DNA of 64,000 nucleotides from Streptomyces silaceus. GTDB lineage: Bacteria; Actinomycetota; Actinomycetes; Streptomycetales; Streptomycetaceae. Made by a program: the position numbers and the translations under genes. Positions 1-64,000 of this stretch are shown here, piece by piece. The notes beneath the pieces are model-generated. The model saw only the letters and a program-made list of their open reading frames with translations, did no database searches and had not been told where the DNA came from. Positions within the stretch are counted from its first letter, which is position 1. Every line of letters starts with the position of its first letter. The stretch covers positions 1-64,000 of the forward strand of contig NZ_LIRJ01000004.1 of assembly GCF_001419745.1 (NCBI RefSeq). Reading direction: 5' to 3'.

Positions 1-212
1 TCGCCGACACCCCGTCCCTGCACGCCCCGGACGGACTCCTCGCCCAGCTGTCGGCGCACACCGGGCACGTCCTGCTGGCCGTCGTCCCCTCGTACGTCCC
101 CTCGTCCGCGTCGCCGTCCGCGCCCGCGTCGTCCGTGTCCTCGGACGCGCCTTCGTACGTCCCGGCGCAGGCCCCGCCGCGCGCCCTCCCGCACGCCCCC
201 GCAAGGCCCCCC

Positions 213-1373
213 ATGCTGCCCGAGCCCCTCCGCGGCCCCGCCTTCTCCTCGTACGCGGCCGACGACGTCGGCTGGCTGCTGCAGGACCTCTCGGACGTCA
301 CGCTGGAGGCCCCCACGGAGGAGCGCGAGGAGGCGATCCAGAGTGGCGGCGCGCACTACGCCGAGTCGCTGCCCGTCGAGTACCAGCCGAGCGAGCGCTA
401 CCAGGAGCTGTTCCGGGCCGCGCTCGGCACGTCCGCCGCCCGCATCGCGCAGGCCGTCGGCACGGTCACCGAGACCGTCCTCGCCGAGCGCTCCCCCCGC
501 CCGGTCCTCGTGTCGCTGGCCCGCGCCGGCACACCCGTCGGCGTCCTGATGCGCCGCTGGGCCGCGCACCGGCACGGCCTCGACCTGCCGCACTACGCCG
601 TGTCGATCGTGCGCGGCCGCGGCATCGACGCCAACGCGCTGCGCTGGCTCGCCGCCCACCACGACCCCGCCGACGTCGTCTTCGTCGACGGCTGGACCGG
701 CAAGGGCGCGATCACCCGTGAACTGGCCGACGCCGTCAGGGAGTTCGAGGAGGCGGGCGGTCCCGCGGGCTTCAGCCCGGAGATCGCCGTGCTCGCCGAC
801 CCCGGCTCGTGCGTCCGCACCTACGGCACCCGCGAGGACTTCCTCATCCCCTCCGCGTGCCTCAACTCCACGGTGTCCGGGCTGATCTCGCGTACGGTGC
901 TCCGCGCCGACCTGGTCGGCCCGGACGACTTCCACGGCGCGAAGTTCTACCGCGAGCTCGTGGACGCCGATGTGTCCGGCGAGTTCATCGACACGGTCGT
1001 GGGCCGGTTCGATGAGGTCGCCGACGCGGTGGACGCGCAGGTCAAGGAGGCGCTCTCGGCCGACAGGGCGCCCACCTGGGAGGGCTGGGCCGCCGTCGAG
1101 CGGATCAGCGAGGAGTACGGCATCCACGACGTGAACCTCGTGAAGCCGGGCGTCGGCGAGACGACCCGCGTCCTCCTGCGCCGCGTCCCCTGGAAGATCC
1201 TGGCCCGCGCGGGCGCCGGCGCGGACCTCGACCACGTACGCCTGCTCGCCGAGCAGCGGGGCGTACCCGTCGAGGAGGTCGGCGAACTCCCGTACAGCTG
1301 CGTGGGGTTGATCCACCCCAAGTACACGCGCGGGGCCACGGGGGCGGACGGCAGGGCGGTGGTCGCCCCGTGA
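213..1373 (+). CDS. StiP-family (cysteine protease-like) stress protein
   Basis: Matches the StiP family (PF11202, older name PRTase_1) found in TerD-associated stress clusters; its substrate is unknown. The block IPSACLNSTVSGLISRTV holds Cys216, a second conserved-looking Cys200 lies in PGSCVRTYG, and the C-terminus carries a CVGLIHPKY motif. ATG 213 gives 386 aa and a normal StiP N-terminus. The frame is open back to the left edge, with an Ala/Ser/Pro-rich stretch before ATG 213, so an earlier start (GTG 135) or a fusion to an upstream ter-cluster protein is possible. The stop overlaps the HAD gene start, so the two are probably co-translated. Family confident; protease activity is inferred from the family literature. 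Confidence 0.75.
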   Translation: MLPEPLRGPAFSSYAADDVGWLLQDLSDVTLEAPTEEREEAIQSGGAHYAESLPVEYQPSERYQELFRAALGTSAARIAQAVGTVTETVLAERSPRPVLVSLARAGTPVGVLMRRWAAHRHGLDLPHYAVSIVRGRGIDANALRWLAAHHDPADVVFVDGWTGKGAITRELADAVREFEEAGGPAGFSPEIAVLADPGSCVRTYGTREDFLIPSACLNSTVSGLISRTVLRADLVGPDDFHGAKFYRELVDADVSGEFIDTVVGRFDEVADAVDAQVKEALSADRAPTWEGWAAVERISEEYGIHDVNLVKPGVGETTRVLLRRVPWKILARAGAGADLDHVRLLAEQRGVPVEEVGELPYSCVGLIHPKYTRGATGADGRAVVAP

Positions 1374-2179
1374 CCAGGATCGTCGCCAGCGACCTCGACC
1401 GCACCCTCATCTACTCGGCCGCCGCCCTCGGTCTGACCATGCCCGACGCCGAGGCGCCGCGCCTGCTCTGCGTCGAGGTGTACGAGGGCAAGCCGCTCTC
1501 GTACGTCACCGAGACCGCCGCCGGGCTCCTCGACGAGCTGGTCCGCACGGCCGTCTTCGTGCCGACGACCACGCGCACCCGCGAGCAGTACGGACGCATC
1601 CATCTGCCCGGCCCCGCACCGGAGTTCGCGATCTGCGCCAACGGCGGGCACCTGCTCGTCGACGGTGTGTCCGACCCCGAGTGGCAGGCGGCGGTCGCGC
1701 GCCGCCTCGCCGCCGAGTGCGCCTCCCTGGACGAGGTCCGTGCCCATCTGGTGCGCACCGCCGACCCGGCCTGGCTGCTCAAGGAACGCGTCGCCGAGGA
1801 CCTCTTCGCGTACCTCGTCGTCGAGCGCGCGCTGCTGCCCGACGCGTGGGTCAAGGAACTCGCCGCCTGGGCGGAGGCGCGCGGCTGGACGGTCTCGTTG
1901 CAGGGCCGCAAGCTCTACGCCGTGCCGAAGCCGCTCACCAAGAGCGCGGCGGTGCGGGAGGTCGCCCGGCGGACCGGTGCCGAGGAGATCCTCGCCGCGG
2001 GTGACTCGTTGCTCGACGCGGATCTGCTGCTGGCGGCCGACCGCTCCTGGCGGCCCGGCCACGGCGAGCTCGCCGACACGGACTTCGAGGCGCCGGGCCT
2101 CACGGTGCTGCCCGAGCGCGGGATCGCGGCGGGCGAGGAGATCGCGAGGGCGTTCCTCGTGGCGGGGCGGCACGGATAG
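1370..2179 (+). CDS. HAD-superfamily hydrolase
   Basis: 269 aa, probably a phosphatase acting on a small phosphorylated molecule. HAD motif I is DLDRT at residues 8-12 with nucleophile Asp8. A lysine in PLTKSAAV fits motif III, and GDSLLDADLL (Asp212) is motif IV. The long middle region is a cap domain. GTG 1370 overlaps the StiP stop by 4 bases. A HAD hydrolase beside StiP is the usual order in actinobacterial tellurite/stress (ter) biosynthetic clusters, so a role with that product is inferred. The substrate cannot be told from sequence. Confidence 0.85.
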   Translation: MTRIVASDLDRTLIYSAAALGLTMPDAEAPRLLCVEVYEGKPLSYVTETAAGLLDELVRTAVFVPTTTRTREQYGRIHLPGPAPEFAICANGGHLLVDGVSDPEWQAAVARRLAAECASLDEVRAHLVRTADPAWLLKERVAEDLFAYLVVERALLPDAWVKELAAWAEARGWTVSLQGRKLYAVPKPLTKSAAVREVARRTGAEEILAAGDSLLDADLLLAADRSWRPGHGELADTDFEAPGLTVLPERGIAAGEEIARAFLVAGRHG

Positions 2180-2188
2180 CCTGGGCCC

Positions 2189-2410
2189 ATGCCTCGATAC
2201 GAATACCGGTGCCGGTCCTGTGGTGACACGTTCGAGCTGAGCCGGCCCATGGCCGAGTCCGGTGACCCGGCGGTGTGCCCTGCCGGGCACGGCGACACGG
2301 TGAAGTTGCTGTCGGCGGTGGCGGTGGGGGGTTCTTCTTCCGTCTCGGCTCCGCGGGAAGGCGGTGGCGGCGGTGGCGGCGGTTGCTGCGGTGGGGGTTG
2401 TTGCGGCTGA
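2189..2410 (+). CDS. FmdB-type zinc ribbon protein
   Basis: 73 aa. The N-terminus MPRYEYRCRSCGDTFE is the hallmark of the FmdB/CxxC_CxxC_SSSS family of putative regulators. A second metal pair lies in VCPAGH. The C-terminus is a Gly-rich tail ending CCGGGCCG, common in this family. It follows the HAD gene by 9 bases and is convergent with the sugar kinase gene. Its molecular role is unknown. Confidence 0.85.
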   Translation: MPRYEYRCRSCGDTFELSRPMAESGDPAVCPAGHGDTVKLLSAVAVGGSSSVSAPREGGGGGGGGCCGGGCCG

Positions 2411-2453
2411 GAGTGCCGTGGGGGAGGCGGTTCGGGGTTCCTCCGTGTGCCCG

Positions 2454-3482
2454 TCAGCGCACGACGGTGCCCGGCCCCGCCCCCAGCAGGCCCAGCTCCG
2501 CCCGCGTGGGCGCCCCTTCCCAGTCGCCGTGGGAGGCCACCGCGAACGCTCCCGTGGTGACCGCACGGTCCAGGCGTCCCGCCGGGTCCGCGCCGTCGAG
2601 CAGCGCCGACAGATAGCCGGCCACGAACGCGTCGCCCGCGCCCACCGCGTCCACGGCCCGCACCTCGCGCGCGGGGGAGCGGAGCGTGCCCTCGGCGGTG
2701 TGGGCGGTGGCGCCGTCCGCGCCGAGCTTGACCACGACCTCGCGGACGCCGAGGTCCAGGAGCGTCTTCTCCGGGGGGACGTCCAGCGTCTTCTCCGTGA
2801 GGACGTCCCCGGATCCCGCCCGCGACGGCAGGCACAGCGGCAGCTCGTCGTCGGAGGCGATGAGGACGTCGACGTACGGAATCCACGCGCGCAGCTCGGC
2901 CGCCGCGTCCTTCGGACTCCACAGCCGGGAGCGGAAGTTCACGTCCAGGCAGACCTGGGTGCCGTGCTCGCGGGCCAGGTGCAGGGCGCGGCGGCAGGCG
3001 CGGGCCGCCGACGGGCCGAGGGCCGGGGTGATGCCGGTCAGGTGCAGGACGCGCGGCGCCGGCCCGGTGGCGAAGGCGGCCTCGACCGCTTCGGGGGCGA
3101 GCCGTGAACCCGCCGATCCCGCGCGGTAGTAGTGCACGCGGGTCACCTCCGGCAGCCGCGGCTCGAAGAGGATCAGACCGGTCGGGGCGTCCGCGTCGCG
3201 CGTGGCCGCGGTGACGTCGACGCCCTCCGCGCGCAGCGTGCGCAGCACCAGCTCACCGGCCTCGTCGGCGCCGACCGCGCCCGCCCAGCGGACGGTGTGG
3301 CCGAGGCGGGACAGGCCGATGGCGACGTTGCTCTCGGCGCCCGCGACGGACACGTCCAGCGTGCCGCCCAGCTTGAGGGGGCCGCTGCCGCGCAGGGCGA
3401 CCATGGTCTCGCCGAGGGTGAGGACGTCGTGGGCCCCTGCCGCCGCCACGTCGGATCCGGCCACCGACGCCGCCCCCGTCAC
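2454..3482 (-). CDS. kdgK: 2-keto-3-deoxygluconate kinase (PfkB family)
   Basis: 342 aa ribokinase-family sugar kinase, predicted to phosphorylate 2-keto-3-deoxygluconate to KDPG. GETMVAL near the N-terminus and DAVGAGDAF near the C-terminus are the PfkB signatures, with catalytic Asp284. VKLGADGA supplies part of the nucleotide site. GTG 3482 was chosen because it overlaps the aldolase stop by 4 bases (GTGA) and gives a family-typical N-terminus; longer forms in this frame read through the aldolase gene. The pairing with the aldolase supports the substrate. Residues about 225-245 (DVLTEKTLDVPPEKT) look inserted relative to typical kinases. Confidence 0.88.
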   Translation of the reverse strand: MTGAASVAGSDVAAAGAHDVLTLGETMVALRGSGPLKLGGTLDVSVAGAESNVAIGLSRLGHTVRWAGAVGADEAGELVLRTLRAEGVDVTAATRDADAPTGLILFEPRLPEVTRVHYYRAGSAGSRLAPEAVEAAFATGPAPRVLHLTGITPALGPSAARACRRALHLAREHGTQVCLDVNFRSRLWSPKDAAAELRAWIPYVDVLIASDDELPLCLPSRAGSGDVLTEKTLDVPPEKTLLDLGVREVVVKLGADGATAHTAEGTLRSPAREVRAVDAVGAGDAFVAGYLSALLDGADPAGRLDRAVTTGAFAVASHGDWEGAPTRAELGLLGAGPGTVVR

Positions 3483-4111
3483 GACGTCACCTTCACGAAC
3501 TCCGCGGCGCGGGCGCGCAGCGCGTCCAGGTCGCCGCCGTCCGCCGCGTCGCCGATCAGCGGCGAGCCGACGCCCACCGCGACCGCGCCCAGCGCCAGAT
3601 ACGCCTCGGCCGCCGCCGCGTCCACGCCGCCCACCGGCACGAAGGGGGTCCGCGGGAAGGGGCCGCGCAGCGCCTTGAGGTAGGCGGGGCCGCCCATCGC
3701 CGACGCGGGGAAGACCTTCAGGGCCGTCACGCCCGTAGCCTGGGCCGCGATGACGTCGGTCGGCGTGAGGACGCCGCCGAGCACCGGCAGGCCCCGCCGC
3801 ACCGCCTCGTCGACGCCTGCGCCGAGGCCCGGCGTGACGATGAGGTTGGCGCCCGCGTCCGCCGCCGCGCGCGCGTCCTCGGCGGTGAGGACCGTGCCCG
3901 CGCCGAGCCAGGCGTCGGCGCCGAGTTCGGCGCGGGCCCTGCGCAGCACGCCCAGCGCGTCGGCGCCGCTGAGGGAGACCTCGATCAGCGGGACGCCGGA
4001 CTCGGCGAGCGTCATGACCGTACGGAACGAGGCGTCGGGGTCGCTGCCGCGCACGATGGCGATGAGGCGCCGCGCCCGGAGAACCGCGGGGAAATCCAAC
4101 AGGTCGAGCAT
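3479..4111 (-). CDS. eda: KDPG/KHG aldolase
   Basis: 210 aa class I aldolase that splits 2-keto-3-deoxy-6-phosphogluconate into pyruvate and glyceraldehyde-3-phosphate. The Schiff-base Lys132 sits in ALKVFPAS, the catalytic Glu44 in IEVS, and GAGTVL and PVGGV phosphate-binding motifs are present. ATG 4111 gives the family-typical N-terminus (MLDLLDFPAVL). It is the first gene of a two-gene operon with the kinase and makes sense as uronate or deoxy-sugar catabolism. Confidence 0.9.
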   Translation of the reverse strand: MLDLLDFPAVLRARRLIAIVRGSDPDASFRTVMTLAESGVPLIEVSLSGADALGVLRRARAELGADAWLGAGTVLTAEDARAAADAGANLIVTPGLGAGVDEAVRRGLPVLGGVLTPTDVIAAQATGVTALKVFPASAMGGPAYLKALRGPFPRTPFVPVGGVDAAAAEAYLALGAVAVGVGSPLIGDAADGGDLDALRARAAEFVKVTS

Positions 4112-4228
4112 GGTCCCAGATTCGCACAGGTGACCATGGCCGCCCGATCCGGGTGGCACGCGCGGGGCGAAGCCGGCCGCCCGATCCGGCCCGCGCGGAC
4201 CGGCCGACCCTCGCGAGGGGAGCCGGGG

Positions 4229-4747
4229 CTAGCCCGCCGGATCCGGGTGGCGCGCCTTCCAGTACGGGTTGTCGTGCGGCAGCCCGCCGCTGACCCTCCC
4301 GTACATCCCGAAGGTCATGAGCAGCAGCCCCACCACGAAGCTGAACAGGACGTTCTGGATCCGGAACGCCAGGACGTTGTACCGGCTGTCCAGCAGGGCG
4401 AGATTGACGAAGCCGCTGAGGACGAAGACGACGCCGACCGCCATGTTGAGCGTCGAGGCCGTGTTGCCGCCGATCACCATGCCGGCGAAGAGCAGCAGTC
4501 CGACGGCGATCGACAGGACGCTGAGCGCGCCGTTGGTGTTGAGCCCGGCGACGGTGTCGCCGCGGGTGTCGAAGAACCCGATCTTGTCGATGAGGCCGAG
4601 GACGCCGAAGGCGAGGAGCACGAGCCCCATCAGGCCGGCGCCCACGCGGTAGACCCTGCTCAGGCGGTGGTCGACGGGCAGTTCCTCGTCGAGGGTGATG
4701 CGACGCTTGTGGCCCTTCGGTCCCGAGTGAAGTACGTGCGTGGCCAT
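4229..4747 (-). CDS. DUF4383-type integral membrane protein
   Basis: 172 aa with four hydrophobic helices and the motifs GLIDKIGFFDT and GVVFVLSGFVNL, typical of the DUF4383 family common in Streptomyces. Function unknown. ATG 4747 has a clear ribosome site (GGGAGAC) 5-6 bases upstream, which argues against longer forms in the same frame. It stands alone between the aldolase operon and the coiled-coil gene. Confidence 0.8.
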   Translation of the reverse strand: MATHVLHSGPKGHKRRITLDEELPVDHRLSRVYRVGAGLMGLVLLAFGVLGLIDKIGFFDTRGDTVAGLNTNGALSVLSIAVGLLLFAGMVIGGNTASTLNMAVGVVFVLSGFVNLALLDSRYNVLAFRIQNVLFSFVVGLLLMTFGMYGRVSGGLPHDNPYWKARHPDPAG

Positions 4748-4877
4748 GGCCGTCTCCCTGGTAGCGCGGAGGCCGTACGTATCTCCAGGATCTGCCCGCG
4801 GGGCGGCGACCGCCAGCCGCACCGCGCGGACCCGCGGTTTCGGGCGCTTCAGGGCCTCCCTGCCCGAGGTCCGGGCC

Positions 4878-6347
4878 TCAGGCGCCCTGCCCCCGCTCCT
4901 CCCGGATCTGCGCGACCACGCGCGCCACCGTCGTGCGGACCGCCTCGGTCTCGGTCAGGAAGTGCCAGTAGTCGGGGTGGCGGCCCTCCAGGGAGGCGAC
5001 CGCGCGGTCGAGGCGGGCCACGGACTCGTCCAGCGGGCGGGCGTGGCGCGGCTCGGGGGTCTGGCGGCCCGTCATCGCCAGGCGCTGGGCGTCCCGGATC
5101 GCGAAGCGGGTGCGCTCGATCTCCTGCTGGGGGTCCTTCGCGACCGCGTTCAGCCGCTGGAGCCGGTCGCCGGCGGCCGAGACCGCCTCGTCCGTCGAGT
5201 TCAGCAGCGCGCGGACCGTGGAGAGCCGGGCGGTGGCGTCCGGCCAGCGCTGCTCGTCGCGGGCCTGCTGGGCCTCCTTGAGCTTGGTCTCGGCCTGGCG
5301 CACATTCTCCGCGGCCTGGTCGGGGACGCGCTGCAGGTCCTGCCAGCAGGCGGCGGAGAACCGGCGGCGCAGCTCGCTGAGGATCGGTTCGACCTGGCCG
5401 CTGCGGGTGGTCAGCGCCTGTGCGCGGGTGCGCAGCGACACCAGGCGGCGGTCCGTCTCGGCGGCGCGCTCGGGCAGCCGCTCGGCCTCGGCGCGCACGG
5501 CCTCGGCGTCCCGCAGCACGCGGTCGGCGCGCTGCAGGGTCTCCGCCACGCCGTGCCGGCCCGCGCCCTGGTTGAGCTTGGTCAGCTCGGGGCCGAGCGT
5601 GGCCAGGCGGGCGGCGAGGTCGTCGGCCTCGAGGCCGGCCGCGCGGACGGCGTCCAGCGCGTTGCTCGCGGCGAGGAGGGTCTGGCGGGCCCGCTCCACG
5701 GCGGGGGCGAGCCGGGCGAGCTGGGTCTCGGCCTTGTCGAGGAGCGGACCGAGGCCCTGCCGGAACCGCTCGAGCTCCTCCTTGGTCCGCACCAGCTCGT
5801 CCTTGGCCTGGGTGAGCTCGGTCCGCGCGCGGGCCGCGACGGACGACTCCAGGTCGTCGCGGTCCAGGTCGTGGGCGTCCACCGCGCTGATGTAGCGGTG
5901 GCTGACCTCGTCGATGCGGTGGCCGAGCGCCTCGAAGTCCGCGACGGTCCGCTGTGCCGCGGGCGAGGAGTCGACGGCGACGATCGTCTCTATGGAGATC
6001 CGCAGGTCGCGCTGGGCGGTGTCCAGCTCGTAGAAGGCAGCGGCGGCGGCGTCCTTCGCGGCCTGCGCCTCGGCGCGCAGACTCTCGCCGCGGCCCCCGA
6101 ACCACCGGCGGGTGCCGCCGCCGGCGAACGCGGCGGGGACGGTCGCGGCGAGCAGGGGCAGCGGGAGGAGGGCGAGGGCGAGGACGTCGCGCAGGGGACC
6201 GCCGCGGCGCGAGCTCGCGCGGCGGACGCGGTCACGGGCCGGGGCGTGCGGCACGGACGGCGCGTCCGTCGGGCGCCCCGCGGCGGTCGTCGTGGTCGTC
6301 GGCCCCGCTCTGTCCGGTGTGTACGGCTGCGAAGGTGTCGCCGTCAC
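4878..6347 (-). CDS. Membrane-anchored long coiled-coil protein
   Basis: 489 aa. Residues 1-50 are Pro/Thr/Arg-rich, about 52-75 form one hydrophobic segment (LALALLPLPLLAATVPAAF), and the rest is Ala/Glu/Arg/Leu-rich heptad-like helix to the end. Both GC content and codon use match the chromosome. No enzymatic motif was found. The shape suggests a structural or scaffold role at the membrane, but this is inference; similar proteins in Streptomyces are simply called hypothetical. Confidence 0.75.
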   Translation of the reverse strand: MTATPSQPYTPDRAGPTTTTTAAGRPTDAPSVPHAPARDRVRRASSRRGGPLRDVLALALLPLPLLAATVPAAFAGGGTRRWFGGRGESLRAEAQAAKDAAAAAFYELDTAQRDLRISIETIVAVDSSPAAQRTVADFEALGHRIDEVSHRYISAVDAHDLDRDDLESSVAARARTELTQAKDELVRTKEELERFRQGLGPLLDKAETQLARLAPAVERARQTLLAASNALDAVRAAGLEADDLAARLATLGPELTKLNQGAGRHGVAETLQRADRVLRDAEAVRAEAERLPERAAETDRRLVSLRTRAQALTTRSGQVEPILSELRRRFSAACWQDLQRVPDQAAENVRQAETKLKEAQQARDEQRWPDATARLSTVRALLNSTDEAVSAAGDRLQRLNAVAKDPQQEIERTRFAIRDAQRLAMTGRQTPEPRHARPLDESVARLDRAVASLEGRHPDYWHFLTETEAVRTTVARVVAQIREERGQGA

Positions 6348-6424
6348 TATCCCTCTCCCGTGCTGTCATCCGCCCTGCCCGGTGTCACATTCTCCCACCG
6401 GTTAAAGACGAATACACGGGCCGG

Positions 6425-7228
6425 TTAGTTCGCGCTGCGCACCGTGACTTTGCCGTCGGCGCTGCGGACGGCCACGTGGTGGGGGCTGTCGTCGGAGCGC
6501 GGCACCGTCACGTCGACGGAGCCGTCGCGCGTCTCGGTGCGTACGTCGTAGCGGACGCGCTCGCCGTCCTTCTCGTCCGGGAGGGCGATGTCGACGGAGC
6601 CGTCCTTGCTGCGGGTGTCGACGCGGTCGGGCACGGCGGCCAGTTCCAGGCGTACGGCGCCGTCCTCGGAGTCGACGGTCACGTGCCGCGACGTCGCGCC
6701 GCGCACGGTGAGGGAGCCGTCGGCGCCGGTCAGGTCGAGCGGTCCGGAGGTGTCCTCGACGGTGACGGCGCCGTCCTTGGAGCGCACCGTGAGCGCCTCC
6801 CGGAAGCCGCTCGCGGTGAGCCGGCCGTCGCTGTTCTCGACCGTCACCGCGACCCCGCGGGGCACCTCGACGCGGTGGCGGGCCGAGCAGTCGGAGATCA
6901 CGCCGGAGCACGACACGTCGAGGGTGAGCCGGTCCTCGGCCATCTTCCACGTCACCTTCGGGCTGCCGCCGAGCACGGTCTGTCCGTCGAACCACCGGGT
7001 CACCTTCACGTCCTTCGCGTCGCCCCCGGCCGGTACGACGTCGAGCGCGGAGTCGCTGGAGTCGATGGTCAGTGTCTTGCCCGCGAGCGCGAACGTGCGG
7101 TGCTCCGGGTCGGAATCGTTCCCGGCGTCGGCCCCGCACGCCCCCACGAGGAGGACCGCGGCCGCGGTCCCACCGGCGGCGACGAGGGCACGGGCGGCGC
7201 GCGGACGGCGCCGGGCACGGACGGACAT
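6425..7228 (-). CDS. DUF4097-type beta-helix lipoprotein
   Basis: 267 aa. Arg-rich N-terminus, a hydrophobic stretch and a lipobox VGAC at about residues 28-31 mark a secreted lipoprotein. The body is made of short repeats such as SKDGAVTVEDTSG and SEDGAVRLELA, the pattern of the DUF4097/adhesin-like beta-solenoid family. Function unknown. It lies between the coiled-coil gene and the tRNA and is the last clearly chromosomal protein gene before the element. Confidence 0.8.
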   Translation of the reverse strand: MSVRARRRPRAARALVAAGGTAAAVLLVGACGADAGNDSDPEHRTFALAGKTLTIDSSDSALDVVPAGGDAKDVKVTRWFDGQTVLGGSPKVTWKMAEDRLTLDVSCSGVISDCSARHRVEVPRGVAVTVENSDGRLTASGFREALTVRSKDGAVTVEDTSGPLDLTGADGSLTVRGATSRHVTVDSEDGAVRLELAAVPDRVDTRSKDGSVDIALPDEKDGERVRYDVRTETRDGSVDVTVPRSDDSPHHVAVRSADGKVTVRSAN

Positions 7229-7391
7229 GACGGTTCCCCCTGAAGACGATCTTGTGCTCCTCCGTCAGACTGTACGGATCCTCCCGAGCCGGGACGATCC
7301 GGACCGCCACCGCATCGGGGGTGGGGATAACCCCCGGCCGGAGCGGTTTGCGGGGCACTGCCCGCGGCAAGGTAGGCTGTCCACTCGTCCC

Positions 7392-7463
7392 GGGCGCGTA
7401 GCTCAGGGGTAGAGCGCCTCCCTTACAAGGAGGATGTCGGCGGTTCGAAACCGTCCGCGCCCA
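7392..7463 (+). tRNA. tRNA-Val (anticodon TAC)
   Basis: A full cloverleaf is visible. The acceptor stem GGGCGCG pairs with CGCGCCC (7456-7462), with discriminator A7463. The D arm is GCTC...GAGC. The anticodon arm is CCTCC-CTTACAA-GGAGG with anticodon TAC, and the T arm carries TTCGAAA. The genomic sequence continues CC then G, so CCA is only partly encoded. Mobile genes begin directly downstream, so its 3' end is the most likely attB for the element. Confidence 0.93.
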
Positions 7464-7497
7464 CCGGGTAGGAAGTAGCAGGTGAGAGCCTGTTTTT

Positions 7498-7529
7498 AGA
7501 CCCCCCAACCGTGATCGGTCGGGGGGTCT
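7498..7529 (+). terminator. Intrinsic terminator downstream of tRNA-Val
   Basis: AGACCCCCC (7498-7506) pairs with GGGGGGTCT (7521-7529), with a short inner ACC/GGT extension. It sits 35 bases past the tRNA end, placed to end tRNA transcription. Confidence 0.75.
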
Positions 7530-7726
7530 CTTCGTGGTTGAAGTCCACTAAGAGTCCACATCCCCTGGCGATCATGACGAGCGTCATCACTCGTTCGAGG
7601 GACTGGACGCCGTCAGCCTCCCGCATAGAGTCACTGCTGACGAGGGCTGGCGCGTCTCCCCGCGTGCGCCAGACACGTGCTCGTCCAATCCTGTGGCGCC
7701 CCGGCGGGGAGGCCGGGCCCGCAGGC

Positions 7727-7761
7727 TACGGCCCCCGTCGCATCAGTCGGCGGGGGCCGTA
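7727..7761. terminator. GC-rich hairpin, terminator-like
   Basis: TACGGCCCCCG (7727-7737) pairs perfectly with CGGGGGCCGTA (7751-7761) across a 13-base loop. No gene leads into it, so it may insulate the tRNA from the element. Confidence 0.5.
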
Positions 7762-7774
7762 CGAACAAACTAGA

Positions 7775-7804
7775 CCGCCCCACCACACAGTTGTGGTGGG
7801 GCGG
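7775..7804. terminator. Strong hairpin, terminator-like
   Basis: CCGCCCCACCACA (7775-7787) pairs perfectly with TGTGGTGGGGCGG (7792-7804) around a 4-base loop. Two strong hairpins within 80 bases suggest a transcriptional barrier at the element junction. Confidence 0.6.
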
Positions 7805-8113
7805 CGTGCTCTGACCGAGTCAGAGCCAAGGGTGGCTGAACCGAGGCGGACACGTGAACACCTCTGCCGTCTGCTCACCCTTCCGCGATCTCCCCCGCAG
7901 GGCAGACCACGAGGAGCCCGCCCGGTCTCGGGCGGAGGTATATGCCAGATGCAGTTATCAGACCGAATGGTGTGGCCGCCCCGCAACGCGGCGAGACCGG
8001 TATCAGGCGAACGGGCGCCCCCTCGAAGGGGCTTGCCCACACCACTCCCATGATCCAAAAATGTACGGTCAACGATACAGACACGAGATCATCCCGCCGC
8101 GAGCGTTGAACGA

Positions 8114-8347
8114 GTGCCGCTCGTCCCGCCCCCATCGCCCCGCGTACTCGCCGCCCGGCGAGCCGTCGGCCAACGCATCCGGGCCGCACGCCTCCACGCC
8201 AACCTCACGCAAGAGGCGCTCGCCGACCGCGCCGGCCTCGACCGCCAGGCGATCAACCGCATCGAGCAGGGCCACGCCTCGCCCATCTTGGACAACCTGA
8301 TCCGCATCGCCGACGCGCTCGGCGTCCCGCTCCGCGACCTCGTGTGA
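8114..8347 (+). CDS. Small XRE-family HTH regulator
   Basis: 77 aa and nearly all helix-turn-helix: GQRIRAARLHANLTQEALAD is followed by LDRQAINRIEQGHASP and a LIRIADALGVPLRDLV ending. GTG 8114 is the only plausible start because a stop lies 6 bases upstream in frame; its ribosome site is weak. It is the first gene after the tRNA and is transcribed away from it, divergently from nothing nearby. It could control element functions or be a host gene. A loose palindrome TGTA(N10)TACA at 8062-8079 is a possible operator. Confidence 0.75.
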   Translation: MPLVPPPSPRVLAARRAVGQRIRAARLHANLTQEALADRAGLDRQAINRIEQGHASPILDNLIRIADALGVPLRDLV

Positions 8348-8392
8348 CGGGCGGGACCCGGCTCACGGGTAGACCGAGCCCCGCCCTGGTTG

Positions 8393-8560
8393 TCACCCGG
8401 CGGGGGTGCCAGCGCCCGAGCACATCTCTCGACCGCCGCCCTGCGGCTGGTGCGGCGGCATCGGCTGGCCCGGCTCGACACCGGAGTAGACGCCGCAAAC
8501 CTGGCAGATGCCCGAGCACTGGCCCGGGTCGAAGCGGTGGCCGCGCTGCTGGTCACACAT
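8393..8560 (-). CDS. Small Cys-rich (zinc-ribbon-like) protein, 55 aa
   Basis: 55 aa, below usual ORF cut-offs. It starts at ATG 8560 with a good ribosome site (GGGAGA). It reads MCDQQRGHRFDPGQCSG, then ICQVCG and a Pro/Gly/Gln-rich tail. Cys pairs at C15/C19/C22 could bind one metal. It is the last gene of the leftward accessory cluster and converges on the HTH gene. No family assigned. Confidence 0.6.
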   Translation of the reverse strand: MCDQQRGHRFDPGQCSGICQVCGVYSGVEPGQPMPPHQPQGGGREMCSGAGTPAG

Positions 8561-8646
8561 GATCAGTTCTCCCTTGGGTGGTGGGATGGTGCTGACTGGT
8601 GTGGTGCACTCCGCTGCTCGGCAGGGTCCGGGCCAAGCGTGGAGGG

Positions 8647-9048
8647 TCAGAGTTTGCGGACGAACGTCCGCTCGCCGTTGTGCCAGGTGATCGTCACGCC
8701 GTGCCCGCTGGTGTCACCCTCGCGCGCCGACCACACGTCGAGCGAGGCGATCTCCGGGGACTCTGCGGCTCCGATCACGCCCGCTAGCCACGCATCCGGC
8801 GCGGCCGTCACCGGGGCAGCCTCGAAGGGGGCGGGGGCGCCCTGGACGGCCGCGGTGGGCGGGTCGTGCTTGGCGCCCTCGGCGAGCTGCCCAATCATCT
8901 GCCACCGAACCTCGCGGCCGGCCACGGTCACGGCGAGGCCGTACGGATGCTTGTCGTCTCCCGCCTCGGCGAGCGTCTGTACGCGCTGCACGTCGGCGGC
9001 ATTCTTGAGCAGATCAACGGCGTAGTCCTGGAACGCGTCGGGGCGCAT
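8647..9048 (-). CDS. Hypothetical protein
   Basis: 133 aa, acidic/Ala-rich, with no signal peptide or metal motif. Residues about 1-60 look helical and the C-terminus (GVTITWHNGERTFVRKL) beta-rich. It is 6 bases from the next upstream gene, so in the same transcription unit. Not recognised; the context is mobile-element accessory DNA. Confidence 0.65.
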   Translation of the reverse strand: MRPDAFQDYAVDLLKNAADVQRVQTLAEAGDDKHPYGLAVTVAGREVRWQMIGQLAEGAKHDPPTAAVQGAPAPFEAAPVTAAPDAWLAGVIGAAESPEIASLDVWSAREGDTSGHGVTITWHNGERTFVRKL

Positions 9049-9054
9049 TTGTGA

Positions 9055-9456
9055 TCAATCCTCTCGTGGCGGCCGGGCAAGTCTACGAGCGGGGACCGAC
9101 AGTTCGCGGGCCGTCGGTACCCGCGCTCTGTCTCGTGCGGCGCGCAGCGCCTCACTCTCCGCCGGGGGCGCCACCGCGCCGTCGGGCGGGCAGTGGCAGA
9201 GGCAGTCCGTCTCCGGGATGACGACGATCCGGTTGCCGTCGATGCCGAGCGAGGTCTCCAGGAGGCAGCCGTGCGGCCCGGCCGCGCCGGTGAGGAGGGC
9301 GCGCAGGCACGGCGCGCACCAGACGAGCAGCACCTCCGGGCAGGTTCTCGCGTGGGCGCGGCCGAGCTGCGGTGTGCCGTCGACGTAGACCATCAGCTCC
9401 TGCGTCGGCTCACCGGCGCGGATGGGACGGAGGCACAGGCCGCACGTCTCGCTCAT
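9055..9456 (-). CDS. Cys-rich putative zinc-binding protein
   Basis: 133 aa from ATG 9456, which overlaps the upstream stop as ATGA. CGLCLRPI at the N-terminus and VWCAPC in the middle form two CxxC pairs, and a third Cys/His cluster CLCHCP lies near residue 95. The C-terminal 35 residues are Arg/Ala-rich. It fits a small nucleic-acid or zinc-binding protein, but no family is recognised. A longer reading of the frame up to 9561 is a shadow of the overlapping genes. Confidence 0.65.
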   Translation of the reverse strand: MSETCGLCLRPIRAGEPTQELMVYVDGTPQLGRAHARTCPEVLLVWCAPCLRALLTGAAGPHGCLLETSLGIDGNRIVVIPETDCLCHCPPDGAVAPPAESEALRAARDRARVPTARELSVPARRLARPPRED

Positions 9457-9638
9457 GAGGCCTCGCCCGTGGTGTGGGCCGCGGCGGAGCGCAGCGCCCG
9501 CCAGGCGCGCGCCAGGCGCCGTTCGTCTTCGCAGTCGTCGTTCGCCCGGCAGCGCCCGCATCCCTCGGTGTGCGAGAGGAGGAGCCGGTACGCCTCGTCC
9601 GCCCGCTGCTCCTCGGCGGTCATCGTGTCCGCGATCAC
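9453..9638 (-). CDS. Small hypothetical protein, 61 aa
   Basis: 61 aa from GTG 9638. Both ends overlap neighbours by 4 bases (GTGA at the start, ATGA at the stop), which fixes its limits. Sequence has HTEGCGRCRANDDC, a possible Cys/His metal site, in an otherwise helical Arg/Ala protein. An internal ATG at 9623 is an alternative start. Confidence 0.6.
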   Translation of the reverse strand: MIADTMTAEEQRADEAYRLLLSHTEGCGRCRANDDCEDERRLARAWRALRSAAAHTTGEAS

Positions 9639-10114
9639 TGCTCGGCTCCGCTCAGGGCGGCACTGCCGGCGGTGACGAGGCACTCGACGGCCGAGGGCTC
9701 GCACAGGTCGCCCTCGAAACGGGGCAGCACCACCCAGTAGGGGCCGGGAAGTGCGGTGCGGGTGAGCGTGGGTACGCCGAGGTAGTTGTTCATGCCGAGG
9801 CGGGGGGCGATGTCCTGGTGCCGCCACCGGATCCGCTCGACCGGGCGCATGAGGGCGTAGTAGATGCCGCCCATGGTCCGGCTGTCATGGATCACGGGGC
9901 CGCGAAGGCACTGCGCGAGGCGCGCGGCGGTCTCGTCGGGGTCGGTGGCGCCGACCGCGGCGTGCACGAGGGCGTCGGGCAGGCGGACCGCGTCGAAGCG
10001 CTGGCCGAGCGGCAGCAGTGCGACACCAGCGTGGGTCCACTCAGCCCACGCCTGCGCAGGCGCCTCGTGGCTGCGCGCAAGCCACTGAGCAATGTTCGTC
10101 GTCTCGAAACTCAC
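9635..10114 (-). CDS. Putative prim-pol N-terminal-like protein
   Basis: 159 aa. The opening WAEWTHAGVALLPLGQRFDAVRLP resembles the first strand-helix of the bifunctional primase/polymerase domain found in actinobacterial integrative elements, but the chain is short and the catalytic Asp/His set is not apparent. It lies between the HTH-TPR regulator and three small genes in one leftward unit. Likely a degenerate or accessory relative; an active primase is unlikely. Low confidence in the family. Confidence 0.55.
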   Translation of the reverse strand: MSFETTNIAQWLARSHEAPAQAWAEWTHAGVALLPLGQRFDAVRLPDALVHAAVGATDPDETAARLAQCLRGPVIHDSRTMGGIYYALMRPVERIRWRHQDIAPRLGMNNYLGVPTLTRTALPGPYWVVLPRFEGDLCEPSAVECLVTAGSAALSGAEQ

Positions 10115-10209
10115 CGTCTTGCCCCTGCCGTCATCAGCGTCGATCAGGTCTGAGATCAGCGTGATGACTTGCAGCGGCGGGAACTGTCACTCTTCAGTGA
10201 CAGCGGGTG

Positions 10210-11388
10210 TCACAGGCCGAGCCAGGCCGACAGATGTCCCAAGGCGTCCGGCGTCTTGCGCTGCTGGTGCACGAGGCCCTCGATCGTCGCGCGGGCCCCG
10301 GGGTGATAGCGGGTCTGCTGCGGAGCCAGCTTCCGGGCCATCGCGATCGACGTGAGGGCGGCTTCGTTACGGCCCGTCTCCATCTCGGCGCGGCCTCGGT
10401 CGATCCACACGTGCGCACGGCGAGAGGTAGGCCAGGAGTCGGGCATGCGGAGCTTCTTCGCCTTCTCCACTGCCTTCCCGTACTGACCCATCTCCGTGAG
10501 CGCGGACAGCTCGTGAGCAGCCCAGTTCGTAGTTCCGAACGACAGCCAGTGCACGTGCTCGACGTCCCCGGCACGCCTGGCGATCTGCTTGGCTTCCGCA
10601 AGATGAGTCTTCACCGCGTCTTCATCGCGGGCCCGAGCGGCGATCACCGTGGCGCCGAGATGCAGTTGTCCGGCCACGGCTAGCGACTCTGGAGTCTCCA
10701 TCGTTTGATCGAGAAGGTGGTGGCCGGCGTCCACAAGGCGAAGGCCGATGGTGTGCTCCCCTTCCCGGTGGTACACGAGCCCTCGCATGTACTGCCGGAC
10801 AGCAGAGAGCACCGGATCCGATGCCCGCTGCGCAGCCCACTCCATGCGATCCAGGGCGATCGTGGAGAGGTCGTAGAAGCCGAGTTTGACCGTCACGTCA
10901 TGAGCGGTGCGGTAGGTGGAGCCCAGCGCGGCCCACAGCTCAGTAGACGGATTGCGGTAGGCCGCTGTCGTCAGCTCGGCGACCAGCCGGGGCAGCGTCT
11001 GCGCTGCTTTGTTCAGGAGTGTGGCCCGGACCTGTTGGCATAGAGTCTCCGCTGCCCTGACTAGTTGAGGCGTCTCGCGCGTGGCCACATCAGGGTCGGC
11101 TCCCAGGTCGTAGAGATCGAGCGACTCGCGGATCGGTCGGATCAGTTCGGCTAGGCGGTCCTGTTGCAGCTCGGTCATGTACGGCTGTCCTGTCAGCGTG
11201 GTGACATCGACATCCAGAGCCCGAGCACACGCAGCCGTGAAGTCAGGGCTCGCAGCCTTATGTCCACGTTCCACCTGATGAACGAGGCTGTACGAGTATC
11301 CGATCTTCAGCGCGAAGCCGCTCTGTGTGTATCCGGCCAACTTCCGGTACTTCGCGATCCTGGCTCCGGGTTGGTCGTCTCTGGGCAT
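10210..11388 (-). CDS. XRE HTH regulator with TPR-like C-terminal domain
   Basis: 392 aa. Residues about 8-65 are an XRE helix-turn-helix (AKYRKLAGYTQSGFALKIGY, then SLVHQVERGHKAASP). From about 75 onward the protein is helical repeats with TPR character (GSTYRTAHDVTVKLGF, GRAEMETGRNEAALTSI). This is the Streptomyces HTH-TPR type, often a sensor of small peptides or metabolites. ATG 11388 has a GGAG ribosome site. It is transcribed divergently from the flavoprotein gene 133 bases away, a pairing seen widely in Streptomyces, so shared control of the intergenic promoter is inferred. Confidence 0.85.
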   Translation of the reverse strand: MPRDDQPGARIAKYRKLAGYTQSGFALKIGYSYSLVHQVERGHKAASPDFTAACARALDVDVTTLTGQPYMTELQQDRLAELIRPIRESLDLYDLGADPDVATRETPQLVRAAETLCQQVRATLLNKAAQTLPRLVAELTTAAYRNPSTELWAALGSTYRTAHDVTVKLGFYDLSTIALDRMEWAAQRASDPVLSAVRQYMRGLVYHREGEHTIGLRLVDAGHHLLDQTMETPESLAVAGQLHLGATVIAARARDEDAVKTHLAEAKQIARRAGDVEHVHWLSFGTTNWAAHELSALTEMGQYGKAVEKAKKLRMPDSWPTSRRAHVWIDRGRAEMETGRNEAALTSIAMARKLAPQQTRYHPGARATIEGLVHQQRKTPDALGHLSAWLGL

Positions 11389-11520
11389 ACTGGAACTCCG
11401 TTCCTGGCTCACCACTTGGAACGGTACCCGCGCTCGATAGCGCTGGCCCGGCTTCTGCCCTCGATCCACCAGGATCGGGGGCAGTTGCGTGTGGCCATCG
11501 GCGCAGGGTGGGATGGCGCC

Positions 11521-12066
11521 ATGACCTCACGCACCCTGTATCTGTTCGGCTCGGCCGCGCCGCCCGTCTTCCAGGTGGCTGAGGTGATCGAGACGGCGCA
11601 GGCAGGCGGGTGGGACGTCTGCCTTGGACTGACCCCGACAGCAGCCCGGTGGCTGGAGGAGAGCCTCGACGACTTGGGTGCGCTTACCGGGCACCCGGTG
11701 CGCAGCGAGTACAAGCTCCCCGGTGAGCCGGATGTCTGGCCCAAGGCGGACGTGATTCTGTTCGCTCCGGCGACGTTCAACAGCCTCAACTCCTGGGCGC
11801 TCGGCCTGACGTCCGTGTTCGTCGTGGGCGTGGTCGCCGAGGGCATCGGTAAGGGCATCCCGACCGTGGCAATGCCGTGTGTGAACGCTGCATACGCGCA
11901 GCATCGCCAGCTCGACCGCAGTGTCACCGAGCTCCGCGAGCAGGGCGTCACCGTCCTCTACGGAGAGGGTGGCTTCCAACCCAATCCGCCCGGCTCCGGG
12001 GCGCCGAAGGGCTACCCCTGGGATCTCGCGCTCGCAGCGGCGAAGCAGCTGGCCGACCAGGCATGA
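11521..12066 (+). CDS. Flavoprotein (PPC decarboxylase-like fold)
   Basis: 181 aa. TLYLFGSAAPPVFQVAEVIE opens a Rossmann-like flavodoxin fold and VILFAPATFNSLNSWALG is the FMN/phosphate-binding region of the DFP/flavoprotein family (PF02441). MPCVNAAYAQH continues the family pattern. ATG 11521 chosen from the family length and a purine-rich stretch upstream; longer readings overlap the HTH gene. Reaction unknown; the partner is the divergent HTH-TPR regulator. It is convergent with the collagen-like gene, separated by a terminator. Confidence 0.82.
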   Translation: MTSRTLYLFGSAAPPVFQVAEVIETAQAGGWDVCLGLTPTAARWLEESLDDLGALTGHPVRSEYKLPGEPDVWPKADVILFAPATFNSLNSWALGLTSVFVVGVVAEGIGKGIPTVAMPCVNAAYAQHRQLDRSVTELREQGVTVLYGEGGFQPNPPGSGAPKGYPWDLALAAAKQLADQA

Positions 12067-12072
12067 CGGAAG

Positions 12073-12102
12073 GCCCCCTCCCGCCCGAAGGCGGAAGGGG
12101 GC
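12073..12102. terminator. Bidirectional terminator between convergent genes
   Basis: GCCCCCTCCCGCC (12073-12085) pairs with GGCGGAAGGGGGC (12090-12102) with one mismatch and a 4-base loop. It ends the flavoprotein gene and also the phage late operon coming from the right. Confidence 0.75.
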
Positions 12103-12107
12103 ACGTC

Positions 12108-12764
12108 TCACACGTACTGGCGTCGCTGTGGGTCGAGAGCCGCTGCCTGCGGCGTGGGCTCGGGGTCGGGCGGTGGGGCGCCGTCGCGGCGGCACACGAG
12201 CGCGTCCGGATCGGAGGCCGGGGCCTGGAGGCTGTAGCCGTCAGGGCAGGTCTGCCCATCCCGTCCGGCCTCACCGCGCGGGCCTTGCTCACCTGGCGGT
12301 CCTGCTGGCCCCGCCGGCCCCGGCTCGCCCTGCGGTCCGGGCGGGCCCGCGACTCCGTCCGCTCCGTCGGCCCCGGGTTCTCCCGCGGCGCCGGTCGGGC
12401 CCTGCTCGCCGGTGGCACCGTCCTTGCCCGTCTTGCCGTCCTCGCCCGCGCGGCCCGGCTTCCCGGACGGGCCTGTGTCGCCGGGCTCGCCAGCCGGGCC
12501 GCTCGGGCCGCGCGGCCCGCTCACGCTCCGGCCCGGCTCCCCACGGCTCCCCGGGGGCCCCGCCACCGGCCGCTCACCAAGACCCTGCACCTGCCTGGCC
12601 AAGGCATCACGCGCCTCGTTCGCCGTCCGCAGATCCTGCGACTGCCGCACCACCAGCACAGTGAGCACGCCGAGGAACGCCACCACCACGACCAGCGTCA
12701 GGCCGATCAGCCACTCGACGCGCGGCAGCCGCAGATGCCGCGTCCTGCTGTGGGCCGCGCGCAT
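12108..12764 (-). CDS. Membrane-anchored collagen-like protein
   Basis: 218 aa. A basic N-terminus is followed by one transmembrane helix (about residues 18-42) and a short coiled linker. A run of Gly-X-Y triplets about residues 60-165 ([19 protein letters not shown]) forms a collagen-like region, and the tail is Cys-containing (CPDGY, LVCRRD). Start ATG 12764 overlaps the upstream stop (TGATG). It is the last gene of the phage late operon, past the lysis genes. Collagen repeats occur in phage tail fibres, but the N-terminal membrane anchor points to a lysogen surface or lysis-associated protein instead; role unknown. Confidence 0.8.
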
Positions 12765-13111
12765 CACGCCACCACCGCCCACACCGCGACGCCCGCGGAC
12801 AACAGCGCTAGAAGCACCGGCACGACGAGCTGATACAGGCGCGCCTGCCGCTCCCGCTCGCGCCGGTCACGCTCGGCGAGCTGGTACTGCTCGAACTGGG
12901 TCTCCAGCGTCTCCCGCGCATCGCTGATCTTCTGGAGCTCCTGCGACAGTTGCGTGATCCGCTGGTCGGTGTACGCGGACTGGAGGCTGTAGACCTCCGT
13001 GGAAACGACTTTGTCGAGGCGGGAGTTGATGCCCTGCGCCATCGCCTGAATGTCCCGGCGCAGGGCGGCGACCGAGCGCCCGAGTTCCCCGACGGTCTGC
13101 TCCTCGGGCAC
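12764..13111 (-). CDS. Coiled-coil protein with C-terminal membrane helix
   Basis: 115 aa. Residues about 5-85 are a charged coiled coil, and one transmembrane helix ends the chain ([17 protein letters not shown]). The layout, long coil plus membrane anchor next to the holin, fits a lysis-cassette accessory protein. It overlaps the collagen-like gene (TGATG) and follows the holin by 20 bases. No family firmly assigned. Confidence 0.75.
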
Positions 13112-13131
13112 TGGTGGGCCCTCCCGTCAGG

Positions 13132-13386
13132 TCAGATCGAGGACGGCCCGCGCGGAGTGCTCGGGGTGGCGACGGTCTCGGTGATGCCGGGGCCAGTCGT
13201 GCCGCCGCTCGTCACGATCGCGGTCAGTACTGCGGCGACTGCGGCCAGGCCGCCGACCGAGGCGACCTCTCCCCAGTTGACGTCGAGGAGGCCGATGCCG
13301 TCCCCGGCCATGAGGGCGAGGGAGGACTGAGCGAAGGTGCGCACCGCGCGCTCGGCGGTCGCCTTCCAGAAAGCGCCAGTGTTCAT
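13132..13386 (-). CDS. Holin (r1t-like)
   Basis: 84 aa. MNTGAFWKATAERAVRTFAQ is a typical start for the r1t-like holins of actinophages. Two hydrophobic stretches follow, SSLALMAGDGIGLL and VGGLAAVAAVLTAIV, with a short polar tail. Expected to form membrane holes that release the endolysin. It lies just downstream of the amidase gene. Longer frames here are shadows; ATG 13386 has an AGAGGTAA ribosome site. Confidence 0.82.
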   Translation of the reverse strand: MNTGAFWKATAERAVRTFAQSSLALMAGDGIGLLDVNWGEVASVGGLAAVAAVLTAIVTSGGTTGPGITETVATPSTPRGPSSI

Positions 13387-13400
13387 GGGCGTTACCTCTT

Positions 13401-13742
13401 TCAGACAGGCTGCGCGAGCGAGCGGCAGCCGATGACGGTTCCGGAGGCGTTGCGCACCTCGCGGTAGGGGACAAGCAAGTCGCTTCGCCGGTCGGCGAGG
13501 GCGAGGGCGACGACGAGAGAGACGATGTACTGGACACCGTCGCGCTTGGGCGGGAGGTTCTGCGCGTGCCCGAACTCGACGAGCTCGGGCCACATGCCGC
13601 CGCCGAGCTCCTTGGTGGAGAGTCGGGCAGGTGTCCCTTCGGGGCCGATGACGTCGCGCAGATGCGGTTCGAGGTCGTCGATGCCGTCCTCTCGCTCGGC
13701 CGCGTAGAGACGGATCGGGTGCGGGGTGAGGTTGAGGATCAT
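13401..13742 (-). CDS. Hypothetical phage protein between amidase and holin
   Basis: 113 aa. MILNLTPHPIRLY and the C-terminus ASGTVIGCRSLAQP match a recurrent type of small phage-encoded protein of unknown function. ATG 13742 was preferred because GAGGTG lies 5-6 bases upstream; GTG 13751, overlapping the amidase stop, is the alternative. Its place inside the lysis cassette suggests a lysis or late-gene role, but nothing in the sequence proves it. Confidence 0.7.
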   Translation of the reverse strand: MILNLTPHPIRLYAAEREDGIDDLEPHLRDVIGPEGTPARLSTKELGGGMWPELVEFGHAQNLPPKRDGVQYIVSLVVALALADRRSDLLVPYREVRNASGTVIGCRSLAQPV

Positions 13743-13747
13743 CCCGC

Positions 13748-14500
13748 TCACCTCTTGGGGAGCTTGAGCTTCTGGCCGACGCGGATCGCGTCGGGGTCCT
13801 GGAGGCCGTTGAGCCTGGCGATCTCGCGCCAGCGGGCGTCGTCACCGAGCTGCGCGGCGGCGATCGAGGAAAGGGTGTCGCCCTTGCGGACGGTGTACGT
13901 ACGGCTCGGCTTGAGGCGGGCGGCGATCCGGACGCGCATCGATGACATGGCGAAGCCGCGGGGGTCCACCTTTCCGGGCTGCCACTCCAAGTGACCGATG
14001 ACCGAGCGCTCGGACCACCCGTGGTGACGGCAGATCGCGGCCGACACCTTCTCGATCGCGAGCAACTGCGCGGCAGGCCAGGGGTCCTCGCCGTCGCCGA
14101 GGTTCTCGCACTCGAAGCCGTAGAAATGCCGGTTACCGTCGGTGTTCGCCTCGTTGTCCGGCGGTAGCGCGGCCCGCTCGGCGATGACGGCCTGGAGCAC
14201 GTCGTCGTCCCCGAGCCCGGCATGGTTCGCGCGGCCGTACCCGACGAGGTGGACGCGGCCGTCCTTGGTGATGACGCCGTGGCACAACGGGCCCGGCAGG
14301 GCGGCGTGCCCGTCGCGGCAGATCTTCACGGTGCGCGCGCTGCCCGACGTCACGGTGTGGTGGATGACGATCCCGTGCACGGGCCCCCACGGGCCCTTGT
14401 GGTTGCGGTTGTGGTGCTCCCAGTCGCCGACCTCGACGACGGTGACGCCCTCGTCGCGGAGCGCGTCGAGGAAGGATCTCGCGGACAGGGGTGAAGCCAT
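13748..14500 (-). CDS. Endolysin: N-acetylmuramoyl-L-alanine amidase with LysM
   Basis: 250 aa cell-wall lysin that cuts the amide bond between muramic acid and peptide. The amidase_2/PGRP domain spans about residues 25-185: GIVIHHTV (His47/48) and SVIGHLEW with KVDPRG supply the zinc ligands. A C-terminal LysM (about 202-250, TYTVRKGDTLSSIAAAQLGD) binds peptidoglycan. No signal peptide, so release depends on the holin. ATG 14500 has an AGGTCT/GGAGG ribosome region. It is the centre of the lysis cassette. Confidence 0.92.
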   Translation of the reverse strand: MASPLSARSFLDALRDEGVTVVEVGDWEHHNRNHKGPWGPVHGIVIHHTVTSGSARTVKICRDGHAALPGPLCHGVITKDGRVHLVGYGRANHAGLGDDDVLQAVIAERAALPPDNEANTDGNRHFYGFECENLGDGEDPWPAAQLLAIEKVSAAICRHHGWSERSVIGHLEWQPGKVDPRGFAMSSMRVRIAARLKPSRTYTVRKGDTLSSIAAAQLGDDARWREIARLNGLQDPDAIRVGQKLKLPKR

Positions 14501-14502
14501 GA

Positions 14503-14985
14503 TCAGACCTCCGTCGGGTGGATGGCGAGCTTGAATTCGGCGAGGGTCACGCGCTGCGCCGTCCGGGCGTCGTGCCGCACCACGAGCGCGAGCGGCGTCC
14601 CCGGGTGCACGAACAGCCCCCACGTCTTGGCCCGGAACTGACCGCCCGGCGTGGGCACGTCGTCCTCGGTGCACGTCGAGTCCGGGCCCGTGCTCAGGCC
14701 GAGCGGGTCGCGTACGAACTGGCTGCGGACCTCCGTGTATTCGCCGTCCTCCCACTGGATCAGCGCGTGCAGCGTGCCCCACCCTTCGGCCGCCGGCCAG
14801 ATCAGCCCTGAGCGGTCGTCGCGGATCCAGTCGGCCAGGCGGACCCCGTCGGGCTGCACGACCTGGTGCATGGTGTGCACGTCGTGGGACTCGGCGGCGC
14901 CGAAGGGGAAGCGCACGACCCGGTAGGCGCCGGGCTCGATGCGCTGGGGTTCGCTCGTCTTCAGCGAGCACACCAGGACCGTCAC
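14503..14985 (-). CDS. Putative minor structural phage protein
   Basis: 160 aa, beta-rich, from GTG 14985, whose GTGA overlap with the upstream stop fixes the start. Segments such as WIRDDRSGLIWPAAEGWGTL and GLFVHPGTPLALVVRHD suggest a small beta-sandwich. It lies between tail-tip genes and the endolysin, where receptor-binding or baseplate accessories usually sit. No family recognised. Confidence 0.65.
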   Translation of the reverse strand: MTVLVCSLKTSEPQRIEPGAYRVVRFPFGAAESHDVHTMHQVVQPDGVRLADWIRDDRSGLIWPAAEGWGTLHALIQWEDGEYTEVRSQFVRDPLGLSTGPDSTCTEDDVPTPGGQFRAKTWGLFVHPGTPLALVVRHDARTAQRVTLAEFKLAIHPTEV

Positions 14986-15203
14986 CGCAGGCTCGTCGCG
15001 GAGATCTCGGTGCGGACCAGCGACACCGTCACGTCCCCGTCCTCGCCCGCCAGGCGCCGGGCCAGGTCCTCGACGATACCCTTGGCGGTGGTGCCGGGCA
15101 GGGGCCCGCCGACGCCGTCGGATATGACTACGGTCATCACACAGCCCGTCTCGTTCGGGCCGTCGGCCTGGATCTTGTAATGCGGGTAGGGGAGTTCGGG
15201 CAT
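14982..15203 (-). CDS. Small hypothetical phage protein
   Basis: 73 aa. It starts MPELPYPHYKIQADGPNETG and has an alternating beta/helix pattern. It overlaps the downstream gene by 4 bases and follows the tail-tip protein by 9 bases. Function unknown; position suggests a tail accessory. Confidence 0.65.
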   Translation of the reverse strand: MPELPYPHYKIQADGPNETGCVMTVVISDGVGGPLPGTTAKGIVEDLARRLAGEDGDVTVSLVRTEISATSLR

Positions 15204-15212
15204 GGCAGGCTC

Positions 15213-15746
15213 CTAGGCCAGTCGTCGGATGTGCAGGGAGGACCCGGCCGCCACCCGGGTTGCGGTCGCGTTGGACACGGCCTGCGCCCACTGGAGCGCC
15301 AACGTGCCCGCGGACACCGTCGTCAGCACGGACTCCTCGACGGCTACGCACTGGTTCGAGGCGCTGTTGCGGGTGCCGTAGCGGACCGCGGTGGAGTAGG
15401 CGTGCACGCCGGAGCGGTGGTATCCGCCGTCGGCGGCGGACGCGGTCGCCACGCCGCCCGCCAGCGTCCACGCGGCGCCGGCCGCCGACCGCACCCCGGA
15501 CGCGGACGCGGGGACGGTCCACTGCGTCTGGATCTGCGCGGCGTCCAGCGCGGCGAAGTGGATGTAGAAGACCACGTGGTAGACGGCGTTCGCTTCCAGG
15601 GCCGCCGTGAGGTCGGGGTCGTCGGTCAGCGTCGTCGTCGCCGCCCGGTCCAAGTTGGTGACCTTGGTGTAAATGTCGGGCTGCGACGACTGGAGAAGCT
15701 GGCCGGTCAGCCGCTGGCCCGCGTAGATCGCCGGGTATCTGGACAC
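15213..15746 (-). CDS. Putative tail-tip accessory protein
   Basis: 177 aa. Opens MSRYPAIYAGQRLTGQLLQS, close to small proteins encoded just after minor tail proteins in many actinophages, where they decorate the tail tip or fibre. The body is Ala/Thr/Val-rich beta with no Cys cluster. GTG 15746. It lies 10 bases after the large tail protein gene. Role inferred from place only. Confidence 0.7.
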   Translation of the reverse strand: MSRYPAIYAGQRLTGQLLQSSQPDIYTKVTNLDRAATTTLTDDPDLTAALEANAVYHVVFYIHFAALDAAQIQTQWTVPASASGVRSAAGAAWTLAGGVATASAADGGYHRSGVHAYSTAVRYGTRNSASNQCVAVEESVLTTVSAGTLALQWAQAVSNATATRVAAGSSLHIRRLA

Positions 15747-15756
15747 GCGAGGCCTC

Positions 15757-18700
15757 CTAAAGAGCGGCGAATGCCGGGGTGTTGGCGACGGACACGGCAG
15801 CGCCGAGCGCCTGGCTCTTGATGACGCGGTTCTGCGAGCGGCGCACCGAATACACCTGCGGGTTGATCACGTCGAAGCGGGCGTAGCGGACCTCCACCGT
15901 CGACAGGTTGGTGTTGCCGGTGGAGCGGATCGAGCGGGTCCCGATCTGCGCCGCCGCGGAGAACGCGGCGTCGGCGCCCTCGATGTGCCAGATGCCCGGC
16001 TCCATGTCGCCTGCCCGCCATGCCCTGGCCCGGAAGGTGGTGCCCTTGCCCTGGAACCGCACGCGCACGAAGCTGCCCGGGGTGTGGGTGAACGGCAGCG
16101 TGTAGGAGGAGCCGATGCCTGTGCCGGTCCCGGCGACCTGCGCCCGCACGGTCAGGATGATCGTGCCGGTCGTGCGGAACTCCAGCCGGGCCATGTACAT
16201 GTTGTTCGCATCGACCATCCGCGCCGTCGGCCCGCCATACAGCGAATCCCCCGACGCGGCCGCGCTGGTGGTCACGTCGCAGTACAGATCGAAGTCCGGG
16301 TGCACCGCTGTCACCGCGCTGCGCCGCGAGATGTCCAGCGTCGACAGGATGTGCGTCGCGTACAGGGCGGCGTTGACGTTGTAGTCCGACGCAGCCCCGC
16401 CGCCCACCTGGTTCCACGCGAGCCCCGAGTCCGAGGTGCCCCACGTGCTCGACGCGGTCCGCCCGAAGTCGTCATACAGGAACGACGACTTCTTCCGGGC
16501 GATGCGCGGCGCCCACACGTAGTAGATCGCCGACGACGGCGGCGTCCCCCCATGCCGCACCCGCACCTTCGCGCGCGAGGCCCCCGCCGGCGCCACGAAC
16601 TCCTGCTCCACCCACGTCCACACCGACGCGCCCACCGCCACGCCCGTCCCCGCCACCGACGACACCAGCGTCCCGCCGGCGTCGTACCAGTTCGGGCAGA
16701 CCTGCACGTCCGACCAGCCATCGGCGCAGAACACCCACCCGGACAGGACGTACGTCGCACCCGGGGTGACCGAGCCGACCGCGGTGAAATCGCCGAGGGC
16801 GCCGCCGACCGAGGTCACTCCGTCGGGGACGATCCGCAGCGAGCCCAGCGCGCGCGGGTGCGGGTGCACGTACGTCTTCGACCACGTCGCGGTGGCGCTC
16901 TGCGCCGTCCACCCGCTGATGTCTGTCTCGAAGAACGGGTTCGGGGAGAGCAGCGTCGACGGCGCGAGGACCGTCATGACCTCGCCGCTGACGCGCCAGT
17001 CGAACGGGGTGTCGCGGACGTACGGCGTCCAGACCGGACCCGCGGTCGTGACAACCGTCGCGGTGCTCTGGGACGAGGTGAGCGCCTCGGCGAGTGCGGA
17101 GCCGTCGGTGTCGGTCCACTGCATGAACTCGCGGAAGCTGGACGCGGTGTTGGTGTCGCCGACCCACGCCACATCCCACGGGCTGGCCGGGGTGGTGTTG
17201 AAGTCGATGTTCCACATGAACTGATCAAGGCTCTCGCTGTAGCCCTGCACCATCAGATCGAGGTCGTCGGGCTGCACCAGCTCCCACGGCCGCACGATCT
17301 TCATGCGGTCGCCGATGTCCACCGCCGCCGCGGCCTCCACCAGATGCGCGGCCTTCGCGAGCAGCATCCGCACCACCGGATAGCGGGTCTCATCCACCGT
17401 GCCCACGTGCAGCTGCCAGCCCGCATGGTCACCGAGCTGCGCGTCGTCCGCGACGTTCAGCGTGACGGACTCCGGGTAGCGGCCGATGCCCGCCGGCGGA
17501 GCGGCCGCGGACATCGGGCCCGACTCCAGGGTGCGCCGCGCCGAGCTGCCGCCGGTGCGCTGCACGGTGATGTCGTTGCGGGGCTGCTGGTCGTCGTCGG
17601 TCGGCTCCAGCGGACTGACGAGGCCGTCGCTGCCCGTGTAGTCCAGCGTGAGCGCGGGGGCCTGGTTGTACAGCGACGCCCGGTCCCGCAGCCGCAGGCC
17701 GAGGAAGGACCGCTCCTCGCACAGGATGCCCTCGTCGGCCGCCGCGGCCTCGCGCATCAGCTCCAGGAGAGTGAGCTGCCCCTGTACGCCGAGGCGCTGC
17801 TCGGACAGGGACGCGCTGTAGGCGGGGAGGCCCTCCTCGATGCCGAGGCGCTGCACGCGGTTGGACGCGGTCTCCTCCCGCCATCCGATCATCGCGTTGA
17901 TGGTGCCGGAGTACGCGGTGCTGCTGCTCGCGACAGCGACGTGCCCGATGGCTGTGCCGTTGAGCAGGCCGTCCTGCCCGATGCGGACGTCCGTCGCGGA
18001 GCCTGCGGTGTAGGCGTTGAGGGTGCCGCTCAGGAAGCTGGAGACGGTGTTCGACAGCCTGCTCTCGTCGATCTTCAGGACGATCAGGCGCCAGTCGATG
18101 TTGGCGCCGTTCTGCGTCAGCTCGATCCCGATGTGCCGCGGCACTCCGTTGATGGCGAACGTGCCGAACCCGGACGCCAGGATCTGAGTGCCGTCGGCGT
18201 CGTAGGCCCGCAGCTCCAAGCTCCCGCTCGTGTTGACGAACAGGGACCAGGTGCGTGCCGTGCCGGTCATCGACACGCTGAAGATACGGTCGGTGCCCGT
18301 GACACCGCCCGCCGGGACGGCCGCACCGAACCGCAGGAACGTGAAGTTCGTCGCGGTGTAGGGGGCGACCTTCACGCGGGTCACCCCGTACGTGAACGTC
18401 GGCAGCGGCGCGGAGGCCACCCAGTCCGCGTACGCCGCCATCGCCACGCCGGCCGCCGGAACGGGCATGGCGGGCTGACCGTCCAGCGCGGACGCGAACG
18501 TCGTGGCGGCGGCCTCATCCTCCATCGGCCAGTACGACACGATGCTCGTGCGGGACGGGTTGGTGAACTCGCGGTACATCGCCGACCGGACGGGGACGGT
18601 GCCCTGCGTGAGCCGCCGCATGACGCCGTATGCCTCGACCTGTGTCACGAGATCGTGCTTGGACTCCCAGCGTGGCGCCCACGAGGTGACCTCACCCGCG

Positions 18701-19614
18701 AACCGGACACGCTTGTTCGTGATCGACGTGCCGCCCGCCAGCGTCCACGTCCGCCCGGCGCTGTCCGCGAACGACGTCGTCCCCGCGGCCTGAGCGTTGA
18801 AGCGGGGCTGCGCCACGATCGTGCCCCACAGGCCGTTGCGGACCTCCGCGCCGTGCACCCGGCCGATCGGCAGGCGGAGGATGAACCCGGTGGCGTTCCC
18901 GATCCGCAGCGGCGCCGTCGAGTTGAAGATGCTGGTGACGCCCGCGCCGGACACCGGGTCACCGAGCTGCGTCCAGGGCGCATCGAGGTTGTCGGCCGTG
19001 AAGAACCGCACCGTCCAGCCGCCTGACCCGTTGTTCACGTCCAGCGTCACCCGCACCGCCAGGCGGCCCCCGGCGCCGGGCACGACCGGCGCGACCGTCG
19101 AGGACGCCGCGAGGGACGCCGAGCCGTCCGCCGACCACTCGAAGTACAGGCGGCCCTGCCGCGAGCCGAGGAACCAGGACTTCTGCCCGGACCCGAACTT
19201 GCCGATCATCTCGACGGCGTCCGCGGTCGTCGAGTCCAGCGGCGGCACCCAGTTCGCGAGCGTCGCATCGAGACGGACATCGAGGTCGCCGACGATGTCC
19301 AGGGCCGCCGTGTCCGGGGTCTCCGCGTAGTCGGCCGTCCCGCCCGGCAGGTCCAGGTAGGTGCTGCCGGTGAGGACGCTGATCCGGATCGGGGTGTTGC
19401 GGCCGATCTGCCCGTAGTACGGGCCGACCGGGTTCTTCGGCGAGTACGCGCCCGCGTTGTTGTCCAGCACCAGCGAGCAGCGCGACGACTCCACTTGCTG
19501 CGACTCGTCCGAGCGGCCGCGCTGAATCCGGATCGCCGTGTCGTAGCGGATATCCCCCGACACGTCGACCCACACGGCTCCGACGAGCAACTCGGCCTTG
19601 ATCGCGAATGGCAT
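15757..19614 (-). CDS. Large minor tail protein / tail tip
   Basis: 1285 aa, beta-rich. The N-terminus (VWVDVSGDIRYDTAIRIQRG, then SRCSLVLDNNAGAYSPKNP) is the common start of actinophage minor tail proteins. Residues about 55-270 resemble a LamG/concanavalin-like domain, a second such region follows at about 350-580, and a jelly-roll carbohydrate-binding-like block lies at about 905-1045 (VTPGATYVLSGWVFCADGW). A third lectin-like block ends the chain. Probably forms the tail tip and binds wall sugars. It starts 1 base after the tape measure stop. Confidence 0.85.
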   Translation of the reverse strand: MPFAIKAELLVGAVWVDVSGDIRYDTAIRIQRGRSDESQQVESSRCSLVLDNNAGAYSPKNPVGPYYGQIGRNTPIRISVLTGSTYLDLPGGTADYAETPDTAALDIVGDLDVRLDATLANWVPPLDSTTADAVEMIGKFGSGQKSWFLGSRQGRLYFEWSADGSASLAASSTVAPVVPGAGGRLAVRVTLDVNNGSGGWTVRFFTADNLDAPWTQLGDPVSGAGVTSIFNSTAPLRIGNATGFILRLPIGRVHGAEVRNGLWGTIVAQPRFNAQAAGTTSFADSAGRTWTLAGGTSITNKRVRFAGEVTSWAPRWESKHDLVTQVEAYGVMRRLTQGTVPVRSAMYREFTNPSRTSIVSYWPMEDEAAATTFASALDGQPAMPVPAAGVAMAAYADWVASAPLPTFTYGVTRVKVAPYTATNFTFLRFGAAVPAGGVTGTDRIFSVSMTGTARTWSLFVNTSGSLELRAYDADGTQILASGFGTFAINGVPRHIGIELTQNGANIDWRLIVLKIDESRLSNTVSSFLSGTLNAYTAGSATDVRIGQDGLLNGTAIGHVAVASSSTAYSGTINAMIGWREETASNRVQRLGIEEGLPAYSASLSEQRLGVQGQLTLLELMREAAAADEGILCEERSFLGLRLRDRASLYNQAPALTLDYTGSDGLVSPLEPTDDDQQPRNDITVQRTGGSSARRTLESGPMSAAAPPAGIGRYPESVTLNVADDAQLGDHAGWQLHVGTVDETRYPVVRMLLAKAAHLVEAAAAVDIGDRMKIVRPWELVQPDDLDLMVQGYSESLDQFMWNIDFNTTPASPWDVAWVGDTNTASSFREFMQWTDTDGSALAEALTSSQSTATVVTTAGPVWTPYVRDTPFDWRVSGEVMTVLAPSTLLSPNPFFETDISGWTAQSATATWSKTYVHPHPRALGSLRIVPDGVTSVGGALGDFTAVGSVTPGATYVLSGWVFCADGWSDVQVCPNWYDAGGTLVSSVAGTGVAVGASVWTWVEQEFVAPAGASRAKVRVRHGGTPPSSAIYYVWAPRIARKKSSFLYDDFGRTASSTWGTSDSGLAWNQVGGGAASDYNVNAALYATHILSTLDISRRSAVTAVHPDFDLYCDVTTSAAASGDSLYGGPTARMVDANNMYMARLEFRTTGTIILTVRAQVAGTGTGIGSSYTLPFTHTPGSFVRVRFQGKGTTFRARAWRAGDMEPGIWHIEGADAAFSAAAQIGTRSIRSTGNTNLSTVEVRYARFDVINPQVYSVRRSQNRVIKSQALGAAVSVANTPAFAAL

Positions 19615-19615
19615 C

Positions 19616-22600
19616 TCAGTCGACCTTCCCGAACGTGGCCTTCAGCCCGCCGCGGGCCCGCACTGCGGAGCGCACCGGATCGATGACCAGCTCGCCGAGC
19701 TCCTTGGTGCCGAAGCTCACCTGAATGACGATGGGCCGCTCGCCCCCCGCCGGCGCCGGAGCAGTGCCGCGCGCGGCCGCCGCAGCCCGCCGCGGCGGCG
19801 TGTTCAGCATCGACGCCCACGGCGCCTGCGCCTTACGCATCGAGTCCGGCGACGAGTACACCCGCGAGCCGACCGGCAGGTCCGCGAGCTCCGGGCCCTG
19901 CTCGCCCACCCACGTCAGCCCCGACCGCGGCCCGCCCACCGCTGCGGCGCCGACGATCCCGCCGGTGGCCTTGCGGCGGAACGCCCGCTCGATGGCCTTC
20001 TCCATCGTGTGGGCGAGCTTGTCCATGGCCTTCTCCAGCCGCTTCTGCTGGGAGGTCAGGGCCTTCACCACGGCGGTCTGATTCCGGATCGCCGACCCGT
20101 ACATCGAGTCGGCCGCGGTCTTGCCCGCGCTCGACGCCGACGAGCCGATCTGCCGCTGAAGCTTGTTCATAGAGGCGATCTCCGACTTCGAGGCGCCGAG
20201 GAGCGCGCCCGCGGTCTGGAGCCCACCGCCATCGATGCCGGCCTCCGCGATCTGGTTGATCAGATCCTTCGACAGTCCCTTCTTCCGGAGGCCCTTCAGC
20301 GCGGACGCGAACGCGGATGCCTGGTCACGGGAGCGGGTCAGCCCGGCCATGACGGACGCGGTGGTGATCGGCGCCCCATCCGCGCCTCCCTTGGTGATGT
20401 TCGCGGAGGACAGGACGTTGTTCTTGACCGAGTCCCGCAGCTGCGACGCGCTGTTCTTCAGGTCGTCGAGCTTGCTCTTCGCCTTCTCCAGGCTCTTGGT
20501 GACCGTGGACAGGCTCTTCTCGTGCCGCAGCAGCGCCTTGCCGTAGGAGTCGAGCTGCCGCAGGAGATGCCGCTCCGTCCCGCCGTGCGTCGACTTCATG
20601 ATCGTGGAGCGCCACTGGTTCAGCGACGACACCAGCGACGACCGCGAATCCGGGTCACCGAGACCACGGCGGATCTCCGACAGCCGGCCGCCCGCCAGCT
20701 GCCCGAAGTGGGAGACCGTCAGGTCGCTCCATGCGTCCTTGCGGGCCTCGTGCTCCGACTTGCGCTGTGCCGCCGCGCGCTTCTGCGCCTTCGTGAGCCC
20801 GCCCTTCGCGAACTTCGGCATGTCGAGACGGCCCTCGTTGATGAGGTGCATGAACTTCTCGCCGTACTTCGCGACCGCCGCGGCCTTCATCACGAACTCG
20901 CCGTTGCTCAACCAGGGGGCGAACACGTCGTCGGAGGTGCCCGTGCCCGGCCCGACCACCGGGCCGCCGTCGGCGTACCCGTGCTTGAACGCGCTGCCGG
21001 TGAACAGACCACCCGTGGCGCCCACGATGTCGTGCTGGCTGCGGCCGGACAGGTACTTCGTCTGATACTCGGTGATGTTGCGGACGGTGTTCTTACGGAA
21101 CGTCGTGATCGTGATGTTCCGCGAGCGCGGCAGACGCGACAGTGCCCCCTGCACATCACGGATGCCCGACAGCGCCTTGCCGTTCGCGGCGGTGACCGTG
21201 ACCTTCCCGTTCGGCAGGCGCTTCACCTTCAGCCCGAACGACTCCAGGATCTGCTCGGCGCCCTTCGACAGCGTCTTCAAGGTCACGCTCTTGCTGCCCG
21301 GCGTCTTCTTCACAGCAGCGTTGAACGCGCGCAGCCCGGCCTCGGCGTCCTCCTTCTCCATCTTGATCCGCGCCGTTTTGCTCGGGACCTTCAAGATCTG
21401 GTCGGCCAGCGCGACGGCCTGCTTGCGGGACAGACCCATCGCGTCGGCCTGCCGGATCAGCTCGGCCCGGCCCCGCCGGTACACATCGTTCGCCGCCGAC
21501 CACGACCCGGTGGACTCGCGGGCCTGCGCCGCCGCCTCGTCGGTCTTGGCCGCCAGATCGTTCAGTGCGCTCGCTGCCGTGCGGGCAGCCTCGGAGTTGA
21601 GGTTGAGCTTTCCACCGGTCATCGACAGCGCTTGGCCGTTGGCCTGCGCGGCCTTCGCCGCGGCGTCGATGGCACCCTCGAAGCCGATCATCCCGCCGAG
21701 GCCCGCGCGCTGCACGTCGTTGAGGGCCTGGATGGACTGCCGCAGCCCGTCGGCCGCCTGCTTCTGCCCGTCCAGCTTCGCCTGCGCCGCCTGCGCCTGC
21801 GTCCCGAAGAGCCCCATGCTCTCGGCCGCCATCTTCGCCTCGAACTTCGCGTCGGCGATGGCGTCGCGATAGTCGTTCGTGTGCTTCTTGAACTGCGACA
21901 TGTCGCCGCCGCCGGCCTTCCACGCCCGCTTCAGCAAGTCGAACTGCTCGGCCGCCTGCTTGGGGTTCCCCGACCGCACGAGGTTCGCCATCGACTTGTC
22001 CCACGCGTCGACGTTCTTCCTCGCCGTCGAGATGCCGGGCCCCTCGGCGATGCCCACCCATGAGCCGAAGTCGGAGACGAGCTGCCCGAGCTTGTTCTCC
22101 GAGCCGCTCTTGGAGACCATCGCGATGGACTCGGACATCTCCTTCATGTTGGTCTTGAGAGTGCCGGTGACCTTCCCGGTCGTCGTCAGCGTCTTCAGCG
22201 ACGACGACAGGGCGTCCACCTCGACCGCGGGCTTCGCACCCGACAGCTCGTGCAGTGCCAGGACCAGGGCGCCCACGGCGCCGGCCGCGAGCGCAGCCTT
22301 GCCGCCGGTCGACAGGGTTCCCAGCGCGGCGTTCATGCCCGCGACGCCGCCGCCTGCTGCCACGAACGCGGCCCGCAGTGCCGTCGCCCGGCCCGTCAGC
22401 GTCCCCAGGCCCGCGCCTGCCGCGCCGATTCCCGCACCGGCCAGCTTGATCAGCTTGAAGGCGGTGGCGACTTGCAGCAGCGTCGCCAGCAGTGACGCGG
22501 GCACCGCCGACACGAGCTGCGCGAACGCGTTGACGATGGTGAGCATGCCGGGCCCGGCCTGCGCCGCCGCGTCCAGGACATGCAGCAGCGTCTCCGCCAG

Positions 22601-23410
22601 CGCCTGCAGCGTCTCCTTGACCTCCGGGCCCGCCGCCCGCGCGTACTGCATGACCTCCGTGAGCGGGCCCTCGGCCTTGCCCTCGGACAGGACCCGCATG
22701 AAGTGCAGGGCCTTGTCGGTCGCGCGGTCGAGGGTGCGGTCGGTGAAGTCCTGCACGGTGCTGGTGAGGTGGTCGAACCCCGGAGTCTCGATCGCGCCGC
22801 CCGCCACCGTGGTCAGCCGGGTCAGCTGGTCCGAGGCGCTGCGCGCGAGCGGCGTCAGGCGGGGCAAAAGCGCCGTGGTGATCTGGAGGCCCTGCTCGAC
22901 GGGACGCATGGTGAACGATGCCGTCTGGTCCGACCAGGTACGGAACGCGTCGGAGAGGACCATGTAGGACCCGGCCGCGCGCTGCGTCGCCGCAGGCATC
23001 GCCGCCAGCTGCCGCTGCACCTCGGCCTGCGCCTTCGCGGCCGCCTGCGAGCCGACACCGGACGCCTTCACTGCGTCCTGGTACTTCTTCTGAGCCGCCG
23101 CGGCCTCGCCCATGGCGGAGATCTGGGGGACCACCGCCGCCGTGAACGCGGCCGCCGCGAGGCCCGCAGCCCCCAGCCCGGCCGCGATCGGCGCGGCCTG
23201 CGCCGCCACCGGGATCAGTGCCGGAGCGAGGTTGACGAGCGAGGCCTTCAGCCCGGTGAACGTCTTGTCGAGCTGCTGCCCGGACCGCGTCATGCTGCCC
23301 GCGCTCGCTGCGAAGCGGCCGTCCAGCGTGCGCAGGTGCCCGTTGATGTCCCGGAAGCCTGCGGCCGTGGCGTCGTTGACGCGGACTGTGATCGTCACGT
23401 CATCCGACAT
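19616..23410 (-). CDS. Tape measure protein
   Basis: 1264 aa tail-length ruler and DNA-ejection protein. The N-terminus is helical and Ala-rich, and about residues 50-90 and 250-345 are hydrophobic (IPVAAQAAPIAAGLGAAGLA). Long Ala/Lys/Gln helices follow, with a GFKHGYADGG-type Gly region near residue 800 and basic helical C-terminal repeats. The size and position right after the tail chaperones are diagnostic. Its start overlaps the end of the frameshifted chaperone by 11 bases. The length predicts a siphovirus tail of roughly 190 nm by the usual 1.5 Angstrom per residue rule. Confidence 0.92.
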   Translation of the reverse strand: MSDDVTITVRVNDATAAGFRDINGHLRTLDGRFAASAGSMTRSGQQLDKTFTGLKASLVNLAPALIPVAAQAAPIAAGLGAAGLAAAAFTAAVVPQISAMGEAAAAQKKYQDAVKASGVGSQAAAKAQAEVQRQLAAMPAATQRAAGSYMVLSDAFRTWSDQTASFTMRPVEQGLQITTALLPRLTPLARSASDQLTRLTTVAGGAIETPGFDHLTSTVQDFTDRTLDRATDKALHFMRVLSEGKAEGPLTEVMQYARAAGPEVKETLQALAETLLHVLDAAAQAGPGMLTIVNAFAQLVSAVPASLLATLLQVATAFKLIKLAGAGIGAAGAGLGTLTGRATALRAAFVAAGGGVAGMNAALGTLSTGGKAALAAGAVGALVLALHELSGAKPAVEVDALSSSLKTLTTTGKVTGTLKTNMKEMSESIAMVSKSGSENKLGQLVSDFGSWVGIAEGPGISTARKNVDAWDKSMANLVRSGNPKQAAEQFDLLKRAWKAGGGDMSQFKKHTNDYRDAIADAKFEAKMAAESMGLFGTQAQAAQAKLDGQKQAADGLRQSIQALNDVQRAGLGGMIGFEGAIDAAAKAAQANGQALSMTGGKLNLNSEAARTAASALNDLAAKTDEAAAQARESTGSWSAANDVYRRGRAELIRQADAMGLSRKQAVALADQILKVPSKTARIKMEKEDAEAGLRAFNAAVKKTPGSKSVTLKTLSKGAEQILESFGLKVKRLPNGKVTVTAANGKALSGIRDVQGALSRLPRSRNITITTFRKNTVRNITEYQTKYLSGRSQHDIVGATGGLFTGSAFKHGYADGGPVVGPGTGTSDDVFAPWLSNGEFVMKAAAVAKYGEKFMHLINEGRLDMPKFAKGGLTKAQKRAAAQRKSEHEARKDAWSDLTVSHFGQLAGGRLSEIRRGLGDPDSRSSLVSSLNQWRSTIMKSTHGGTERHLLRQLDSYGKALLRHEKSLSTVTKSLEKAKSKLDDLKNSASQLRDSVKNNVLSSANITKGGADGAPITTASVMAGLTRSRDQASAFASALKGLRKKGLSKDLINQIAEAGIDGGGLQTAGALLGASKSEIASMNKLQRQIGSSASSAGKTAADSMYGSAIRNQTAVVKALTSQQKRLEKAMDKLAHTMEKAIERAFRRKATGGIVGAAAVGGPRSGLTWVGEQGPELADLPVGSRVYSSPDSMRKAQAPWASMLNTPPRRAAAAARGTAPAPAGGERPIVIQVSFGTKELGELVIDPVRSAVRARGGLKATFGKVD

Positions 23411-23956
23411 CGCTCATCCCCTCCTCCCCAGGTGTGCCGAGTTCGACGATCGCCAGCAGCCGCAGAAGCTCGGGGTCTTCTCGGGTCAGCTGCGAGGGCA
23501 GGCACCGGAACTGCTGGCACAGCGCCAGTACCTGCCGCGCATAGATCAGCTCGCGAGGCTCTCGGAGGGCAGCTCCATCGGAATCGACGCCTCCAGGGAC
23601 GGCCCGCCATCGGGCGAGGCGCCGTCCAAAGGGGCAGGCACCCCGGCGATGGCCTCCCGCCACGCGTTGACGATCGTCATGTTGAAGTCGACTTCCTGCG
23701 CCATGACCGCGTCGATGCCCACCGGCACGGGCTGGCCCTGGTCGTCCTCGACGTTCCACTCGATGAGCTGCGCAGCGAGGATCTCCAGCGTCGCCTTAAG
23801 GCCGGCGTCGCCGCCCTCTTCGAGTGCCGCGTCCAGAGCGAGGGCCTGCCCGGTGTCGACGTGACGGAGCTTGACCCGCAGCCCGTGCATGTCCGGGTCG
23901 GGGTGGTCGCTGAAGTCCAGGTCGTAGATCCTGCGTTTGGGGCGGTAGCCAGCCAT
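23400..23956 (-). CDS. Tail assembly chaperone GT (via -1 frameshift)
   Basis: About 185 aa fusion product. Ribosomes read the G gene to CCCTTTG (23627-23633), slip back one base, and go on as PFGRRLARWRAVPGGVDSD through ELIYARQVLALCQQF to the stop at 23400. The second frame has no good start of its own, keeps protein-like composition (LTREDPELLRLLAIVEL) and overlaps the tape measure start. This is the classic lambda G/G-T arrangement: the minor GT form links the tape measure to tail tube subunits during assembly. The precise slip was deduced from sequence. Confidence 0.82.
23546..23956 (-). CDS. Tail assembly chaperone G
   Basis: 136 aa zero-frame product. It begins MAGYRPKRRIYDLDFSDHPD, with a charged helical core (LEEGGDAGLKATLEILAAQL) common among actinophage G proteins. 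The last 26 residues after the slip site are Ser/Pro-rich and dispensable-looking. ATG 23956 follows the tail protein stop by 11 bases. It is the major product, expected to coat the tape measure. Confidence 0.85.
   Translation of the reverse strand: MAGYRPKRRIYDLDFSDHPDPDMHGLRVKLRHVDTGQALALDAALEEGGDAGLKATLEILAAQLIEWNVEDDQGQPVPVGIDAVMAQEVDFNMTIVNAWREAIAGVPAPLDGASPDGGPSLEASIPMELPSESLAS
23627..23633 (-). promoter_or_regulatory. Programmed -1 frameshift slippery heptamer CCCTTTG
   Basis: In the zero frame the codons are GCC CCT TTG, i.e. C CCT TTG, matching X XXY YYZ. After a -1 slip both tRNAs re-pair (CCC TTT), and the new frame is exactly that of the downstream GT extension. It lies 81-87 bases before the zero-frame stop at 23546. 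Confidence 0.8.
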
Positions 23957-23967
23957 CGGCGTGCCTC

Positions 23968-24375
23968 TCAGGTCCAAGTGGGCACGGTGCCGTCGGCGAG
24001 GACGCCGGGGACCGCGAAGGTCAGCTCTCCGGAGTCGGAGCGCGAGAGGGGGTAGTCGGTGAACAGGCACTCGTTGTTCAGGGACTGCCCGGACACGGTG
24101 AGAGAGACCGTGCGCAGCACGCTCGTGGACGGCACCGTCTTGAACACGTCGTGGGACTGGCCCGCCGCGTCGTTGAAGACGCCGTTCAGCGTCACCGAGA
24201 AATCGGCGAGCAGGAGCAGCCGCTCCATCGCGCTCTTGTCGATACCCGTCACGTCCTGCACCGCGCGCGGCGTCGCGAACTGAAGGTTCGTGATGTCGTT
24301 CTTGATCGCCCTTGCGGTGCCTGCTGCGTCATCGACGGAGCAGGTCGTCCACCCAAGTCCGCTCTCTTTGGCCAT
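23968..24375 (-). CDS. Tail tube-type structural protein
   Basis: 135 aa. The start MAKESGLGWTTCSVDDAAG and the middle VSLTVSGQSLNNECLFTDY resemble small phage tail tube/major tail proteins, and the opening parallels the 257-aa gene upstream (MAKQSGLGDALFIAGY). Sits directly before the tail chaperones, the usual place for the major tail protein. Which of the two is the tube subunit cannot be decided by eye. Confidence 0.75.
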   Translation of the reverse strand: MAKESGLGWTTCSVDDAAGTARAIKNDITNLQFATPRAVQDVTGIDKSAMERLLLLADFSVTLNGVFNDAAGQSHDVFKTVPSTSVLRTVSLTVSGQSLNNECLFTDYPLSRSDSGELTFAVPGVLADGTVPTWT

Positions 24376-24378
24376 GGC

Positions 24379-24822
24379 CTAGCCCTCCTTCTGCTGCTCG
24401 ACGAGGCGGAGTTGGTGCTCGCCGAAGTCCTCAACCCAGTCAGCGGGGCGCTGGTGGGTGCGTGTGCGGCCGGTTGGGTTCCCGCGCCAGTCGCCATCGC
24501 GGACGGCGTAGACCTCCGGCCGCGTCCGGTGCTCGGCGAAACACCGCTGACCGCTCTCGAAGCGGAAGACGGTGAGCCCTACGTCGGTGCGCTGCTCGCG
24601 GAACGTCCGGCGGGACTGGCTGCGGATGTACGCGGCCTGCCGCGCGCCGAGTTCGGTCCGCTCGTCGACCCTCGACTCCCAACCGTGGCGCCACGCCGCG
24701 CAGCCCACCTGCGCGCATGCGGCCACGACCGAGGTGTCCTGCGGGCTGGTGATGCTGTACGTCTGGTAGGCGCTCACCGGCATGTTCGGGGCGACCCGGT
24801 TGATCGGCCTGGTCATCTGCAT
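24379..24822 (-). CDS. Hypothetical protein inside the tail module
   Basis: 147 aa from ATG 24822, a TGATG overlap with the upstream stop. The C-terminal half is Arg/His/Glu-rich (SQSRRTFREQRTDVGLTVFR) with two Cys at about residues 35-39. Flanked by two tail-protein genes and co-translated with them. Not recognised; no membrane segment. Confidence 0.65.
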   Translation of the reverse strand: MQMTRPINRVAPNMPVSAYQTYSITSPQDTSVVAACAQVGCAAWRHGWESRVDERTELGARQAAYIRSQSRRTFREQRTDVGLTVFRFESGQRCFAEHRTRPEVYAVRDGDWRGNPTGRTRTHQRPADWVEDFGEHQLRLVEQQKEG

Positions 24823-25595
24823 CAGAAGGTCACCGCCACGTCGTTGCGTGCCACCGAGACGGCGAACACGGCGTTGGAAAAGGTGCCGGTCGTCACGACC
24901 CGGAGGTACCGCTCGACGGTCTGCCCGCGCGCGGTCTCGATGCGCTGCGCGCCGGGCCCGGTCGCGGCGGTGAAGCCACCGCCGGTGACGTCGGCCCACG
25001 TGTCGCCGACGCCGTTGTCCGAGCTCTCCTGGAGCTTCACGGTCACGGACGTCCCGGTGAGGCTGAAGACGTGGAGGTAGGCCTGGAGGCCGAACAGCGC
25101 AGCCCCGTTGAACAGCGGCGGACTGCCGACACCGAAATCGACGCCCGTGCCGTTCGTGCCGGTGGTGTCGGTGCGCTTCCCGGCGGTCATCGAGCGGCCC
25201 CACTCCAGGCCGTACGCGTTCGCGGCCGCCTCGACAGCGAACGTGAACTCGCCGGAGTCGCCGCGCGTGCCGTCGTAGTTGAGCTGCTTGGCCACGATGT
25301 TCGCCGATGCCCCGCCGAGCGCCGTACCCCGCCAGTACGCGGCGATCACGTCCGTGGTCGGCAGCGTCTTCAGCCGGGCGTGCGCCTGGTCCGGCAGCGT
25401 GCCCGGGTTGAAAAATGAGGTCATCTGGAGGCGACCGTCGCGCACGCCGCCCTTGCGCTCGAACGCGTACTTGTCGATGCCGGTGAACTCCAGCGCCGCA
25501 CACCCGCCGCCCACGTTGCCGACGGCGCTGATGTCACCGGACAGGTCATAGCCCGCGATGAACAGCGCGTCGCCGAGCCCTGATTGCTTGGCCAC
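24822..25595 (-). CDS. Major tail protein candidate
   Basis: 257 aa, beta-rich, opening MAKQSGLGDALFIAGYDLSGD. ATARLKTLPTTDVIAAYWRG-like and VKLQESSDNGVGDTWADVTG segments are typical of actinophage major tail tube proteins with a discoidin-like C-terminal half (SVTVKLQESSDN). Stop overlaps the next gene. Together with the 135-aa paralog-like protein it makes up the tube region. Confidence 0.8.
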   Translation of the reverse strand: MAKQSGLGDALFIAGYDLSGDISAVGNVGGGCAALEFTGIDKYAFERKGGVRDGRLQMTSFFNPGTLPDQAHARLKTLPTTDVIAAYWRGTALGGASANIVAKQLNYDGTRGDSGEFTFAVEAAANAYGLEWGRSMTAGKRTDTTGTNGTGVDFGVGSPPLFNGAALFGLQAYLHVFSLTGTSVTVKLQESSDNGVGDTWADVTGGGFTAATGPGAQRIETARGQTVERYLRVVTTGTFSNAVFAVSVARNDVAVTF

Positions 25596-26063
25596 CTATG
25601 CCACCTCTTCCCAAAGGTCGTTGACGATCAGAGGCACGGTGAGCGTGGCCACCCGGTACGTCGTGCTGTCGAACCGCGAGAACCCGAACTGCGCGCCGAG
25701 CCCTGCCCCATGGGCGCCGCGCACGTCGACGTTGCGGACGCTGCCGCCGAAGTCGAAGTCCCCCGCGTACGCCGACATCAGGGCATCCACCGCGCCGGTG
25801 ACGGCGATGTCGACGTCATCCTCGGGCTGCGCGTCCGCCGGCGTGAGCACGCGGCCGGTCAGCTCCAGGCGGCCCGACGAGGCGCGCAGCCCGGACGCAG
25901 CCGGGACCGGGCCGACCCGGGCCACCCACAGGGCGTAGACCAGCCCCGAACCGGGGGCGGACACCGGCTCGTGGCCGAGTACCTGCTCGAACAGGCCAAG
26001 GCTCTGCGCGTGCGACATGGCCACACTGCGGTAGGTGAGGAGGTCGAGGGGCACGGCGATCAC
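25596..26063 (-). CDS. Tail terminator/completion-like protein
   Basis: 155 aa from GTG 26063, fixed by GTGA overlap with the upstream stop. Short beta strands with DVDIAVTGAVDALMSAYAG and a C-terminal RVATLTVPLIVNDLW fit the small alpha/beta tail-terminator fold found between neck proteins and the major tail protein. Assigned from order and general pattern only. Confidence 0.65.
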   Translation of the reverse strand: MIAVPLDLLTYRSVAMSHAQSLGLFEQVLGHEPVSAPGSGLVYALWVARVGPVPAASGLRASSGRLELTGRVLTPADAQPEDDVDIAVTGAVDALMSAYAGDFDFGGSVRNVDVRGAHGAGLGAQFGFSRFDSTTYRVATLTVPLIVNDLWEEVA

Positions 26064-26434
26064 ATCCGTCCCGTGTAGCGGCGCAGCAGCCGCTCGCCGA
26101 TGCCGCGCTTGCGGGAGTTGAGCCGGTCCCGGGTGACGATCCAGTGGTCGTAGCCCTTGAACTTCGTCACCGGGTAGTTGCGGGAGCCCACACCGGCCAG
26201 CCACGGCCCGTAGACGACACGCGAGTCAGTGATCGTGTGCCCGTCCTCGACCTTGATCCGGGTCGTGTAGAACGGCGTCTGCGTCTTCAGGACCCGGTCG
26301 AGCTCGCCGAGGAGGATCGTGCGGCCCTCCTCGGCGAGTTGCCGTTCCAGCCGGTTGACGTACTCGTTCGCGGCGCGGCGCGCCCGCCCGTCGAAGATCG
26401 GGCCGCGGCGGCTGGTCGACACATCGAGGCGCAT
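26060..26434 (-). CDS. HK97 gp10-like neck protein
   Basis: 124 aa. MRLDVSTSRRGPIFDGRARRAANEYVNRLERQLAEEG followed by the beta segment TDSRVVYGPWLAGVGSRN is the usual layout of gp10-like head-tail joining proteins in actinophages (N-terminal helix, then strands ending in a basic C-terminus). It sits between the connector and tail terminator, with a 4-base overlap downstream. Confidence 0.75.
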   Translation of the reverse strand: MRLDVSTSRRGPIFDGRARRAANEYVNRLERQLAEEGRTILLGELDRVLKTQTPFYTTRIKVEDGHTITDSRVVYGPWLAGVGSRNYPVTKFKGYDHWIVTRDRLNSRKRGIGERLLRRYTGRM

Positions 26435-26437
26435 CCG

Positions 26438-27496
26438 TCACACCGCCCTGGCGCGGGCCTTGCGGCCGTGGCTGGTGTAGACGCGGGCGCGGAGATCGAC
26501 GAGGCCCTTACCGGACGCCTCCCGCTCCGACTCCCCAGACCCGGCTGTCCGCGCGTACGCTGAGCGGCCCTGCATGAGGTCGACGAGGGCCTCGGCGAGG
26601 CACAGCTGCCGGACGCTGCCGGGCGCCTCCCACCGGGCCACCGCCGCGCCGGACGTGTGCGCGGCCGCCGTGGTGCCGAGAGCGCCGCGCTGCACGGTCA
26701 GGGTCCGCGGCGCGTACACGGCCGCGCCGGTGGCGTGCGGGGCGATCGGTGAGCCGTCCCACGCCCGCCGGACGAGCAGCGTGTTCCCGGCGATCTCCTC
26801 GACGAGCATCCGCTCCCCGTCGACGAGGATCATCTCCCCGGCCGCGAATGCCGCGCCGCTGCTCACGGGGACGATGACGGTGTTGTTCTGGGCTGTGAGG
26901 TCCCCGGCGATGATCTGCCCGGTGTCGAGTAGCGACCGGCCGGTCACGATGACCCGCTCGCTGTCGATGCGCAGCAGCGAGCCGACACCGACTGCGGCGG
27001 ACGCGGCAGCGTCCACGTCCACCCCGGTCTCGACCGCGTCGAGGGCCTCGGTGATCGTGCCGCCTGGCGTCTCGTCGTTGCGGTACCCGTACAGGCCCTG
27101 CACGCTGACGGCCCGCTGTGTGGTGGCCCCGCCACCGAACGCCGCGCTGGAGCCGATGTTCAGCTCCAGGTGCGTGTACGGCGGCTCATCCCGTCCATCG
27201 GAGCGGCGCAGGACATAGTCGGCGGGGTCGATGATCTTGCCGCCGGTGGTGAGGGAGGAGACGGAGATGAGCTCATTGCCATCGAGCCACAGCCGCCATG
27301 CAGGCGCGCTCTGCCCGGCCGGCCAGTCCCATGCACGGGTGGCCAGCGTCGGGTAGAACACGCGGTGGGTGAGCCCGTGCACAGCGTCGGCCGCGTCCGC
27401 GAGCGCACGGTCGATCCGCGCGTTCGAGCGCGCGGTCTCCTTCACATCGAGCTCCGCTTTCACTTCTTCGCGGGTCGTGTACCAGGGCGTTGTCAT
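26438..27496 (-). CDS. Head-tail connector (gp6-like) with inserted repeat domain
   Basis: 352 aa, much longer than the usual 100-200 aa. Residues 1-60 (TTREEVKAELDVKETARSNA, then VHGLTHRVFYP) and about 300-345 (RQLCLAEALVDLMQGRSAY) are the helical gp6-like connector parts. Between them lies a beta insertion about residues 150-290 with two similar units (LLRIDSERVIVTG and MILVDGERMLVEE, each followed by a HTSGAAV/HATGAAVY turn). The insertion may decorate the neck. The connector role is well supported; the insert role is unknown. Confidence 0.78.
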   Translation of the reverse strand: MTTPWYTTREEVKAELDVKETARSNARIDRALADAADAVHGLTHRVFYPTLATRAWDWPAGQSAPAWRLWLDGNELISVSSLTTGGKIIDPADYVLRRSDGRDEPPYTHLELNIGSSAAFGGGATTQRAVSVQGLYGYRNDETPGGTITEALDAVETGVDVDAAASAAVGVGSLLRIDSERVIVTGRSLLDTGQIIAGDLTAQNNTVIVPVSSGAAFAAGEMILVDGERMLVEEIAGNTLLVRRAWDGSPIAPHATGAAVYAPRTLTVQRGALGTTAAAHTSGAAVARWEAPGSVRQLCLAEALVDLMQGRSAYARTAGSGESEREASGKGLVDLRARVYTSHGRKARARAV

Positions 27497-27525
27497 CTCT
27501 CGTCACCTCCTCTCGTATGAGCTGG

Positions 27526-27723
27526 TCAGCGGAGCCGGTCGCCGACGTACCGGTCACCGGGCCGCCACCCGCAGAACGGGCAGTACCGGCCCGGATCTAC
27601 GTCCGGTCCTTCGCGGAGCGGCTCCCCGTCTTGGGGGCAGGCGACGGGCTCTTGCTGCTGCTCGTCGCGGGCGAGGCCGATTCCTTCTCGGACGATGTCG
27701 AGGAGCTGCTGCCAGGAGATGAC
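27526..27723 (-). CDS. Small zinc-ribbon protein with no standard start codon
   Basis: About 65 codons reading ISWQQLLDIVREGIGLARDE, then ACPQDGEPLREGP and YCPFCGWRPGDRYVGDRLR. The two Cys clusters and the amphipathic start look like a genuine small actinophage protein. It overlaps the preceding zinc-ribbon gene in the -1 frame. No ATG/GTG/TTG lies near its natural start (GTC ATC), although a strong purine run (GGAGGGAGGCGAGGAG) is just upstream. It may use ATC/ATT-like initiation, a frameshift from the overlapping gene, or be a damaged GTG. Confidence 0.5.
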   Translation of the reverse strand, partial: VISWQQLLDIVREGIGLARDEQQQEPVACPQDGEPLREGPDVDPGRYCPFCGWRPGDRYVGDRLR

Positions 27724-27956
27724 TCCTCGCCTCCCTCCTCGATCGGGGTCAGCTCGCCGCTGTCCGGGTCCACCTCGAACCCGTCGATGGTCGGGCCGCC
27801 GTGCACGGTCACCTTCGGCATGCTGGTCTCCTTCTGCTGCTCGGTCTGCTCGGGCTGTGTGGCCTCGTTGATCCGCACCGTCGACCCGCACTGCGGGCAC
27901 TTCGGCGCGCCCACGCTGTACTTGGCCGTGCACTCGGCGCACTCCCACACGGCCAT
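27597..27956 (-). CDS. Zinc-ribbon protein with Ser-rich tail
   Basis: 119 aa. The N-terminus MAVWECAECTAKYSVGAPKCPQCGS is a rubredoxin-like four-Cys ribbon. The middle is acidic (DSGELTPIEEGGEES) and the last 45 residues are Ser/Pro/Lys-rich. Found beside capsid genes in many Streptomyces phages, role unknown. Starts 1 base after the upstream stop. Confidence 0.75.
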   Translation of the reverse strand: MAVWECAECTAKYSVGAPKCPQCGSTVRINEATQPEQTEQQKETSMPKVTVHGGPTIDGFEVDPDSGELTPIEEGGEESSPGSSSSTSSEKESASPATSSSKSPSPAPKTGSRSAKDRT

Positions 27957-27957
27957 G

Positions 27958-28398
27958 TCAGGCCCCCGTGGCAGGCAGCGACGCCGGAGCGCGCATCACG
28001 CCGAGGTCGCGCGTGAGGGCGTTGACGGTGCCCGCGCCGGTGCTGGTGAGCTTCACGTACCGGTAGCCGTCCGACAGGGACGTCCCCTCCACCTCGATCA
28101 CCGCCGCGTTCTGCGTCGCAGCCGCCGCCGTGGTCACGGTTGCGCCCGCCGCCTGCGTGCGCCTGGTCCACGCGTCCGACCCGTTGCCGGTGCACGTGTG
28201 GTACTCGGCGATGCAGGCGAGGTTCTGCGCGCCCGTACCGGACGAGTCCTTCGCCTCCTGGAGGGTGTAGACGTCGCCGACGCCACCCCCGAGGTAGCAG
28301 GAGAACGTGACGCCAGCAGCCGCCCCCTTCAGGGCGATCCACGCGCCGTCCGCGGCCGGGGTCGTGTTGAACAGTCGGCCAAGTGCTCGCTGAGACAT
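27958..28398 (-). CDS. Putative capsid decoration/accessory protein
   Basis: 146 aa with a beta-rich, Ala/Thr/Gly composition. It starts MSQRALGRLFNTTPAADGAW and contains CIAEYHTCTGNGSDAWTRR. Its place between the major capsid gene and connectors is typical of head decoration proteins, but no fold is firmly recognised. Confidence 0.65.
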   Translation of the reverse strand: MSQRALGRLFNTTPAADGAWIALKGAAAGVTFSCYLGGGVGDVYTLQEAKDSSGTGAQNLACIAEYHTCTGNGSDAWTRRTQAAGATVTTAAAATQNAAVIEVEGTSLSDGYRYVKLTSTGAGTVNALTRDLGVMRAPASLPATGA

Positions 28399-28454
28399 GG
28401 GGAGTTCCTTCCGTCTGGTGTCCGGTCCGGGGCGACACTGCCGGCCCGGTGAAA

Positions 28455-28483
28455 GCCGCCGTCGGGGTGTGAATGCCGGCGGC
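28455..28483 (-). terminator. Hairpin after the major capsid gene
   Basis: On the minus strand GCCGCCG pairs with CGGCGGC across a 15-base loop, followed by TTTC. It follows the capsid stop (28496) by 13 bases and could attenuate downstream expression relative to capsid. Confidence 0.4.
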
Positions 28484-28495
28484 GGCCGGGGTGGG

Positions 28496-29854
28496 TTAGT
28501 TGAGCTCGACGAACGGGGAGAGCGTGGAGGTGGAGCCGTTGGCCGGGGTGATGGCCGACTGGATCCAGGGGCGGCCGTCGACGCGCTGGATGATCCGGAA
28601 CGTCGTCTTGTCGTTGCCGAACGCGTAGTCGGTGCTGGAGTCGGCGGTCATGACCTGCCGGTCGCCCACCAGGTAGTAGGAGAGGTCGACGAACGCGAGG
28701 TCGCCGCGCGCGCCGAGGACGCCGCCCTTCTCGGTGATGATCAGCGGGCGGCCGAAGATGGACATCGGCATACCGGCGGCGGCGTTGACGACGAACACCG
28801 AGTTGCCGCCGGTGCCGACGGTCAGCGACAGCTGGAGCAGCTGCGGCAGCGCGTCCGGGGAGCACATCCACACGGCGTTGGACAGCGACGAGGGCAGCAT
28901 GCGGGCGTACATGCCGATGACGTCCACGTACTGGATCTTGTTGGCGTTGGCGCGGGTCACGGTGACGGCGGCGGAGTTGCCCGCGCCGCGGTAGCCGAGC
29001 GGTTCGCCGGTGCCGCTGCCCGTCTGGAACTTGTTGTCTTCCTCGAAGGCGAGGGCGGTCGGCCACAGCGTCTCGATCAGCGCCGAGAAGCTGACGATGG
29101 AGTCCTGGAGCAGCTCGTTCGGGACGGCGGACAGACCGGTGAGCTTCTTCGCGTCGAGCTCGACGCGGCCGAACTTCGGGTTGGAGTCCTGGAGGGCCGC
29201 GCCCTCTTCACCCCAGTAGGCGACCATGCCGCCGAACACCGACCCGGCGTTCGTGGTGGTGTCGATCATCGGGAACGGGACGCGGGCCGACTCCATCGGG
29301 ACGACCGTGGCCAGCGGCCGCACGACGGCCTTCTCCAGGGCCAGCTGGAGGAGCTGGCTGCGGAGCGTCTCGGGGACGAGGAACCCGCCGTCGGCCGGGC
29401 TGACGCTGGAGGCGGCGTTGCGGAGCGCGCTGAGCTTGTCGGCGTCGGCCTTCGGGTTCTTGTGCCAGATGTTCTGCACGTACTCGATGGCGTTGGAGAA
29501 GTGCTGGTCGAGCGCGGCGCCCGGGGCGGTCGCGTTGTGCGCGGTGCCCTGCCGGTGCGAGGTCAGCATGTTCCCGCCGCGCTTGGCCTGAGGGTCGAGG
29601 TCGAGACGCTTGATCGCGTCCTTGCCCGCCTTGTCCATGCCGTTCTCGCGCATCATCTGCGCGAACACGCGCTGCGTCTCCTCGGCGACGAGCCGGTTGA
29701 GGTCGGTGCCCTCGCCCTGGAGCGCCTCGCCGTACGCGGTGATGAACTCGGTGAGCGAGTCCCTGCTCGCCATGACCTCCTTCAGCTTGCCGCCGTCGGC
29801 GAGCATCTCCGCCAGTTCCTCAGGGTTGCGCGGGATGGTCATCGTGGGTGCCAC
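28496..29854 (-). CDS. HK97-type major capsid protein
   Basis: 452 aa. Residues 1-110 are a charged helical delta/scaffold region. The HK97 fold follows, with SPADGGFLVPETLRSQLL (N-arm), RVPFPMIDTTTNAGSVFGG, the E-loop/P-domain and a C-terminal FRIIQRVDGRPWIQ. The main shell protein, made as a precursor cut by the protease encoded next door. GTG 29854 has a GGAGG ribosome site. Confidence 0.92.
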   Translation of the reverse strand: MAPTMTIPRNPEELAEMLADGGKLKEVMASRDSLTEFITAYGEALQGEGTDLNRLVAEETQRVFAQMMRENGMDKAGKDAIKRLDLDPQAKRGGNMLTSHRQGTAHNATAPGAALDQHFSNAIEYVQNIWHKNPKADADKLSALRNAASSVSPADGGFLVPETLRSQLLQLALEKAVVRPLATVVPMESARVPFPMIDTTTNAGSVFGGMVAYWGEEGAALQDSNPKFGRVELDAKKLTGLSAVPNELLQDSIVSFSALIETLWPTALAFEEDNKFQTGSGTGEPLGYRGAGNSAAVTVTRANANKIQYVDVIGMYARMLPSSLSNAVWMCSPDALPQLLQLSLTVGTGGNSVFVVNAAAGMPMSIFGRPLIITEKGGVLGARGDLAFVDLSYYLVGDRQVMTADSSTDYAFGNDKTTFRIIQRVDGRPWIQSAITPANGSTSTLSPFVELN

Positions 29855-29865
29855 TGGTGCCTCCT

Positions 29866-30951
29866 TCAGTCCGTCGCCGCGCTGGACGACGCCTCGGGCT
29901 CGATCAGATTGGAGACGAGCGCCGACCAGTCGGGGGCGTCGTCGGTGAGGTGGGCGACAAGGTCAGCCCAGGAATCGGTTGGCTCGGCTGGGGCTGGCTC
30001 AGGTGCCGCCTCAGCGGGTTCGGCGGCGTCATCGCCGTCGTCGACAGGGGCGGCGCCGGCCGTGGGGGTGGAATCGGCCGGCGCCGCTACGGCGGCCTGG
30101 AGCCGGGCCACCGTGTCCTCACCGAGGAGTTCAGCGAGGCTGACCACCATCTGCGAGGCGTCTTCTACCGCAGTCGCGCGCGGCGGCGCAGGCCGCGGCT
30201 TCGGAGGGTCCGGCTGACGCGGGCCGGTGTAGCCGTACGCGGCGAGGTCCCACGCGCGCGCCATGTCCGGCTCGTCCTCGTCCGGCTCCGCTTCCTCGGC
30301 AGGCTCGCCCGCCTTCGGCTTCGCGAGGGCCTCGTCCGCCAGCCCAGCCGCGACCGCGTCCTCCGGCAGGTACCAGGTCTCCTGCTGCATGGCCTCACGC
30401 CACTGCGCGCGCGTCCCTCCGGCGCGGGCGGCGTAGGCGTCGGCGATGTTGTCGCTGATCAGGCCGAGGAGTTCGGCCATCTCCTCCATGTCGGCCGCGT
30501 CGCCCAGGCACACCCCGGACGCGTCATGGATCATCAGCATCGCGTTCGGGGCCATCTCGATCCGGTCGCCGGACATCGCGATGACGGAGGCGATGGACGC
30601 GGCGACGCTGTCGACCTGCACCGTGACGTTCGCCGGATGCGACCGCAGCGCGTTGGCGATGGCGATGCCCTCGAACACCGACCCGCCCGGCGAGTTGATG
30701 CGCACGCGCAGCTTGGGCGCGGTCACCCCGCGCAGGTCCGCAATGAACTCATCCGCCGTCGCGCCGAACCAGCCGCCGATCTCGTCGTACAGCATCACCT
30801 CGGCCTCGTCCGAGTCGGACGCGTTCGTGATGCGGTACCAGGACTGCGCTGCGACACCGTGCGCCGCGCGCAGCCGCTCGGCCTGCTCCCGCTGGCGCGC
30901 GACGAACCCGGCCGCCGCTGCGGGCAGCACGAGCCCGGGGATTCCGTTCAT
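29866..30951 (-). CDS. ClpP-like prohead protease
   Basis: 361 aa. The ClpP/SppA fold spans about residues 40-200: LRVRINSPGGSVFEG, catalytic Ser119 in VAASIASVIA and His142 in LMIHDAS. The Pro/Glu/Ala-rich C-terminal third is probably scaffold. Expected to process the capsid and other head proteins. It overlaps the portal gene stop by 4 bases, giving the classical portal-protease-capsid order. Confidence 0.92.
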   Translation of the reverse strand: MNGIPGLVLPAAAAGFVARQREQAERLRAAHGVAAQSWYRITNASDSDEAEVMLYDEIGGWFGATADEFIADLRGVTAPKLRVRINSPGGSVFEGIAIANALRSHPANVTVQVDSVAASIASVIAMSGDRIEMAPNAMLMIHDASGVCLGDAADMEEMAELLGLISDNIADAYAARAGGTRAQWREAMQQETWYLPEDAVAAGLADEALAKPKAGEPAEEAEPDEDEPDMARAWDLAAYGYTGPRQPDPPKPRPAPPRATAVEDASQMVVSLAELLGEDTVARLQAAVAAPADSTPTAGAAPVDDGDDAAEPAEAAPEPAPAEPTDSWADLVAHLTDDAPDWSALVSNLIEPEASSSAATD

Positions 30952-32513
30952 TCGCTGGCTCCCTTCCGCCCGCGCTTGACGACGCGGCAGCGGCAGTCGT
31001 TGCCGTACTCGGCGCCCACGCAGTTCACGTAGCCGCGCCCGCCCGGGTAGTCCTCATAGGCGTCGGCCCGGTTCTTGTACGTCCGGCCGTTGTTCTCGCT
31101 GCACGGGCCGCAGGTGTTGTCGTCGTCCTCGGCGACCGCCACCCACCGCCGTGCTGCCTCGATCTCGTTGGTCACCCACGGAGGCGGCGCCCACCGGTTG
31201 GCGGGCTGCGCGTCGAGACCGGGCACGTTGAAGCCGAGCAGCGGCAGGATCAGCGGCGCCGTGGCGGGGGCGCCGCGCACGATGTCGACGAGGAGCTGCT
31301 CGTCTGCCGGTCGCGCGGCCATCTCGGGAAGGTCGACGGTCGACAGGACATCGGCGGGCGAGAACCCCGCGGTTTGGAGTGTGGCGGCGGCCTGCGCGCG
31401 CTGGCCGAGGATGGTGGCCTCGGCCTCTTTGTCTTCGGGGACGGGGCTGACGAAGTCGAACTCCAGGCCCCGGGCGGTCGCCCCGTACAGGGGGAGCAGG
31501 CGGGTGTTGAGCATCTCGCGTACGCGCTCCAGGCGCGGTTGGATCAGCCAGCGGGCGAACACGTACGCGGCGGCTTCGGCGTTCGCGCGGTTCACGTCGT
31601 CGGTGGCGCCGAGCATGGGCTTGGGGAACCCGAATGCCTCGCGGATGATCTCCCGGTTGACGCTGCGGAGTTCGGTGAACTGCATGTCGCGCATCGAGTA
31701 CTTGCGGTCGACCCACTTCAGGCCGTTCTCCAGCACGCCGACGCGGTGGGCGTTGGACACGCCGCGGTGCTGCTCGCCCCACCGAGTCCGGAACTCTTCG
31801 AACTCGTCGTCGCTCAGGCGGCGGTCGACCTCGACGACACCGCCCGGCTCTGCGCTGTTGCGGAAGAAGTTCGCGTTCCACTCCGCGCTCGCGCGGGTCG
31901 CGTCGATGTCCATGAGGATCGTCTGGACCACACCCATGCCCCGGTACGGGTCGAGCGGGTTGGGCCTTCGCAGGCTGATGACGTCGTCCACGCCGAGCGG
32001 GACGCGCTCGCCGGACGGGCCGCGGTAGACGTAGCCGAGGAGGAACTCCTGCGGGTCCGGGACTGGCTCCATGCGGTCGGGGCGTACCGGCCACAGCTCC
32101 AGCGGGATCGACGAGCGCTCATGGCAGGCGATCACCCACCACTGCTCGCCGGTCAACTCCTCGTGCTGCTGCGCCGACTCGCGGAACGCGGGCCCGGTCA
32201 TGTGCCGGTTCGGCGCGTTCCACAGGTCGAGGGCGGCGTGGGAGGTGACCTCGACGCGGTCCTCGTCACGGCCCGACGTGGCGGAGCGGTACAGCTTCCA
32301 CTCGACGCCGGCGTACGTGGTGGTGATGCGGTCGACGATCGCGTACAGAGTGCTGCTGCCACCCATGGCACGCATCTGCGCCTCTTGCCCGGCAGGGCGC
32401 ACGAAGCCGGAGCCGAAACCGGCGCGGCCGGTGGCGGGGGCGAAGGGGATGGGGGTGCGGTTGACGGCGCTGGCGGCGGCGGAGGCGAGGGAGCCGAGGA
32501 GTGTTCTGCCCAT
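30948..32513 (-). CDS. Portal protein with fused head-morphogenesis domain
   Basis: 521 aa. The HK97-type portal spans about residues 40-400 (YRGPSGERVPLGVDDVISLR, AFGFPKPMLGATDD). The last 60 residues carry NTCGPCSENNGRTY and a final NDCRC, the Cys pattern of the Mu gpF-like minor head protein domain. Forms the DNA entry ring at one vertex; the fused tail may replace a separate minor head protein, since none is seen nearby. Confidence 0.9.
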   Translation of the reverse strand: MGRTLLGSLASAAASAVNRTPIPFAPATGRAGFGSGFVRPAGQEAQMRAMGGSSTLYAIVDRITTTYAGVEWKLYRSATSGRDEDRVEVTSHAALDLWNAPNRHMTGPAFRESAQQHEELTGEQWWVIACHERSSIPLELWPVRPDRMEPVPDPQEFLLGYVYRGPSGERVPLGVDDVISLRRPNPLDPYRGMGVVQTILMDIDATRASAEWNANFFRNSAEPGGVVEVDRRLSDDEFEEFRTRWGEQHRGVSNAHRVGVLENGLKWVDRKYSMRDMQFTELRSVNREIIREAFGFPKPMLGATDDVNRANAEAAAYVFARWLIQPRLERVREMLNTRLLPLYGATARGLEFDFVSPVPEDKEAEATILGQRAQAAATLQTAGFSPADVLSTVDLPEMAARPADEQLLVDIVRGAPATAPLILPLLGFNVPGLDAQPANRWAPPPWVTNEIEAARRWVAVAEDDDNTCGPCSENNGRTYKNRADAYEDYPGGRGYVNCVGAEYGNDCRCRVVKRGRKGASE

Positions 32514-32530
32514 CGGTCACCTCCCTTGTG

Positions 32531-32704
32531 TCAGTCGCCGCTGTCTACCCACCACTGCATGACGAACAGGGACGCTCCGGCGGTGATCAGACCCACGCCC
32601 ATGCCGAAGATATTCCATGTTCCTGTTGTGATGAGTGTAAATCCTCCTGTCAATAGGCATTGAGACCGCAAATTTTTCAGCATTGAGGGGTTCGGCTTCC
32701 TCAT
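32531..32704 (-). CDS. Small two-helix membrane protein of atypical composition
   Basis: 57 aa. After MRKPNPSMLKNLRSQC come two hydrophobic helices (LLTGGFTLITTGTWNIFG and VGLITAGASLFVMQWW) forming a membrane hairpin. Base composition is clearly lower in GC, with codons rare around it (CTA, TTG, ACA, AAT). ATG 32704 overlaps the terminase stop (ATGA). A membrane protein has no obvious place between terminase and portal, so it looks like an inserted moron gene, perhaps a superinfection or host-modifying factor. Function unknown. Confidence 0.7.
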   Translation of the reverse strand: MRKPNPSMLKNLRSQCLLTGGFTLITTGTWNIFGMGVGLITAGASLFVMQWWVDSGD

Positions 32705-34041
32705 CCCACCCACCTCATCCGGGGCCGCCCACCGAGATCCCGCTCGGCGACCATGTAGCGCAGCGCATCCGCGCCGTGATCGTTCTCCTTCAATGGCGCC
32801 TCCGGCGCAGTCCCGCCCGGCTTCACCGCCCACACGTAGCCGCTGAGTTCTTCCTCGGTGCTGGCCGGCTTCTTCACGTCGTCGAGCACCGGGTCCCGCT
32901 CGACCAGCGCACCGCGCACGACGTAGAGCCTCGGACGTCCGTCACCCGCCACCTTGAGCCGGGACTTCACGGCCTGGATGCCAGTGCTCACCGCCTTCTC
33001 CGCAGGCTGCGTGCCCATCTGGAGGTACTTCTCCAACGTGGCCCGGTCCTCGGCGTCGTGGTCACAGATCACCGCGCGGGGCTGCGGCTCGCGCCACTGA
33101 CCGGACGGGTACACCATTAGGTCCCGAGCCTGCGTGGCCATCTCCTCGACGAGGCGGCGGGAGTGGTACAGCTCGCGATAGAGGTAGAGGCGGCCGTCGC
33201 CGTCCTCGGCCCACCACTGCATGACCATCGGGTTCGTGAATCCGAAGTCGACCGCGATCCACCGCGACCACTGCGGCGGGATCTTGAACGGGTCGACGAG
33301 GTGCACGGCCTCGTCGAACTCCTCGTAGATCAGGCCTTCGGCCGCCGCCCATACGCCGTCCTTCAGCCGGAGCCTGCGCACTCCAGTGAGGGCGTCGAGC
33401 TTGTTGAAGTAGTCGCGGCCCTGCTCGGTGAGGCTGCCGTCCGCGTTCACGTATGCGGGGTTGTCGGCGTGCCGGGACACGAGCATCTTTGCGCGGCCCT
33501 GATCACACCGGCGCTTGATCCAGTGCGTGGGCTGCGCCGGGTTGCACGCGGCGATCTGCTGCTGCCACGACAACTGCCCGTTGCGGAGCCGGGTGGCGAT
33601 CGACTCCCAGTCCGTCTCCGTGAGTTCGGTCGCCTCGTCCGCGAAGACCAAGTCGTACTCAGCGGACATGATCTTCTCGGGCTTGTCCATGCCGCCGACG
33701 ACGATGACGCTGCCGTTCGAGTACCGGTAGCACGGCGCCTCGCGCGGGCTGCCGCCGAACCAGCGGACCACCCCGCGCGCGAGCGTGTCCGCGGCGACCT
33801 TCTTCTCGTACGTCACCAGCGTCGTGCTGCCGAGTGATACGGCCGTCTTGCGGACGATCAGCGCACGGATCCCCGGGTTGTTGAGCGCGGCGAGGTGCAC
33901 GCGGAACAGGGCGGCGAGGCTCTTGCCGGTGCCGGCCGGGCCCGCGATGACGACCTCGGACTCCCGGTTCTTGAACAACTCGCGGGCGGCGCCGCGGGGT
34001 TCGTAGCGGACGACCGCGTCGCGGTCGAGCGCGGTCGTCAC
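32701..34041 (-). CDS. terL: Terminase large subunit
   Basis: 446 aa DNA-packaging motor. The ATPase has Walker A AGPAGTGKS (residues 33-41) and Walker B LVFADEA. The RNase H-like nuclease has Asp residues in AVDFGFTNP, VICDHDAED and ENDHGADALRY. Related to phage terminases of the terminase_3 type. GTG 34041 overlaps the small subunit stop by 4 bases. Confidence 0.93.
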   Translation of the reverse strand: MTTALDRDAVVRYEPRGAARELFKNRESEVVIAGPAGTGKSLAALFRVHLAALNNPGIRALIVRKTAVSLGSTTLVTYEKKVAADTLARGVVRWFGGSPREAPCYRYSNGSVIVVGGMDKPEKIMSAEYDLVFADEATELTETDWESIATRLRNGQLSWQQQIAACNPAQPTHWIKRRCDQGRAKMLVSRHADNPAYVNADGSLTEQGRDYFNKLDALTGVRRLRLKDGVWAAAEGLIYEEFDEAVHLVDPFKIPPQWSRWIAVDFGFTNPMVMQWWAEDGDGRLYLYRELYHSRRLVEEMATQARDLMVYPSGQWREPQPRAVICDHDAEDRATLEKYLQMGTQPAEKAVSTGIQAVKSRLKVAGDGRPRLYVVRGALVERDPVLDDVKKPASTEEELSGYVWAVKPGGTAPEAPLKENDHGADALRYMVAERDLGGRPRMRWVG

Positions 34042-34571
34042 GTGAGGTCCGCGGCGTCCACGCCGACGACCTCGTACCGCACCGCGCCGGACACGGCGAC
34101 CTGCGCGGGCTGGTCGAGGCCGTACAGCTTCCGGTAGGACTCCCGGAGCATGCGCATCTCACGGATCGCCGCCAACTTCGGGCCGTCGTCGAGGAGCGGC
34201 TCACCGCCGGCGCCGGTGACGACCTTGCCGTGGGACACGACGACGTGGTCCCGCTCCAGGACTTCGAGGGCGGACACGAACAGGTCGTCGAGCTGCGCGG
34301 CCTCGGAGGCGATCAGCTCGGCGCCGGCGGATTGGAGGACGGCCTGACGGCACTTCTGGATCGCGCGCCATGCCTCGCCTTTGTTGCTGTAGCCGACGGC
34401 GTCCGCGATCTGCTGGTAGGTCAGTTTCGGGTTGCCGGCGCGCATGCGGGCTGCGGCGGCGGCGCGTTCGTCGTGGGCGGCAGTGGTGATGTAGTGCCCG
34501 CGTTTGTCGCGGGCTTGGCCGGGCGGTGGGAGTGGCTCGGCCGGTACGGGTGGCTCGTTACCGGTTGTCAT
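34038..34571 (-). CDS. Terminase small subunit
   Basis: 177 aa. A Pro-rich N-terminus is followed by a DNA-binding helix-turn-helix (LTYQQIADAVGYSNKGEAWR), then a helical oligomerisation region (EAAQLDDLFVSALEVLERDH) and LRESYRKLYGLDQP. Recognises the packaging site for the large subunit. ATG 34571 chosen; the frame before it runs through a terminator hairpin. First gene of the head operon. Confidence 0.85.
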   Translation of the reverse strand: MTTGNEPPVPAEPLPPPGQARDKRGHYITTAAHDERAAAAARMRAGNPKLTYQQIADAVGYSNKGEAWRAIQKCRQAVLQSAGAELIASEAAQLDDLFVSALEVLERDHVVVSHGKVVTGAGGEPLLDDGPKLAAIREMRMLRESYRKLYGLDQPAQVAVSGAVRYEVVGVDAADLT

Positions 34572-34619
34572 GGTGTGATGGTAACGGCGCGTGCGTCTGG
34601 TGGACGGTGGTGCACGGGT

Positions 34620-34654
34620 AGAGGCCCGCTCCCGGGTGGCGGGGGCGGGCCTCT
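34620..34654 (-). terminator. Strong hairpin between early-small genes and terminase
   Basis: AGAGGCCCGC (34620-34629) pairs perfectly with GCGGGCCTCT (34645-34654). It follows the 71-aa gene and precedes the terminase operon, so late genes probably have their own promoter just after it (about 34572-34619). Confidence 0.7.
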
Positions 34655-34666
34655 GGCGTGGGGCGG

Positions 34667-34882
34667 TCAGGAGCGCGGGGTCCATCGGGTCAGGCTGGCG
34701 CCCTCGTCGATGATCACGATCTGGCCGTTGACGGTCACCGGGTTGCCCTCCTCTTCGGCGTGGATGACCTCGGCTTCGACCATGGCGCTGCAGTTGGTGT
34801 TGGTGGGCACCCAGGTGCGGCCCCCGTCGTCGGAGTACTCGTGGTCGTACTGCTTGCTCTTGTCGAGGTTCAGGTCGCGCAT
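34667..34882 (-). CDS. Small hypothetical protein
   Basis: 71 aa, acidic beta-type protein (YSDDGGRTWVPTNTNC, NGQIVIIDEGASL). Opens MRDLNLDKSKQYDHEY. Lies before the terminase terminator with two other small leftward genes. Function unknown. Confidence 0.65.
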   Translation of the reverse strand: MRDLNLDKSKQYDHEYSDDGGRTWVPTNTNCSAMVEAEVIHAEEEGNPVTVNGQIVIIDEGASLTRWTPRS

Positions 34883-34898
34883 GGTGTGTCCCTCCCGG

Positions 34899-35075
34899 TC
34901 AGTCGTTGGCGCGGCGGTCGATTTCGTCGCTGACGCGGTCGGCGTAGTCGGCGTGGAACTCCTTCACGGACTCGCTGCACTTGTCGTAGCGGCTGTCGAT
35001 CAGCCGCAGGCAGGCGTCGCGTTCGTCTTGGAGTCCCTGGGTGGACATGTCGGCGAGGTGCTCGGAACGGGGCAT
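34899..35075 (-). CDS. Small helical protein, 58 aa
   Basis: 58 aa from ATG 35075 with an AGGAGAA ribosome site. Charged helical sequence MPRSEHLADMSTQGLQDERD with two Cys. Missed by a 60-aa cut-off at its true start, where the frame reads through from upstream. Function unknown. Confidence 0.6.
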   Translation of the reverse strand: MPRSEHLADMSTQGLQDERDACLRLIDSRYDKCSESVKEFHADYADRVSDEIDRRAND

Positions 35076-35092
35076 GGTGTTCTCCTCGTGGG

Positions 35093-35440
35093 TCAGGCGG
35101 CGAGCAGGAGCCGGGCGGCGAGTTGGTGGTAGCAGCGGCTGCCCTTGATTCCGGCGGGGCAGGTGCAGGCGGTGGGGGCGCTGCGGTAGGTCTCGGTGCC
35201 GTCGGTGGAGACGGCGAGGAACACCACGCTGCGGAGGGGGATGATCGCGGCGTCGGCGATCAACTCGCGGGCGCTGGCGACTTGGTGGGGCTTGTAGCCG
35301 GTGAGGTCGACGGTCTGCTCGGCCTGGCGGACCTTGCGGGCGCAGACCGGGCCGCGACCGGCGGCGATGGACTTCGGCGAGGTGAGCTTGCGGCCGCAGC
35401 CGAGGCAGGTGGTGTGCTGCTCGGTGGTGGTGTTCTGCAT
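35093..35440 (-). CDS. DUF6011/SWIM-type zinc finger protein
   Basis: 115 aa. N-terminal CLGCGRKL...GPVCARK is the DUF6011-like four-Cys finger common in Streptomyces phages and plasmids. The C-terminus has CTCPAGIKGSRCYH, a SWIM motif (CxC...CxH) used in DNA or protein binding. First gene of the leftward small-gene set, divergent from the ribbon-helix-helix gene with a palindromic operator between them. Confidence 0.75.
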   Translation of the reverse strand: MQNTTTEQHTTCLGCGRKLTSPKSIAAGRGPVCARKVRQAEQTVDLTGYKPHQVASARELIADAAIIPLRSVVFLAVSTDGTETYRSAPTACTCPAGIKGSRCYHQLAARLLLAA

Positions 35441-35461
35441 TGCGGCCCCCTCGGTCTTTAA

Positions 35462-35505
35462 CCTTGTGGGTACACGGTAAGCCTAAACCGTGTACCCACA
35501 CAAGG
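35462..35505. promoter_or_regulatory. Large palindromic operator in a divergent promoter region
   Basis: TGTGGGTACACGGT (35465-35478) is matched perfectly by ACCGTGTACCCACA (35487-35500) around an 8-base lower-GC centre (AAGCCTAA). The symmetry extends to CCTTG (35462-35466) and CAAGG (35501-35505) with a small offset. It lies between the zinc-finger gene (-) and the ribbon-helix-helix gene (+), a fit for autoregulation by the latter. Confidence 0.75.
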
Positions 35506-35542
35506 GGTTGCGTCGAAGAATCTCTGTGGGAACATGAGCTGC

Positions 35543-35794
35543 ATGGCCGCAGACGACAAGGACCACACCTTCGCCACCCGATTCCGCCTCCCGCGCCGCA
35601 TGTGGGACGCATACGGAACCGCCGCCGAGCGAACAGGTGTTGACCGCAGCGCAGACCTCGTCGCCCACGTCCGCGACTTCATCCGGCAGCACGGCAACGA
35701 GCAGGAGCTCGCCGAACTCGAAGCGGCCGAGCAGGAGCTCGCCGAGCGCCGCGCACGCAAGGGCGGCCGCCCGAAGAGGGACGCGAGCGCATGA
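35543..35794 (+). CDS. Ribbon-helix-helix-like DNA-binding protein
   Basis: 83 aa from ATG 35543 (or 86 aa from ATG 35534). The segment TFATRFRLPRRMWDAYGTAAERTGVDRSADLVAHVRDFI fits the ribbon-helix-helix fold: a strand, then two helices. The tail is Glu/Arg-rich with a basic end (KGGRPKRD). Likely represses its own divergent promoter through the palindrome 40-80 bases upstream. Operon with the next gene (ATGA overlap). Quoted segment is longer in the protein than any single motif; the fold is inferred by eye. Confidence 0.65.
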   Translation: MAADDKDHTFATRFRLPRRMWDAYGTAAERTGVDRSADLVAHVRDFIRQHGNEQELAELEAAEQELAERRARKGGRPKRDASA

Positions 35795-36054
35795 GCGAGT
35801 CTGTAGACCCCTATGAACTGCGCGCCCGGCAACTGCGGATCCTGGCCAGCCTGCACCGCAAGAGGGCCGACGAACTCGAAAGGACGGCCGAAGCAGGACT
35901 CGCGGCCCGCTCTATGCGCCGACTCACAGCCGCGCTGACCGCATCCGAGGTCCGTCAGATCGCCGAGCATCCCGACCTGGCCGAGCTCAACGTCCAGCTC
36001 GACGGCTTCTACGGCCCGGACGCGGACCGCCCGGACGACGAACCCACCGCATGA
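35791..36054 (+). CDS. Hypothetical protein paired with the RHH gene
   Basis: 87 aa, mostly helical (RILASLHRKRADELERTAEA), acidic C-terminus. Overlaps the RHH gene by 4 bases. An RHH protein plus small partner recalls antitoxin-toxin pairs, but no toxin motif is seen, so that idea is weak. Confidence 0.65.
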   Translation: MSESVDPYELRARQLRILASLHRKRADELERTAEAGLAARSMRRLTAALTASEVRQIAEHPDLAELNVQLDGFYGPDADRPDDEPTA

Positions 36055-36058
36055 CGAA

Positions 36059-36087
36059 GGCCCCGCCCGGAATCTCCAGGCGGGGCC
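36059..36087. terminator. Terminator between convergent genes
   Basis: GGCCCCGCC (36059-36067) pairs perfectly with GGCGGGGCC (36079-36087). It separates the + strand RHH pair from the - strand lipoprotein and marks the border between phage and conjugation modules. Confidence 0.75.
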
Positions 36088-36109
36088 GCTTCACGTCCGG
36101 CCTACGGAG

Positions 36110-36412
36110 CTACAGCGCAGCGCGGTTGATCTCGTTTCGCTTCTGCATGCCCTCCATGTACCGATCCAACTGATCGTCGTCGGGCAGGCCGTCGCACTCC
36201 TCCGGCTCCGCCTCCAACTCGGCATCCTCATCAGCCAAGAGGACATCGGCCCACGCATCGACGCACGCCTCTCGCTGCTCGGCCGCTGACAGCTTGGGTG
36301 TCTTCGTCACGGTCTTGGTGGCCTTCGGAGGCTCGCTGTCGTCCGAGCTGGAACAGCCGGCCAGGGCGAGCGCAGCGGCGGTGAGTAAGGCAGTGATGGC
36401 AGTGCGGCGCAT
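36110..36412 (-). CDS. Small lipoprotein
   Basis: 100 aa from ATG 36412. MRRTAITALLTAAALALAGC is a textbook signal peptide with lipobox LAGC (Cys20), followed by a Ser/Lys linker and an acidic domain with two Cys (REACVDAW, PEECDGLP) that may form a disulfide. Secreted and lipid-anchored. Last gene of the conjugation module; surface lipoproteins in such elements may act in entry exclusion, but this is inference. Confidence 0.78.
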   Translation of the reverse strand: MRRTAITALLTAAALALAGCSSSDDSEPPKATKTVTKTPKLSAAEQREACVDAWADVLLADEDAELEAEPEECDGLPDDDQLDRYMEGMQKRNEINRAAL

Positions 36413-36494
36413 GGTTCCCCCCAGGCGTGTGTGAGGCCCGGAGCGTAGCGGTGCGGGGGGTCCGCGCGGGCAGGAACCGCGAATGGCCCTGCGC

Positions 36495-36953
36495 TCAGAG
36501 GTTGGTGGTGCTCCGGCCGAACCCACGGTTGTGGTTCACGACGTGCTGAGAGATACGCATCGTCGTCCGCGGCCCCGTCATCCGGGCCAGCAGCACCAGC
36601 GCCACCAGCAGCACGAGCCCCGTGACCCCGCCCGCCGCAGCGCTGACGACCTGCGCGGTGCCCCACCCGACGCCTGCCGCGAGCACGCCCCCGCCGACGC
36701 CGGCGCCGAGCAGCCGCTGTGCCATCGGGTCGAACAGCGGCAGCGGGCGCAGATCGCGGGGCGGTGAGGGCGCGGCGGCCTGGATCTGGCTGCGGCGTAC
36801 GGCGACGGACCGCCGAGGGTCGTACGGGTCGGGCACGTGGACGATGGGGTCGTGCTCGTCGTACAGCTCGATGGGCTGAGGGTCGGGCGTGGGCGCGAAG
36901 CGCCGCCGCCCCGCGTGGAGGTCGGGCGTTCGGCCGGACGGCGACTCGTACAT
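36495..36953 (-). CDS. Transfer-region membrane protein
   Basis: 152 aa. An acidic/His cytosolic half (residues 1-78) precedes two close hydrophobic segments (LLGAGVGGGVLAAGVGWGTA and GVTGLVLLVALVLLA) and a short Asn/Arg-rich tail. ATG 36953. Located after the Mrr-like nuclease and translocase genes, like spread (Spd)-type membrane proteins of Streptomyces plasmids, though it has no clear family. Confidence 0.7.
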   Translation of the reverse strand: MYESPSGRTPDLHAGRRRFAPTPDPQPIELYDEHDPIVHVPDPYDPRRSVAVRRSQIQAAAPSPPRDLRPLPLFDPMAQRLLGAGVGGGVLAAGVGWGTAQVVSAAAGGVTGLVLLVALVLLARMTGPRTTMRISQHVVNHNRGFGRSTTNL

Positions 36954-36969
36954 GGCGCAGTGGGTCCTC

Positions 36970-37578
36970 TCAGAAGGTGGTGGCGCGGTTCCAGGGCGCG
37001 GCGGCGCGCTGGCCGCGCATCCACGCATGCAGGCGGCGGCCGTCGACGAGCTCGATGCCGACCTGGTGGGCGAACTGCCGCGCGGGCACGGTGAAATGGC
37101 TGGTGGTGACGATCGCGGCGTGGTGACAGTGGTGGGCGTCGCGGTAGGTGCCGTTGACGACCTGCACGGCCGGGTTGCCCACGCCGTTGCCGTGCCGGTG
37201 CCGCTTGGCCTGGATGAGGCCCCGGCGCCCGGACGGGTCGGTGTACAGGACGTCGGCGCCGTGGTCGTTCGCGCCGCCGACGACGGTGACGTCCCGGCAG
37301 CCGTCGCGGCGGCACAGGTCGGCGAGGAAGTGCTCGAACTGACGCGGCCCCATGGTGCGCGGGTTGGCGGCGACGAGGTGGCGGACCGGCGGAGCCCACA
37401 CGCCGTGCTGCATCCGCTGACGGCCGACGAGGCATGCCGCGGCCACCACCGCAACCACGAGGAGGGCCGCGAGCGCGGGCCGGTCGGCGAGCCAGCGGGC
37501 GCCGGTCAGCGTCCCCACCACGAGGAGCACCGCGCCGGTGGTGGTGAGCGGGCGCCTAGACCGTGCACGAGTCGGCAT
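36970..37578 (-). CDS. Membrane-tethered Mrr-like restriction endonuclease-fold protein
   Basis: 202 aa. Two hydrophobic helices at about residues 13-52 are followed by an Mrr_cat-type PD-(D/E)xK domain: GPRQFEHFLADLCRRDGC, then ANDHGADVLYTD with the metal-binding Asp and GLIQAKRH with the Gln/Lys pair. The C-terminus has HHAAIVTTSHFTVPA, as in Mrr. ATG 37578 overlaps the end of the translocase gene by 23 bases. Could cut DNA at the membrane during transfer or attack foreign DNA. Confidence 0.82.
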   Translation of the reverse strand: MPTRARSRRPLTTTGAVLLVVGTLTGARWLADRPALAALLVVAVVAAACLVGRQRMQHGVWAPPVRHLVAANPRTMGPRQFEHFLADLCRRDGCRDVTVVGGANDHGADVLYTDPSGRRGLIQAKRHRHGNGVGNPAVQVVNGTYRDAHHCHHAAIVTTSHFTVPARQFAHQVGIELVDGRRLHAWMRGQRAAAPWNRATTF

Positions 37579-39928
37579 GCTCGTCCTCCTCGCGCGTCGT
37601 CGGGGCCGGACCGAGGGCGTACACACCTCGAACTTCAGCGCCGTCCTTGACCTGTCGGTGGATCTCACCGGCCTTGGTCAGACGGGTGAAAGCGTTGTCG
37701 AGCGTCGAGCCCGCCAGCCCGGTCTCGCGACTGATGGTGTCCCGGTCGAGATAGGCGACCTCGTAGTCCTCCGGCGCCAACGGCGCTCCGTCCAGGGCCT
37801 GGACGTGCAGCGGGTCGGAGTGGTCCCGCAGCGCCCGGACGATCCGCTTGTCCGCGGACTCCTTCTTCGCGGAGGCCGGAAGGTCGACGCCCGGGGTGTA
37901 CTTCGAACCGCCGGACTCGGCAGGACCGGAGCCGTCCTTCTCGAATCCCGGAAGCGGCGTGTTGGCCAGCTCCTCCATGCGGTCCCGGTCGCCCCACCAG
38001 GGCACGTCTTCCGGGGCCGCGATCAGGTCGGGCTGGATGTGCGGGGTGGCGTCCTCCAGGATCCAGATGCGCTGCATCCCCGGGCGGCCGCCAGCCGATC
38101 CGACGAAGCCGAGGCCGAAGGTGCGGATCGGGTCGTCCTCGGCGATCTCGGCCGGGTTGTAGATCAGGGATTCCTCGCCGACCTTCCACACGTCGGGAAT
38201 GTCAGCCGGGTCGATGCCCTCGAACCCCTCCGGCAGGTCAGCCAGGTTCGTCTGATCGGAGTCGGTGCGCAGGATGATCCAGGAACCGCCCTTGATCAGG
38301 TTGGCGCGGATGGCCTGCTCTCCGCCGATCTGGTCGAGGTTGACGACATGGTTGATCAGGCAGAACGGCATCCCGATGAACCGGCCCTGCGACGTGAGTT
38401 CGCCGGTGATGAAGACGGCTTCCTTGCGGTCGACCGCGCGCGGGCCGAGCAGCCTGTTCGCCTCGTCCAGGATCGTGGGGGCGAGCGGGCGCATGGCGGA
38501 ATGCTGGAAGTTCTTCAGTTCGTATCGCGCGGCTTCCTGCTTGCGGTGCTGGCACACCCAGTAGGCGATCCGCATGGCGCCCAACGCGCCGTAGTCCTGA
38601 AGGCCTGCGTGCGCGGCCATGCGTGTGACTGCGGGGTTGGACGCGCCCTTGGGGTCTGCGTAGATCATCGCGCCCCCGTTGGCGTGGTACCCGAGCGCCA
38701 GGACCTGCGCCGCGCCACCCTTCCCGGACCCGGTCGCCCCCGCGATCACCACGTGCATGGCGCCCAGCACCGGATCGAGAATCGGGATCATCGACGGGTG
38801 GCCGGAGACCGTACGCCCCAGCGGGATCCGCCCGCCCTTGGTCATCCGCATCGCCTCCAGCCCCGGGAAGGGGTGGCCGCGCTCCAGCGGGGACTCCGGC
38901 ATCATCCGGACCATCGCCCGGCGCGGATCGTTCGCGATCGGCTCGTACGACACCAGCGTCGGCGAGGTCCGCAGCGCGCCCGCCAACGCCATCTGGTTGG
39001 GCACCCTGAGGACGTCCAACTCGTCGTCAGCCACCACGTACGCGGCCTGCCCGCCCGTGTTCGGGTCATCGACGACACCTTCGAGATGGGTCTTCTCCAT
39101 CAGCCCGCCGCGCCGCGCCGCGTACCGCTTCCACGCGCCCGCCAACGACGTCGGATCCAGATCAGCGGGCTTCGTCAGACTCACCGTGATCCGGGCCTCG
39201 CCGGAGTGGTCCCCCGTCTCGATCTCGATCCAGGCGGGATCCACCCGATACACGGACGACACCGCCTTCTTGTCGACGGTCACCCCGCTCCCCGCCGGGG
39301 CCAGGATGCGCCCGGCCCACCGGACCGGCCGCCCCGCCCGGTCGACCTCTACGTGCACGTCCGTGAGGACCTGGTGCTTATGGGTGCCGCTGTCGGGGCT
39401 GGAGATGAACGCCCCCCACCGCCGAAGGACGTCATCCGCGTCGGTGGGCAGAACCACGATGTCGCCCGCAGCGGCGGGCTCCTCGCGCGGCACGATCTGG
39501 CGGTGCCCGAAAACCGTCCGCAACTTGTACGGCACCAGCGCGACCGCCGCCCACCAGCCCAGCGACAGAATGCCGGGCACCGACGGCAGGGTCAGCACCC
39601 CGGCCATCAGCGCGTCCGCACCCTGCGGGCCCACGACGGTGCCCATGGACACCGCCATTCCGCTGGTGATCGCACTGAGGAACATCGGCCCGGCGTGCGC
39701 CCGGATGATGTCGCCGGCGGGCAGCTGCTCGACGATGTCCGGCGGGATCCGGTTCATGTAGTTCGCCGCAGTGAACGCGGTCGCCGCGACGGCACCGCAA
39801 CCCGCCGTGGCCGCCGCGCCCCCGTCCAGCAGCGGGGCCAGCAAACCGGTAACGACGGGCGCGACAGAGGTGGCCAGAGCGATGGCCCGCTCGGTGCCGG
39901 CCGCGCGCGGCGTCGTGATGGTGCTCAC
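37556..39928 (-). CDS. FtsK/SpoIIIE-like (TraB-type) DNA translocase
   Basis: 790 aa. Hydrophobic segments at about residues 14-50 and 70-135 anchor it in the membrane. The FtsK ATPase has Walker A AGATGSGKGG (about 394-403), MIYADPKGAS and the Walker B-like TILDEANRLL (about 485). The C-terminal 80 residues (YLDRDTISRETGLAGSTLDN) look like a winged helix, as in TraB, which binds 8-bp repeats of the transfer locus and moves double-stranded DNA between hyphae without a relaxase. Key gene of the transfer module; GTG 39928. Confidence 0.88.
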   Translation of the reverse strand: MSTITTPRAAGTERAIALATSVAPVVTGLLAPLLDGGAAATAGCGAVAATAFTAANYMNRIPPDIVEQLPAGDIIRAHAGPMFLSAITSGMAVSMGTVVGPQGADALMAGVLTLPSVPGILSLGWWAAVALVPYKLRTVFGHRQIVPREEPAAAGDIVVLPTDADDVLRRWGAFISSPDSGTHKHQVLTDVHVEVDRAGRPVRWAGRILAPAGSGVTVDKKAVSSVYRVDPAWIEIETGDHSGEARITVSLTKPADLDPTSLAGAWKRYAARRGGLMEKTHLEGVVDDPNTGGQAAYVVADDELDVLRVPNQMALAGALRTSPTLVSYEPIANDPRRAMVRMMPESPLERGHPFPGLEAMRMTKGGRIPLGRTVSGHPSMIPILDPVLGAMHVVIAGATGSGKGGAAQVLALGYHANGGAMIYADPKGASNPAVTRMAAHAGLQDYGALGAMRIAYWVCQHRKQEAARYELKNFQHSAMRPLAPTILDEANRLLGPRAVDRKEAVFITGELTSQGRFIGMPFCLINHVVNLDQIGGEQAIRANLIKGGSWIILRTDSDQTNLADLPEGFEGIDPADIPDVWKVGEESLIYNPAEIAEDDPIRTFGLGFVGSAGGRPGMQRIWILEDATPHIQPDLIAAPEDVPWWGDRDRMEELANTPLPGFEKDGSGPAESGGSKYTPGVDLPASAKKESADKRIVRALRDHSDPLHVQALDGAPLAPEDYEVAYLDRDTISRETGLAGSTLDNAFTRLTKAGEIHRQVKDGAEVRGVYALGPAPTTREEDEHADSCTV

Positions 39929-39955
39929 GGTGAAGCTCCTTCGAGACGGGGGCGG

Positions 39956-40336
39956 TTACTGCTGTTCGAGCCAGTCGCGGTCGAGGTTCTCCAAGCCGTC
40001 GACGTCCGAGCGGTCAAAGGCCTCCTGGAAGGCGCCGTGGCTGGCGGCGGCCTCGTCGCCCACGGCCTTGGCCTGCCCGGCGGTGTCCTGCGCCTTGGCG
40101 ACGTACGTCGAGAACCCGTCCGACAAACCGCGCAGGGTGCTGGCCAGCTCGTGCGACTCGGCGACGGTGTCCTTGTCGACGGACTTGCCTGCCATCTGGT
40201 CGGCTTCGCGGGCCGTCTCCGTGGCCTCCTCGTCGAGGACTTTCATCGCTTCCTGGGTCTCCTCGGCGTTCCGCAGCACCTTCTTCTGTAGGGCCGCGGC
40301 CTGCGCCTTCAGCGACTTGTACGTCAGCTCGCTCAT
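39956..40336 (-). CDS. Coiled-coil transfer-region protein
   Basis: 126 aa, acidic and almost wholly helical (LKAQAAALQKKVLRNAEETQ), with no Cys or membrane segment. Lies between the low-complexity protein and the translocase in one leftward operon. Similar small coiled-coil proteins accompany TraB-like genes in Streptomyces elements. Function unknown. Confidence 0.7.
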   Translation of the reverse strand: MSELTYKSLKAQAAALQKKVLRNAEETQEAMKVLDEEATETAREADQMAGKSVDKDTVAESHELASTLRGLSDGFSTYVAKAQDTAGQAKAVGDEAAASHGAFQEAFDRSDVDGLENLDRDWLEQQ

Positions 40337-40353
40337 GAGACAGTTCCTCCGGG

Positions 40354-42483
40354 TCAGGCCGACAGTGCCAGGTCGGACGGGTAGATGCCGCGGTCGGCGT
40401 AGAAACGCATCTCCGCGGGCTTGGTCAACTTGCTGTCGACGACGGCCTGATACAGCGGCCGGTAGCGGCCCTGCACGTTGGACAGGACGGCCTTGGCGAA
40501 GTCGTGGGCGCGCGCGGCCCGCGCGTGGACCTCGTCGGCCTCGTCGGCCTGCACCTTGGCCTTCTCCGCCAGCGTGGCCAGCTCGGCGACCAGGTCGTCA
40601 CCGCCCTCGACGCCCTTGCCTTCCTCGGCGAGCTTCTGGCAGTCGTCGGCCTGCTCGTGCGCCTGAGCGGCGAGCTGTTTCGTCGCCTCGGACACCTTGG
40701 CCAGGCCGTCGATGCGGGCCTCCAGGCGGCCCTCGTACTGGATGAAACAGCGCAGCTCCCCGCGGGAGATGCTCGTCTTGGTGAAGGCGTCTGAGGCCGG
40801 GAAGGTGATCCTCGACGCGTCGACGCCTTTCGCCTGGATCGGCGTGGGTTGAGACATGAACGGGTCCTCCATGGGCTCTTCGTCTTCGTCTTCGGCCGCG
40901 ATCGGGAAGGGACGGTCGAGGTCGTCCGTGTCCTTCGCTGCGGGCTTGTCGCTCTTCGTCGTGGGCTGGTCGTCGTCCCGGGTCCGGCCTATGGGGCCGC
41001 TCTTCGCCGGGGTCTTGTCCCTGCCGCTCGGCTTGCCCTTGTGCTCGTCGTGCGCCTTGTCGAGGCGGTCGTGCTCGCGGGCGTTCTTGTCCTTCTCGTC
41101 GCGCCAGCCATCGCGGGCGCCGTCGGCGTACGCCTTGACGTGGTCGACGACGCGGCGCGCGCGGCCGCCGTCGCCGTGCCCGATCTCGCGGGACTTCTGG
41201 AGCGAGGGTCCCTGCTGCTTCCCGGACTGCCCGGCGCCGTGACCAACGCTGCCGGACGAGGAGGGCGAGTCCTTGCCGGGCTTGCCGTCCTTGCCCTGCT
41301 TCCCCGGGCCGCCGTCCTTGCCCGCCCCCGAGGCCCCCGAGCCCTTCGAGCCGCCGGCGCCTTGCCCCTTCGGCCCGCCAGCCCCGGACCCGGACCCGGA
41401 TCCGGATCCCTTCGGGCCCGAGCCGGACGCCCCCGACGCCCCGGAGCCCTTCGAGCCGGGGCCGGACTTGCCGTCCGACTTGGACCCGGCACCGCCACGT
41501 CCCCCGCCCGACGCGGGCGCGTCCTTGCGGAGTGGGACCTTCTTCCCGCCGCCGGAGGCGCCACCATCCGCGCCACGCTGCGCCCCCGACTTCCGGTCCC
41601 CGGAGCCGGACGTGCCGCCACCGCCAGCGCCCTTCGAGCCGCCACCCGTGGCGCCCTTCGGGCCCGACCCGGAAGCGTTGCGCGTGGCGCCACCGGACGA
41701 CGTCCCCTTCCCGCCGCCCGTGGCGTCCTTCCTCGGACTCTTCGTGGCGCCCTCGGACCCGCTCCTCGTGGCGCCCTTCCCACCGCCCCCGGTGGCGCCG
41801 CCCCGGTCCGTGCCCGTGGCGCGGCCACGGCCGCCGCTCTTCTCCGGAGCGCCACCCTTCCCGGACCCTGCCGGGCCCTTACGGCTGTCCGTCCCGGCAC
41901 CGGACGACCCGCGCCCGCCACCCTTGTCGGACCGGCCCGCAGGGGAATTCTGCGCACTCCCATTGGACTGCCGAGGGGGCGGCACGTCCTTCTTCGAGTC
42001 CACTTTTCCGCCGCCCTTGTTCTCCGGCGTCTTCCCATTCGGGGCAGGCGAAGGAGCCGGTTTCGGCATCGGCGCACTGGAATGGTTCACAGACACCTGA
42101 CGCGACTCTTTCAACTGCCGCGCTTGCGCCTTCGCTTTCTCTACGTCCAGTCGCTTGTTCGCCGTGCCGCCGCCACGCCCCCACCGCTGCAGCGCGGCCA
42201 CGACCAGCGTCCGCAGGATCCCCGGAACCTGGCCCCGCGGCCCGGCCGGCGGCCGGTCTTCCCGGTACGGGGTGCCGTGATAGTCGGCGGACGAGCCCGC
42301 CGTATACGTTCCCTGCGGATCACCCGCGGGCGCGGCCGGGGCCTCGGGGGTCGGCCGGGCGGGTTGCACGGGGCGCAGCATGGACGCGATCAGCCCCTCC
42401 TCCCGGATCGGCCCACCGGGCAGACCGGCATCCGGAGAAGCGGGCGGGCCGGGCGCGCGCGGGGGCGCCGTGTCGGTCGCCAT
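40354..42483 (-). CDS. Long low-complexity Gly/Ser/Lys protein of the transfer operon
   Basis: 709 aa. Residues 1-100 are Pro-rich with one conserved-looking patch (GILRTLVVAALQRWGRG). About 110-470 is disordered Gly/Ser/Lys/Pro sequence with repeated GAT triplets. About 475-540 is charged, and 560-709 is helical (TKQLAAQAHEQADDCQKLAE) with an ordered end (YRPLYQAVVDSKLTKPAEMR). The helical end resembles the 126-aa protein encoded next. Its disordered body could be a flexible DNA- or wall-binding linker. No family recognised. Confidence 0.72.
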   Translation of the reverse strand: MATDTAPPRAPGPPASPDAGLPGGPIREEGLIASMLRPVQPARPTPEAPAAPAGDPQGTYTAGSSADYHGTPYREDRPPAGPRGQVPGILRTLVVAALQRWGRGGGTANKRLDVEKAKAQARQLKESRQVSVNHSSAPMPKPAPSPAPNGKTPENKGGGKVDSKKDVPPPRQSNGSAQNSPAGRSDKGGGRGSSGAGTDSRKGPAGSGKGGAPEKSGGRGRATGTDRGGATGGGGKGATRSGSEGATKSPRKDATGGGKGTSSGGATRNASGSGPKGATGGGSKGAGGGGTSGSGDRKSGAQRGADGGASGGGKKVPLRKDAPASGGGRGGAGSKSDGKSGPGSKGSGASGASGSGPKGSGSGSGSGAGGPKGQGAGGSKGSGASGAGKDGGPGKQGKDGKPGKDSPSSSGSVGHGAGQSGKQQGPSLQKSREIGHGDGGRARRVVDHVKAYADGARDGWRDEKDKNAREHDRLDKAHDEHKGKPSGRDKTPAKSGPIGRTRDDDQPTTKSDKPAAKDTDDLDRPFPIAAEDEDEEPMEDPFMSQPTPIQAKGVDASRITFPASDAFTKTSISRGELRCFIQYEGRLEARIDGLAKVSEATKQLAAQAHEQADDCQKLAEEGKGVEGGDDLVAELATLAEKAKVQADEADEVHARAARAHDFAKAVLSNVQGRYRPLYQAVVDSKLTKPAEMRFYADRGIYPSDLALSA

Positions 42484-42501
42484 GAATCCTCACCTTCCGG
42501 C

Positions 42502-42597
42502 TACCTACTCCCTACCTACCGCCCCGAAAAGCCCCGCTCACCGCACGCATAGGGCCGTGGGTGCGGGCTCTTGAGGCCGGGAGGTAGGGAGTAGGTA
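42502..42597. repeat. 16-bp inverted repeat in the transfer-operon spacer
   Basis: TACCTACTCCCTACCT (42502-42517) is perfectly inverted as AGGTAGGGAGTAGGTA (42582-42597). Each arm carries an internal direct repeat of CTACCTAC type. The 120-base spacer between the 709-aa and 164-aa genes has no ORF. Possible operators for a transfer repressor, or a large stem-loop in mRNA. Confidence 0.65.
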
Positions 42598-42603
42598 ACT
42601 CGA

Positions 42604-43098
42604 TCAGTACTCGTAGTACGAGGTCCGGCGGCGGCCCAACTTCGCGAACGCCGCCACCCCCAGCGCGACCACACCGACCCCGGCCAGCAGCCCGGTGGAC
42701 ACGGCGGTGCCGGAGTCCGAGCTCTGCGCGGAGGCGGCGGCGCCCATGTCATCCCCCGACACGGTGCCGGCGTATTGGGCGCGGCAGTCGTTCACCACGT
42801 CCCGGTAGGACGGCTCGCCGATCTTGGCGCCGTTGCCCTTCACGCACGCATCGACGTCCTGCTGGCGTGCCTTCGCCTCGTCGCGGCCGGACTCGGCGGC
42901 CCGGTTGACCTCCCGCAGGCGTTCGAGTTCAAGCTTCTGCGCCTTCAGGTCGTTCTCTGCGGCGTTATCGGAATGCACCTGATACCCGATGAGACTGCCG
43001 CTCGCGAGAATGACGGCACCGGCAGCCAATGCGACTTTGCGGCGCTGCAATCCAGACTTCTGGACGGGCCCGCCGTACGGGCTCTGTTCGTTCTCCAT
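42604..43098 (-). CDS. Bitopic membrane protein of the transfer region
   Basis: 164 aa. An N-terminal helix (KVALAAGAVILASGSLIGYQ, about residues 24-42) and a C-terminal helix (VSTGLLAGVGVVALGVAAFA, about 133-153) flank a coiled-coil/Cys-containing loop (DVDACVKG, VVNDCRAQ). The end is RRRTSYYEY. ATG 43098. The two Cys may form a disulfide outside the cell. Function unknown. Confidence 0.75.
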   Translation of the reverse strand: MENEQSPYGGPVQKSGLQRRKVALAAGAVILASGSLIGYQVHSDNAAENDLKAQKLELERLREVNRAAESGRDEAKARQQDVDACVKGNGAKIGEPSYRDVVNDCRAQYAGTVSGDDMGAAASAQSSDSGTAVSTGLLAGVGVVALGVAAFAKLGRRRTSYYEY

Positions 43099-43110
43099 AG
43101 CCGTTCCAAT

Positions 43111-44595
43111 TCAGCTGATAGCGCGGACGTTGTCGGAGCCGAGAGCAGCCAACTCGGGATGCTGTGCCTCGATCTCCTTACGGATCTTCTGAGCGAACTG
43201 GCGCGAGTCGAAGGGAGACTTGATCGCCTTCAGCTCGTCGACCATCTCGCTCTCCAGCGGGCGCCTTCCGAGCTCGGTGTAGAGCGCCTTGATGGCGTCG
43301 ACTGCGTCGCCACGGGTGGCGGGTGCGCGGCGCCTCGTGCGCGTCGGCCGTGGCGCCCCCGTGGCGGGCACCGTGGCGCCCTGCCGGGTGGCGTGGGGCG
43401 TCGGCTCGTGGCGCTCCGGGACGGTCGGCCGTGGCGCTGTGGCGGGCTCGGCCGGAGCGCCCTGCGAGGCGCCGGGCGCGGCGGGCTGCGGCGCCGGCCG
43501 GGGCGCCATCTGCCGCAGCTGCGCCTCGACTTCGCGGCGCCGAGACACTTCCTCGCGGCGCTTCTGCTCGGCGTCCGCAGAAGCCTTCGCCGCCGCCGCG
43601 AGACGCTCCGCGATCTCCACGGCCTCACGCTCGCGGGCCTGCTCGCGCAACCGCGCCTCCTCGACGGCCCGCTCGTCGGCCTCCCGCTGCCCGCGCTCGA
43701 TCTCCGCGAGCTGCGCAGCCACCTGCGCCTCGGCCAACCGCCGGGCGCGCGCCGCTTCCTCGTCGCTGGCCTGCTCGGCGGCCGCGATGCGCTTCAGCTC
43801 CGCCTGCTCCTCGCGCTGCTGACGGATCCGCTCGGCATGCTCCTGCTCCGCCACCCGGAGGCGCTCCTGCTCCTCCTCCTGGCGGGCTTGCTCGGCGCGA
43901 CGCTGCTCCTCGGCCTGCCGGCGCGGCGCGTCGAGCGTCTCCTCGATCGGGACGCCCACCCGCGACAGCCGCAGAGCGAGCCGCTCCGTGGCGAAGCGGG
44001 AGTTCCGCCACCAGAACCAGCCGTGCTCGGCACGGAGGCGGGCGCGGAACACGGTGGCCTCGCGGCGATGGTCGACCACGGCAGCGAAGCCGTGGGCCTC
44101 CCACAGCCGCATGTACCGCCACATGATCAGCGTCGAGATCGGGGCCAGCGCCCACCGGATGCGGCGGATCTTCTCGATGCGCTGCCCGGTCCGGGCGCCG
44201 ATGTACGAGGCGTACACGTGCCCGGCGATCTCGCTGAACACGACCCAGAGCAGGGTGAGGACGGCGTGCCCGATCTGCCCCGGCAGGGTGCTCGCCGCCG
44301 ACCAGTTCAGGTACACGGTTGCGCCGGTCAGCAGCTTCGGCACCCACGCCACCCACGCCAGCGGCATGTCGATACGGATCAGCAGGAGCGCGGTGATGGT
44401 GAACGCAGGGATCGACAGGTCGATGCCGGTGGGCAGCATCCACGGCCAGTCCCACCCCCACAGTCCGGCCCGGGTTGCCAGGGCCTGGAAGCTGGAGAGG
44501 AGGCCGAGGACGGACACGGTCGTGGCGAGCAGGCAGGCGACCGCGACGAGGCACTTCTCGGCGCGTGTCAGGCCGGGCGGGGCGGTGGTGCTCAC
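43111..44595 (-). CDS. DUF2637 (Spd-like) membrane protein with long coiled coil
   Basis: 494 aa from GTG 44595 (GTGA overlap). Residues about 10-135 hold four hydrophobic segments with PTGIDLSIPAFTITALLLI and LAWVAWVPKLLTGATVYLN, the DUF2637 signature of actinobacterial conjugative elements. Then come a basic helical region, about 150 residues of Glu/Arg/Ala coiled coil and a Pro/Thr/Arg linker. The C-terminal domain is DAIKALYTELGRRPLESEMV, with a DNA-binding look. Probably works with the translocase in spread of the element through mycelium (Spd role inferred). Confidence 0.85.
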   Translation of the reverse strand: MSTTAPPGLTRAEKCLVAVACLLATTVSVLGLLSSFQALATRAGLWGWDWPWMLPTGIDLSIPAFTITALLLIRIDMPLAWVAWVPKLLTGATVYLNWSAASTLPGQIGHAVLTLLWVVFSEIAGHVYASYIGARTGQRIEKIRRIRWALAPISTLIMWRYMRLWEAHGFAAVVDHRREATVFRARLRAEHGWFWWRNSRFATERLALRLSRVGVPIEETLDAPRRQAEEQRRAEQARQEEEQERLRVAEQEHAERIRQQREEQAELKRIAAAEQASDEEAARARRLAEAQVAAQLAEIERGQREADERAVEEARLREQAREREAVEIAERLAAAAKASADAEQKRREEVSRRREVEAQLRQMAPRPAPQPAAPGASQGAPAEPATAPRPTVPERHEPTPHATRQGATVPATGAPRPTRTRRRAPATRGDAVDAIKALYTELGRRPLESEMVDELKAIKSPFDSRQFAQKIRKEIEAQHPELAALGSDNVRAIS

Positions 44596-44885
44596 GCGCG
44601 CCCCCACCCGAGCTGGACGCCGTGCCGCAGCTGCGTCACAGCCCACCGGAGGAGCGCGGCCGCGGCCGCGATGCCCAGCAGCGCAGCGCCCGTGGGCGTC
44701 GTCAGCAGCCAGACCGCAACCTCGACGCCTGCGATCAGGAGCCACGCCAGCACGGCCACCGCGATCGGCAGCACCTGGAGCAGGGCCTCGACCGCGAGCC
44801 GGAAGGCCGACGGGCAGGCGATGAGGAACAGGATGCCGAAGATCAGCGCGAGTCGCGGGGCGCTGACGCGGAGGAGGCTCTTCAT
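44592..44885 (-). CDS. Small polytopic membrane protein
   Basis: 97 aa, two to three hydrophobic helices (ALIFGILFLIACPSAF, VLPIAVAVLAWLLIAGVEVA, GAALLGIAAAAALL). Overlaps the DUF2637 gene start by 4 bases, so they are co-translated and may form one membrane complex. Confidence 0.78.
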   Translation of the reverse strand: MKSLLRVSAPRLALIFGILFLIACPSAFRLAVEALLQVLPIAVAVLAWLLIAGVEVAVWLLTTPTGAALLGIAAAAALLRWAVTQLRHGVQLGWGRA

Positions 44886-44964
44886 GACGGTGTCCGTCCT
44901 GAGTCGGGTGCGAGTGGATCGTCAGCCGTCGGGCCCGTGCGAGACGGGCTCGACGGCCAGCTGG

Positions 44965-45141
44965 TCAGTCTTCGTCGGGGCCGGTGACGGGCTTCCCGGA
45001 GCGGATGTAGGCGCCGCCGCGGGCCATCTCGCCGAGCGTCATCGTCTGCCTGATCACCTCGGCGGTTTCGTCAGAGTCCTTCGTGACCATCGCCGCAGCC
45101 ACCAGCTCCTGCGCGCATTCTTTGTCGGTGCGCTTGAACAT
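44965..45141 (-). CDS. Small hypothetical protein, 58 aa
   Basis: 58 aa from ATG 45141, with GGAGC upstream. Helical: MFKRTDKECAQELVAAAMVT then ETAEVIRQTMTLGEMARGG. One Cys. Common type of small protein in Streptomyces conjugative elements; function unknown. Confidence 0.65.
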   Translation of the reverse strand: MFKRTDKECAQELVAAAMVTKDSDETAEVIRQTMTLGEMARGGAYIRSGKPVTGPDED

Positions 45142-45171
45142 GACGGGCTCCTTCGTGTCGGTGGATGAAGT

Positions 45172-45225
45172 GGTGCGTGCCCCGGGGCGGATTCGATCCG
45201 CCGCCCTCACGGCAGGTAGCGGGGC
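45172..45225 (-). other. tRNA-like stem structure (acceptor plus T-arm mimic)
   Basis: On the minus strand GCCCCG (45225-45220) pairs with CGGGGC (45184-45179). Inside it GGGCGG...CCGCCC encloses a CGGATCGAAT loop that resembles a T-arm. The 3' side runs on as ACGCACCA. D and anticodon arms are absent. It lies in the spacer before the 58-aa gene, so it may be a tRNA remnant, an RNA control element or simply a terminator. Confidence 0.35.
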
Positions 45226-45231
45226 TGATGT

Positions 45232-45705
45232 TCAGGGGTGCAGGGCGCGGCGGAGCGCGGTGTGCTTCTGGCGGGCCAACTCCCCGATCCGCGCCACCTC
45301 GGCCTCATCGACCTGGCCCGGGGCGGGGGCGGCATCACCGAGCGCCAACACCAGCCGGCGGGCCTCCTCCACCGATGCCAGAAGGTCCTGGTCGTCGGTG
45401 ACGGCGTGCACGCCGTCGATCGCCTCGGTGAACGTGCTGCGGGCCTCGTACCGGCCGTCGATCGACTCGTAGGTGTCGTCGCGGCCCATGCGCCGGGCGC
45501 GGATCTTGCGGTACTGCTGGTCGCGGAAGCGGACGTAGGCTCCCAGCAGGTTGCGGACTGCCTCGATGAGCTCGGCCCGGCGACGCTCCGCCTCCTGCCG
45601 CTCCCGCTCGGCACGCGCCCGACGTTCACCGATCAGCGCTTGCAGCAGCACGCCGGACAGCGCGGAGACCAGAGCGGCGGCGGCAGCAACGATCGCGCCG
45701 GTCAT
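45232..45705 (-). CDS. N-anchored coiled-coil protein
   Basis: 157 aa. The N-terminus MTGAIVAAAAALVSALSGVL is a membrane anchor or uncleaved signal, followed by a very basic/acidic coiled coil (RRARAERERQEAERRRAEL) and a helical domain with AIDGVHAVTDDQDLLASVEE. Faces the cytosol by the positive-inside rule. It sits at the start of the leftward transfer operon. Function unknown. Confidence 0.72.
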   Translation of the reverse strand: MTGAIVAAAAALVSALSGVLLQALIGERRARAERERQEAERRRAELIEAVRNLLGAYVRFRDQQYRKIRARRMGRDDTYESIDGRYEARSTFTEAIDGVHAVTDDQDLLASVEEARRLVLALGDAAPAPGQVDEAEVARIGELARQKHTALRRALHP

Positions 45706-45884
45706 CGATTCATCTCCATGCCGTGGACGCGGTCCTCGTGGTCGACCTCGGCGTGGTGGGCCTGAGTGCTGGTGTAGTCGGCGGCGGCGCGGCGCAGCAG
45801 TTCGGGGGCGTCGGCCTGCGGGTCGGTGGCGACCGGCTGCGCGGGGCTGGGCTGCTCAGGGAGGTGATCGGTACGCTCGGGCAT
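45702..45884 (-). CDS. Small hydrophilic protein, 60 aa
   Basis: 60 aa from ATG 45884, overlapping the next gene (ATGA). Pro/Gln/Asp-rich start, then LLRRAAADYTSTQAHHAEVD. First gene of the transfer operon, about 110 bases downstream of the palindromic operator. Confidence 0.65.
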   Translation of the reverse strand: MPERTDHLPEQPSPAQPVATDPQADAPELLRRAAADYTSTQAHHAEVDHEDRVHGMEMNR

Positions 45885-45993
45885 TGCCTGCCCTTTCGTC
45901 AGAGTGAGGGTGGGCGGCCCCGACCCATATGGAGTGGCGACTCCCGGGCCGGGGCCTTGTTGTTGATCACGGACGGAGAGGATCCCGCACCGT

Positions 45994-46033
45994 TGTGTAG
46001 TCAAGCTACACGCGTGTAGGGTGACTACACAAG
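45994..46033. promoter_or_regulatory. 40-bp imperfect palindromic operator
   Basis: TTGTGTAGTCAAGCTACACG (45994-46013) and CGTGTAGGGTGACTACACAA (46014-46033) match at 16 of 20 positions when one is inverted; inside lies TACACGCGTGTA. It is the only strong symmetry between the leftward transfer operon (45884) and the rightward HTH gene (46077). The likely site where the element's transfer regulator binds. Confidence 0.78.
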
Positions 46034-46076
46034 ACGGTAAAGGCAATCCTCCTCCCCATCCCGGAGAGGGACGGAT

Positions 46077-46343
46077 ATGGACGACCAGTCGGAGGAGGTG
46101 CGGCGCGTGCGCGAAGCCATCGCCGCCGTAGCGGTAGACATGCCGCCCGCAGAAAGAGCCCGTCGGCTGGACGCTGCCATGGACGCCGCGCGCCTGGAGT
46201 GGAGGCGGCGCCGGCAGGAAGCGGCACGAGAGATGCAGGCGGACGGAATGACGCTCCGGGAGATCGCGAAGGAGATGGGCATCAGCTTCGGCCGCGTGCG
46301 CCAGATTCTCGCCGAAGACGTTGATGACGGCGCGGAGGCGTAG
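46077..46343 (+). CDS. Small HTH regulator of the transfer region
   Basis: 88 aa. An N-terminal helical part is followed by a sigma-like helix-turn-helix, GMTLREIAKEMGISFGRVRQ. ATG 46077 lies 44 bases from the palindrome and has GGAGAGGG upstream. Divergent from the transfer operon, so it probably controls both itself and transfer. Confidence 0.8.
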   Translation: MDDQSEEVRRVREAIAAVAVDMPPAERARRLDAAMDAARLEWRRRRQEAAREMQADGMTLREIAKEMGISFGRVRQILAEDVDDGAEA

Positions 46344-46345
46344 CG

Positions 46346-46423
46346 GTGGATGATCTCGTGCAGTGGCTCGGCGAGCAGCTCGACATCGACGCAGAGGCGG
46401 CGCGGCTCGGAGTGCTGGAGTAG
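46346..46423 (+). pseudogene. Truncated DUF6221-like reading frame
   Basis: GTG 46346 reads MDDLVQWLGEQLDIDAEAAR and stops after 25 codons. This is the usual opening of DUF6221-type proteins (MDDLVxWLGEQLDED...), which run to about 100-150 aa. It starts 2 bases after the HTH stop, so it looks like the stump of the next operon gene. Confidence 0.45.
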
Positions 46424-46464
46424 GCAGACGTGCGGCCGCCTCGCCGGGCGGCGACTCTGGGGGT

Positions 46465-46680
46465 ATGGCTTCCACCACGCCTGTAGTGATCTATCCGCCC
46501 GACGAGGACGGCGGCCGCCGCGTGCGGGTCGACGGCACAATCCTCGGCCGCGCCTACTCCGTGCGCGACATCGCCGCGTTCATGCAGGAAGCCGGACTCC
46601 AGGAGTGGGACGAGATGGACGTCGTGCGCTCCCCGCTCATCGACTGGCGCGGCGGCGGCCCGGACGCATGGGTGCACTGA
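46465..46680 (+). CDS. Small hypothetical protein
   Basis: 71 aa from ATG 46465. Beta-rich start (PVVIYPPDEDGGRRVRVDG) and helix VRDIAAFMQEAGLQEW, ending WRGGGPDAWVH. Recurs in Streptomyces mobile elements as a hypothetical. A longer frame upstream overlaps the DUF6221 stump and is unlikely. Confidence 0.7.
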   Translation: MASTTPVVIYPPDEDGGRRVRVDGTILGRAYSVRDIAAFMQEAGLQEWDEMDVVRSPLIDWRGGGPDAWVH

Positions 46681-46761
46681 GCGGCCCGGTTATCCACAGG
46701 CACACTCGTTCCCGCGGCCCTCGCTCTACCGTGACGCCCCTGTGGATCACAAGGGGGCGTT

Positions 46762-46974
46762 ATGCACAGGGTGGAGCTGTCGTGCCAGGCCGACGCGGTG
46801 ATGGTGATGCTGCCGGACGACGTGCACGAGGAGGTGCTCGCCGTCATCGACTCCGTGGCGGACGCCCCGGACACGCGACCGGGGCCGGTCGTGGCGTTCG
46901 GAGTGTCGAGCTGGGTCACGTGCAGAGCGGCGCGCGGCACCGTCGAGGTGCTCGATGTGGGGTGGACAGATTGA
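46762..46974 (+). CDS. Small hypothetical protein
   Basis: 70 aa, MHRVELSCQADAVMVMLPDD then HEEVLAVIDSVADAPDT; alpha/beta composition. Convergent with the 105-aa gene, only 31 bases apart. Not recognised. Confidence 0.65.
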   Translation: MHRVELSCQADAVMVMLPDDVHEEVLAVIDSVADAPDTRPGPVVAFGVSSWVTCRAARGTVEVLDVGWTD

Positions 46975-47005
46975 GCAGTCCAACTGGATGCCCGGAAGCG
47001 CTGGC

Positions 47006-47323
47006 CTACTCGCCCTCGTCGCCGACGACTCGAAGGCGCCGATGCCGTTTCCACTCATCCACCGACGCCATGAGCTCCTCATCGGTCAGTCTGTCGGTCT
47101 CCTCGGTGCGTGCAAACACGGCGACGGTCGTGCCCCCGCCGTCCTCGTCACGGCTGACGACACGCGATCGAACACTGGGGTTCTCCTGAGCCACGTGCCG
47201 GGAGACCAGTTGCTCGTCCGTCATCGCATCCACTTCCGGAGTGCGCTTCAACGCAACGATGCGGCGCTCGTCCTTGCTCGGCCAGTACTCGTACGCGCGG
47301 TAGTCATCGTTCTGCGTCGACAT
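47006..47323 (-). CDS. Small acidic hypothetical protein
   Basis: 105 aa with two similar segments, VDAMTDEQLVSRHVAQE and TDRLTDEELMASVDEWK, suggesting an internal duplication. GTG/ATG start 47323 with GGGAGGG upstream. The spacer beyond it holds the IS insertion, so its promoter may have been affected. Confidence 0.65.
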   Translation of the reverse strand: MSTQNDDYRAYEYWPSKDERRIVALKRTPEVDAMTDEQLVSRHVAQENPSVRSRVVSRDEDGGGTTVAVFARTEETDRLTDEELMASVDEWKRHRRLRVVGDEGE

Positions 47324-47482
47324 GGACCCTCCCGTGGTGCGTGGGGGGTACAGGCTGCTCTGAGGTACGGACGGGGGTCAATACCTCGTTCGTACTCGGG
47401 TGGAGACGCCGTGGCGTGTACGCGCCTGGCGCACGCGGCTGCCTCGTTCCCCTCGACCTCAGACCGTCGTAGCGTCGGCTTA

Positions 47483-48369
47483 CTGATGGTTTCAGAATGA
47501 AGTCTGCTGTGAGGCTTGGCAGTTGGGTGATGTAGGGGCAGGGTTGGTGGAGTGCCTGCTGACCTTGTGCCTGATGACTTGTGGGAACGGGTGGCCCCGC
47601 TGTTGCCGGCTCGTCCGGCCAGACGGCACCGGTATCCCGGGCGGCTGCCCGCGGACGATCGTGCTGCTCTGCGGGGCATCGTTTACGTGCTGTGCAAGGG
47701 CGTGAGCTGGCGGGACGTTCCGTCGGAGCAAGTTGGCTGCAGCGGTGTGACGGCCTGGAGACGTCTGCGTGACTGGACCGAGGCCGGTGTCTGGCCGCAG
47801 TTGCACGAGGTACTGCTGTGCGAGTTGCGGGCCGCGGGCCTGCTGGACATGGATGACGCCGCCATCGACGCTTCACATGTCCGGGCCCTGAAAGGGGGGC
47901 TCACACCGGACCTTCGCCGGTCGACCGGGCACGGCCCGGCAGCAAACACCACCTGATCGTCGACCGGTACGGCACACCCCTGGTCGTCTCGTTGACCAGC
48001 GGAAATCGTCATGATGTCACGCAGCTCGTGCCTCTGCTGGATGCGATGCCCCGGATCCGCGGTGTCCGCGGACGGCCGCGACACCGGCCGGGCCGGCTCT
48101 TCGCCGACCGCGGCTACGACTTCGACATGTACCGCCGAATCCTTCGAGCGCGTGGCATCACACCAAGGATCGCGCGCAGAGGCACCACCCACGGTTCTGG
48201 ACTCGGCAGGACTCGATGGGTCGTCGAGCGGACCTTCGCGTGGCTCCACCAGTTCAAACGCCTGCGGATCCGCTACGAAACACGTGCTGATCTCCACCTC
48301 GCACTGCTCCAACTCGCCTGCAGCATCATCTGCCTGAGACGCCTACGAACCTCATTTTGAAACCATCAG
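47483..48369 (+). mobile_element. IS5-family insertion sequence, 887 bp
   Basis: Ends are 18-bp inverted repeats: CTGATGGTTTCAGAATGA (47483-47500) and TCATTTTGAAACCATCAG (48352-48369), one mismatch. TTA flanks both sides (47480-47482 and 48370-48372), a 3-bp target duplication of the TNA type known for IS1031-like members. It carries a single transposase in two frames. It landed in an intergenic region and looks intact and recent. Confidence 0.9.
47552..48360 (+). CDS. IS5-family transposase (two frames joined by -1 slip)
   Basis: The first frame (47552-47956) starts MPADLVPDDLWERVAPLLPA and holds the first catalytic Asp in AIDASHVRALKGG. A -1 slip on GGGGGG (47894-47899) restores the second frame as GAHTGPSPVDRARPGSKHH, then IVDRYGTPL. 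It reaches the second Asp (LFADRGYD) and Glu (RWVVERTFAWLHQFKRLR), ending at 48360. The fused protein, about 269 aa, is full length for the family, so this is probably programmed frameshifting rather than decay. Confidence 0.85.
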
Positions 48370-48385
48370 TTAGCGCGGGCGAGCG

Positions 48386-48610
48386 TCAGCTGCGAGCGGC
48401 CCGCCCGCGCCCTCTCATGGGCCGGACCGACTTGATCTCGGCGTGGTAGTAGATGTGCCGCCCGCCGCCCTTGGCTCGGATGGACAGGCCGCGCTCGCCC
48501 TGTCCGAGGAAGATGCCGCGCTTCGGTCCCTTGATGGCCCACCGGTGCAGCTTCAGCTTCACCTCCTGGCCCACAAGGTGTGTGCGGTCGGGTAGTTCGT
48601 ACTCGCTCAT
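48386..48610 (-). CDS. Small basic hypothetical protein
   Basis: 74 aa. MSEYELPDRTHLVGQEVKLK, then HRWAIKGPKRGIFLGQGERG and a Lys/Arg-rich end; a compact beta-type basic protein that may bind nucleic acid. ATG 48610 overlaps the upstream stop. Last gene of the long leftward run, just right of the IS. Confidence 0.65.
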   Translation of the reverse strand: MSEYELPDRTHLVGQEVKLKLHRWAIKGPKRGIFLGQGERGLSIRAKGGGRHIYYHAEIKSVRPMRGRGRAARS

Positions 48611-49323
48611 GCTGCGATCACCTGTCCCTCCGACCAGATGCGCCCGCATCCCGTGCAGTGCGCGAGCGGCGCCCGTCCCTCGCCGCCGTGAACGTCGATT
48701 GCACCACCGCAATTCACGCACGGGCGCTCCAGCGTGAGGCGCTGCGCGGCGATGTCGAGGGCCCGCTCGACACGCTCGGCCGCGCCCGCTGCGACGACGC
48801 CGATACGAGTCCGCTGCCCGTCGCTGAGGGCGGTGAACGGACCGCCCTTCCGCTCGACGCGCGCCAACAACCACAGCGCGGCGTACGGCGCCGTCCTCTG
48901 CCCGGTGTACCTCCACCGGCGGGGGTCGAGCGCGTCCGCCCGCGCGAGGGCGTCGCGGCGCGCCCGGTCGGCGGCCGGCCATCCCCGCGGGGCGTACGCC
49001 ATCGGGGAGCGCTGCACGACTGCGGCGGTCTGGTCGGCGCAGTCGACGAGGGCGGCCTCGACGGCGCGCATCGTGTCGAGGACGGACAGGCGTACCGGGA
49101 CGGGCCGCTCGCCGAGGGCTTCGGGGTTGGAGTCGGCGCGCTCGGCGGCGCGGGCGAGGGCGGCGTCCATGAGGGCGCGGTCGGTGTCGAGTTCGTCGAG
49201 GCGGGCGAGGTAGCCGCGGAGGCCGAGCCCGAACGCGCCGATCTGCGGCGGCTGTCCGGCGGCTTCGTGGAGGTCGTGCCAGTGGAGGGCGATGGTGCGG
49301 AGGTGGGTGGCGGTGGTGGTCAT
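48607..49323 (-). CDS. Hypothetical helical protein with C-terminal zinc ribbon
   Basis: 238 aa from ATG 49323. Residues 1-190 are Ala/Arg/Leu-rich helices (LRTIALHWHDLHEAAG, VLDTMRAVEAALVDCAD). The last 40 carry ERPCVNCGG and LAHCTGCGRIWSEG, a four-Cys ribbon. Recurrent in Streptomyces phages and integrative elements as a hypothetical; a DNA-associated role is possible. Confidence 0.72.
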   Translation of the reverse strand: MTTTATHLRTIALHWHDLHEAAGQPPQIGAFGLGLRGYLARLDELDTDRALMDAALARAAERADSNPEALGERPVPVRLSVLDTMRAVEAALVDCADQTAAVVQRSPMAYAPRGWPAADRARRDALARADALDPRRWRYTGQRTAPYAALWLLARVERKGGPFTALSDGQRTRIGVVAAGAAERVERALDIAAQRLTLERPCVNCGGAIDVHGGEGRAPLAHCTGCGRIWSEGQVIAA

Positions 49324-49418
49324 CGTGGGTGCTCCTGTGGTGCGTGGGGCGGTACGGTGATCAGCACCTGAGGGGCGTCCTGGTCTGGGGAGACTGCGAG
49401 GGCGCCCCTTCGTCATGC

Positions 49419-49928
49419 TCAGCGGCGGTCGGGCCCGAGGATCGCGTCGTGCAGCTCGGAGAGGCGGGCGTCCCACCAGCGGGACAGGCTCGTACCGAGG
49501 GGCGGCGGTCCGGTCTTGGTCCACTGCTCGTGGAGGGTGATGACGCGGGAGACGGTCTGCTCGGCGCTGCTGTACAGGGCGGCGTACATGCGGGCGGTTT
49601 TCCGGGCCTCGGCAGGGTCGGTCGCTGTCGGGGCGGGCTGCACCGGCTCGTACGTCTCGGCGAGCACGTCCTCCGCGATCGGGTAGTACTCGCCCTTCAC
49701 GCCGCGCACGATGTGCTGCCCGGTGTAGACCAGGACCCAGGTGGAGTGCAGCTCATCGAAGACGGCCGCCGTGGCCTCTGGGTCGTCGGAGTTCTCGCGG
49801 TCGGCGTCGTCCAGCGCGTAGAAGACGGCGGGACCGCCGACGAAGTCCTGAACGGCGGCCTCGTTGTCGCCGGTCCACTGGAGGGTGTCGACCTCAACGG
49901 GCTTCTTGCGGCGGCGGGTGATGGTCAC
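49419..49928 (-). CDS. Hypothetical phage-type protein
   Basis: 169 aa. The N-terminal half (VEVDTLQWTGDNEAAVQDFV, WVLVYTGQHIVRGVKGEYYP) is the widespread phage fold with a beta-barrel-like pattern often annotated only as phage protein. The C-terminal half is a helical region with the aromatic motif SLSRWWDARLSELHDAI. Function unknown. Confidence 0.72.
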   Translation of the reverse strand: MTITRRRKKPVEVDTLQWTGDNEAAVQDFVGGPAVFYALDDADRENSDDPEATAAVFDELHSTWVLVYTGQHIVRGVKGEYYPIAEDVLAETYEPVQPAPTATDPAEARKTARMYAALYSSAEQTVSRVITLHEQWTKTGPPPLGTSLSRWWDARLSELHDAILGPDRR

Positions 49929-50095
49929 TTCTTCCTCCGTGCTGCGCGTGCGAGGGCGCGGCGGGTCTGCCGGTTCGGTCGAGGGTCGGGTGCGTCGTCG
50001 TCGACGAACTGCTCGACGCGCACCAGCTCGGTCTGCCAGGTGACGCCCGGGGCGGGCGCGTGCTCGCCCCGGGGCGTCGACGACGGGCCGGTCAC
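49925..50095 (-). CDS. Small basic protein, 56 aa
   Basis: 56 aa from GTG 50095 (GTGA overlap at the start, 4-base overlap at the end). Its tail NRQTRRALARAARRKK is strongly basic, like short nucleic-acid-binding or ribosome-associated tails. Function unknown. Confidence 0.6.
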   Translation of the reverse strand: MTGPSSTPRGEHAPAPGVTWQTELVRVEQFVDDDAPDPRPNRQTRRALARAARRKK

Positions 50096-50337
50096 TGCCC
50101 GTCCTTCCTGAGCGGTGGCGCCACGCGCTGCATGTTCTTCTCCAGGCTCTTGGCGAGGTCTTCCATCGCTTGCTCCGCGCTCTCTCCGTCCGCGACCTTC
50201 ACGGCGAGCGCGATGCCGTTGATGGCGCCGGACAGGAACCACGTCGCGGGGGCCTCGGCCGGATCGGTGGACAGTCCGCGTTGGAACTCGGCGGCGATGG
50301 CTTTCAGGTGGGTGCGTGTTCGGGCGTTGAGCGTCAT
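50092..50337 (-). CDS. Small hypothetical protein
   Basis: 81 aa from ATG 50337. MTLNARTRTHLKAIAAEFQR then SGAINGIALAVKVADGESAE; all helical, no Cys. Overlaps both neighbours. Function unknown. Confidence 0.65.
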   Translation of the reverse strand: MTLNARTRTHLKAIAAEFQRGLSTDPAEAPATWFLSGAINGIALAVKVADGESAEQAMEDLAKSLEKNMQRVAPPLRKDGQ

Positions 50338-50735
50338 GCGGCATTGCTCCTCGTCGTGCGGGTCGGGCAGGTGGGCTCGTGGTCGGTGCCGCGCGAGACG
50401 AACCCCGCAGCGCAGCACGCGGCGTACAGCTCGGCCGTCGGGTCGTGCGGGCGGGTGCAGCGGGGCCCGTGGACGGCGCCGTCGGAGTGCCGCCAGAACT
50501 CGCAGCACGGCGGGGGCTGTTGGACGTACGCGGCGCGGCGGGCCCGCTCGTGCTCGACCAGGCGCGCCCGATGGAACGCGTACTCGCGCTGCGCGCACCA
50601 GGCGAGCAGCCCGGCGACGTACACGACGGGAGCGGCCCACAGGGGTGTGTAGGTGGTGGTCAGGTAGGCGGCGGCACTGGCGCTGAGGAGGGCGCCGGCG
50701 GTGAGGCCGCGGGCGTAGGTGAGGTGGTGTGTCAC
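50334..50735 (-). CDS. Membrane protein with Cys-rich C-terminus
   Basis: 133 aa. Two membrane helices (LTAGALLSASAAAYLTTTY, LWAAPVVYVAGLLAWCA), then a basic helix and a Cys/His region (PPPCCEFWRHSDG, GPRCTRPH, LYAACCAAGF) that may bind zinc on the cytosolic side. Overlaps both neighbours. Function unknown. Confidence 0.68.
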   Translation of the reverse strand: MTHHLTYARGLTAGALLSASAAAYLTTTYTPLWAAPVVYVAGLLAWCAQREYAFHRARLVEHERARRAAYVQQPPPCCEFWRHSDGAVHGPRCTRPHDPTAELYAACCAAGFVSRGTDHEPTCPTRTTRSNAA

Positions 50736-51169
50736 GGCTGTCTCCCAGAGGTGGTGAGTGCTTGCTGCCAGGCGAGGGCGACGGCGTGGGCCGGGCTGTG
50801 TGCGCCGAGCAGGTCGAGGAGGAGGTCGCGGCGGTCCGTGATGGTGCTCCTCGTCGTGCCCGTCTCGGCGACGATGTCGGCGGTGGTCAGTCCGCGGGCG
50901 TACGCGTCGAGGAGTTCCTCCAGGCGCGGGCCGAGGTGCACCGGGCTGCGGGGCTCAGGGGGCAGGCCGGCGAGGTAGCCCTCCCGGTACGCGTAGTCGA
51001 CGAGGGGGGCCTGTGCTCGGGGTGTGGTGATCCCGGCGGAGCGGGTGGCGGCTTGGAGGCGTTTGCGGGCGGCGCCGTGGCTGATGCGCAGGGTGCGGGC
51101 GATGCGGTGGAGGGTGTGGCCGCGGGCGATGCCGCAGATGACTTCGATCTGTTCCTGGGTGAGGGTCAT
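50732..51169 (-). CDS. LuxR-type double-HTH regulator
   Basis: 145 aa from ATG 51169. Two HTH-like units are visible: EVICGIARGHTLHRIARTLR with ISHGAARKRLQAA, and LLDAYARGLTTADIVAETGT with TRSTITDRRDLLLDLL. The first matches LuxR/GerE C-terminal domains. Likely a transcription factor of the early region. Confidence 0.75.
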   Translation of the reverse strand: MTLTQEQIEVICGIARGHTLHRIARTLRISHGAARKRLQAATRSAGITTPRAQAPLVDYAYREGYLAGLPPEPRSPVHLGPRLEELLDAYARGLTTADIVAETGTTRSTITDRRDLLLDLLGAHSPAHAVALAWQQALTTSGRQP

Positions 51170-51408
51170 GCTGTCCCCCGACTGTGAGGCGCTGTGCGGC
51201 TCTTGGAGGCCCTGAGGCGGGTGCGGGCGAGGATTCGGGCGCGGAGGCGTCCGCGGGCCCAGGACGGGCGTACAGGGCGCCGCAGGAGGCGTCTCCAGGC
51301 CCATGCGAGGGTGGTCAGGGTGCCGAGGGCGAGGAGTGTGCCGAGCGCGGCGCCCACGGCGACCCACAGGCCGAGCGTGCGGAGGAACGTGTCGAGGGCG
51401 TCGATCAC
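51166..51408 (-). CDS. Single-helix membrane protein with basic tail
   Basis: 80 aa from GTG 51408. One long hydrophobic region (LGLWVAVGAALGTLLALGTL) then an Arg-rich cytosolic tail. 4-base overlaps at both ends. Function unknown. Confidence 0.62.
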   Translation of the reverse strand: MIDALDTFLRTLGLWVAVGAALGTLLALGTLTTLAWAWRRLLRRPVRPSWARGRLRARILARTRLRASKSRTAPHSRGTA

Positions 51409-51593
51409 AGGTAGCTCCCGGCGAGCGTGACGGTGCGGATGGCCTTGCGGCGGGCGGCGAGGCCTTGGCCCCACAGGTCTGAGCCGAGGCGGTGCCTGCG
51501 GTAGCGGGCGCGGGGCACGAGGACGCAGTGGCAGGCGGTGGTGTCGGCGGTGGCGGGGATGAAGTGCCCGCGCGAGCACCGGCGGGCAGTCAC
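51405..51593 (-). CDS. Small Cys/His basic protein, 62 aa
   Basis: 62 aa from GTG 51593. CSRGHFIPATADTTACHC gives a C-H...C-C metal site typical of tiny phage zinc fingers, followed by an Arg-rich end. Overlaps both neighbours. Confidence 0.6.
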   Translation of the reverse strand: MTARRCSRGHFIPATADTTACHCVLVPRARYRRHRLGSDLWGQGLAARRKAIRTVTLAGSYL

Positions 51594-52012
51594 GTCCGCT
51601 CCCGGCAGTCGCAGTCGTCGGCGTCTCGGCATTCGCAGGCGTGCTCGGTGAGCAGGGTTCCGGTGTCGGCGTGGAGCCGGTATCGGTCGAGGACGCAGTC
51701 GACGGTGTGCCACTCGGGGGAGCCGTGCGGGTACTCCTCGCGGCGTGTGCGTAGCCAGGCTTCGACTTTGTCGCCGCGGTGAGGCGGGTCGGTGGGGCAT
51801 CCGCAGCCCCAGTTATGGGTGAGCGGGGTGCGGCAGTCGCTCTCGCCGGCGGCCTCCATCTGCTGCGCCTCGTCGGCCATGACCGCGGCGAGGACCAGCC
51901 CCCGGTAGGCCAGGGCGTTGCGGCCGATGACGGGCTCCGTCTCCAGGACGTGGCGAACGCGCTGGACGGTGGCGAGTTGGTGCTCGGCGTCGGTGTACGG
52001 CTTCTCGGCCAT
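51590..52012 (-). CDS. Hypothetical Cys-rich protein
   Basis: 140 aa. ATG 52012 preferred over ATG 52018 because GGAG then sits 6 bases upstream. Helical N-terminus (YTDAEHQLATVQRVRHVLE), NWGCGCPTD in the middle and a C-terminal CECRDADDCDCRER cluster, a likely zinc site. Recurs in Streptomyces phages; function unknown. Confidence 0.68.
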   Translation of the reverse strand: MAEKPYTDAEHQLATVQRVRHVLETEPVIGRNALAYRGLVLAAVMADEAQQMEAAGESDCRTPLTHNWGCGCPTDPPHRGDKVEAWLRTRREEYPHGSPEWHTVDCVLDRYRLHADTGTLLTEHACECRDADDCDCRERT

Positions 52013-52089
52013 GGTCATCTCCAGATCGGGTGTGGTGTGCTGGGAGGTGCGGTCCGCCCCGGTTGCTGCGGGGCGGACCGTCCTGCTGC

Positions 52090-52422
52090 TCACTGCGGCT
52101 CGTCGACCGGCATCCAGCGCGTGACGGTCACCGCGCGCTCCTCGACCTCGACGGCCTCGACGGTCGGCCCGTACCAGCCGTAGTCGTCCGGGCTCTGGCC
52201 GTGGACCTCGAAGTCGCCGGCGTCGACCGGGGCCTCGTACGCGACGGCGTACGTCTTGCCGTCGTCGTCGGCGCAGAAGATCGCGCGGCGCTGCTGGGAG
52301 TACTTCAGGTTCGTGACGTGCTCGTCAGCGAGGAGGGTGACGCTGTACTCGACGTCCTCGGGGCTGTCGGGCGGGACGCCGAGGGCGGCGAGCTGCTCGC
52401 GGGTGAACTGGCGGGTGGGCAT
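52090..52422 (-). CDS. Hypothetical protein
   Basis: 110 aa from ATG 52422 with GGAG upstream. Starts MPTRQFTREQLAALGVPPDS and has an acidic beta-rich C-terminus (YGPTVEAVEVEERAVTVTRW). Spacer to its neighbours about 40-80 bases, so loosely in the same operon. Not recognised. Confidence 0.65.
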   Translation of the reverse strand: MPTRQFTREQLAALGVPPDSPEDVEYSVTLLADEHVTNLKYSQQRRAIFCADDDGKTYAVAYEAPVDAGDFEVHGQSPDDYGWYGPTVEAVEVEERAVTVTRWMPVDEPQ

Positions 52423-52460
52423 GGTGCTCCTTCGTGGTGTCGGGTCGGTGGTCGTACGGC

Positions 52461-53180
52461 TCACGCGCAGATCACGCAGCGGTGATCGGCGATCTCGTTG
52501 TCGTGGCAGGCCTCGACGCAGCCGCGGCAGTACGGGGTGCCGCTGTAGCGGGCGCGTCCGGCGTACCGGGTGTCGGCGGGGTCGAACGGGCGGCGGCACT
52601 TAGCGCACGCCGGCCGCTCCTCGATGTCCTCGTCGTATCCGGCGACCGTCCACCGCGCGGCGGCCGCGTCCCAGACGACCGACCAGGCGTTGCGGTCGGT
52701 GAGGGTGCCGTCGATGTCGATGCCGACGGGCATCCCGGCGTCGGCCGCGGCGTTGAGGGCGTTGGCGATGTCCACCCAGTGCGCGCGCTCGGTGCGCGGG
52801 GCCGGGCCCGGCGTGGGCTGCTCGCCCTTCACGTCCTCCGTGGGCTGCTTCTCGGCGGGCGTGCGGCTGTCGATGTCGGCGGCCCACGCGGCGCACACCG
52901 CGGCGACCTGGACGAGCTCGGCGCGCAGCAGGGACGTGTCCGACTCGGCGAGTGCCTCGTAGACCTCCTCCAGCAGCACGTCACGCCACATGAGGACGCC
53001 CGCGGCAGCATTGCGGTCGGCGGCGTCGCGGTAGCGGTTCGCTGCGTGCTGGTGGATGGGGAGGCCGGTGCCGTCGGGGTGGTGCTGCTCGCCGAACTTG
53101 GCGATCTGCCGCTGGCGTTCGGCGTCGATCTCTTCGGCGAACTGGCGGACACCGGGGGTGGTGAAGAGGGCGGGGTGCAT
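52461..53180 (-). CDS. MazG-like NTP pyrophosphohydrolase with zinc ribbon
   Basis: 239 aa. Residues about 12-105 (IDAERQRQIAKFGEQHHPDG, WRDVLLEEVYEALAESDTSL, RAELVQVAAVCAAWAADID) match phage MazG-like nucleotide pyrophosphohydrolases, with the EExxE metal motif. A middle linker, then a C-terminal domain with CAKCRRPFDPAD and YCRGCVEACHDNEIADHRC zinc sites. It could cleanse or reshape the dNTP pool for replication of the element. Confidence 0.75.
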   Translation of the reverse strand: MHPALFTTPGVRQFAEEIDAERQRQIAKFGEQHHPDGTGLPIHQHAANRYRDAADRNAAAGVLMWRDVLLEEVYEALAESDTSLLRAELVQVAAVCAAWAADIDSRTPAEKQPTEDVKGEQPTPGPAPRTERAHWVDIANALNAAADAGMPVGIDIDGTLTDRNAWSVVWDAAAARWTVAGYDEDIEERPACAKCRRPFDPADTRYAGRARYSGTPYCRGCVEACHDNEIADHRCVICA

Positions 53181-53265
53181 GGTGATCTCCGTTGTCTCGG
53201 GGTCTCGTTGCTGTGGTTGTTGCTGGGGTGTGCGTGGGTGTGGCTGTATCCGGATGTGGGCGCGG

Positions 53266-55062
53266 CTAGGCGGCGCCGGGGGGTTCGGGGTGGCTGCCGG
53301 TTTCGGGGTCGCAGGAGAGGCAGGTGTCGTATCCGCGGTCGAGGCGGTAGCCGTGGAGGGGGTTGCTGCAGACGGTGCAGAGGGGTTCTTTCGCGTCTGG
53401 TGGTTCCGGCGTTCCCTCCCCGTTCCCCCTCTTCGAGGGGGGAACGGTGGGAACGGGGGGCGTTCCTGACGTTTCCGCGACGTTTCCGGGAAACGTCTGA
53501 CCTGGGGTTTCGTCGTTCCGGGGTGTGTTCCGGGAAACGTTTCCGGGAAACGTCTGCTGGGAACGGTCCGGGAAACGTTCCGGGGAAACGTCGAAACCGG
53601 TCATTTCGGATCGGGCTTTGCGGCGCCGTACGGCCTCGGCGATCTTGTTGTTGCCGCCCGGAACTTGGAGTTCCGCAAGCTTTTCCCGAGCGACCCGGTT
53701 CCCCGTGTCGTTGGGCAGGCCGGCGCGGTCGAGGGTGGCGACGATGTGCTCGACGGTGCCGGGGATCGCGGCGAGGCCAGTGTCGGTGCCGGGTTCGTTG
53801 TCGTAGGTCATCAGGACGTGGCGGGTGCCGCCGAGAGCCCAGTTGTCGCCGTCGCGGTGAGCCTGGCGCAGCAGGGTGAAGTGGTCGGGGCCGATGCCGG
53901 TGCGGGTGTGGGTGCGCTTGAGGACGAGGGTGCCGCCGCCCTGGTAGGTGAGTTCCCAGACGTGGTCGACGTCTTGTGTCTTGGCGGAGGAGCCGCGGCC
54001 GCCGCGCTCGCGGTCCTTGCCGAAGTGGTCGAGGCGCACGGAGGCGATGCGGTCGCGCTTCAGGGGCAGGAGCGTGTGCCGGTAGAGGGAGAGCCAGGTG
54101 TCGGCGTCGTTCTCGGGGCCGCCGATGAACCGGGAGACGGTGTCGATGACGACGAGGTCGGCGCCGGTGGCCTTGACGAGGGCGAGGAGGTCGGCGCCGC
54201 CGCCCGCGGTGTCGAGGGGCCGCAGGGGCGGGAAGCTGGCGTACCGGAGTTCGCCCATGTTGGTGGGTCCGGCGCCGAAGGACAGGAAGCGTTCCTGCAC
54301 CTGCTCCTGCCCGTTCTCCGCGTCGAGGTAGAGCACCTTGACCGGGGGCTGCGGGGCGTCGTCGAGGACGCTCTGGCCGGTGGCCATGCGCCACATCCAT
54401 TCCTGTGTGAACAGGCTCTTGCCGGCCTTGCCGTCGCCGACGAGGGTGATCTGCTGGCCGGGGCCCATGAGCTTGCCGGGCAGGAGCTGGATCTCGCCGA
54501 AGTCGGTGGCGAAGAACGTGCCCCAGTTCAGGAGCGAGGCGACGAGGTGAGCAGGCCCGTGGCCGGTGTTCTCGCGGAGCTGCTCGCGCTGCTGGAACTC
54601 GGCGACGAGCGCGGCGAGTTCGTCGCCGTCGGCGTTGCGGTCGATCGCGGTCTTGAGGGAGGTGGAGTGTTCGTCGTAGCGGCGCTGGCGTGCGGTCTCG
54701 GCGATGCGTTCGGCGAACGAGGCCGCCATGAGCGGGCTGATCGTCTCCGAGCCGAGGCGGTAGATGAGGTTGCCGCCGTCGACTCGGTGGAGCTGGCCTT
54801 CCTTCTCCAGTTCGGCCCGGACGAGGGCGGGGTGGCAGGGCTGGCCGGTGGCGTAGATGCCGGCGGTGGTGTCCCAGATGAGTTGGTGGGCGGGCTTGTA
54901 CAGGTCGTCGCGGGTGATGAGGAGGGAGCACTCGTCGAAGGCCTGCTTGGAGTGCATGACGATGCCGACGACGTACTCCTCGGCCTCGGCGTCGCAGGGG
55001 GGAACCCGGTTGAAGCCGTCCGTATCCGCCTCGTTGCGCGGGATGTGGCGGACGTTGTCCAC
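53266..55062 (-). CDS. DnaB/RepA-like replicative helicase
   Basis: 598 aa. Residues about 20-130 are a DnaB N-terminal-type helical domain (PPCDAEAEEYVVGIVMHSKQ). The RecA-like ATPase follows with Walker A GDGKAGKS (about 208-215) and Walker B LVVIDTVSR (about 300). An H/Arg region (RTGIGPDHFTLL) and a winged-helix-like segment come before a low-order tail with two FPGNV repeats, and it ends in a four-Cys ribbon (CTVCSNPL...CLSCDP). Probably loads at or unwinds the element's origin; the iteron array lies inside this gene. GTG 55062. Confidence 0.85.
   Translation of the reverse strand: MDNVRHIPRNEADTDGFNRVPPCDAEAEEYVVGIVMHSKQAFDECSLLITRDDLYKPAHQLIWDTTAGIYATGQPCHPALVRAELEKEGQLHRVDGGNLIYRLGSETISPLMAASFAERIAETARQRRYDEHSTSLKTAIDRNADGDELAALVAEFQQREQLRENTGHGPAHLVASLLNWGTFFATDFGEIQLLPGKLMGPGQQITLVGDGKAGKSLFTQEWMWRMATGQSVLDDAPQPPVKVLYLDAENGQEQVQERFLSFGAGPTNMGELRYASFPPLRPLDTAGGGADLLALVKATGADLVVIDTVSRFIGGPENDADTWLSLYRHTLLPLKRDRIASVRLDHFGKDRERGGRGSSAKTQDVDHVWELTYQGGGTLVLKRTHTRTGIGPDHFTLLRQAHRDGDNWALGGTRHVLMTYDNEPGTDTGLAAIPGTVEHIVATLDRAGLPNDTGNRVAREKLAELQVPGGNNKIAEAVRRRKARSEMTGFDVSPERFPDRSQQTFPGNVSRNTPRNDETPGQTFPGNVAETSGTPPVPTVPPSKRGNGEGTPEPPDAKEPLCTVCSNPLHGYRLDRGYDTCLSCDPETGSHPEPPGAA
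53469..53591. repeat. Iteron-like ACGTTTCC/GGAAACGT array (candidate origin)
   Basis: Two perfect 17-bp palindromes ACGTTTCCGGGAAACGT at 53480-53496 and 53537-53553. Further half or near-full copies lie at 53469-53476, 53530-53540, 53568-53578 and 53575-53591. The copies fall in more than one codon frame of the helicase gene (TFPGNV twice, VSPERFPD once), so the repeat is kept at DNA level. Typical of replication initiator or repressor binding sites. Confidence 0.65.
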
Positions 55063-55072
55063 GCGGGTCTCC

Positions 55073-55408
55073 TCAGAACAGGGTGTCGGGCGCTGGTGGT
55101 GCTGGCCGGACGGGTGGGGCCGTGCGGGGTGGTGCGGTGCAGCGGTGTTCGGTGACGTGGGGGTGGGGGCAGTCGGGCGGGTGCCACGTCTGGATCCAGG
55201 CGAGGGTCTGGGTGCCGGTTGTGGAGGTGCGCAGGCACCAGATGAGCCGGTTGGGTTCGCGTACGGCTGTCTGCTCGGCGGGGGTGAGCGGGGTGAGGTC
55301 CGCGGTGATGTGGAGGGCGGCTCGGTCGCCGACGAGCTGGCGGAGGATGGGGGCCCGGCACGCGGGGCAGTGGCGGGGGGAGATGCTGCCCTGCGGCCGG
55401 GCGGTCAT
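55073..55408 (-). CDS. Small zinc-binding hypothetical protein
   Basis: 111 aa from ATG 55408 (TGATG overlap). HCPACRAPI near residue 15 and WHPPDCPHPHVTEHRC near residue 80 give two Cys/His pairs, as in small zinc proteins of phage replication operons. Pro-rich end. Just upstream (5') of the helicase. Confidence 0.65.
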   Translation of the reverse strand: MTARPQGSISPRHCPACRAPILRQLVGDRAALHITADLTPLTPAEQTAVREPNRLIWCLRTSTTGTQTLAWIQTWHPPDCPHPHVTEHRCTAPPRTAPPVRPAPPAPDTLF

Positions 55409-55701
55409 CAGGCGCTCGCCACCTGCTCGTGCAGCGCCGTACAGGATTCGCACGGGCACGTCTTCACGATGCTGGCGCCGCTCTCGGAGGGCAGCCCCTC
55501 GCCCGGGACGATGACCCGCTCAACCCGGTTGCCCTTGCAGTCGAAGGTGGGGATCACCTCTGACTGGTTGAGCGGCCCGCAGGTGCGGGAGCAGGTGACG
55601 CCGTACTCGGCGGCGCAGCGGCCGAGGGTCGTACTGGTGCCGTCCTCAGCGTGCTGGAGGTCGCTGTGTCCGCAGTCGCAGCGGTGTCCGATGTAGGCCA
55701 T
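55408..55701 (-). CDS. Small Cys-rich zinc protein
   Basis: 97 aa, MAYIGHRCDCGHSDLQHAED then CAAEYGVTCSRTCGP and KTCPCESCTALH: up to nine Cys in three clusters. Resembles Streptomyces phage zinc finger proteins of unknown role. Ends overlap both neighbours. Confidence 0.65.
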   Translation of the reverse strand: MAYIGHRCDCGHSDLQHAEDGTSTTLGRCAAEYGVTCSRTCGPLNQSEVIPTFDCKGNRVERVIVPGEGLPSESGASIVKTCPCESCTALHEQVASA

Positions 55702-56063
55702 CAGGCATCCGCCCCGGTGAGGATGCCGGAGCCGTGCCGCAGGACGTCGCGAGCGTTCTGGACGTCGGGGTCGAGCTCGCCGTCAAGGGTGCCGCCCTTC
55801 GTGCGCAGCCGGTACAGGCCGCGCTGGAGTTCGCGGAGCCGCTCGTCGGCGAACTCGTTGTCGGCAACCTCAATACCGACGATGCGGAGCTTGACCGTGG
55901 GGACCTTCTCCTCGTCGGGGCCCGGCTCGACGCGCTCGACGTGGGCGAGCTCGACAACGGCCATCCACCGGCCCTTGCGCTGCTTGAACATCTCCATGGC
56001 GTGGCCGTCGAGGGCGTCCTTCACGTCCTCAAGGACCTTGGAGTCGAACTTGATGTCGGGCAT
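55701..56063 (-). CDS. Hypothetical protein, Gam-like position
   Basis: 120 aa from ATG 56063. MPDIKFDSKVLEDVKDALDG, then WMAVVELAHVERVEP and ELQRGLYRLRTKGGTLDGEL; a small alpha/beta protein with strong conservation signature of actinophage early regions. In several phages such proteins sit in recombination operons, but no function is known. Confidence 0.65.
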   Translation of the reverse strand: MPDIKFDSKVLEDVKDALDGHAMEMFKQRKGRWMAVVELAHVERVEPGPDEEKVPTVKLRIVGIEVADNEFADERLRELQRGLYRLRTKGGTLDGELDPDVQNARDVLRHGSGILTGADA

Positions 56064-56389
56064 CAGGTGCCTTTCTGGTGATGAACCGCGGCCTGTGCGG
56101 TGCGGTAGGTGTGCGGGGTGGAGCGGCGTTTGCCGCTGGCGACGGCGCGGTCGTCGAACAGCGCCGAGTCGGAGAGCGGGGACGGAGTCGTCCAGGCGCC
56201 GGCGGGGAGGCTGGGCCCGGGTGGGGGTTCGGGACGTCCACGTAGTGCGTTGGGGGTGTGGTCCGGGCAGCGGGGGCCGGTGAGGTAGAGGCGGACCTGG
56301 TGGGTGAATCGGCAGTGGTGGTGTTCGGGGCCGATCCAGTGGGTGCACTCGGCGGGTCCGGGTACGTCCGGGCGCCCGCGGCCGGTCAC
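56063..56389 (-). CDS. Small Cys/His zinc protein
   Basis: 108 aa from GTG 56389 (GTGA overlap with the WhiB stop). ECTHWIGPEHHHCRFTHQ and GPRCPDHTPN form a CxH...C...CxxH zinc site. Pro/Arg-rich C-terminus. Function unknown. Confidence 0.62.
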   Translation of the reverse strand: MTGRGRPDVPGPAECTHWIGPEHHHCRFTHQVRLYLTGPRCPDHTPNALRGRPEPPPGPSLPAGAWTTPSPLSDSALFDDRAVASGKRRSTPHTYRTAQAAVHHQKGT

Positions 56390-56694
56390 GTGATCACCCC
56401 GCGGCGTTTCAACTGCCGCCACACGGCAAGGCGTTCGGGTCCGGTGAGGGCGGCGACGACGCCGTGCCGGCGGGTGGGGTGACGTGCCCCTTCGTGGCGG
56501 ATGATGTCGCGCAGGCACAGGCGGTAGACGGGGCAGCGCTCGCAGACCGCCTTGGCCTCTGCGATCTTCTGCGGCCTGCTGTCGGGGAACATGACGTCGG
56601 GGTCGACGCCGAGGCAGGCTGCGCGCTTGCGCCAGTTTGTGGAGCCGGTGGTGGTGTCGGGTGCGGCGCGGTGGTGCTGCGTGTGGATGATCAC
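56386..56694 (-). CDS. WhiB-like iron-sulfur regulator
   Basis: 102 aa from GTG 56694. Four cluster Cys: Cys27 in AACLGVDPD and Cys51, Cys54, Cys60 in CERCPVYRLC, the WhiB signature. The Gly/Trp turn is altered (HGVVAALTGPER), as in many phage WhiB forms. Actinophage WhiB proteins can act against host WhiB regulators. Operon-coupled to the RuvC-like gene. Confidence 0.88.
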   Translation of the reverse strand: MIIHTQHHRAAPDTTTGSTNWRKRAACLGVDPDVMFPDSRPQKIAEAKAVCERCPVYRLCLRDIIRHEGARHPTRRHGVVAALTGPERLAVWRQLKRRGVIT

Positions 56695-57329
56695 CGGGCC
56701 ACCGCCGGAACGTTCAGCGGCCACGTCACGCCATCGAGGGCGCGCCGGTGGGTATCGGGCAGGACGGCAAGCGGGTAGCCGAGCCAGTGCAGGCCCATCG
56801 CGGCGAGGATCGTGGCGTCGGCCTGGTCGTAGCGGCCGCGGCCCTCGCACGGCACGCCGTATCGCTCGATGACCGCGTCCCGGACCATGCCCTTGGCGAC
56901 GGTCTTTCGCTTGCTCGCGGGGTGATCCTTCGCGGGGTTGGCCCGGCCGGTGGCGTAGATGATGCGGTGCTGCGGCGGGCAGATCGCGAAGGGGATGCGG
57001 CGGCGCCACAGGTCGTGGCGGATGAGGCCGCGAAGGTAGGTCATCTCCTCGACGCCAGGCCGGTAGCCGACCGACATCGCGACGCCCTCGATGACGACGA
57101 GGCTGGTGTCGTCGGGGACGCGCTGCCGGATGGCGGCTCGGTGGAATTCGAGGCGGTCGTGTCCCGCCCGGTCACCGGGGATGAGGGCGTCGGCCGTGGT
57201 GCCGTCGCTAATTCCGGTGGAGGTGAGCGACAGATCCAGGCCGTAGACGGTCGGGAGTTGGAGGGGCCGGGGCCCGGCCGCCGTGGTGGCGGCCGGGGTG
57301 GTGGTGTCGAAGAGCGTGGGTGTGGTCAC
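56691..57329 (-). CDS. RuvC-like Holliday junction resolvase
   Basis: 212 aa from GTG 57329. RNase H-fold motifs: TVYGLDLSLTSTGIS (first Asp), LVVIEGVAMS (Glu) and DQADATILAAMGLHW (last Asp). Also has KRKTVAKGMVRDAVIERYG and a C-terminal LPDTHRRALDGVTWP. Matches phage/plasmid RuvC-like nucleases that cut four-way junctions in replication or packaging. Confidence 0.85.
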   Translation of the reverse strand: MTTPTLFDTTTPAATTAAGPRPLQLPTVYGLDLSLTSTGISDGTTADALIPGDRAGHDRLEFHRAAIRQRVPDDTSLVVIEGVAMSVGYRPGVEEMTYLRGLIRHDLWRRRIPFAICPPQHRIIYATGRANPAKDHPASKRKTVAKGMVRDAVIERYGVPCEGRGRYDQADATILAAMGLHWLGYPLAVLPDTHRRALDGVTWPLNVPAVAR

Positions 57330-57577
57330 TGGTCGCCGCCTTCGTCGGTGTAGTGCTCGTGGCCGCAGTCGCCGCAGGTGTGGCCGGTGCGGTGGAGGAT
57401 CGCGACGGTGTCGGTGCCGCACGGTGTGCAGTGCCGGAACCCGTGCCGTACGGCCCCTGAGGGCGGGTCCAGCGGAGCCCGGTCGCCCGACGGGCGGGCG
57501 GGGCGGTGCCGGCCGGAGCCGCGGACCAGGCCGAGGACGGGTGTGTGGGCGACGAGGGAGCGGAGGGAGTACGGCAT
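57326..57577 (-). CDS. Small zinc-ribbon protein
   Basis: 83 aa from ATG 57577 (TGATG overlap; GTG 57580 is the alternative). The C-terminus FRHCTPCGTDTVAIL then HTCGDCGHEHY is a two-CxxC ribbon. Basic N-terminal half. Encoded between exonuclease and RuvC genes. Confidence 0.68.
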   Translation of the reverse strand: MPYSLRSLVAHTPVLGLVRGSGRHRPARPSGDRAPLDPPSGAVRHGFRHCTPCGTDTVAILHRTGHTCGDCGHEHYTDEGGDQ

Positions 57578-58314
57578 CACGCGTCACCGCCCGTGCGCTG
57601 GTGCGGGATGAGCGGCCACTCGGTGCGGACAGTCGCGGCCTGGTGCTCCTTGCCGGGCGTCTTGCGGAAGTACGCGGCCAGTCCCTCGGCTTGCTCCCGC
57701 GCCCATTCGATCTGCGCGTGGTGCAGTGCCTCAACATCCATCGTCGCCAGCTCGGGGCGGGTGGCCCCGAGCCGCCAGGCGACCCGGGCCGCGGCGATCG
57801 CGTCGGCCGCCGAGTCGTGCGCGCCGTCGAGTTTCACTTTGTAGTGCTGGCACAGCGCGGTCAGGGTGCGCGAGCCACGGCGGAAGCGGTCGACGTGCTT
57901 GTCGATGACGAACGGGTCGATCACCGGCCAGATGACGTCGTCGACGTAGCGGTCGAGGAGGGTCTCCAGGCCGTGGCGGCGGCACTCGCGGTCGAGGACG
58001 GTGAGGTCGTAGCGGGCGTTCATCGCGACGATCGGGATGCCGTAGGCGAGGACTTGGCCGAGCGCGGCGGTGATCTCCTCGACGACCTCGGCGGCGGGGC
58101 GGCCCTCGGCGCGGGCCCGTTCGGTGGTGTAGCCGTGGATCTTTGCGGCCTCGTCCGGGATCTCAACGCCCGGATCAGCCACCCACGTTGCCGGGGATAG
58201 GGGCTGTCCGCCGCCGAGCTGCACGACGCAGGCGGTGACGATGCGCGCGGTCTCGGGGTCGGCGGCGGTGGTCTCCAGGTCGAAGGCGGCCATACGGCCG
58301 AGGTGCCAGCTCAT
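57577..58314 (-). CDS. DEDDh 3'-5' exonuclease
   Basis: 245 aa from ATG 58314. Exonuclease motifs: AAFDLETT (Exo I), MNARYDLTVLDRE (Exo II) and HDSAADAIAAARVA (Exo III with His-x4-Asp). Related to the DnaQ/PolIII epsilon type. The C-terminus is helical with QIEWAREQAEGLAAYFRKTPG, seen in many Streptomyces phages. Likely a proofreading or end-trimming role in recombination. Overlaps the Gp3-like gene by 4 bases. Confidence 0.9.
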   Translation of the reverse strand: MSWHLGRMAAFDLETTAADPETARIVTACVVQLGGGQPLSPATWVADPGVEIPDEAAKIHGYTTERARAEGRPAAEVVEEITAALGQVLAYGIPIVAMNARYDLTVLDRECRRHGLETLLDRYVDDVIWPVIDPFVIDKHVDRFRRGSRTLTALCQHYKVKLDGAHDSAADAIAAARVAWRLGATRPELATMDVEALHHAQIEWAREQAEGLAAYFRKTPGKEHQAATVRTEWPLIPHQRTGGDA

Positions 58315-59333
58315 CGGCGGGCCCCCGATCCGGGCTGCGCGACGGCCGGCCAACTGCTCGCCTGCTCCGCGTCGTCGATGACCTCGCCCTCGTACACGCC
58401 CTCGGCGTCCGGGCCCGGCTCGTCACCGCCCGGCTCGGGCTGCTTGCTCTCCTCGTCCTTCGCCGCCGCCATAGCCATGAGCTGCTTGGACAAGTCGTCG
58501 CTGCCCTTGGGAGCAACGTGGCCCGCCTTAGCTGCCTTGCGCCACACGTCGCGCACGTCATCGGAGGTGAGCGCGCCCTCGGCCTCGGCGAGGTAGTCGG
58601 GGCGCGGCGCCTCGATGGCCGCCCGCTGCCCGGCTGCCCCGGGGTTGAGCGCGGTCGCCGCGTTCACCGGCCCGGCCAGCGCCTGCCGCGGGGTGATACC
58701 GCGCAGCTCGACGACGACCACGGGGAACTTCTTCGTCTCCCCATTCGCGACCCGCTGACGGGGCTCGATGCGAAGATTCACCGGGATGAAGCCCTTGCCG
58801 TCCGTACCGGCGAGGACCATGTCGACCATGCCGCCCCACTCCTGCGCGGCATAGAAGCTGTGGGTCTCGGCCCGCCACATGCCCATGCCGGACAGGTCCG
58901 GCAGCATGACGTTCAGGCGCGACGTGGTCGAGCAGACGACGCCCTTCTTCTGCTGGTGCCAGTCCTCACCGAAGCGGGCCGCGCAGATGCAGGGCTGGCG
59001 GGTTAGGAGCTCGGTCTCGCCGTCGCAGCGGCGCTGGCAGCCGCCCTTGGACCACATCTCGTTGAACTGGTTGAGCGGGTCGCCCGGCGTGATGAGTGCC
59101 TCGATGGACGGGGACTTGGTGATGACGCGCCACTGGCTGATCGTCGAGTTGAGCGGCGACCACTGCTGCGGGGTGCCGCCCCACAGTTCGGCGGCCTTGC
59201 GGACGTGCTCCTCGCTGTGCGAGGTGACGACCCAGTTCGGGGAGCGCATCGGCCGGTTGCCGTCGGTGTAGCCGGTGCGCAGGCGGCCGTGCTCGGCGGC
59301 GCGCGCCTGGATGTTGCGGAGTCGGGCCCCCAT
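58311..59333 (-). CDS. phiC31 Gp3-like recombination directionality factor family protein
   Basis: 340 aa. Shows the family layout seen in phiC31/phiBT1 Gp3-like proteins: GRLRTGYTDGNRPMRSPNW, WGGTPQQW, TPGDPLNQFNEMWSKGGCQR, RCDG, ARFGEDWHQQKKGVVCSTTS, LNVMLPDLSGMGMWRAETHS and PVNLRIEPRQRV. Two Cys pairs suggest zinc. In phiC31 this protein turns the serine integrase toward excision; homologs also occur where they may serve replication. The C-terminal 80 residues are acidic and disordered. No serine integrase is in the window. Confidence 0.8.
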   Translation of the reverse strand: MGARLRNIQARAAEHGRLRTGYTDGNRPMRSPNWVVTSHSEEHVRKAAELWGGTPQQWSPLNSTISQWRVITKSPSIEALITPGDPLNQFNEMWSKGGCQRRCDGETELLTRQPCICAARFGEDWHQQKKGVVCSTTSRLNVMLPDLSGMGMWRAETHSFYAAQEWGGMVDMVLAGTDGKGFIPVNLRIEPRQRVANGETKKFPVVVVELRGITPRQALAGPVNAATALNPGAAGQRAAIEAPRPDYLAEAEGALTSDDVRDVWRKAAKAGHVAPKGSDDLSKQLMAMAAAKDEESKQPEPGGDEPGPDAEGVYEGEVIDDAEQASSWPAVAQPGSGARR

Positions 59334-59334
59334 G

Positions 59335-60168
59335 TCAGGCCACCTCCTTGGTAGTTCGCGCGACGTCTGCGGGTGCGATCAGCGCGGGGTACGAGGACTT
59401 CGCGGCGTGGAGCCAGCGGGTGTTTTCCAGCGCGCCACGGAACGCCCGGTGGGCACTGCGGCCGGCGGGCATCGGCACCAGCGCATGCGACGTCGCGCGG
59501 AGGTTAAGGACGCCGGTCCGCTCGATGCGGGGCATCGGCTGCTCGGTGTCGTCGGGGAGCAGGGCTGTCTCGGCGTAGCGGAGCGCGGCGAGCTGGAGGG
59601 TGTTCTCCGGGTACACCGACTTCGCGGGGCGGGTGGCCGACGACTTGTAGTCGATGAGCCACAGCTCCAGGCGCCGGGCCGGTCCGGTGGGCAGCCAGAT
59701 CATGAGGTCGGCCGTCCCGGCGTAGCCGAGGCGCCGGTGCACGACGGTGATCTCCGTCGCCTCGACGTGCTCGGCGGGGTCGACGCCCCACGACGCGAGC
59801 CACAGGTCGAACTGGTCGAGGTAGGGCGCGACTTCCGGGTCATCCGGGATCGGTGCGCCGAGGAGACGGGCCTCCGCCGCCGCATGGACACGGTCGCCGA
59901 GATCGGCAGCACGCTCGCGGACATCGGCGTGGACGGCCTTGATCTCCTTGGTGAGGGTCGCGCGGTCGCCGAGGAGGCGGCGGGCGATGGCCTTCCAGTC
60001 GTCGAAGATGTGCTCGACGGTGAGCTTCACACCCCACGGCACCAGGGCCATGGACTTGTTGACGGAGGTGTCGAGGACGTTGGTGACCGAGACGAGGTCC
60101 GGGCCCCCGGCGGGGTCGCTGTAGTAGCGGCCCCGCTCGGTCTGGCGTGCGTGCTTCGGGTTCGTCAT
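59335..60168 (-). CDS. RecB/Cas4-like PD-(D/E)XK exonuclease
   Basis: 277 aa from ATG 60168. The nuclease core has GYAGTADLMIWL (Asp) and LWLIDYKSS (Asp-x-Lys), the RecB/Cas4 motif, preceded by HVEATEITVVHRRLGY. N-terminal helical region contains VTNVLDTSVNKSMALVPWG. Most likely the element's recombination exonuclease; no Cas or CRISPR features nearby, and the iron-sulfur Cys of true Cas4 are missing. Confidence 0.85.
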   Translation of the reverse strand: MTNPKHARQTERGRYYSDPAGGPDLVSVTNVLDTSVNKSMALVPWGVKLTVEHIFDDWKAIARRLLGDRATLTKEIKAVHADVRERAADLGDRVHAAAEARLLGAPIPDDPEVAPYLDQFDLWLASWGVDPAEHVEATEITVVHRRLGYAGTADLMIWLPTGPARRLELWLIDYKSSATRPAKSVYPENTLQLAALRYAETALLPDDTEQPMPRIERTGVLNLRATSHALVPMPAGRSAHRAFRGALENTRWLHAAKSSYPALIAPADVARTTKEVA

Positions 60169-60464
60169 CGGCCCGTCTCCTGCCTCATGACGTGGCGCTC
60201 CCACGGGAGGCCGAACGGGCTGCTGAACTTGTCCGGCGTGACCGTGCCCAGCCGCATGCCGCACTGGCAGCAGCCGTGGAACTCGCAGTCGCCGTACTCG
60301 ACGACCAGGGCGTGACCACCCGCGAGGGTGGTCGGGAACTCGGGGTCCCCGGTCCCGGTGGAGGTCTGGGGTTCCTTGTCGGCCCGGCTCATCAGGGAGA
60401 CGGCGGCGTCTTCGCTGTAGCCGCCGCGCATCAGGGCGGCGAGGATCTCTGCGCGGGCACTCAC
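60165..60464 (-). CDS. Hypothetical protein with Cys cluster
   Basis: 99 aa from GTG 60464 (GTGA overlap). Helical start (ILAALMRGGYSEDAAVSLMS), then CEFHGCCQCGMRLG, a four-Cys/His cluster. Co-translated with the RecB-like gene. Function unknown. Confidence 0.65.
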   Translation of the reverse strand: MSARAEILAALMRGGYSEDAAVSLMSRADKEPQTSTGTGDPEFPTTLAGGHALVVEYGDCEFHGCCQCGMRLGTVTPDKFSSPFGLPWERHVMRQETGR

Positions 60465-60694
60465 GGGCGGCTGCCTTCCGTCGCGACGCCCACAAAGGGG
60501 CCGGTGATCGCTGCCCACGCGCGCCGCATCAGAGAATCCGCGGGCGCTGCGCTGGGCTGGTTGGCCGTGGCCGCAGCGACTGCGAGGGTGGCGTGCACCT
60601 GCGCCTCGGCGTAGATCTCGACGGTCTCGTCGTCCGTCTCCTGGGCGAGCTCGATAAGGCGTTCGGCTTCGCGGTAGTGCCAAGGGCCGGTCAT
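60461..60694 (-). CDS. Small helical hypothetical protein
   Basis: 77 aa from ATG 60694. MTGPWHYREAERLIELAQE then AEAQVHATLAVAAATANQPS; typical of the small GPWHYREAE-type actinophage proteins. Overlaps both neighbours. Function unknown. Confidence 0.68.
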   Translation of the reverse strand: MTGPWHYREAERLIELAQETDDETVEIYAEAQVHATLAVAAATANQPSAAPADSLMRRAWAAITGPFVGVATEGSRP

Positions 60695-61194
60695 GAGCGG
60701 CCGTCCTTCCGGGTGGCGAGGGTGTAGTGCTGGCCGGCGTCCGCGCTGTGCTTGCGCAGGTGCCCGCGCCGGTGCAGCTCGGCCAGGTCCCGCCGGGCGA
60801 CGTGCCGCATGGTGGGCCCGCCGGTGAGGCGGTAGAGGTCTTGGGCGCGGACCGTGGTCCAGCGCCCGCGCCATGTGCGGATCGCGTCGAGGAGCTGCTC
60901 CAGACGCCGTTCACGGGCCGGGTCGGGTTCGGGAGTGGCCTTCGCCGCCGAAGCGGTGGCCTTCTCCTCTACGCCCGGGGCGCCCGTGTCGACGAACTCG
61001 ACGTCGGGGTGCATGTAGTGCGCGGCCCAGACCGACCAGCCCCGCGCGTCGCCGAGCGTCTTGACCTCGGCGGCCATGCTCCGCAGCACTTCGTCGCGGT
61101 GAGCAGCGAGGAGGTCGCGGGCGATGGCGTTCGGCTCGGCTGAGTCGGCGTAGTAGACGCGGAGCGCGTGCTCGATGACGGTGCGGGCGCTCAT
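60691..61194 (-). CDS. Putative winged-helix protein
   Basis: 167 aa from ATG 61194. The first half (VIEHALRVYYADSAEPNAIA) is helical. The second half (WTTVRAQDLYRLTGGPTMRH then VARRDLAELHRRGHLRKH) has a winged-helix pattern, a possible DNA-binding unit. Overlaps both neighbours. Confidence 0.65.
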   Translation of the reverse strand: MSARTVIEHALRVYYADSAEPNAIARDLLAAHRDEVLRSMAAEVKTLGDARGWSVWAAHYMHPDVEFVDTGAPGVEEKATASAAKATPEPDPARERRLEQLLDAIRTWRGRWTTVRAQDLYRLTGGPTMRHVARRDLAELHRRGHLRKHSADAGQHYTLATRKDGRS

Positions 61195-61580
61195 GCGGCA
61201 CCTGACAGGCAGCGCTTGCAGATTCGGTCGCCCTCGCCGACCTTCAGCGGGATTGCCTCGCCCTTCAGGTCGAAGTACACGCCGCACACCGACTGGTGGT
61301 TCGACATGCCGTCGTCCTCGACGACGCCGTACTCCGACCGAAGGTGCAACAGGCCTGTGGACGACCTGAGGTAGCGATCCGGACGGGTAACCAGCACGCG
61401 CTCGCGCGGGTGGCGGGGCGGAGCGAGCCGGACGATCCACGGGTCACCCTCCCGGGCGCCCATGACGACCTTCACATCGCCGACCACGATCGACGATCCG
61501 TTGGTGCGGACTTCGAACCCGGCCTGCTCGATCTCGTTCACCAGCGCGGTGAGGCGCTCGGCTTGCTCGCGGGCGCTCAT
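61191..61580 (-). CDS. Hypothetical protein with C-terminal Cys pair
   Basis: 129 aa from ATG 61580. Beta-rich middle (FEVRTNGSSIVVGDVKVVMG) and a C-terminal GDRICKRCLSG that could bind metal with an upstream Cys. Overlaps both neighbours. Function unknown. Confidence 0.65.
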   Translation of the reverse strand: MSAREQAERLTALVNEIEQAGFEVRTNGSSIVVGDVKVVMGAREGDPWIVRLAPPRHPRERVLVTRPDRYLRSSTGLLHLRSEYGVVEDDGMSNHQSVCGVYFDLKGEAIPLKVGEGDRICKRCLSGAA

Positions 61581-61954
61581 GCGGTGCGCCTCCGCTCCTG
61601 CGAAGGCACCGGACGCGGCGCCGTCAGCATCGCGAGCCGATCCCGCAGCCGCCCGACCTGCTCGCCGTACACCGGGATCACCCCGTCGTCCGCGACCTCC
61701 GCGAGGAGCCGGGCGACCTCGTCGTCCCGCTCGTGCGCGGCATGCGAGTCCGAGCCCTGCAGGGCGGCGGACCGCGCCAGCGCGGCGATGTCGCGCAGGT
61801 CGTCGAGGAGCTGCTCGCCGTCCTCGTCGGCCACCTGCGCGATGCCGAGGATCACGGCGGTGAGGTAGTGGGAGACGTCGAGGCCGACCCCGGTGGGGGT
61901 GGCGTCCACGCCGATGCGGAACGGCCCGTCGACGGGCGTGCGGTCGTCGCTCAT
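61577..61954 (-). CDS. Hypothetical acidic protein
   Basis: 125 aa from ATG 61954. Contains VSHYLTAVILGIAQVADEDG and a helical acidic centre; no motif. Part of the coupled small-gene run. Confidence 0.65.
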   Translation of the reverse strand: MSDDRTPVDGPFRIGVDATPTGVGLDVSHYLTAVILGIAQVADEDGEQLLDDLRDIAALARSAALQGSDSHAAHERDDEVARLLAEVADDGVIPVYGEQVGRLRDRLAMLTAPRPVPSQERRRTA

Positions 61955-62205
61955 CGGACGGCCCCCTTCGTGGTGGAGAGGCGGAGCAGGAGGAGGAGCG
62001 CCTTGACGGCGGCGAGCCGGGCCCGGTCGACCGCGTTCGCCGCGGTGAGGGCCGCCCGCTCCAGCACGGTGGACTCCCGGAGCCAGCGCGGTGTGAGGTG
62101 CTCGGCGTCGACGAGGAGGAGGAACGGCACCAGCGAGGCGCCGAAGACACCGACCGCGAGGGAGACGCAGGCGAGGACGTCGTGCGTCGTGGTCTGGTCG
62201 GCCAT
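61951..62205 (-). CDS. Small membrane protein with helical tail
   Basis: 84 aa from ATG 62205 (TGATG overlap). One hydrophobic helix, VLACVSLAVGVFGASLVPFL, then an Ala/Leu/Arg amphipathic tail. Function unknown. Confidence 0.65.
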   Translation of the reverse strand: MADQTTTHDVLACVSLAVGVFGASLVPFLLLVDAEHLTPRWLRESTVLERAALTAANAVDRARLAAVKALLLLLRLSTTKGAVR

Positions 62206-62840
62206 CACGCACCGCCCGTCGTGGGCTCGTCCGTGCGGAGGACCTGCGTGGGCGCGAGGAGCCGCGTCAGCTTGTCCGCCGACTCGACGGCCTGCGAGGA
62301 CCCACAGACGCGGCACGGCGCGCTCTCACCACCGTTGGCCACGAACCGCGCGGCGTCAGCGCCGTAGCAGCGAGTGCAGCTGGGCGAAGGTGCCACGTAC
62401 GCGGCGGCCTCCAGCTCGGCGACCCGAGCCCGCAACCGCTCCAACTTCACCTCACCGTCGAGCAGCCGCCGGAGCACCGGCCCCATCCGCTCGCCCATGT
62501 ACGAGGTGAGGTTCAGGCAGAACAGGTCTTCCCCCGTGGGGTGTTCGTGCTCGCGGCAGTCCCGGACAGACTTGGCCAGCGAGGCGAGCAGGCTCGTGCT
62601 CGCGGGCCGGACGTCGCCGAGCTGCTCAGCCAAAGTGTCCGGCTGCGGACCGACCGGCACCGGCAGCACATCCGCCGACCCGACGATCCCGTGCTCCGCG
62701 AGCTCCGCCTCCGTCGCCATCACGAACTCCGGGCAGGAGCACACGCCCTCAAGGGCGTACAGAGCGAGCCCGTCACGCGTCACCACGCGACGCGTCCACA
62801 CGAGGCCGTCCCTCGTGTTCACCACCAGCGGGGCGCTCAT
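62205..62840 (-). CDS. Hypothetical phage protein with zinc ribbon
   Basis: 211 aa. Starts with a beta unit including VVTRDGLALYALEGVCSCPEF, has a helical centre (LLRRLLDGEVKLERLRARVAEL) and a C-terminal CTRCYGADAARF then APCRVCGSS ribbon. Common in Streptomyces phage early regions; function unknown. ATGA overlap with the upstream gene. Confidence 0.7.
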   Translation of the reverse strand: MSAPLVVNTRDGLVWTRRVVTRDGLALYALEGVCSCPEFVMATEAELAEHGIVGSADVLPVPVGPQPDTLAEQLGDVRPASTSLLASLAKSVRDCREHEHPTGEDLFCLNLTSYMGERMGPVLRRLLDGEVKLERLRARVAELEAAAYVAPSPSCTRCYGADAARFVANGGESAPCRVCGSSQAVESADKLTRLLAPTQVLRTDEPTTGGA

Positions 62841-63187
62841 GCGACCACCGCCGCGAGGATGTACGCCATCACGATCTCGCCCATGGGCACCGGCACCGAC
62901 ACCCGCACGGGTACCGACGAGCCGTCACCGCGCTTGGGCGTCGTGGTGAGGAGCGTCCACAGCTCCAGGCCGTCACCGGCCGAGCTCACGTGGATCACAC
63001 CGCCCCGCGCCTGAAGCCACACGCCGAGGTCGTCGAGGTCGGCGACCATGACGAACACGGCCTCCGCCCTCGCGATCATCGTCGGGGCGGGTACGGGAAC
63101 GTAGTTCAGCATCGCCTCGACGGCGGCGCGGTTGTCACTGACCAGCTCGTATCCGCCGGTCTGCTGAGAGGTAGTCTCCGTGTTCAC
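62837..63187 (-). CDS. Hypothetical alpha/beta protein
   Basis: 116 aa. AVFVMVADLDDLGVWLQARG and VHVSSAGDGLELWTLLTTTP form a compact alpha/beta fold; hydrophobic end VMAYILAAVVA. First gene of the coupled run, 93 bases after the excisionase gene. Not recognised. Confidence 0.68.
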   Translation of the reverse strand: MNTETTSQQTGGYELVSDNRAAVEAMLNYVPVPAPTMIARAEAVFVMVADLDDLGVWLQARGGVIHVSSAGDGLELWTLLTTTPKRGDGSSVPVRVSVPVPMGEIVMAYILAAVVA

Positions 63188-63280
63188 GGTGACCTCATTT
63201 CTTCTGGTGGTGAGGCTCCGAGTCGTGGGGTCGCTCAGGCCGGGAAGTCGGAGCGGCCCTTCGGCGCGTTTAGGGATGGG

Positions 63281-63505
63281 TCAGGCGCTCGGGGTGAACT
63301 CGTCCTGCTTGGCGTGCCAGGCCTCGCACTTGGCGAGGGAGAAGCGGCGTCCGCGGCCCGCGAAGGGCTCGGTCGGCATCCCCGCTTCGATCCACCGGAG
63401 GACCTGCCAGTCGGAGACGCCGTAGTACGTCTCCAGTTCCTTCTGACTGAGCAGCGGGACGAGTCCGGCCGGGAGGTCGACGATGCGGTCACTCTTCTTC
63501 GGCAT
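63281..63505 (-). CDS. Excisionase-like HTH protein (MerR/Xis type)
   Basis: 74 aa. LSQKELETYYGVSDWQVLRW then IEAGMPTEPFAGRGRRFSLA is the HTH_17 excisionase/MerR-like fold: a helix-turn-helix and a wing. It could bend DNA for excision or regulate the early operon. Lies just below the repressor-like gene with a 17-base overlap. If it is Xis, its integrase should be close, beyond the right edge. Confidence 0.75.
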   Translation of the reverse strand: MPKKSDRIVDLPAGLVPLLSQKELETYYGVSDWQVLRWIEAGMPTEPFAGRGRRFSLAKCEAWHAKQDEFTPSA

Positions 63506-63803
63506 CAGACCTTGACCTTTCTACTGTCGTAGTCGATCGTGCGGGCATGGAAAAGAGGTCCTGGAGGGGGGCGTTCGTCCGCCGGTGCAAGGCCTCGGCG
63601 ACGAACCAGGCGGTGTGCAACTCGCACGTGTTGCGAGCGGTCTTGCCGCGCCCGGCGATGCGTCCGACGGTGGCGGGGCTGACGCCCCGGCCCGCCGGGT
63701 CGATCTCCTTGGTGGCCTCCGAGAGCTCAGGCCCGGTGAGGCCGGCCGCCGCCATGGCTTCCCTGAGTGGCTCGCCGTTGTGTTTGCGGCTGACTTTCGG
63801 CAT
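63489..63803 (-). CDS. Repressor-like HTH protein
   Basis: 104 aa from ATG 63803, which has CGAGG 7-8 bases upstream; a start at 63860 lacks a ribosome site. MPKVSRKHNGEPLREAMAAA, LTGPELSEATKE and VSPATVGRIAGRGKTARN form an XRE-like helix-turn-helix, followed by CELHTAWFVAEALHRRTNAP. Likely the immunity or early-control repressor. Divergent from the gene starting at 63953. Confidence 0.72.
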   Translation of the reverse strand: MPKVSRKHNGEPLREAMAAAGLTGPELSEATKEIDPAGRGVSPATVGRIAGRGKTARNTCELHTAWFVAEALHRRTNAPLQDLFSMPARSTTTVERSRSDAEEE

Positions 63804-63878
63804 GTGGACCTCGTGCCTGGTGGTGGTGTAGCTCACCGCGTCTTCGTGGTGATGCGACATTTCTACAGTCGAAGTCGA
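63518..63878 (-). promoter_or_regulatory. Paired operator-like 19-mers flanking the repressor gene
   Basis: TTTCTACTGTCGTAGTCGA (63518-63536) and TTTCTACAGTCGAAGTCGA (63860-63878) match at 17 of 19 positions. One lies just before the excisionase start, the other in the repressor/divergent promoter. Each holds a CTAC...GWAG symmetric core. A weaker CTTC...GAAG symmetry lies at about 63916-63933. Confidence 0.6.
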
Positions 63879-63952
63879 GTCGCGTCAACGGGTTCCGCCG
63901 AGTTTCGCCGAGCGACTTCCTAAATCGAAGAAGCGTTCTATTCTGGAGTCAT

Positions 63953-64000
63953 ATGCCTGCGTGCCGGGCGTGCGGCGGGGAGGCTGTGCGCTGCACGGGA
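63953..64000 (+). CDS. Partial zinc-finger-type protein, runs off the edge
   Basis: ATG 63953 with GGAG 7 bases upstream reads MPACRACGGEAVRCTG to the window end. The CxxC start suggests a small zinc protein. A -10-like TATTCT precedes it. Divergent from the repressor, so it may be the first rightward gene under lysogeny control. Confidence 0.55.
   Translation, partial: MPACRACGGEAVRCTG

Follow-up and report, generated by a model that had tools for sequence, protein, structure and literature searches.

The helicase gene and its domains

The window, by which we mean the whole stretch of 64 kb analysed here, belongs to an 8.7-Mb draft genome in 732 contigs and contains phage genes, among them genes for a terminase, a portal and a head protease, and a holin match. 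Elsewhere in it, the ORF list shows two neighbouring plus-strand ORFs (47552-48360) that, judged by eye, resemble a transposase broken across two frames. An exonuclease, a RuvC-like resolvase, a WhiB-like regulator and a Gp3-like protein are encoded around the gene on which we focus, which encodes a DnaB-like helicase of 598 residues on the minus strand (53266..55062, with a GTG start as listed). The protein has both hallmarks of such helicases, namely a DnaB N-terminal domain (PF00772, 2.4e-16; residues 21-122, 54697..55002, minus strand) and a RecA-like ATPase core (PF13481, AAA_25, 1.4e-20; residues 197-351, 54010..54474, minus strand), and it matches phrog_19, DnaB-like helicase. The Pfam scan found no primase domain in it, and the PHROGs that are named as primases match the ATPase stretch alone (residues 198-360).

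In an AlphaFold2 model built from 56 aligned sequences, the N-terminal and ATPase domains are confidently predicted, and a short ordered part at the C-terminus is the zinc ribbon (CxxC...CxxC, residues ~560-586, 53305..53385, minus strand), which is recognizable from the alignment and the model, without a Pfam match. The ribbon is preceded by a disordered linker (residues 487-557, 53392..53604, minus strand; pLDDT below 50), and this in turn by a small helical C-terminal domain (residues ~428-486, 53605..53781, minus strand) with helices at 437-446, 455-464 and 471-486. The earlier note on this DNA had described a disordered tail between the helicase core and the zinc ribbon; the disorder and the ribbon on one side hold, but the other flank is the small helical domain and not the ATPase core. 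We consider this domain a candidate helix-turn-helix (HTH) domain that would read the DNA sites described below, on the grounds of its predicted helices, its covariation with the type of those sites and a weak fold match. The model of the domain has a pLDDT of 79 and its structural matches are weak (best VIA Z 3.3 for the ARR1 DNA-binding domain and 3.2 for Fur), while Foldseek returned E values above 5, with no confident relative among the matches listed. A sequence search of the PDB with a profile of the domain gave RNA polymerase beta as its best match (E 0.088), which we take to be due to chance.

An array of half-sites in the linker codons

The DNA encoding the linker contains an array of 13 half-sites, CGTTTCC/GGAAACG and CGTTCCC/GGGAACG in both orientations, which spans 53410..53591 as a whole and is a candidate origin. 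Two perfect copies of a palindromic sequence, with half and near copies beside them, had been reported between 53469 and 53591. We find the palindrome ACGTTTCCGGGAAACGT as an exact match at 53480..53496 and again at 53537..53553, and a near copy, ACGTTCCGGGGAAACGT, at 53575..53591; the array is wider than had been reported, the CGTTCCC/GGGAACG half-sites extending over 53410-53590. Adjoining the first palindromic site is a box, AAACCCCAGGTCAGAC (53495..53510, minus strand), which sequence comparison identifies as conserved, and further along lies an inverted repeat, CCGTTCCCCCCTCGAAGAGGGGGAACGG (53420..53447, minus strand), a predicted hairpin that has half-sites at its foot and whose arms read CCGTTCCCCCC-TCGAAG-AGGGGGAACGG on the sense strand (53447-53420). 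The order on the sense (minus) strand is thus sites, box, palindrome, sites, hairpin and sites.

These sites are strongly clustered. Eight of the ten occurrences of CGTTTCC/GGAAACG in the window fall within 53401-53620, compared with 0.007 expected from their density elsewhere, and the window contains only this one cluster of the half-sites. The 15-base dyad CGTTTCCSGGAAACG is found at two places in the entire 8.7-Mb draft genome, both of them in the array. As the earlier note had stated, the sites lie in different frames: all three minus-strand codon phases are occupied. The array has a GC content of 60.2%, compared with 71.0% for the window, which places it among the lowest 2% of windows; an AT-rich unwinding tract was not seen at the array by inspection rather than systematic scan, the array being merely AT-richer in relative terms. 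The cumulative GC skew over the window does not turn at 53.5 kb (maximum at 62260, minimum at 28350), which counts against an origin. An RNA family was rejected, the Rfam search of 53000-54000 giving six microRNA matches far below the gathering score, which we regard as chance.

Position of the array among relatives

We searched for relatives of the locus in phage records, IMG/VR, GTDB genomes and the genomes of the window's genus, and obtained 100 candidate loci including the window, 96 of which were used; the removal of 24 near-duplicates left 72 loci that are non-redundant at the helicase. The four loci outside the counts fall into the same two classes as the counted ones, with a coding array (L086, L091) or an array just past the stop codon (L089, L095). 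Also unused were L098-L113, which are weaker matches or match the N-terminal domain only, and L114-L186 and L189, which, going by contig name, repeat records already included. Within the genus, full-length relatives (53-74% identity) were seen in 4 of 198 other genomes.

The array is in or directly after the helicase gene at 67 of the 72 loci. At 53 of them it lies in a coding linker, which precedes a zinc ribbon in 51; the remaining two are L070, whose C-terminus beyond the array no longer reads as a ribbon, and L031, which is cut by the end of its contig. At another 14 (L043, L044, L046, L049, L050, L053, L082, L083, L090, L094, L096, L097, L191, L192) the array is noncoding and located at the stop codon of the helicase gene or a short way past it, and the layout is similar in this noncoding DNA, where the helicase ends after the HTH domain. 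The array is upstream of the gene in two loci (L051, L052) and displaced 3 kb downstream in one (L017), no array was found at L190, and L037 is a fragment. In L017 (6443-9680) the helicase frame is broken past the HTH domain and a CGTTCCC array follows 3 kb downstream, as if an insertion had come between the two.

The array is also the strongest repeat window of its own locus in 52 of the 58 loci ranked (59 less L092, which is under 5 kb), the exceptions being L023, L039, L040, L042, L068 and L071. In all 59, the top 7-mer, which was chosen on the array, is at least 58-fold enriched over the rest of the locus (median 270), with a count of only 4 in three linkers.

Conservation of DNA rather than peptide

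The half-site changes wholesale from clade to clade: besides CGTTTCC, the window type, we find CGTTCCC, GGTTCCCC/CCTTCCC, CCTCCCC, CCTGTCC and, in phage mu1/6, ACCTGCCC, and in the group with noncoding arrays CTGTCCC, CTGTACC, CTGTTCC and others. The layout, in which sites, a box around CAGGTCA, sites, a hairpin and further sites follow one another, is largely kept across clades. The exact 16-base box is present near the stop codon in 33 of the 72 loci and the core CAG[GA]TCA in 27 more, including L070, where the core is off its expected place; 12 have neither, some of them showing one-base variants by eye (e.g. CAGCTCA in L036). In L051 the box is present in the upstream array. The stem of the hairpin varies while its complementarity is kept (CCTC/GAGG, CCAC/GTGG, CACC/GGTG and others), as judged by eye; in a few loci, L041 and L063 among them, a different inverted repeat was picked out.

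The peptide encoded by the same DNA is less constant. In 49 matches over the 51 linkers, the box occupies the three frames 30, 18 and 1 times, and is translated as (T)PGQT, PQVK or NPRS. In three groups of 14, 8 and 11 sequences, third-base identity at four-fold degenerate sites is 0.88, 0.87 and 0.85 in the linker versus 0.69, 0.64 and 0.68 in the ATPase core, and amino-acid identity is 0.69, 0.68 and 0.70 in the linker versus 0.83, 0.79 and 0.88 in the core. Third-base identity is raised in the zinc-ribbon codons as well (0.81, 0.80 and 0.84), and codon bias therefore contributes in part. The relatives keep the DNA cluster despite a change of frame or an earlier stop, which argues that the DNA itself matters. 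The idea of the earlier note that the tail exists to host the DNA sites is strongly supported by the box in three frames, the hyper-conservation of four-fold sites and the 14 noncoding arrays. The note had proposed comparing homologues for conservation of the repeat rather than the peptide, and had named relatives that keep FPGNV peptides without the symmetry of the DNA as the result that would speak against its idea; we observe the opposite: it is the peptide that disappears in relatives, while the symmetric array in the DNA is retained.

Covariation of the array with the small C-terminal domain

Which part of the protein goes with which array was examined in 50 of the 51 loci (L048 left out), the distance between arrays being calculated from 6-mer spectra. 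Array distance correlates best with distance in the small C-terminal domain (Spearman 0.70), followed by the core (0.45), the N-terminal domain (0.41) and the zinc ribbon (0.29). As there is a correlation with the core as well, shared descent accounts for part of the covariation. The partial correlation for the HTH domain given the core is 0.62, a value reached in none of 500 permutations, compared with 0.17 for the core given the HTH domain (9 of 500) and 0.15 for the ribbon given the core (11 of 500); when the relatives with noncoding arrays are included (58 loci), the partial correlations are 0.59 and 0.20. The ribbon serves here as a control for linkage, because its distance from the array is similar to that of the HTH domain. 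We stress that these are correlations between sequences, and that descent is only partly corrected for by the permutations.

The alignment columns outside the linker that are most informative about the type of array (471, 456, 458, 459 and 476) lie in helices 2 and 3 of the HTH domain; the mean adjusted information is 0.34 and 0.26 for these two helices, 0.18 for helix 1, 0.09 for the core and 0.04 for the ribbon. Two natural recombinants point the same way. In L039 the core is window-like (p-distance 0.07 to L005) and is joined to an HTH domain and an array of D type (CCTCCCC); in L092 a core that lies at a distance of 0.73 from its closest counterpart among the other 49 is joined to a D-type (CCTCCCC) HTH domain and array as well; further such combinations were noted by eye in L091, L221, L226, L246 and L290. 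As judged from their sequences, the recombinants carry the HTH domain and the array together.

The box and arrays beyond these helicases

Of 199 genomes in the genus, that of the window included, 108 contain the exact box, with no matches to a reversed control among those listed; the window's own genome has a copy of the box motif, AAACCSCAGGTCARAC, at G000:C79:18318-18333. We read 30 of the box loci: at 13 the box lies just before a gene for tRNA-Pro(GGG), and at several it lies at gene ends or in terminator-like inverted repeats, with two beside tRNA-Thr (L333, L336). Rfam, run at seven of the box loci, names tRNAs only. As the box also precedes tRNA-Pro genes and occurs at the ends of genes and in terminator-like hairpins, we reject it as an element exclusive to origins; its presence at host loci unconnected with replication counts against the origin reading.

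Of 16 whole phage records, 12 contain a 13-base form of the box; 11 of these have a single copy and one (G213) has two, the second of them near a tRNA-like sequence. In G205 the matching copy is inverted and lies where the linker of L041 itself begins; the forward box of L041 differs by one base. Other replication genes have a box and array of their own. One locus (L315) has the box and a private array inside the gene for a 353-aa PHROG replication initiation protein, and in a 158-kb viral contig (L236, 5700-6300) an array of ACCCTCCA and the box occupy the linker of a 1562-aa ORF, a fusion of primase and DNA polymerase A. On the reverse strand of L338, at about 1500, eight CCACATG/CATGTGG half-sites and three boxes are found in a 378-aa ORF with an HTH-like sequence, for which there is no Pfam or PHROG match and no tblastn match in the phage collection.

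Among actinobacteriophage initiator genes related to that of L315, the densest repeat window of a 3-4 kb region lies inside the gene in eight of eight cases (L343-L350), which were picked among the 30 matches listed of 310 records. These come from phages of Gordonia, Mycobacterium, Propionibacterium and Thermobifida, and their repeats include TCGCGA, GGGGAACA and others. The box core GCAGGTCA is present in three of eight O-like initiator genes, or in four of nine when the gene of plasmid pSCL1 is added, with 4 copies in 8,271 bp inside the genes versus 5 in 31,491 bp outside. It is thus neither universal nor strongly enriched by count in these genes.

A candidate origin inside the helicase gene

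The sequence comparisons identify the half-site array, the box and the hairpin as one cis-acting DNA element directly 3' of the codons for the HTH-like domain, which the reading frame crosses in most of the relatives found, stopping before it in others. From these observations, we hypothesize that the segment is a phage replication origin inside the phage's own helicase gene, read by the HTH domain of the helicase, a reading to which we would give a probability of about 65%. That the element functions as an origin is likely; its place in a replication gene and its resemblance to known intragenic origins fit a candidate origin. The arrangement also has the hallmark of the iteron type, clustered repeated sites that are specific to the presumed initiator and lie in or next to its gene, the helicase being the putative initiator in this case.

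Several other explanations have to be weighed. Although we consider it unlikely, the sites could be operators through which a repressor, or the HTH domain of an autoregulating helicase, regulates transcription of the genes that follow the helicase or keeps the prophage silent, with the box as part of a leader or terminator. The box motif in host leaders and terminator-like hairpins, its position in several viral contigs from metagenomes, where by eye it lies next to a promoter-like TTGACA, and the hairpin at the 3' end of the array would all suit such a role; however, the half-sites form a single cluster in 64 kb with no dispersed operators, the array keeps to the helicase gene or the DNA directly after it in the large majority of loci, and the genes of other replication proteins host such arrays too. 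It is more doubtful still that the segment is an origin to which a different protein, of the phage or of the host, binds, the covariation with the HTH domain being mere physical linkage. The HTH codons do immediately adjoin the array, and the module recombines as a whole, yet the zinc-ribbon codons, about as close on the other side, covary far less (0.29 versus 0.70), and the covarying columns are concentrated in HTH helices 2 and 3. A centromere-like, partition-like or packaging site that fell into the helicase gene by chance seems very improbable: in pSCL1 a box and array occupy noncoding DNA some 1.2 kb ahead of a ParA gene, but no par match was found among the 20 window proteins scanned, several of which are without any match, and the element goes with the helicase across relatives. 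Finally, we reject as scarcely credible the notion that a low-complexity Pro/Gly/Thr-rich peptide with biased codons yields the repeats by chance, for while the linker is disordered, the use of three frames, the inverted symmetry, the four-fold conservation above that of the core and the noncoding copies all contradict it.

If the segment is an origin read by the helicase, the HTH domain would bind the half-sites as an initiator, in an O-some or iteron complex, and in so doing would bring the hexamer of the same helicase to the origin, with no need for a separate initiator protein. The box and hairpin may serve accessory steps, as the site of a host factor or in strand opening or priming, and the zinc-ribbon extension may have been added later, over the origin. 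Taken further, the locus could be a one-gene replicon. Its DnaB-type helicase would have its own iteron-reading HTH domain and an origin within its gene or immediately behind it, and would need neither a separate initiator nor a loader to load itself; the HTH domain and array would form an exchangeable specificity cassette moved between ATPase cores, the frame would have been extended across a formerly noncoding origin, and the box, common to unrelated actinobacterial phage and plasmid replication loci, would reflect a shared host step in origin firing. We put this wider model forward tentatively, at slightly less than even odds. If true, a candidate origin would have been mapped, along with the domain that recognizes it, for a family of Streptomyces phages that includes mu1/6; the matched HTH-array pairs would offer a natural panel on which specificity could be tested, and the origin would be one that is in coding DNA in some relatives and in noncoding DNA in others. 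The model would also suggest a way for a phage helicase to be loaded in the absence of a dedicated initiator.

Comparison with known systems

The O protein of phage lambda is an initiator that recruits the host helicase. In lambda and lambdoid phages, the part of the account available to us places the iterons in the middle of gene O, the gene of the protein that uses them, where extra iterons add residues, and includes an AT-rich tract in the lambda origin (PMC7466680). As in gene O, the array here is in the inter-domain linker of a replication gene (residues 487-557 in the AlphaFold2 model), its role as an origin being a predicted one; unlike in gene O, it is the helicase whose gene hosts the array, and the candidate DNA-binding domain is located C-terminally. 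We therefore do not assign the locus to the lambda-O type, as its product is itself DnaB-like and not an O-like initiator that recruits a separate helicase. The origin of phage P4 lies outside the gene for its alpha protein. Alpha unites origin recognition and helicase activity in one protein, according to the portion of the source at hand (PMC8965321), as the helicase described here may do if its candidate recognition domain is one. It is not of the P4 alpha type, which has a primase domain in the same protein, given that the Pfam scan found no such domain in it.

Among the linear plasmids of Streptomyces, the rep1-rep2 genes of pSLA2 and pSCL1 were reportedly described by Chang, Kim and Cohen in 1996. 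In pSCL1 we find GAGTCA repeats inside a helix-turn-helix gene beside an AAA ATPase gene, with the box core TCTGACCTGC just before the repeats, so that both systems have repeats inside a DNA-binding or replication gene and the box core nearby; the rep1 window is not the densest of the plasmid, 48 of 1150 windows scoring as high. Unlike in pSLA2 and pSCL1, where DNA binding and ATPase are two proteins, the two appear to be fused here. Elsewhere in pSCL1 (L351, 7840-8450), we noted two noncoding inverted-repeat arrays, ACCGTCATG and CCCGACAT, with the box directly before the second and the ParA gene about 1.2 kb on. The iteron of the Streptomyces theta plasmid pWTY27 consists, in the section of the paper available, of GTGGGAAC/TTCCCAC direct repeats and inverted repeats, and the RepA footprint covers an inverted repeat that overlaps some of the direct repeats (PMC3583192). 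It differs in that, going by the same section, the iteron is noncoding and RepA and the prim-pol RepB are separate proteins.

For repA of mycobacteriophages, an origin at a lambda-like position or just upstream has been proposed, with no repeats in the region examined there, as far as the accessible part of that paper goes (PMC7157519). Among the literature matches listed, none describes an origin located within a helicase gene of an actinophage, and the text matches to the box core that were listed are unrelated. A named counterpart is the gp21 DNA helicase of Streptomyces phage mu1/6, which is 46.9% identical and has the box, an inverted repeat and its own ACCTGCC array in the same linker, with a half-site that differs from the window type; an origin is not among the annotated features of the mu1/6 region examined. 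What sets the present locus apart from the known cases is that the host gene of the array is that of a DnaB-type helicase and that the candidate binding domain is fused to the helicase.
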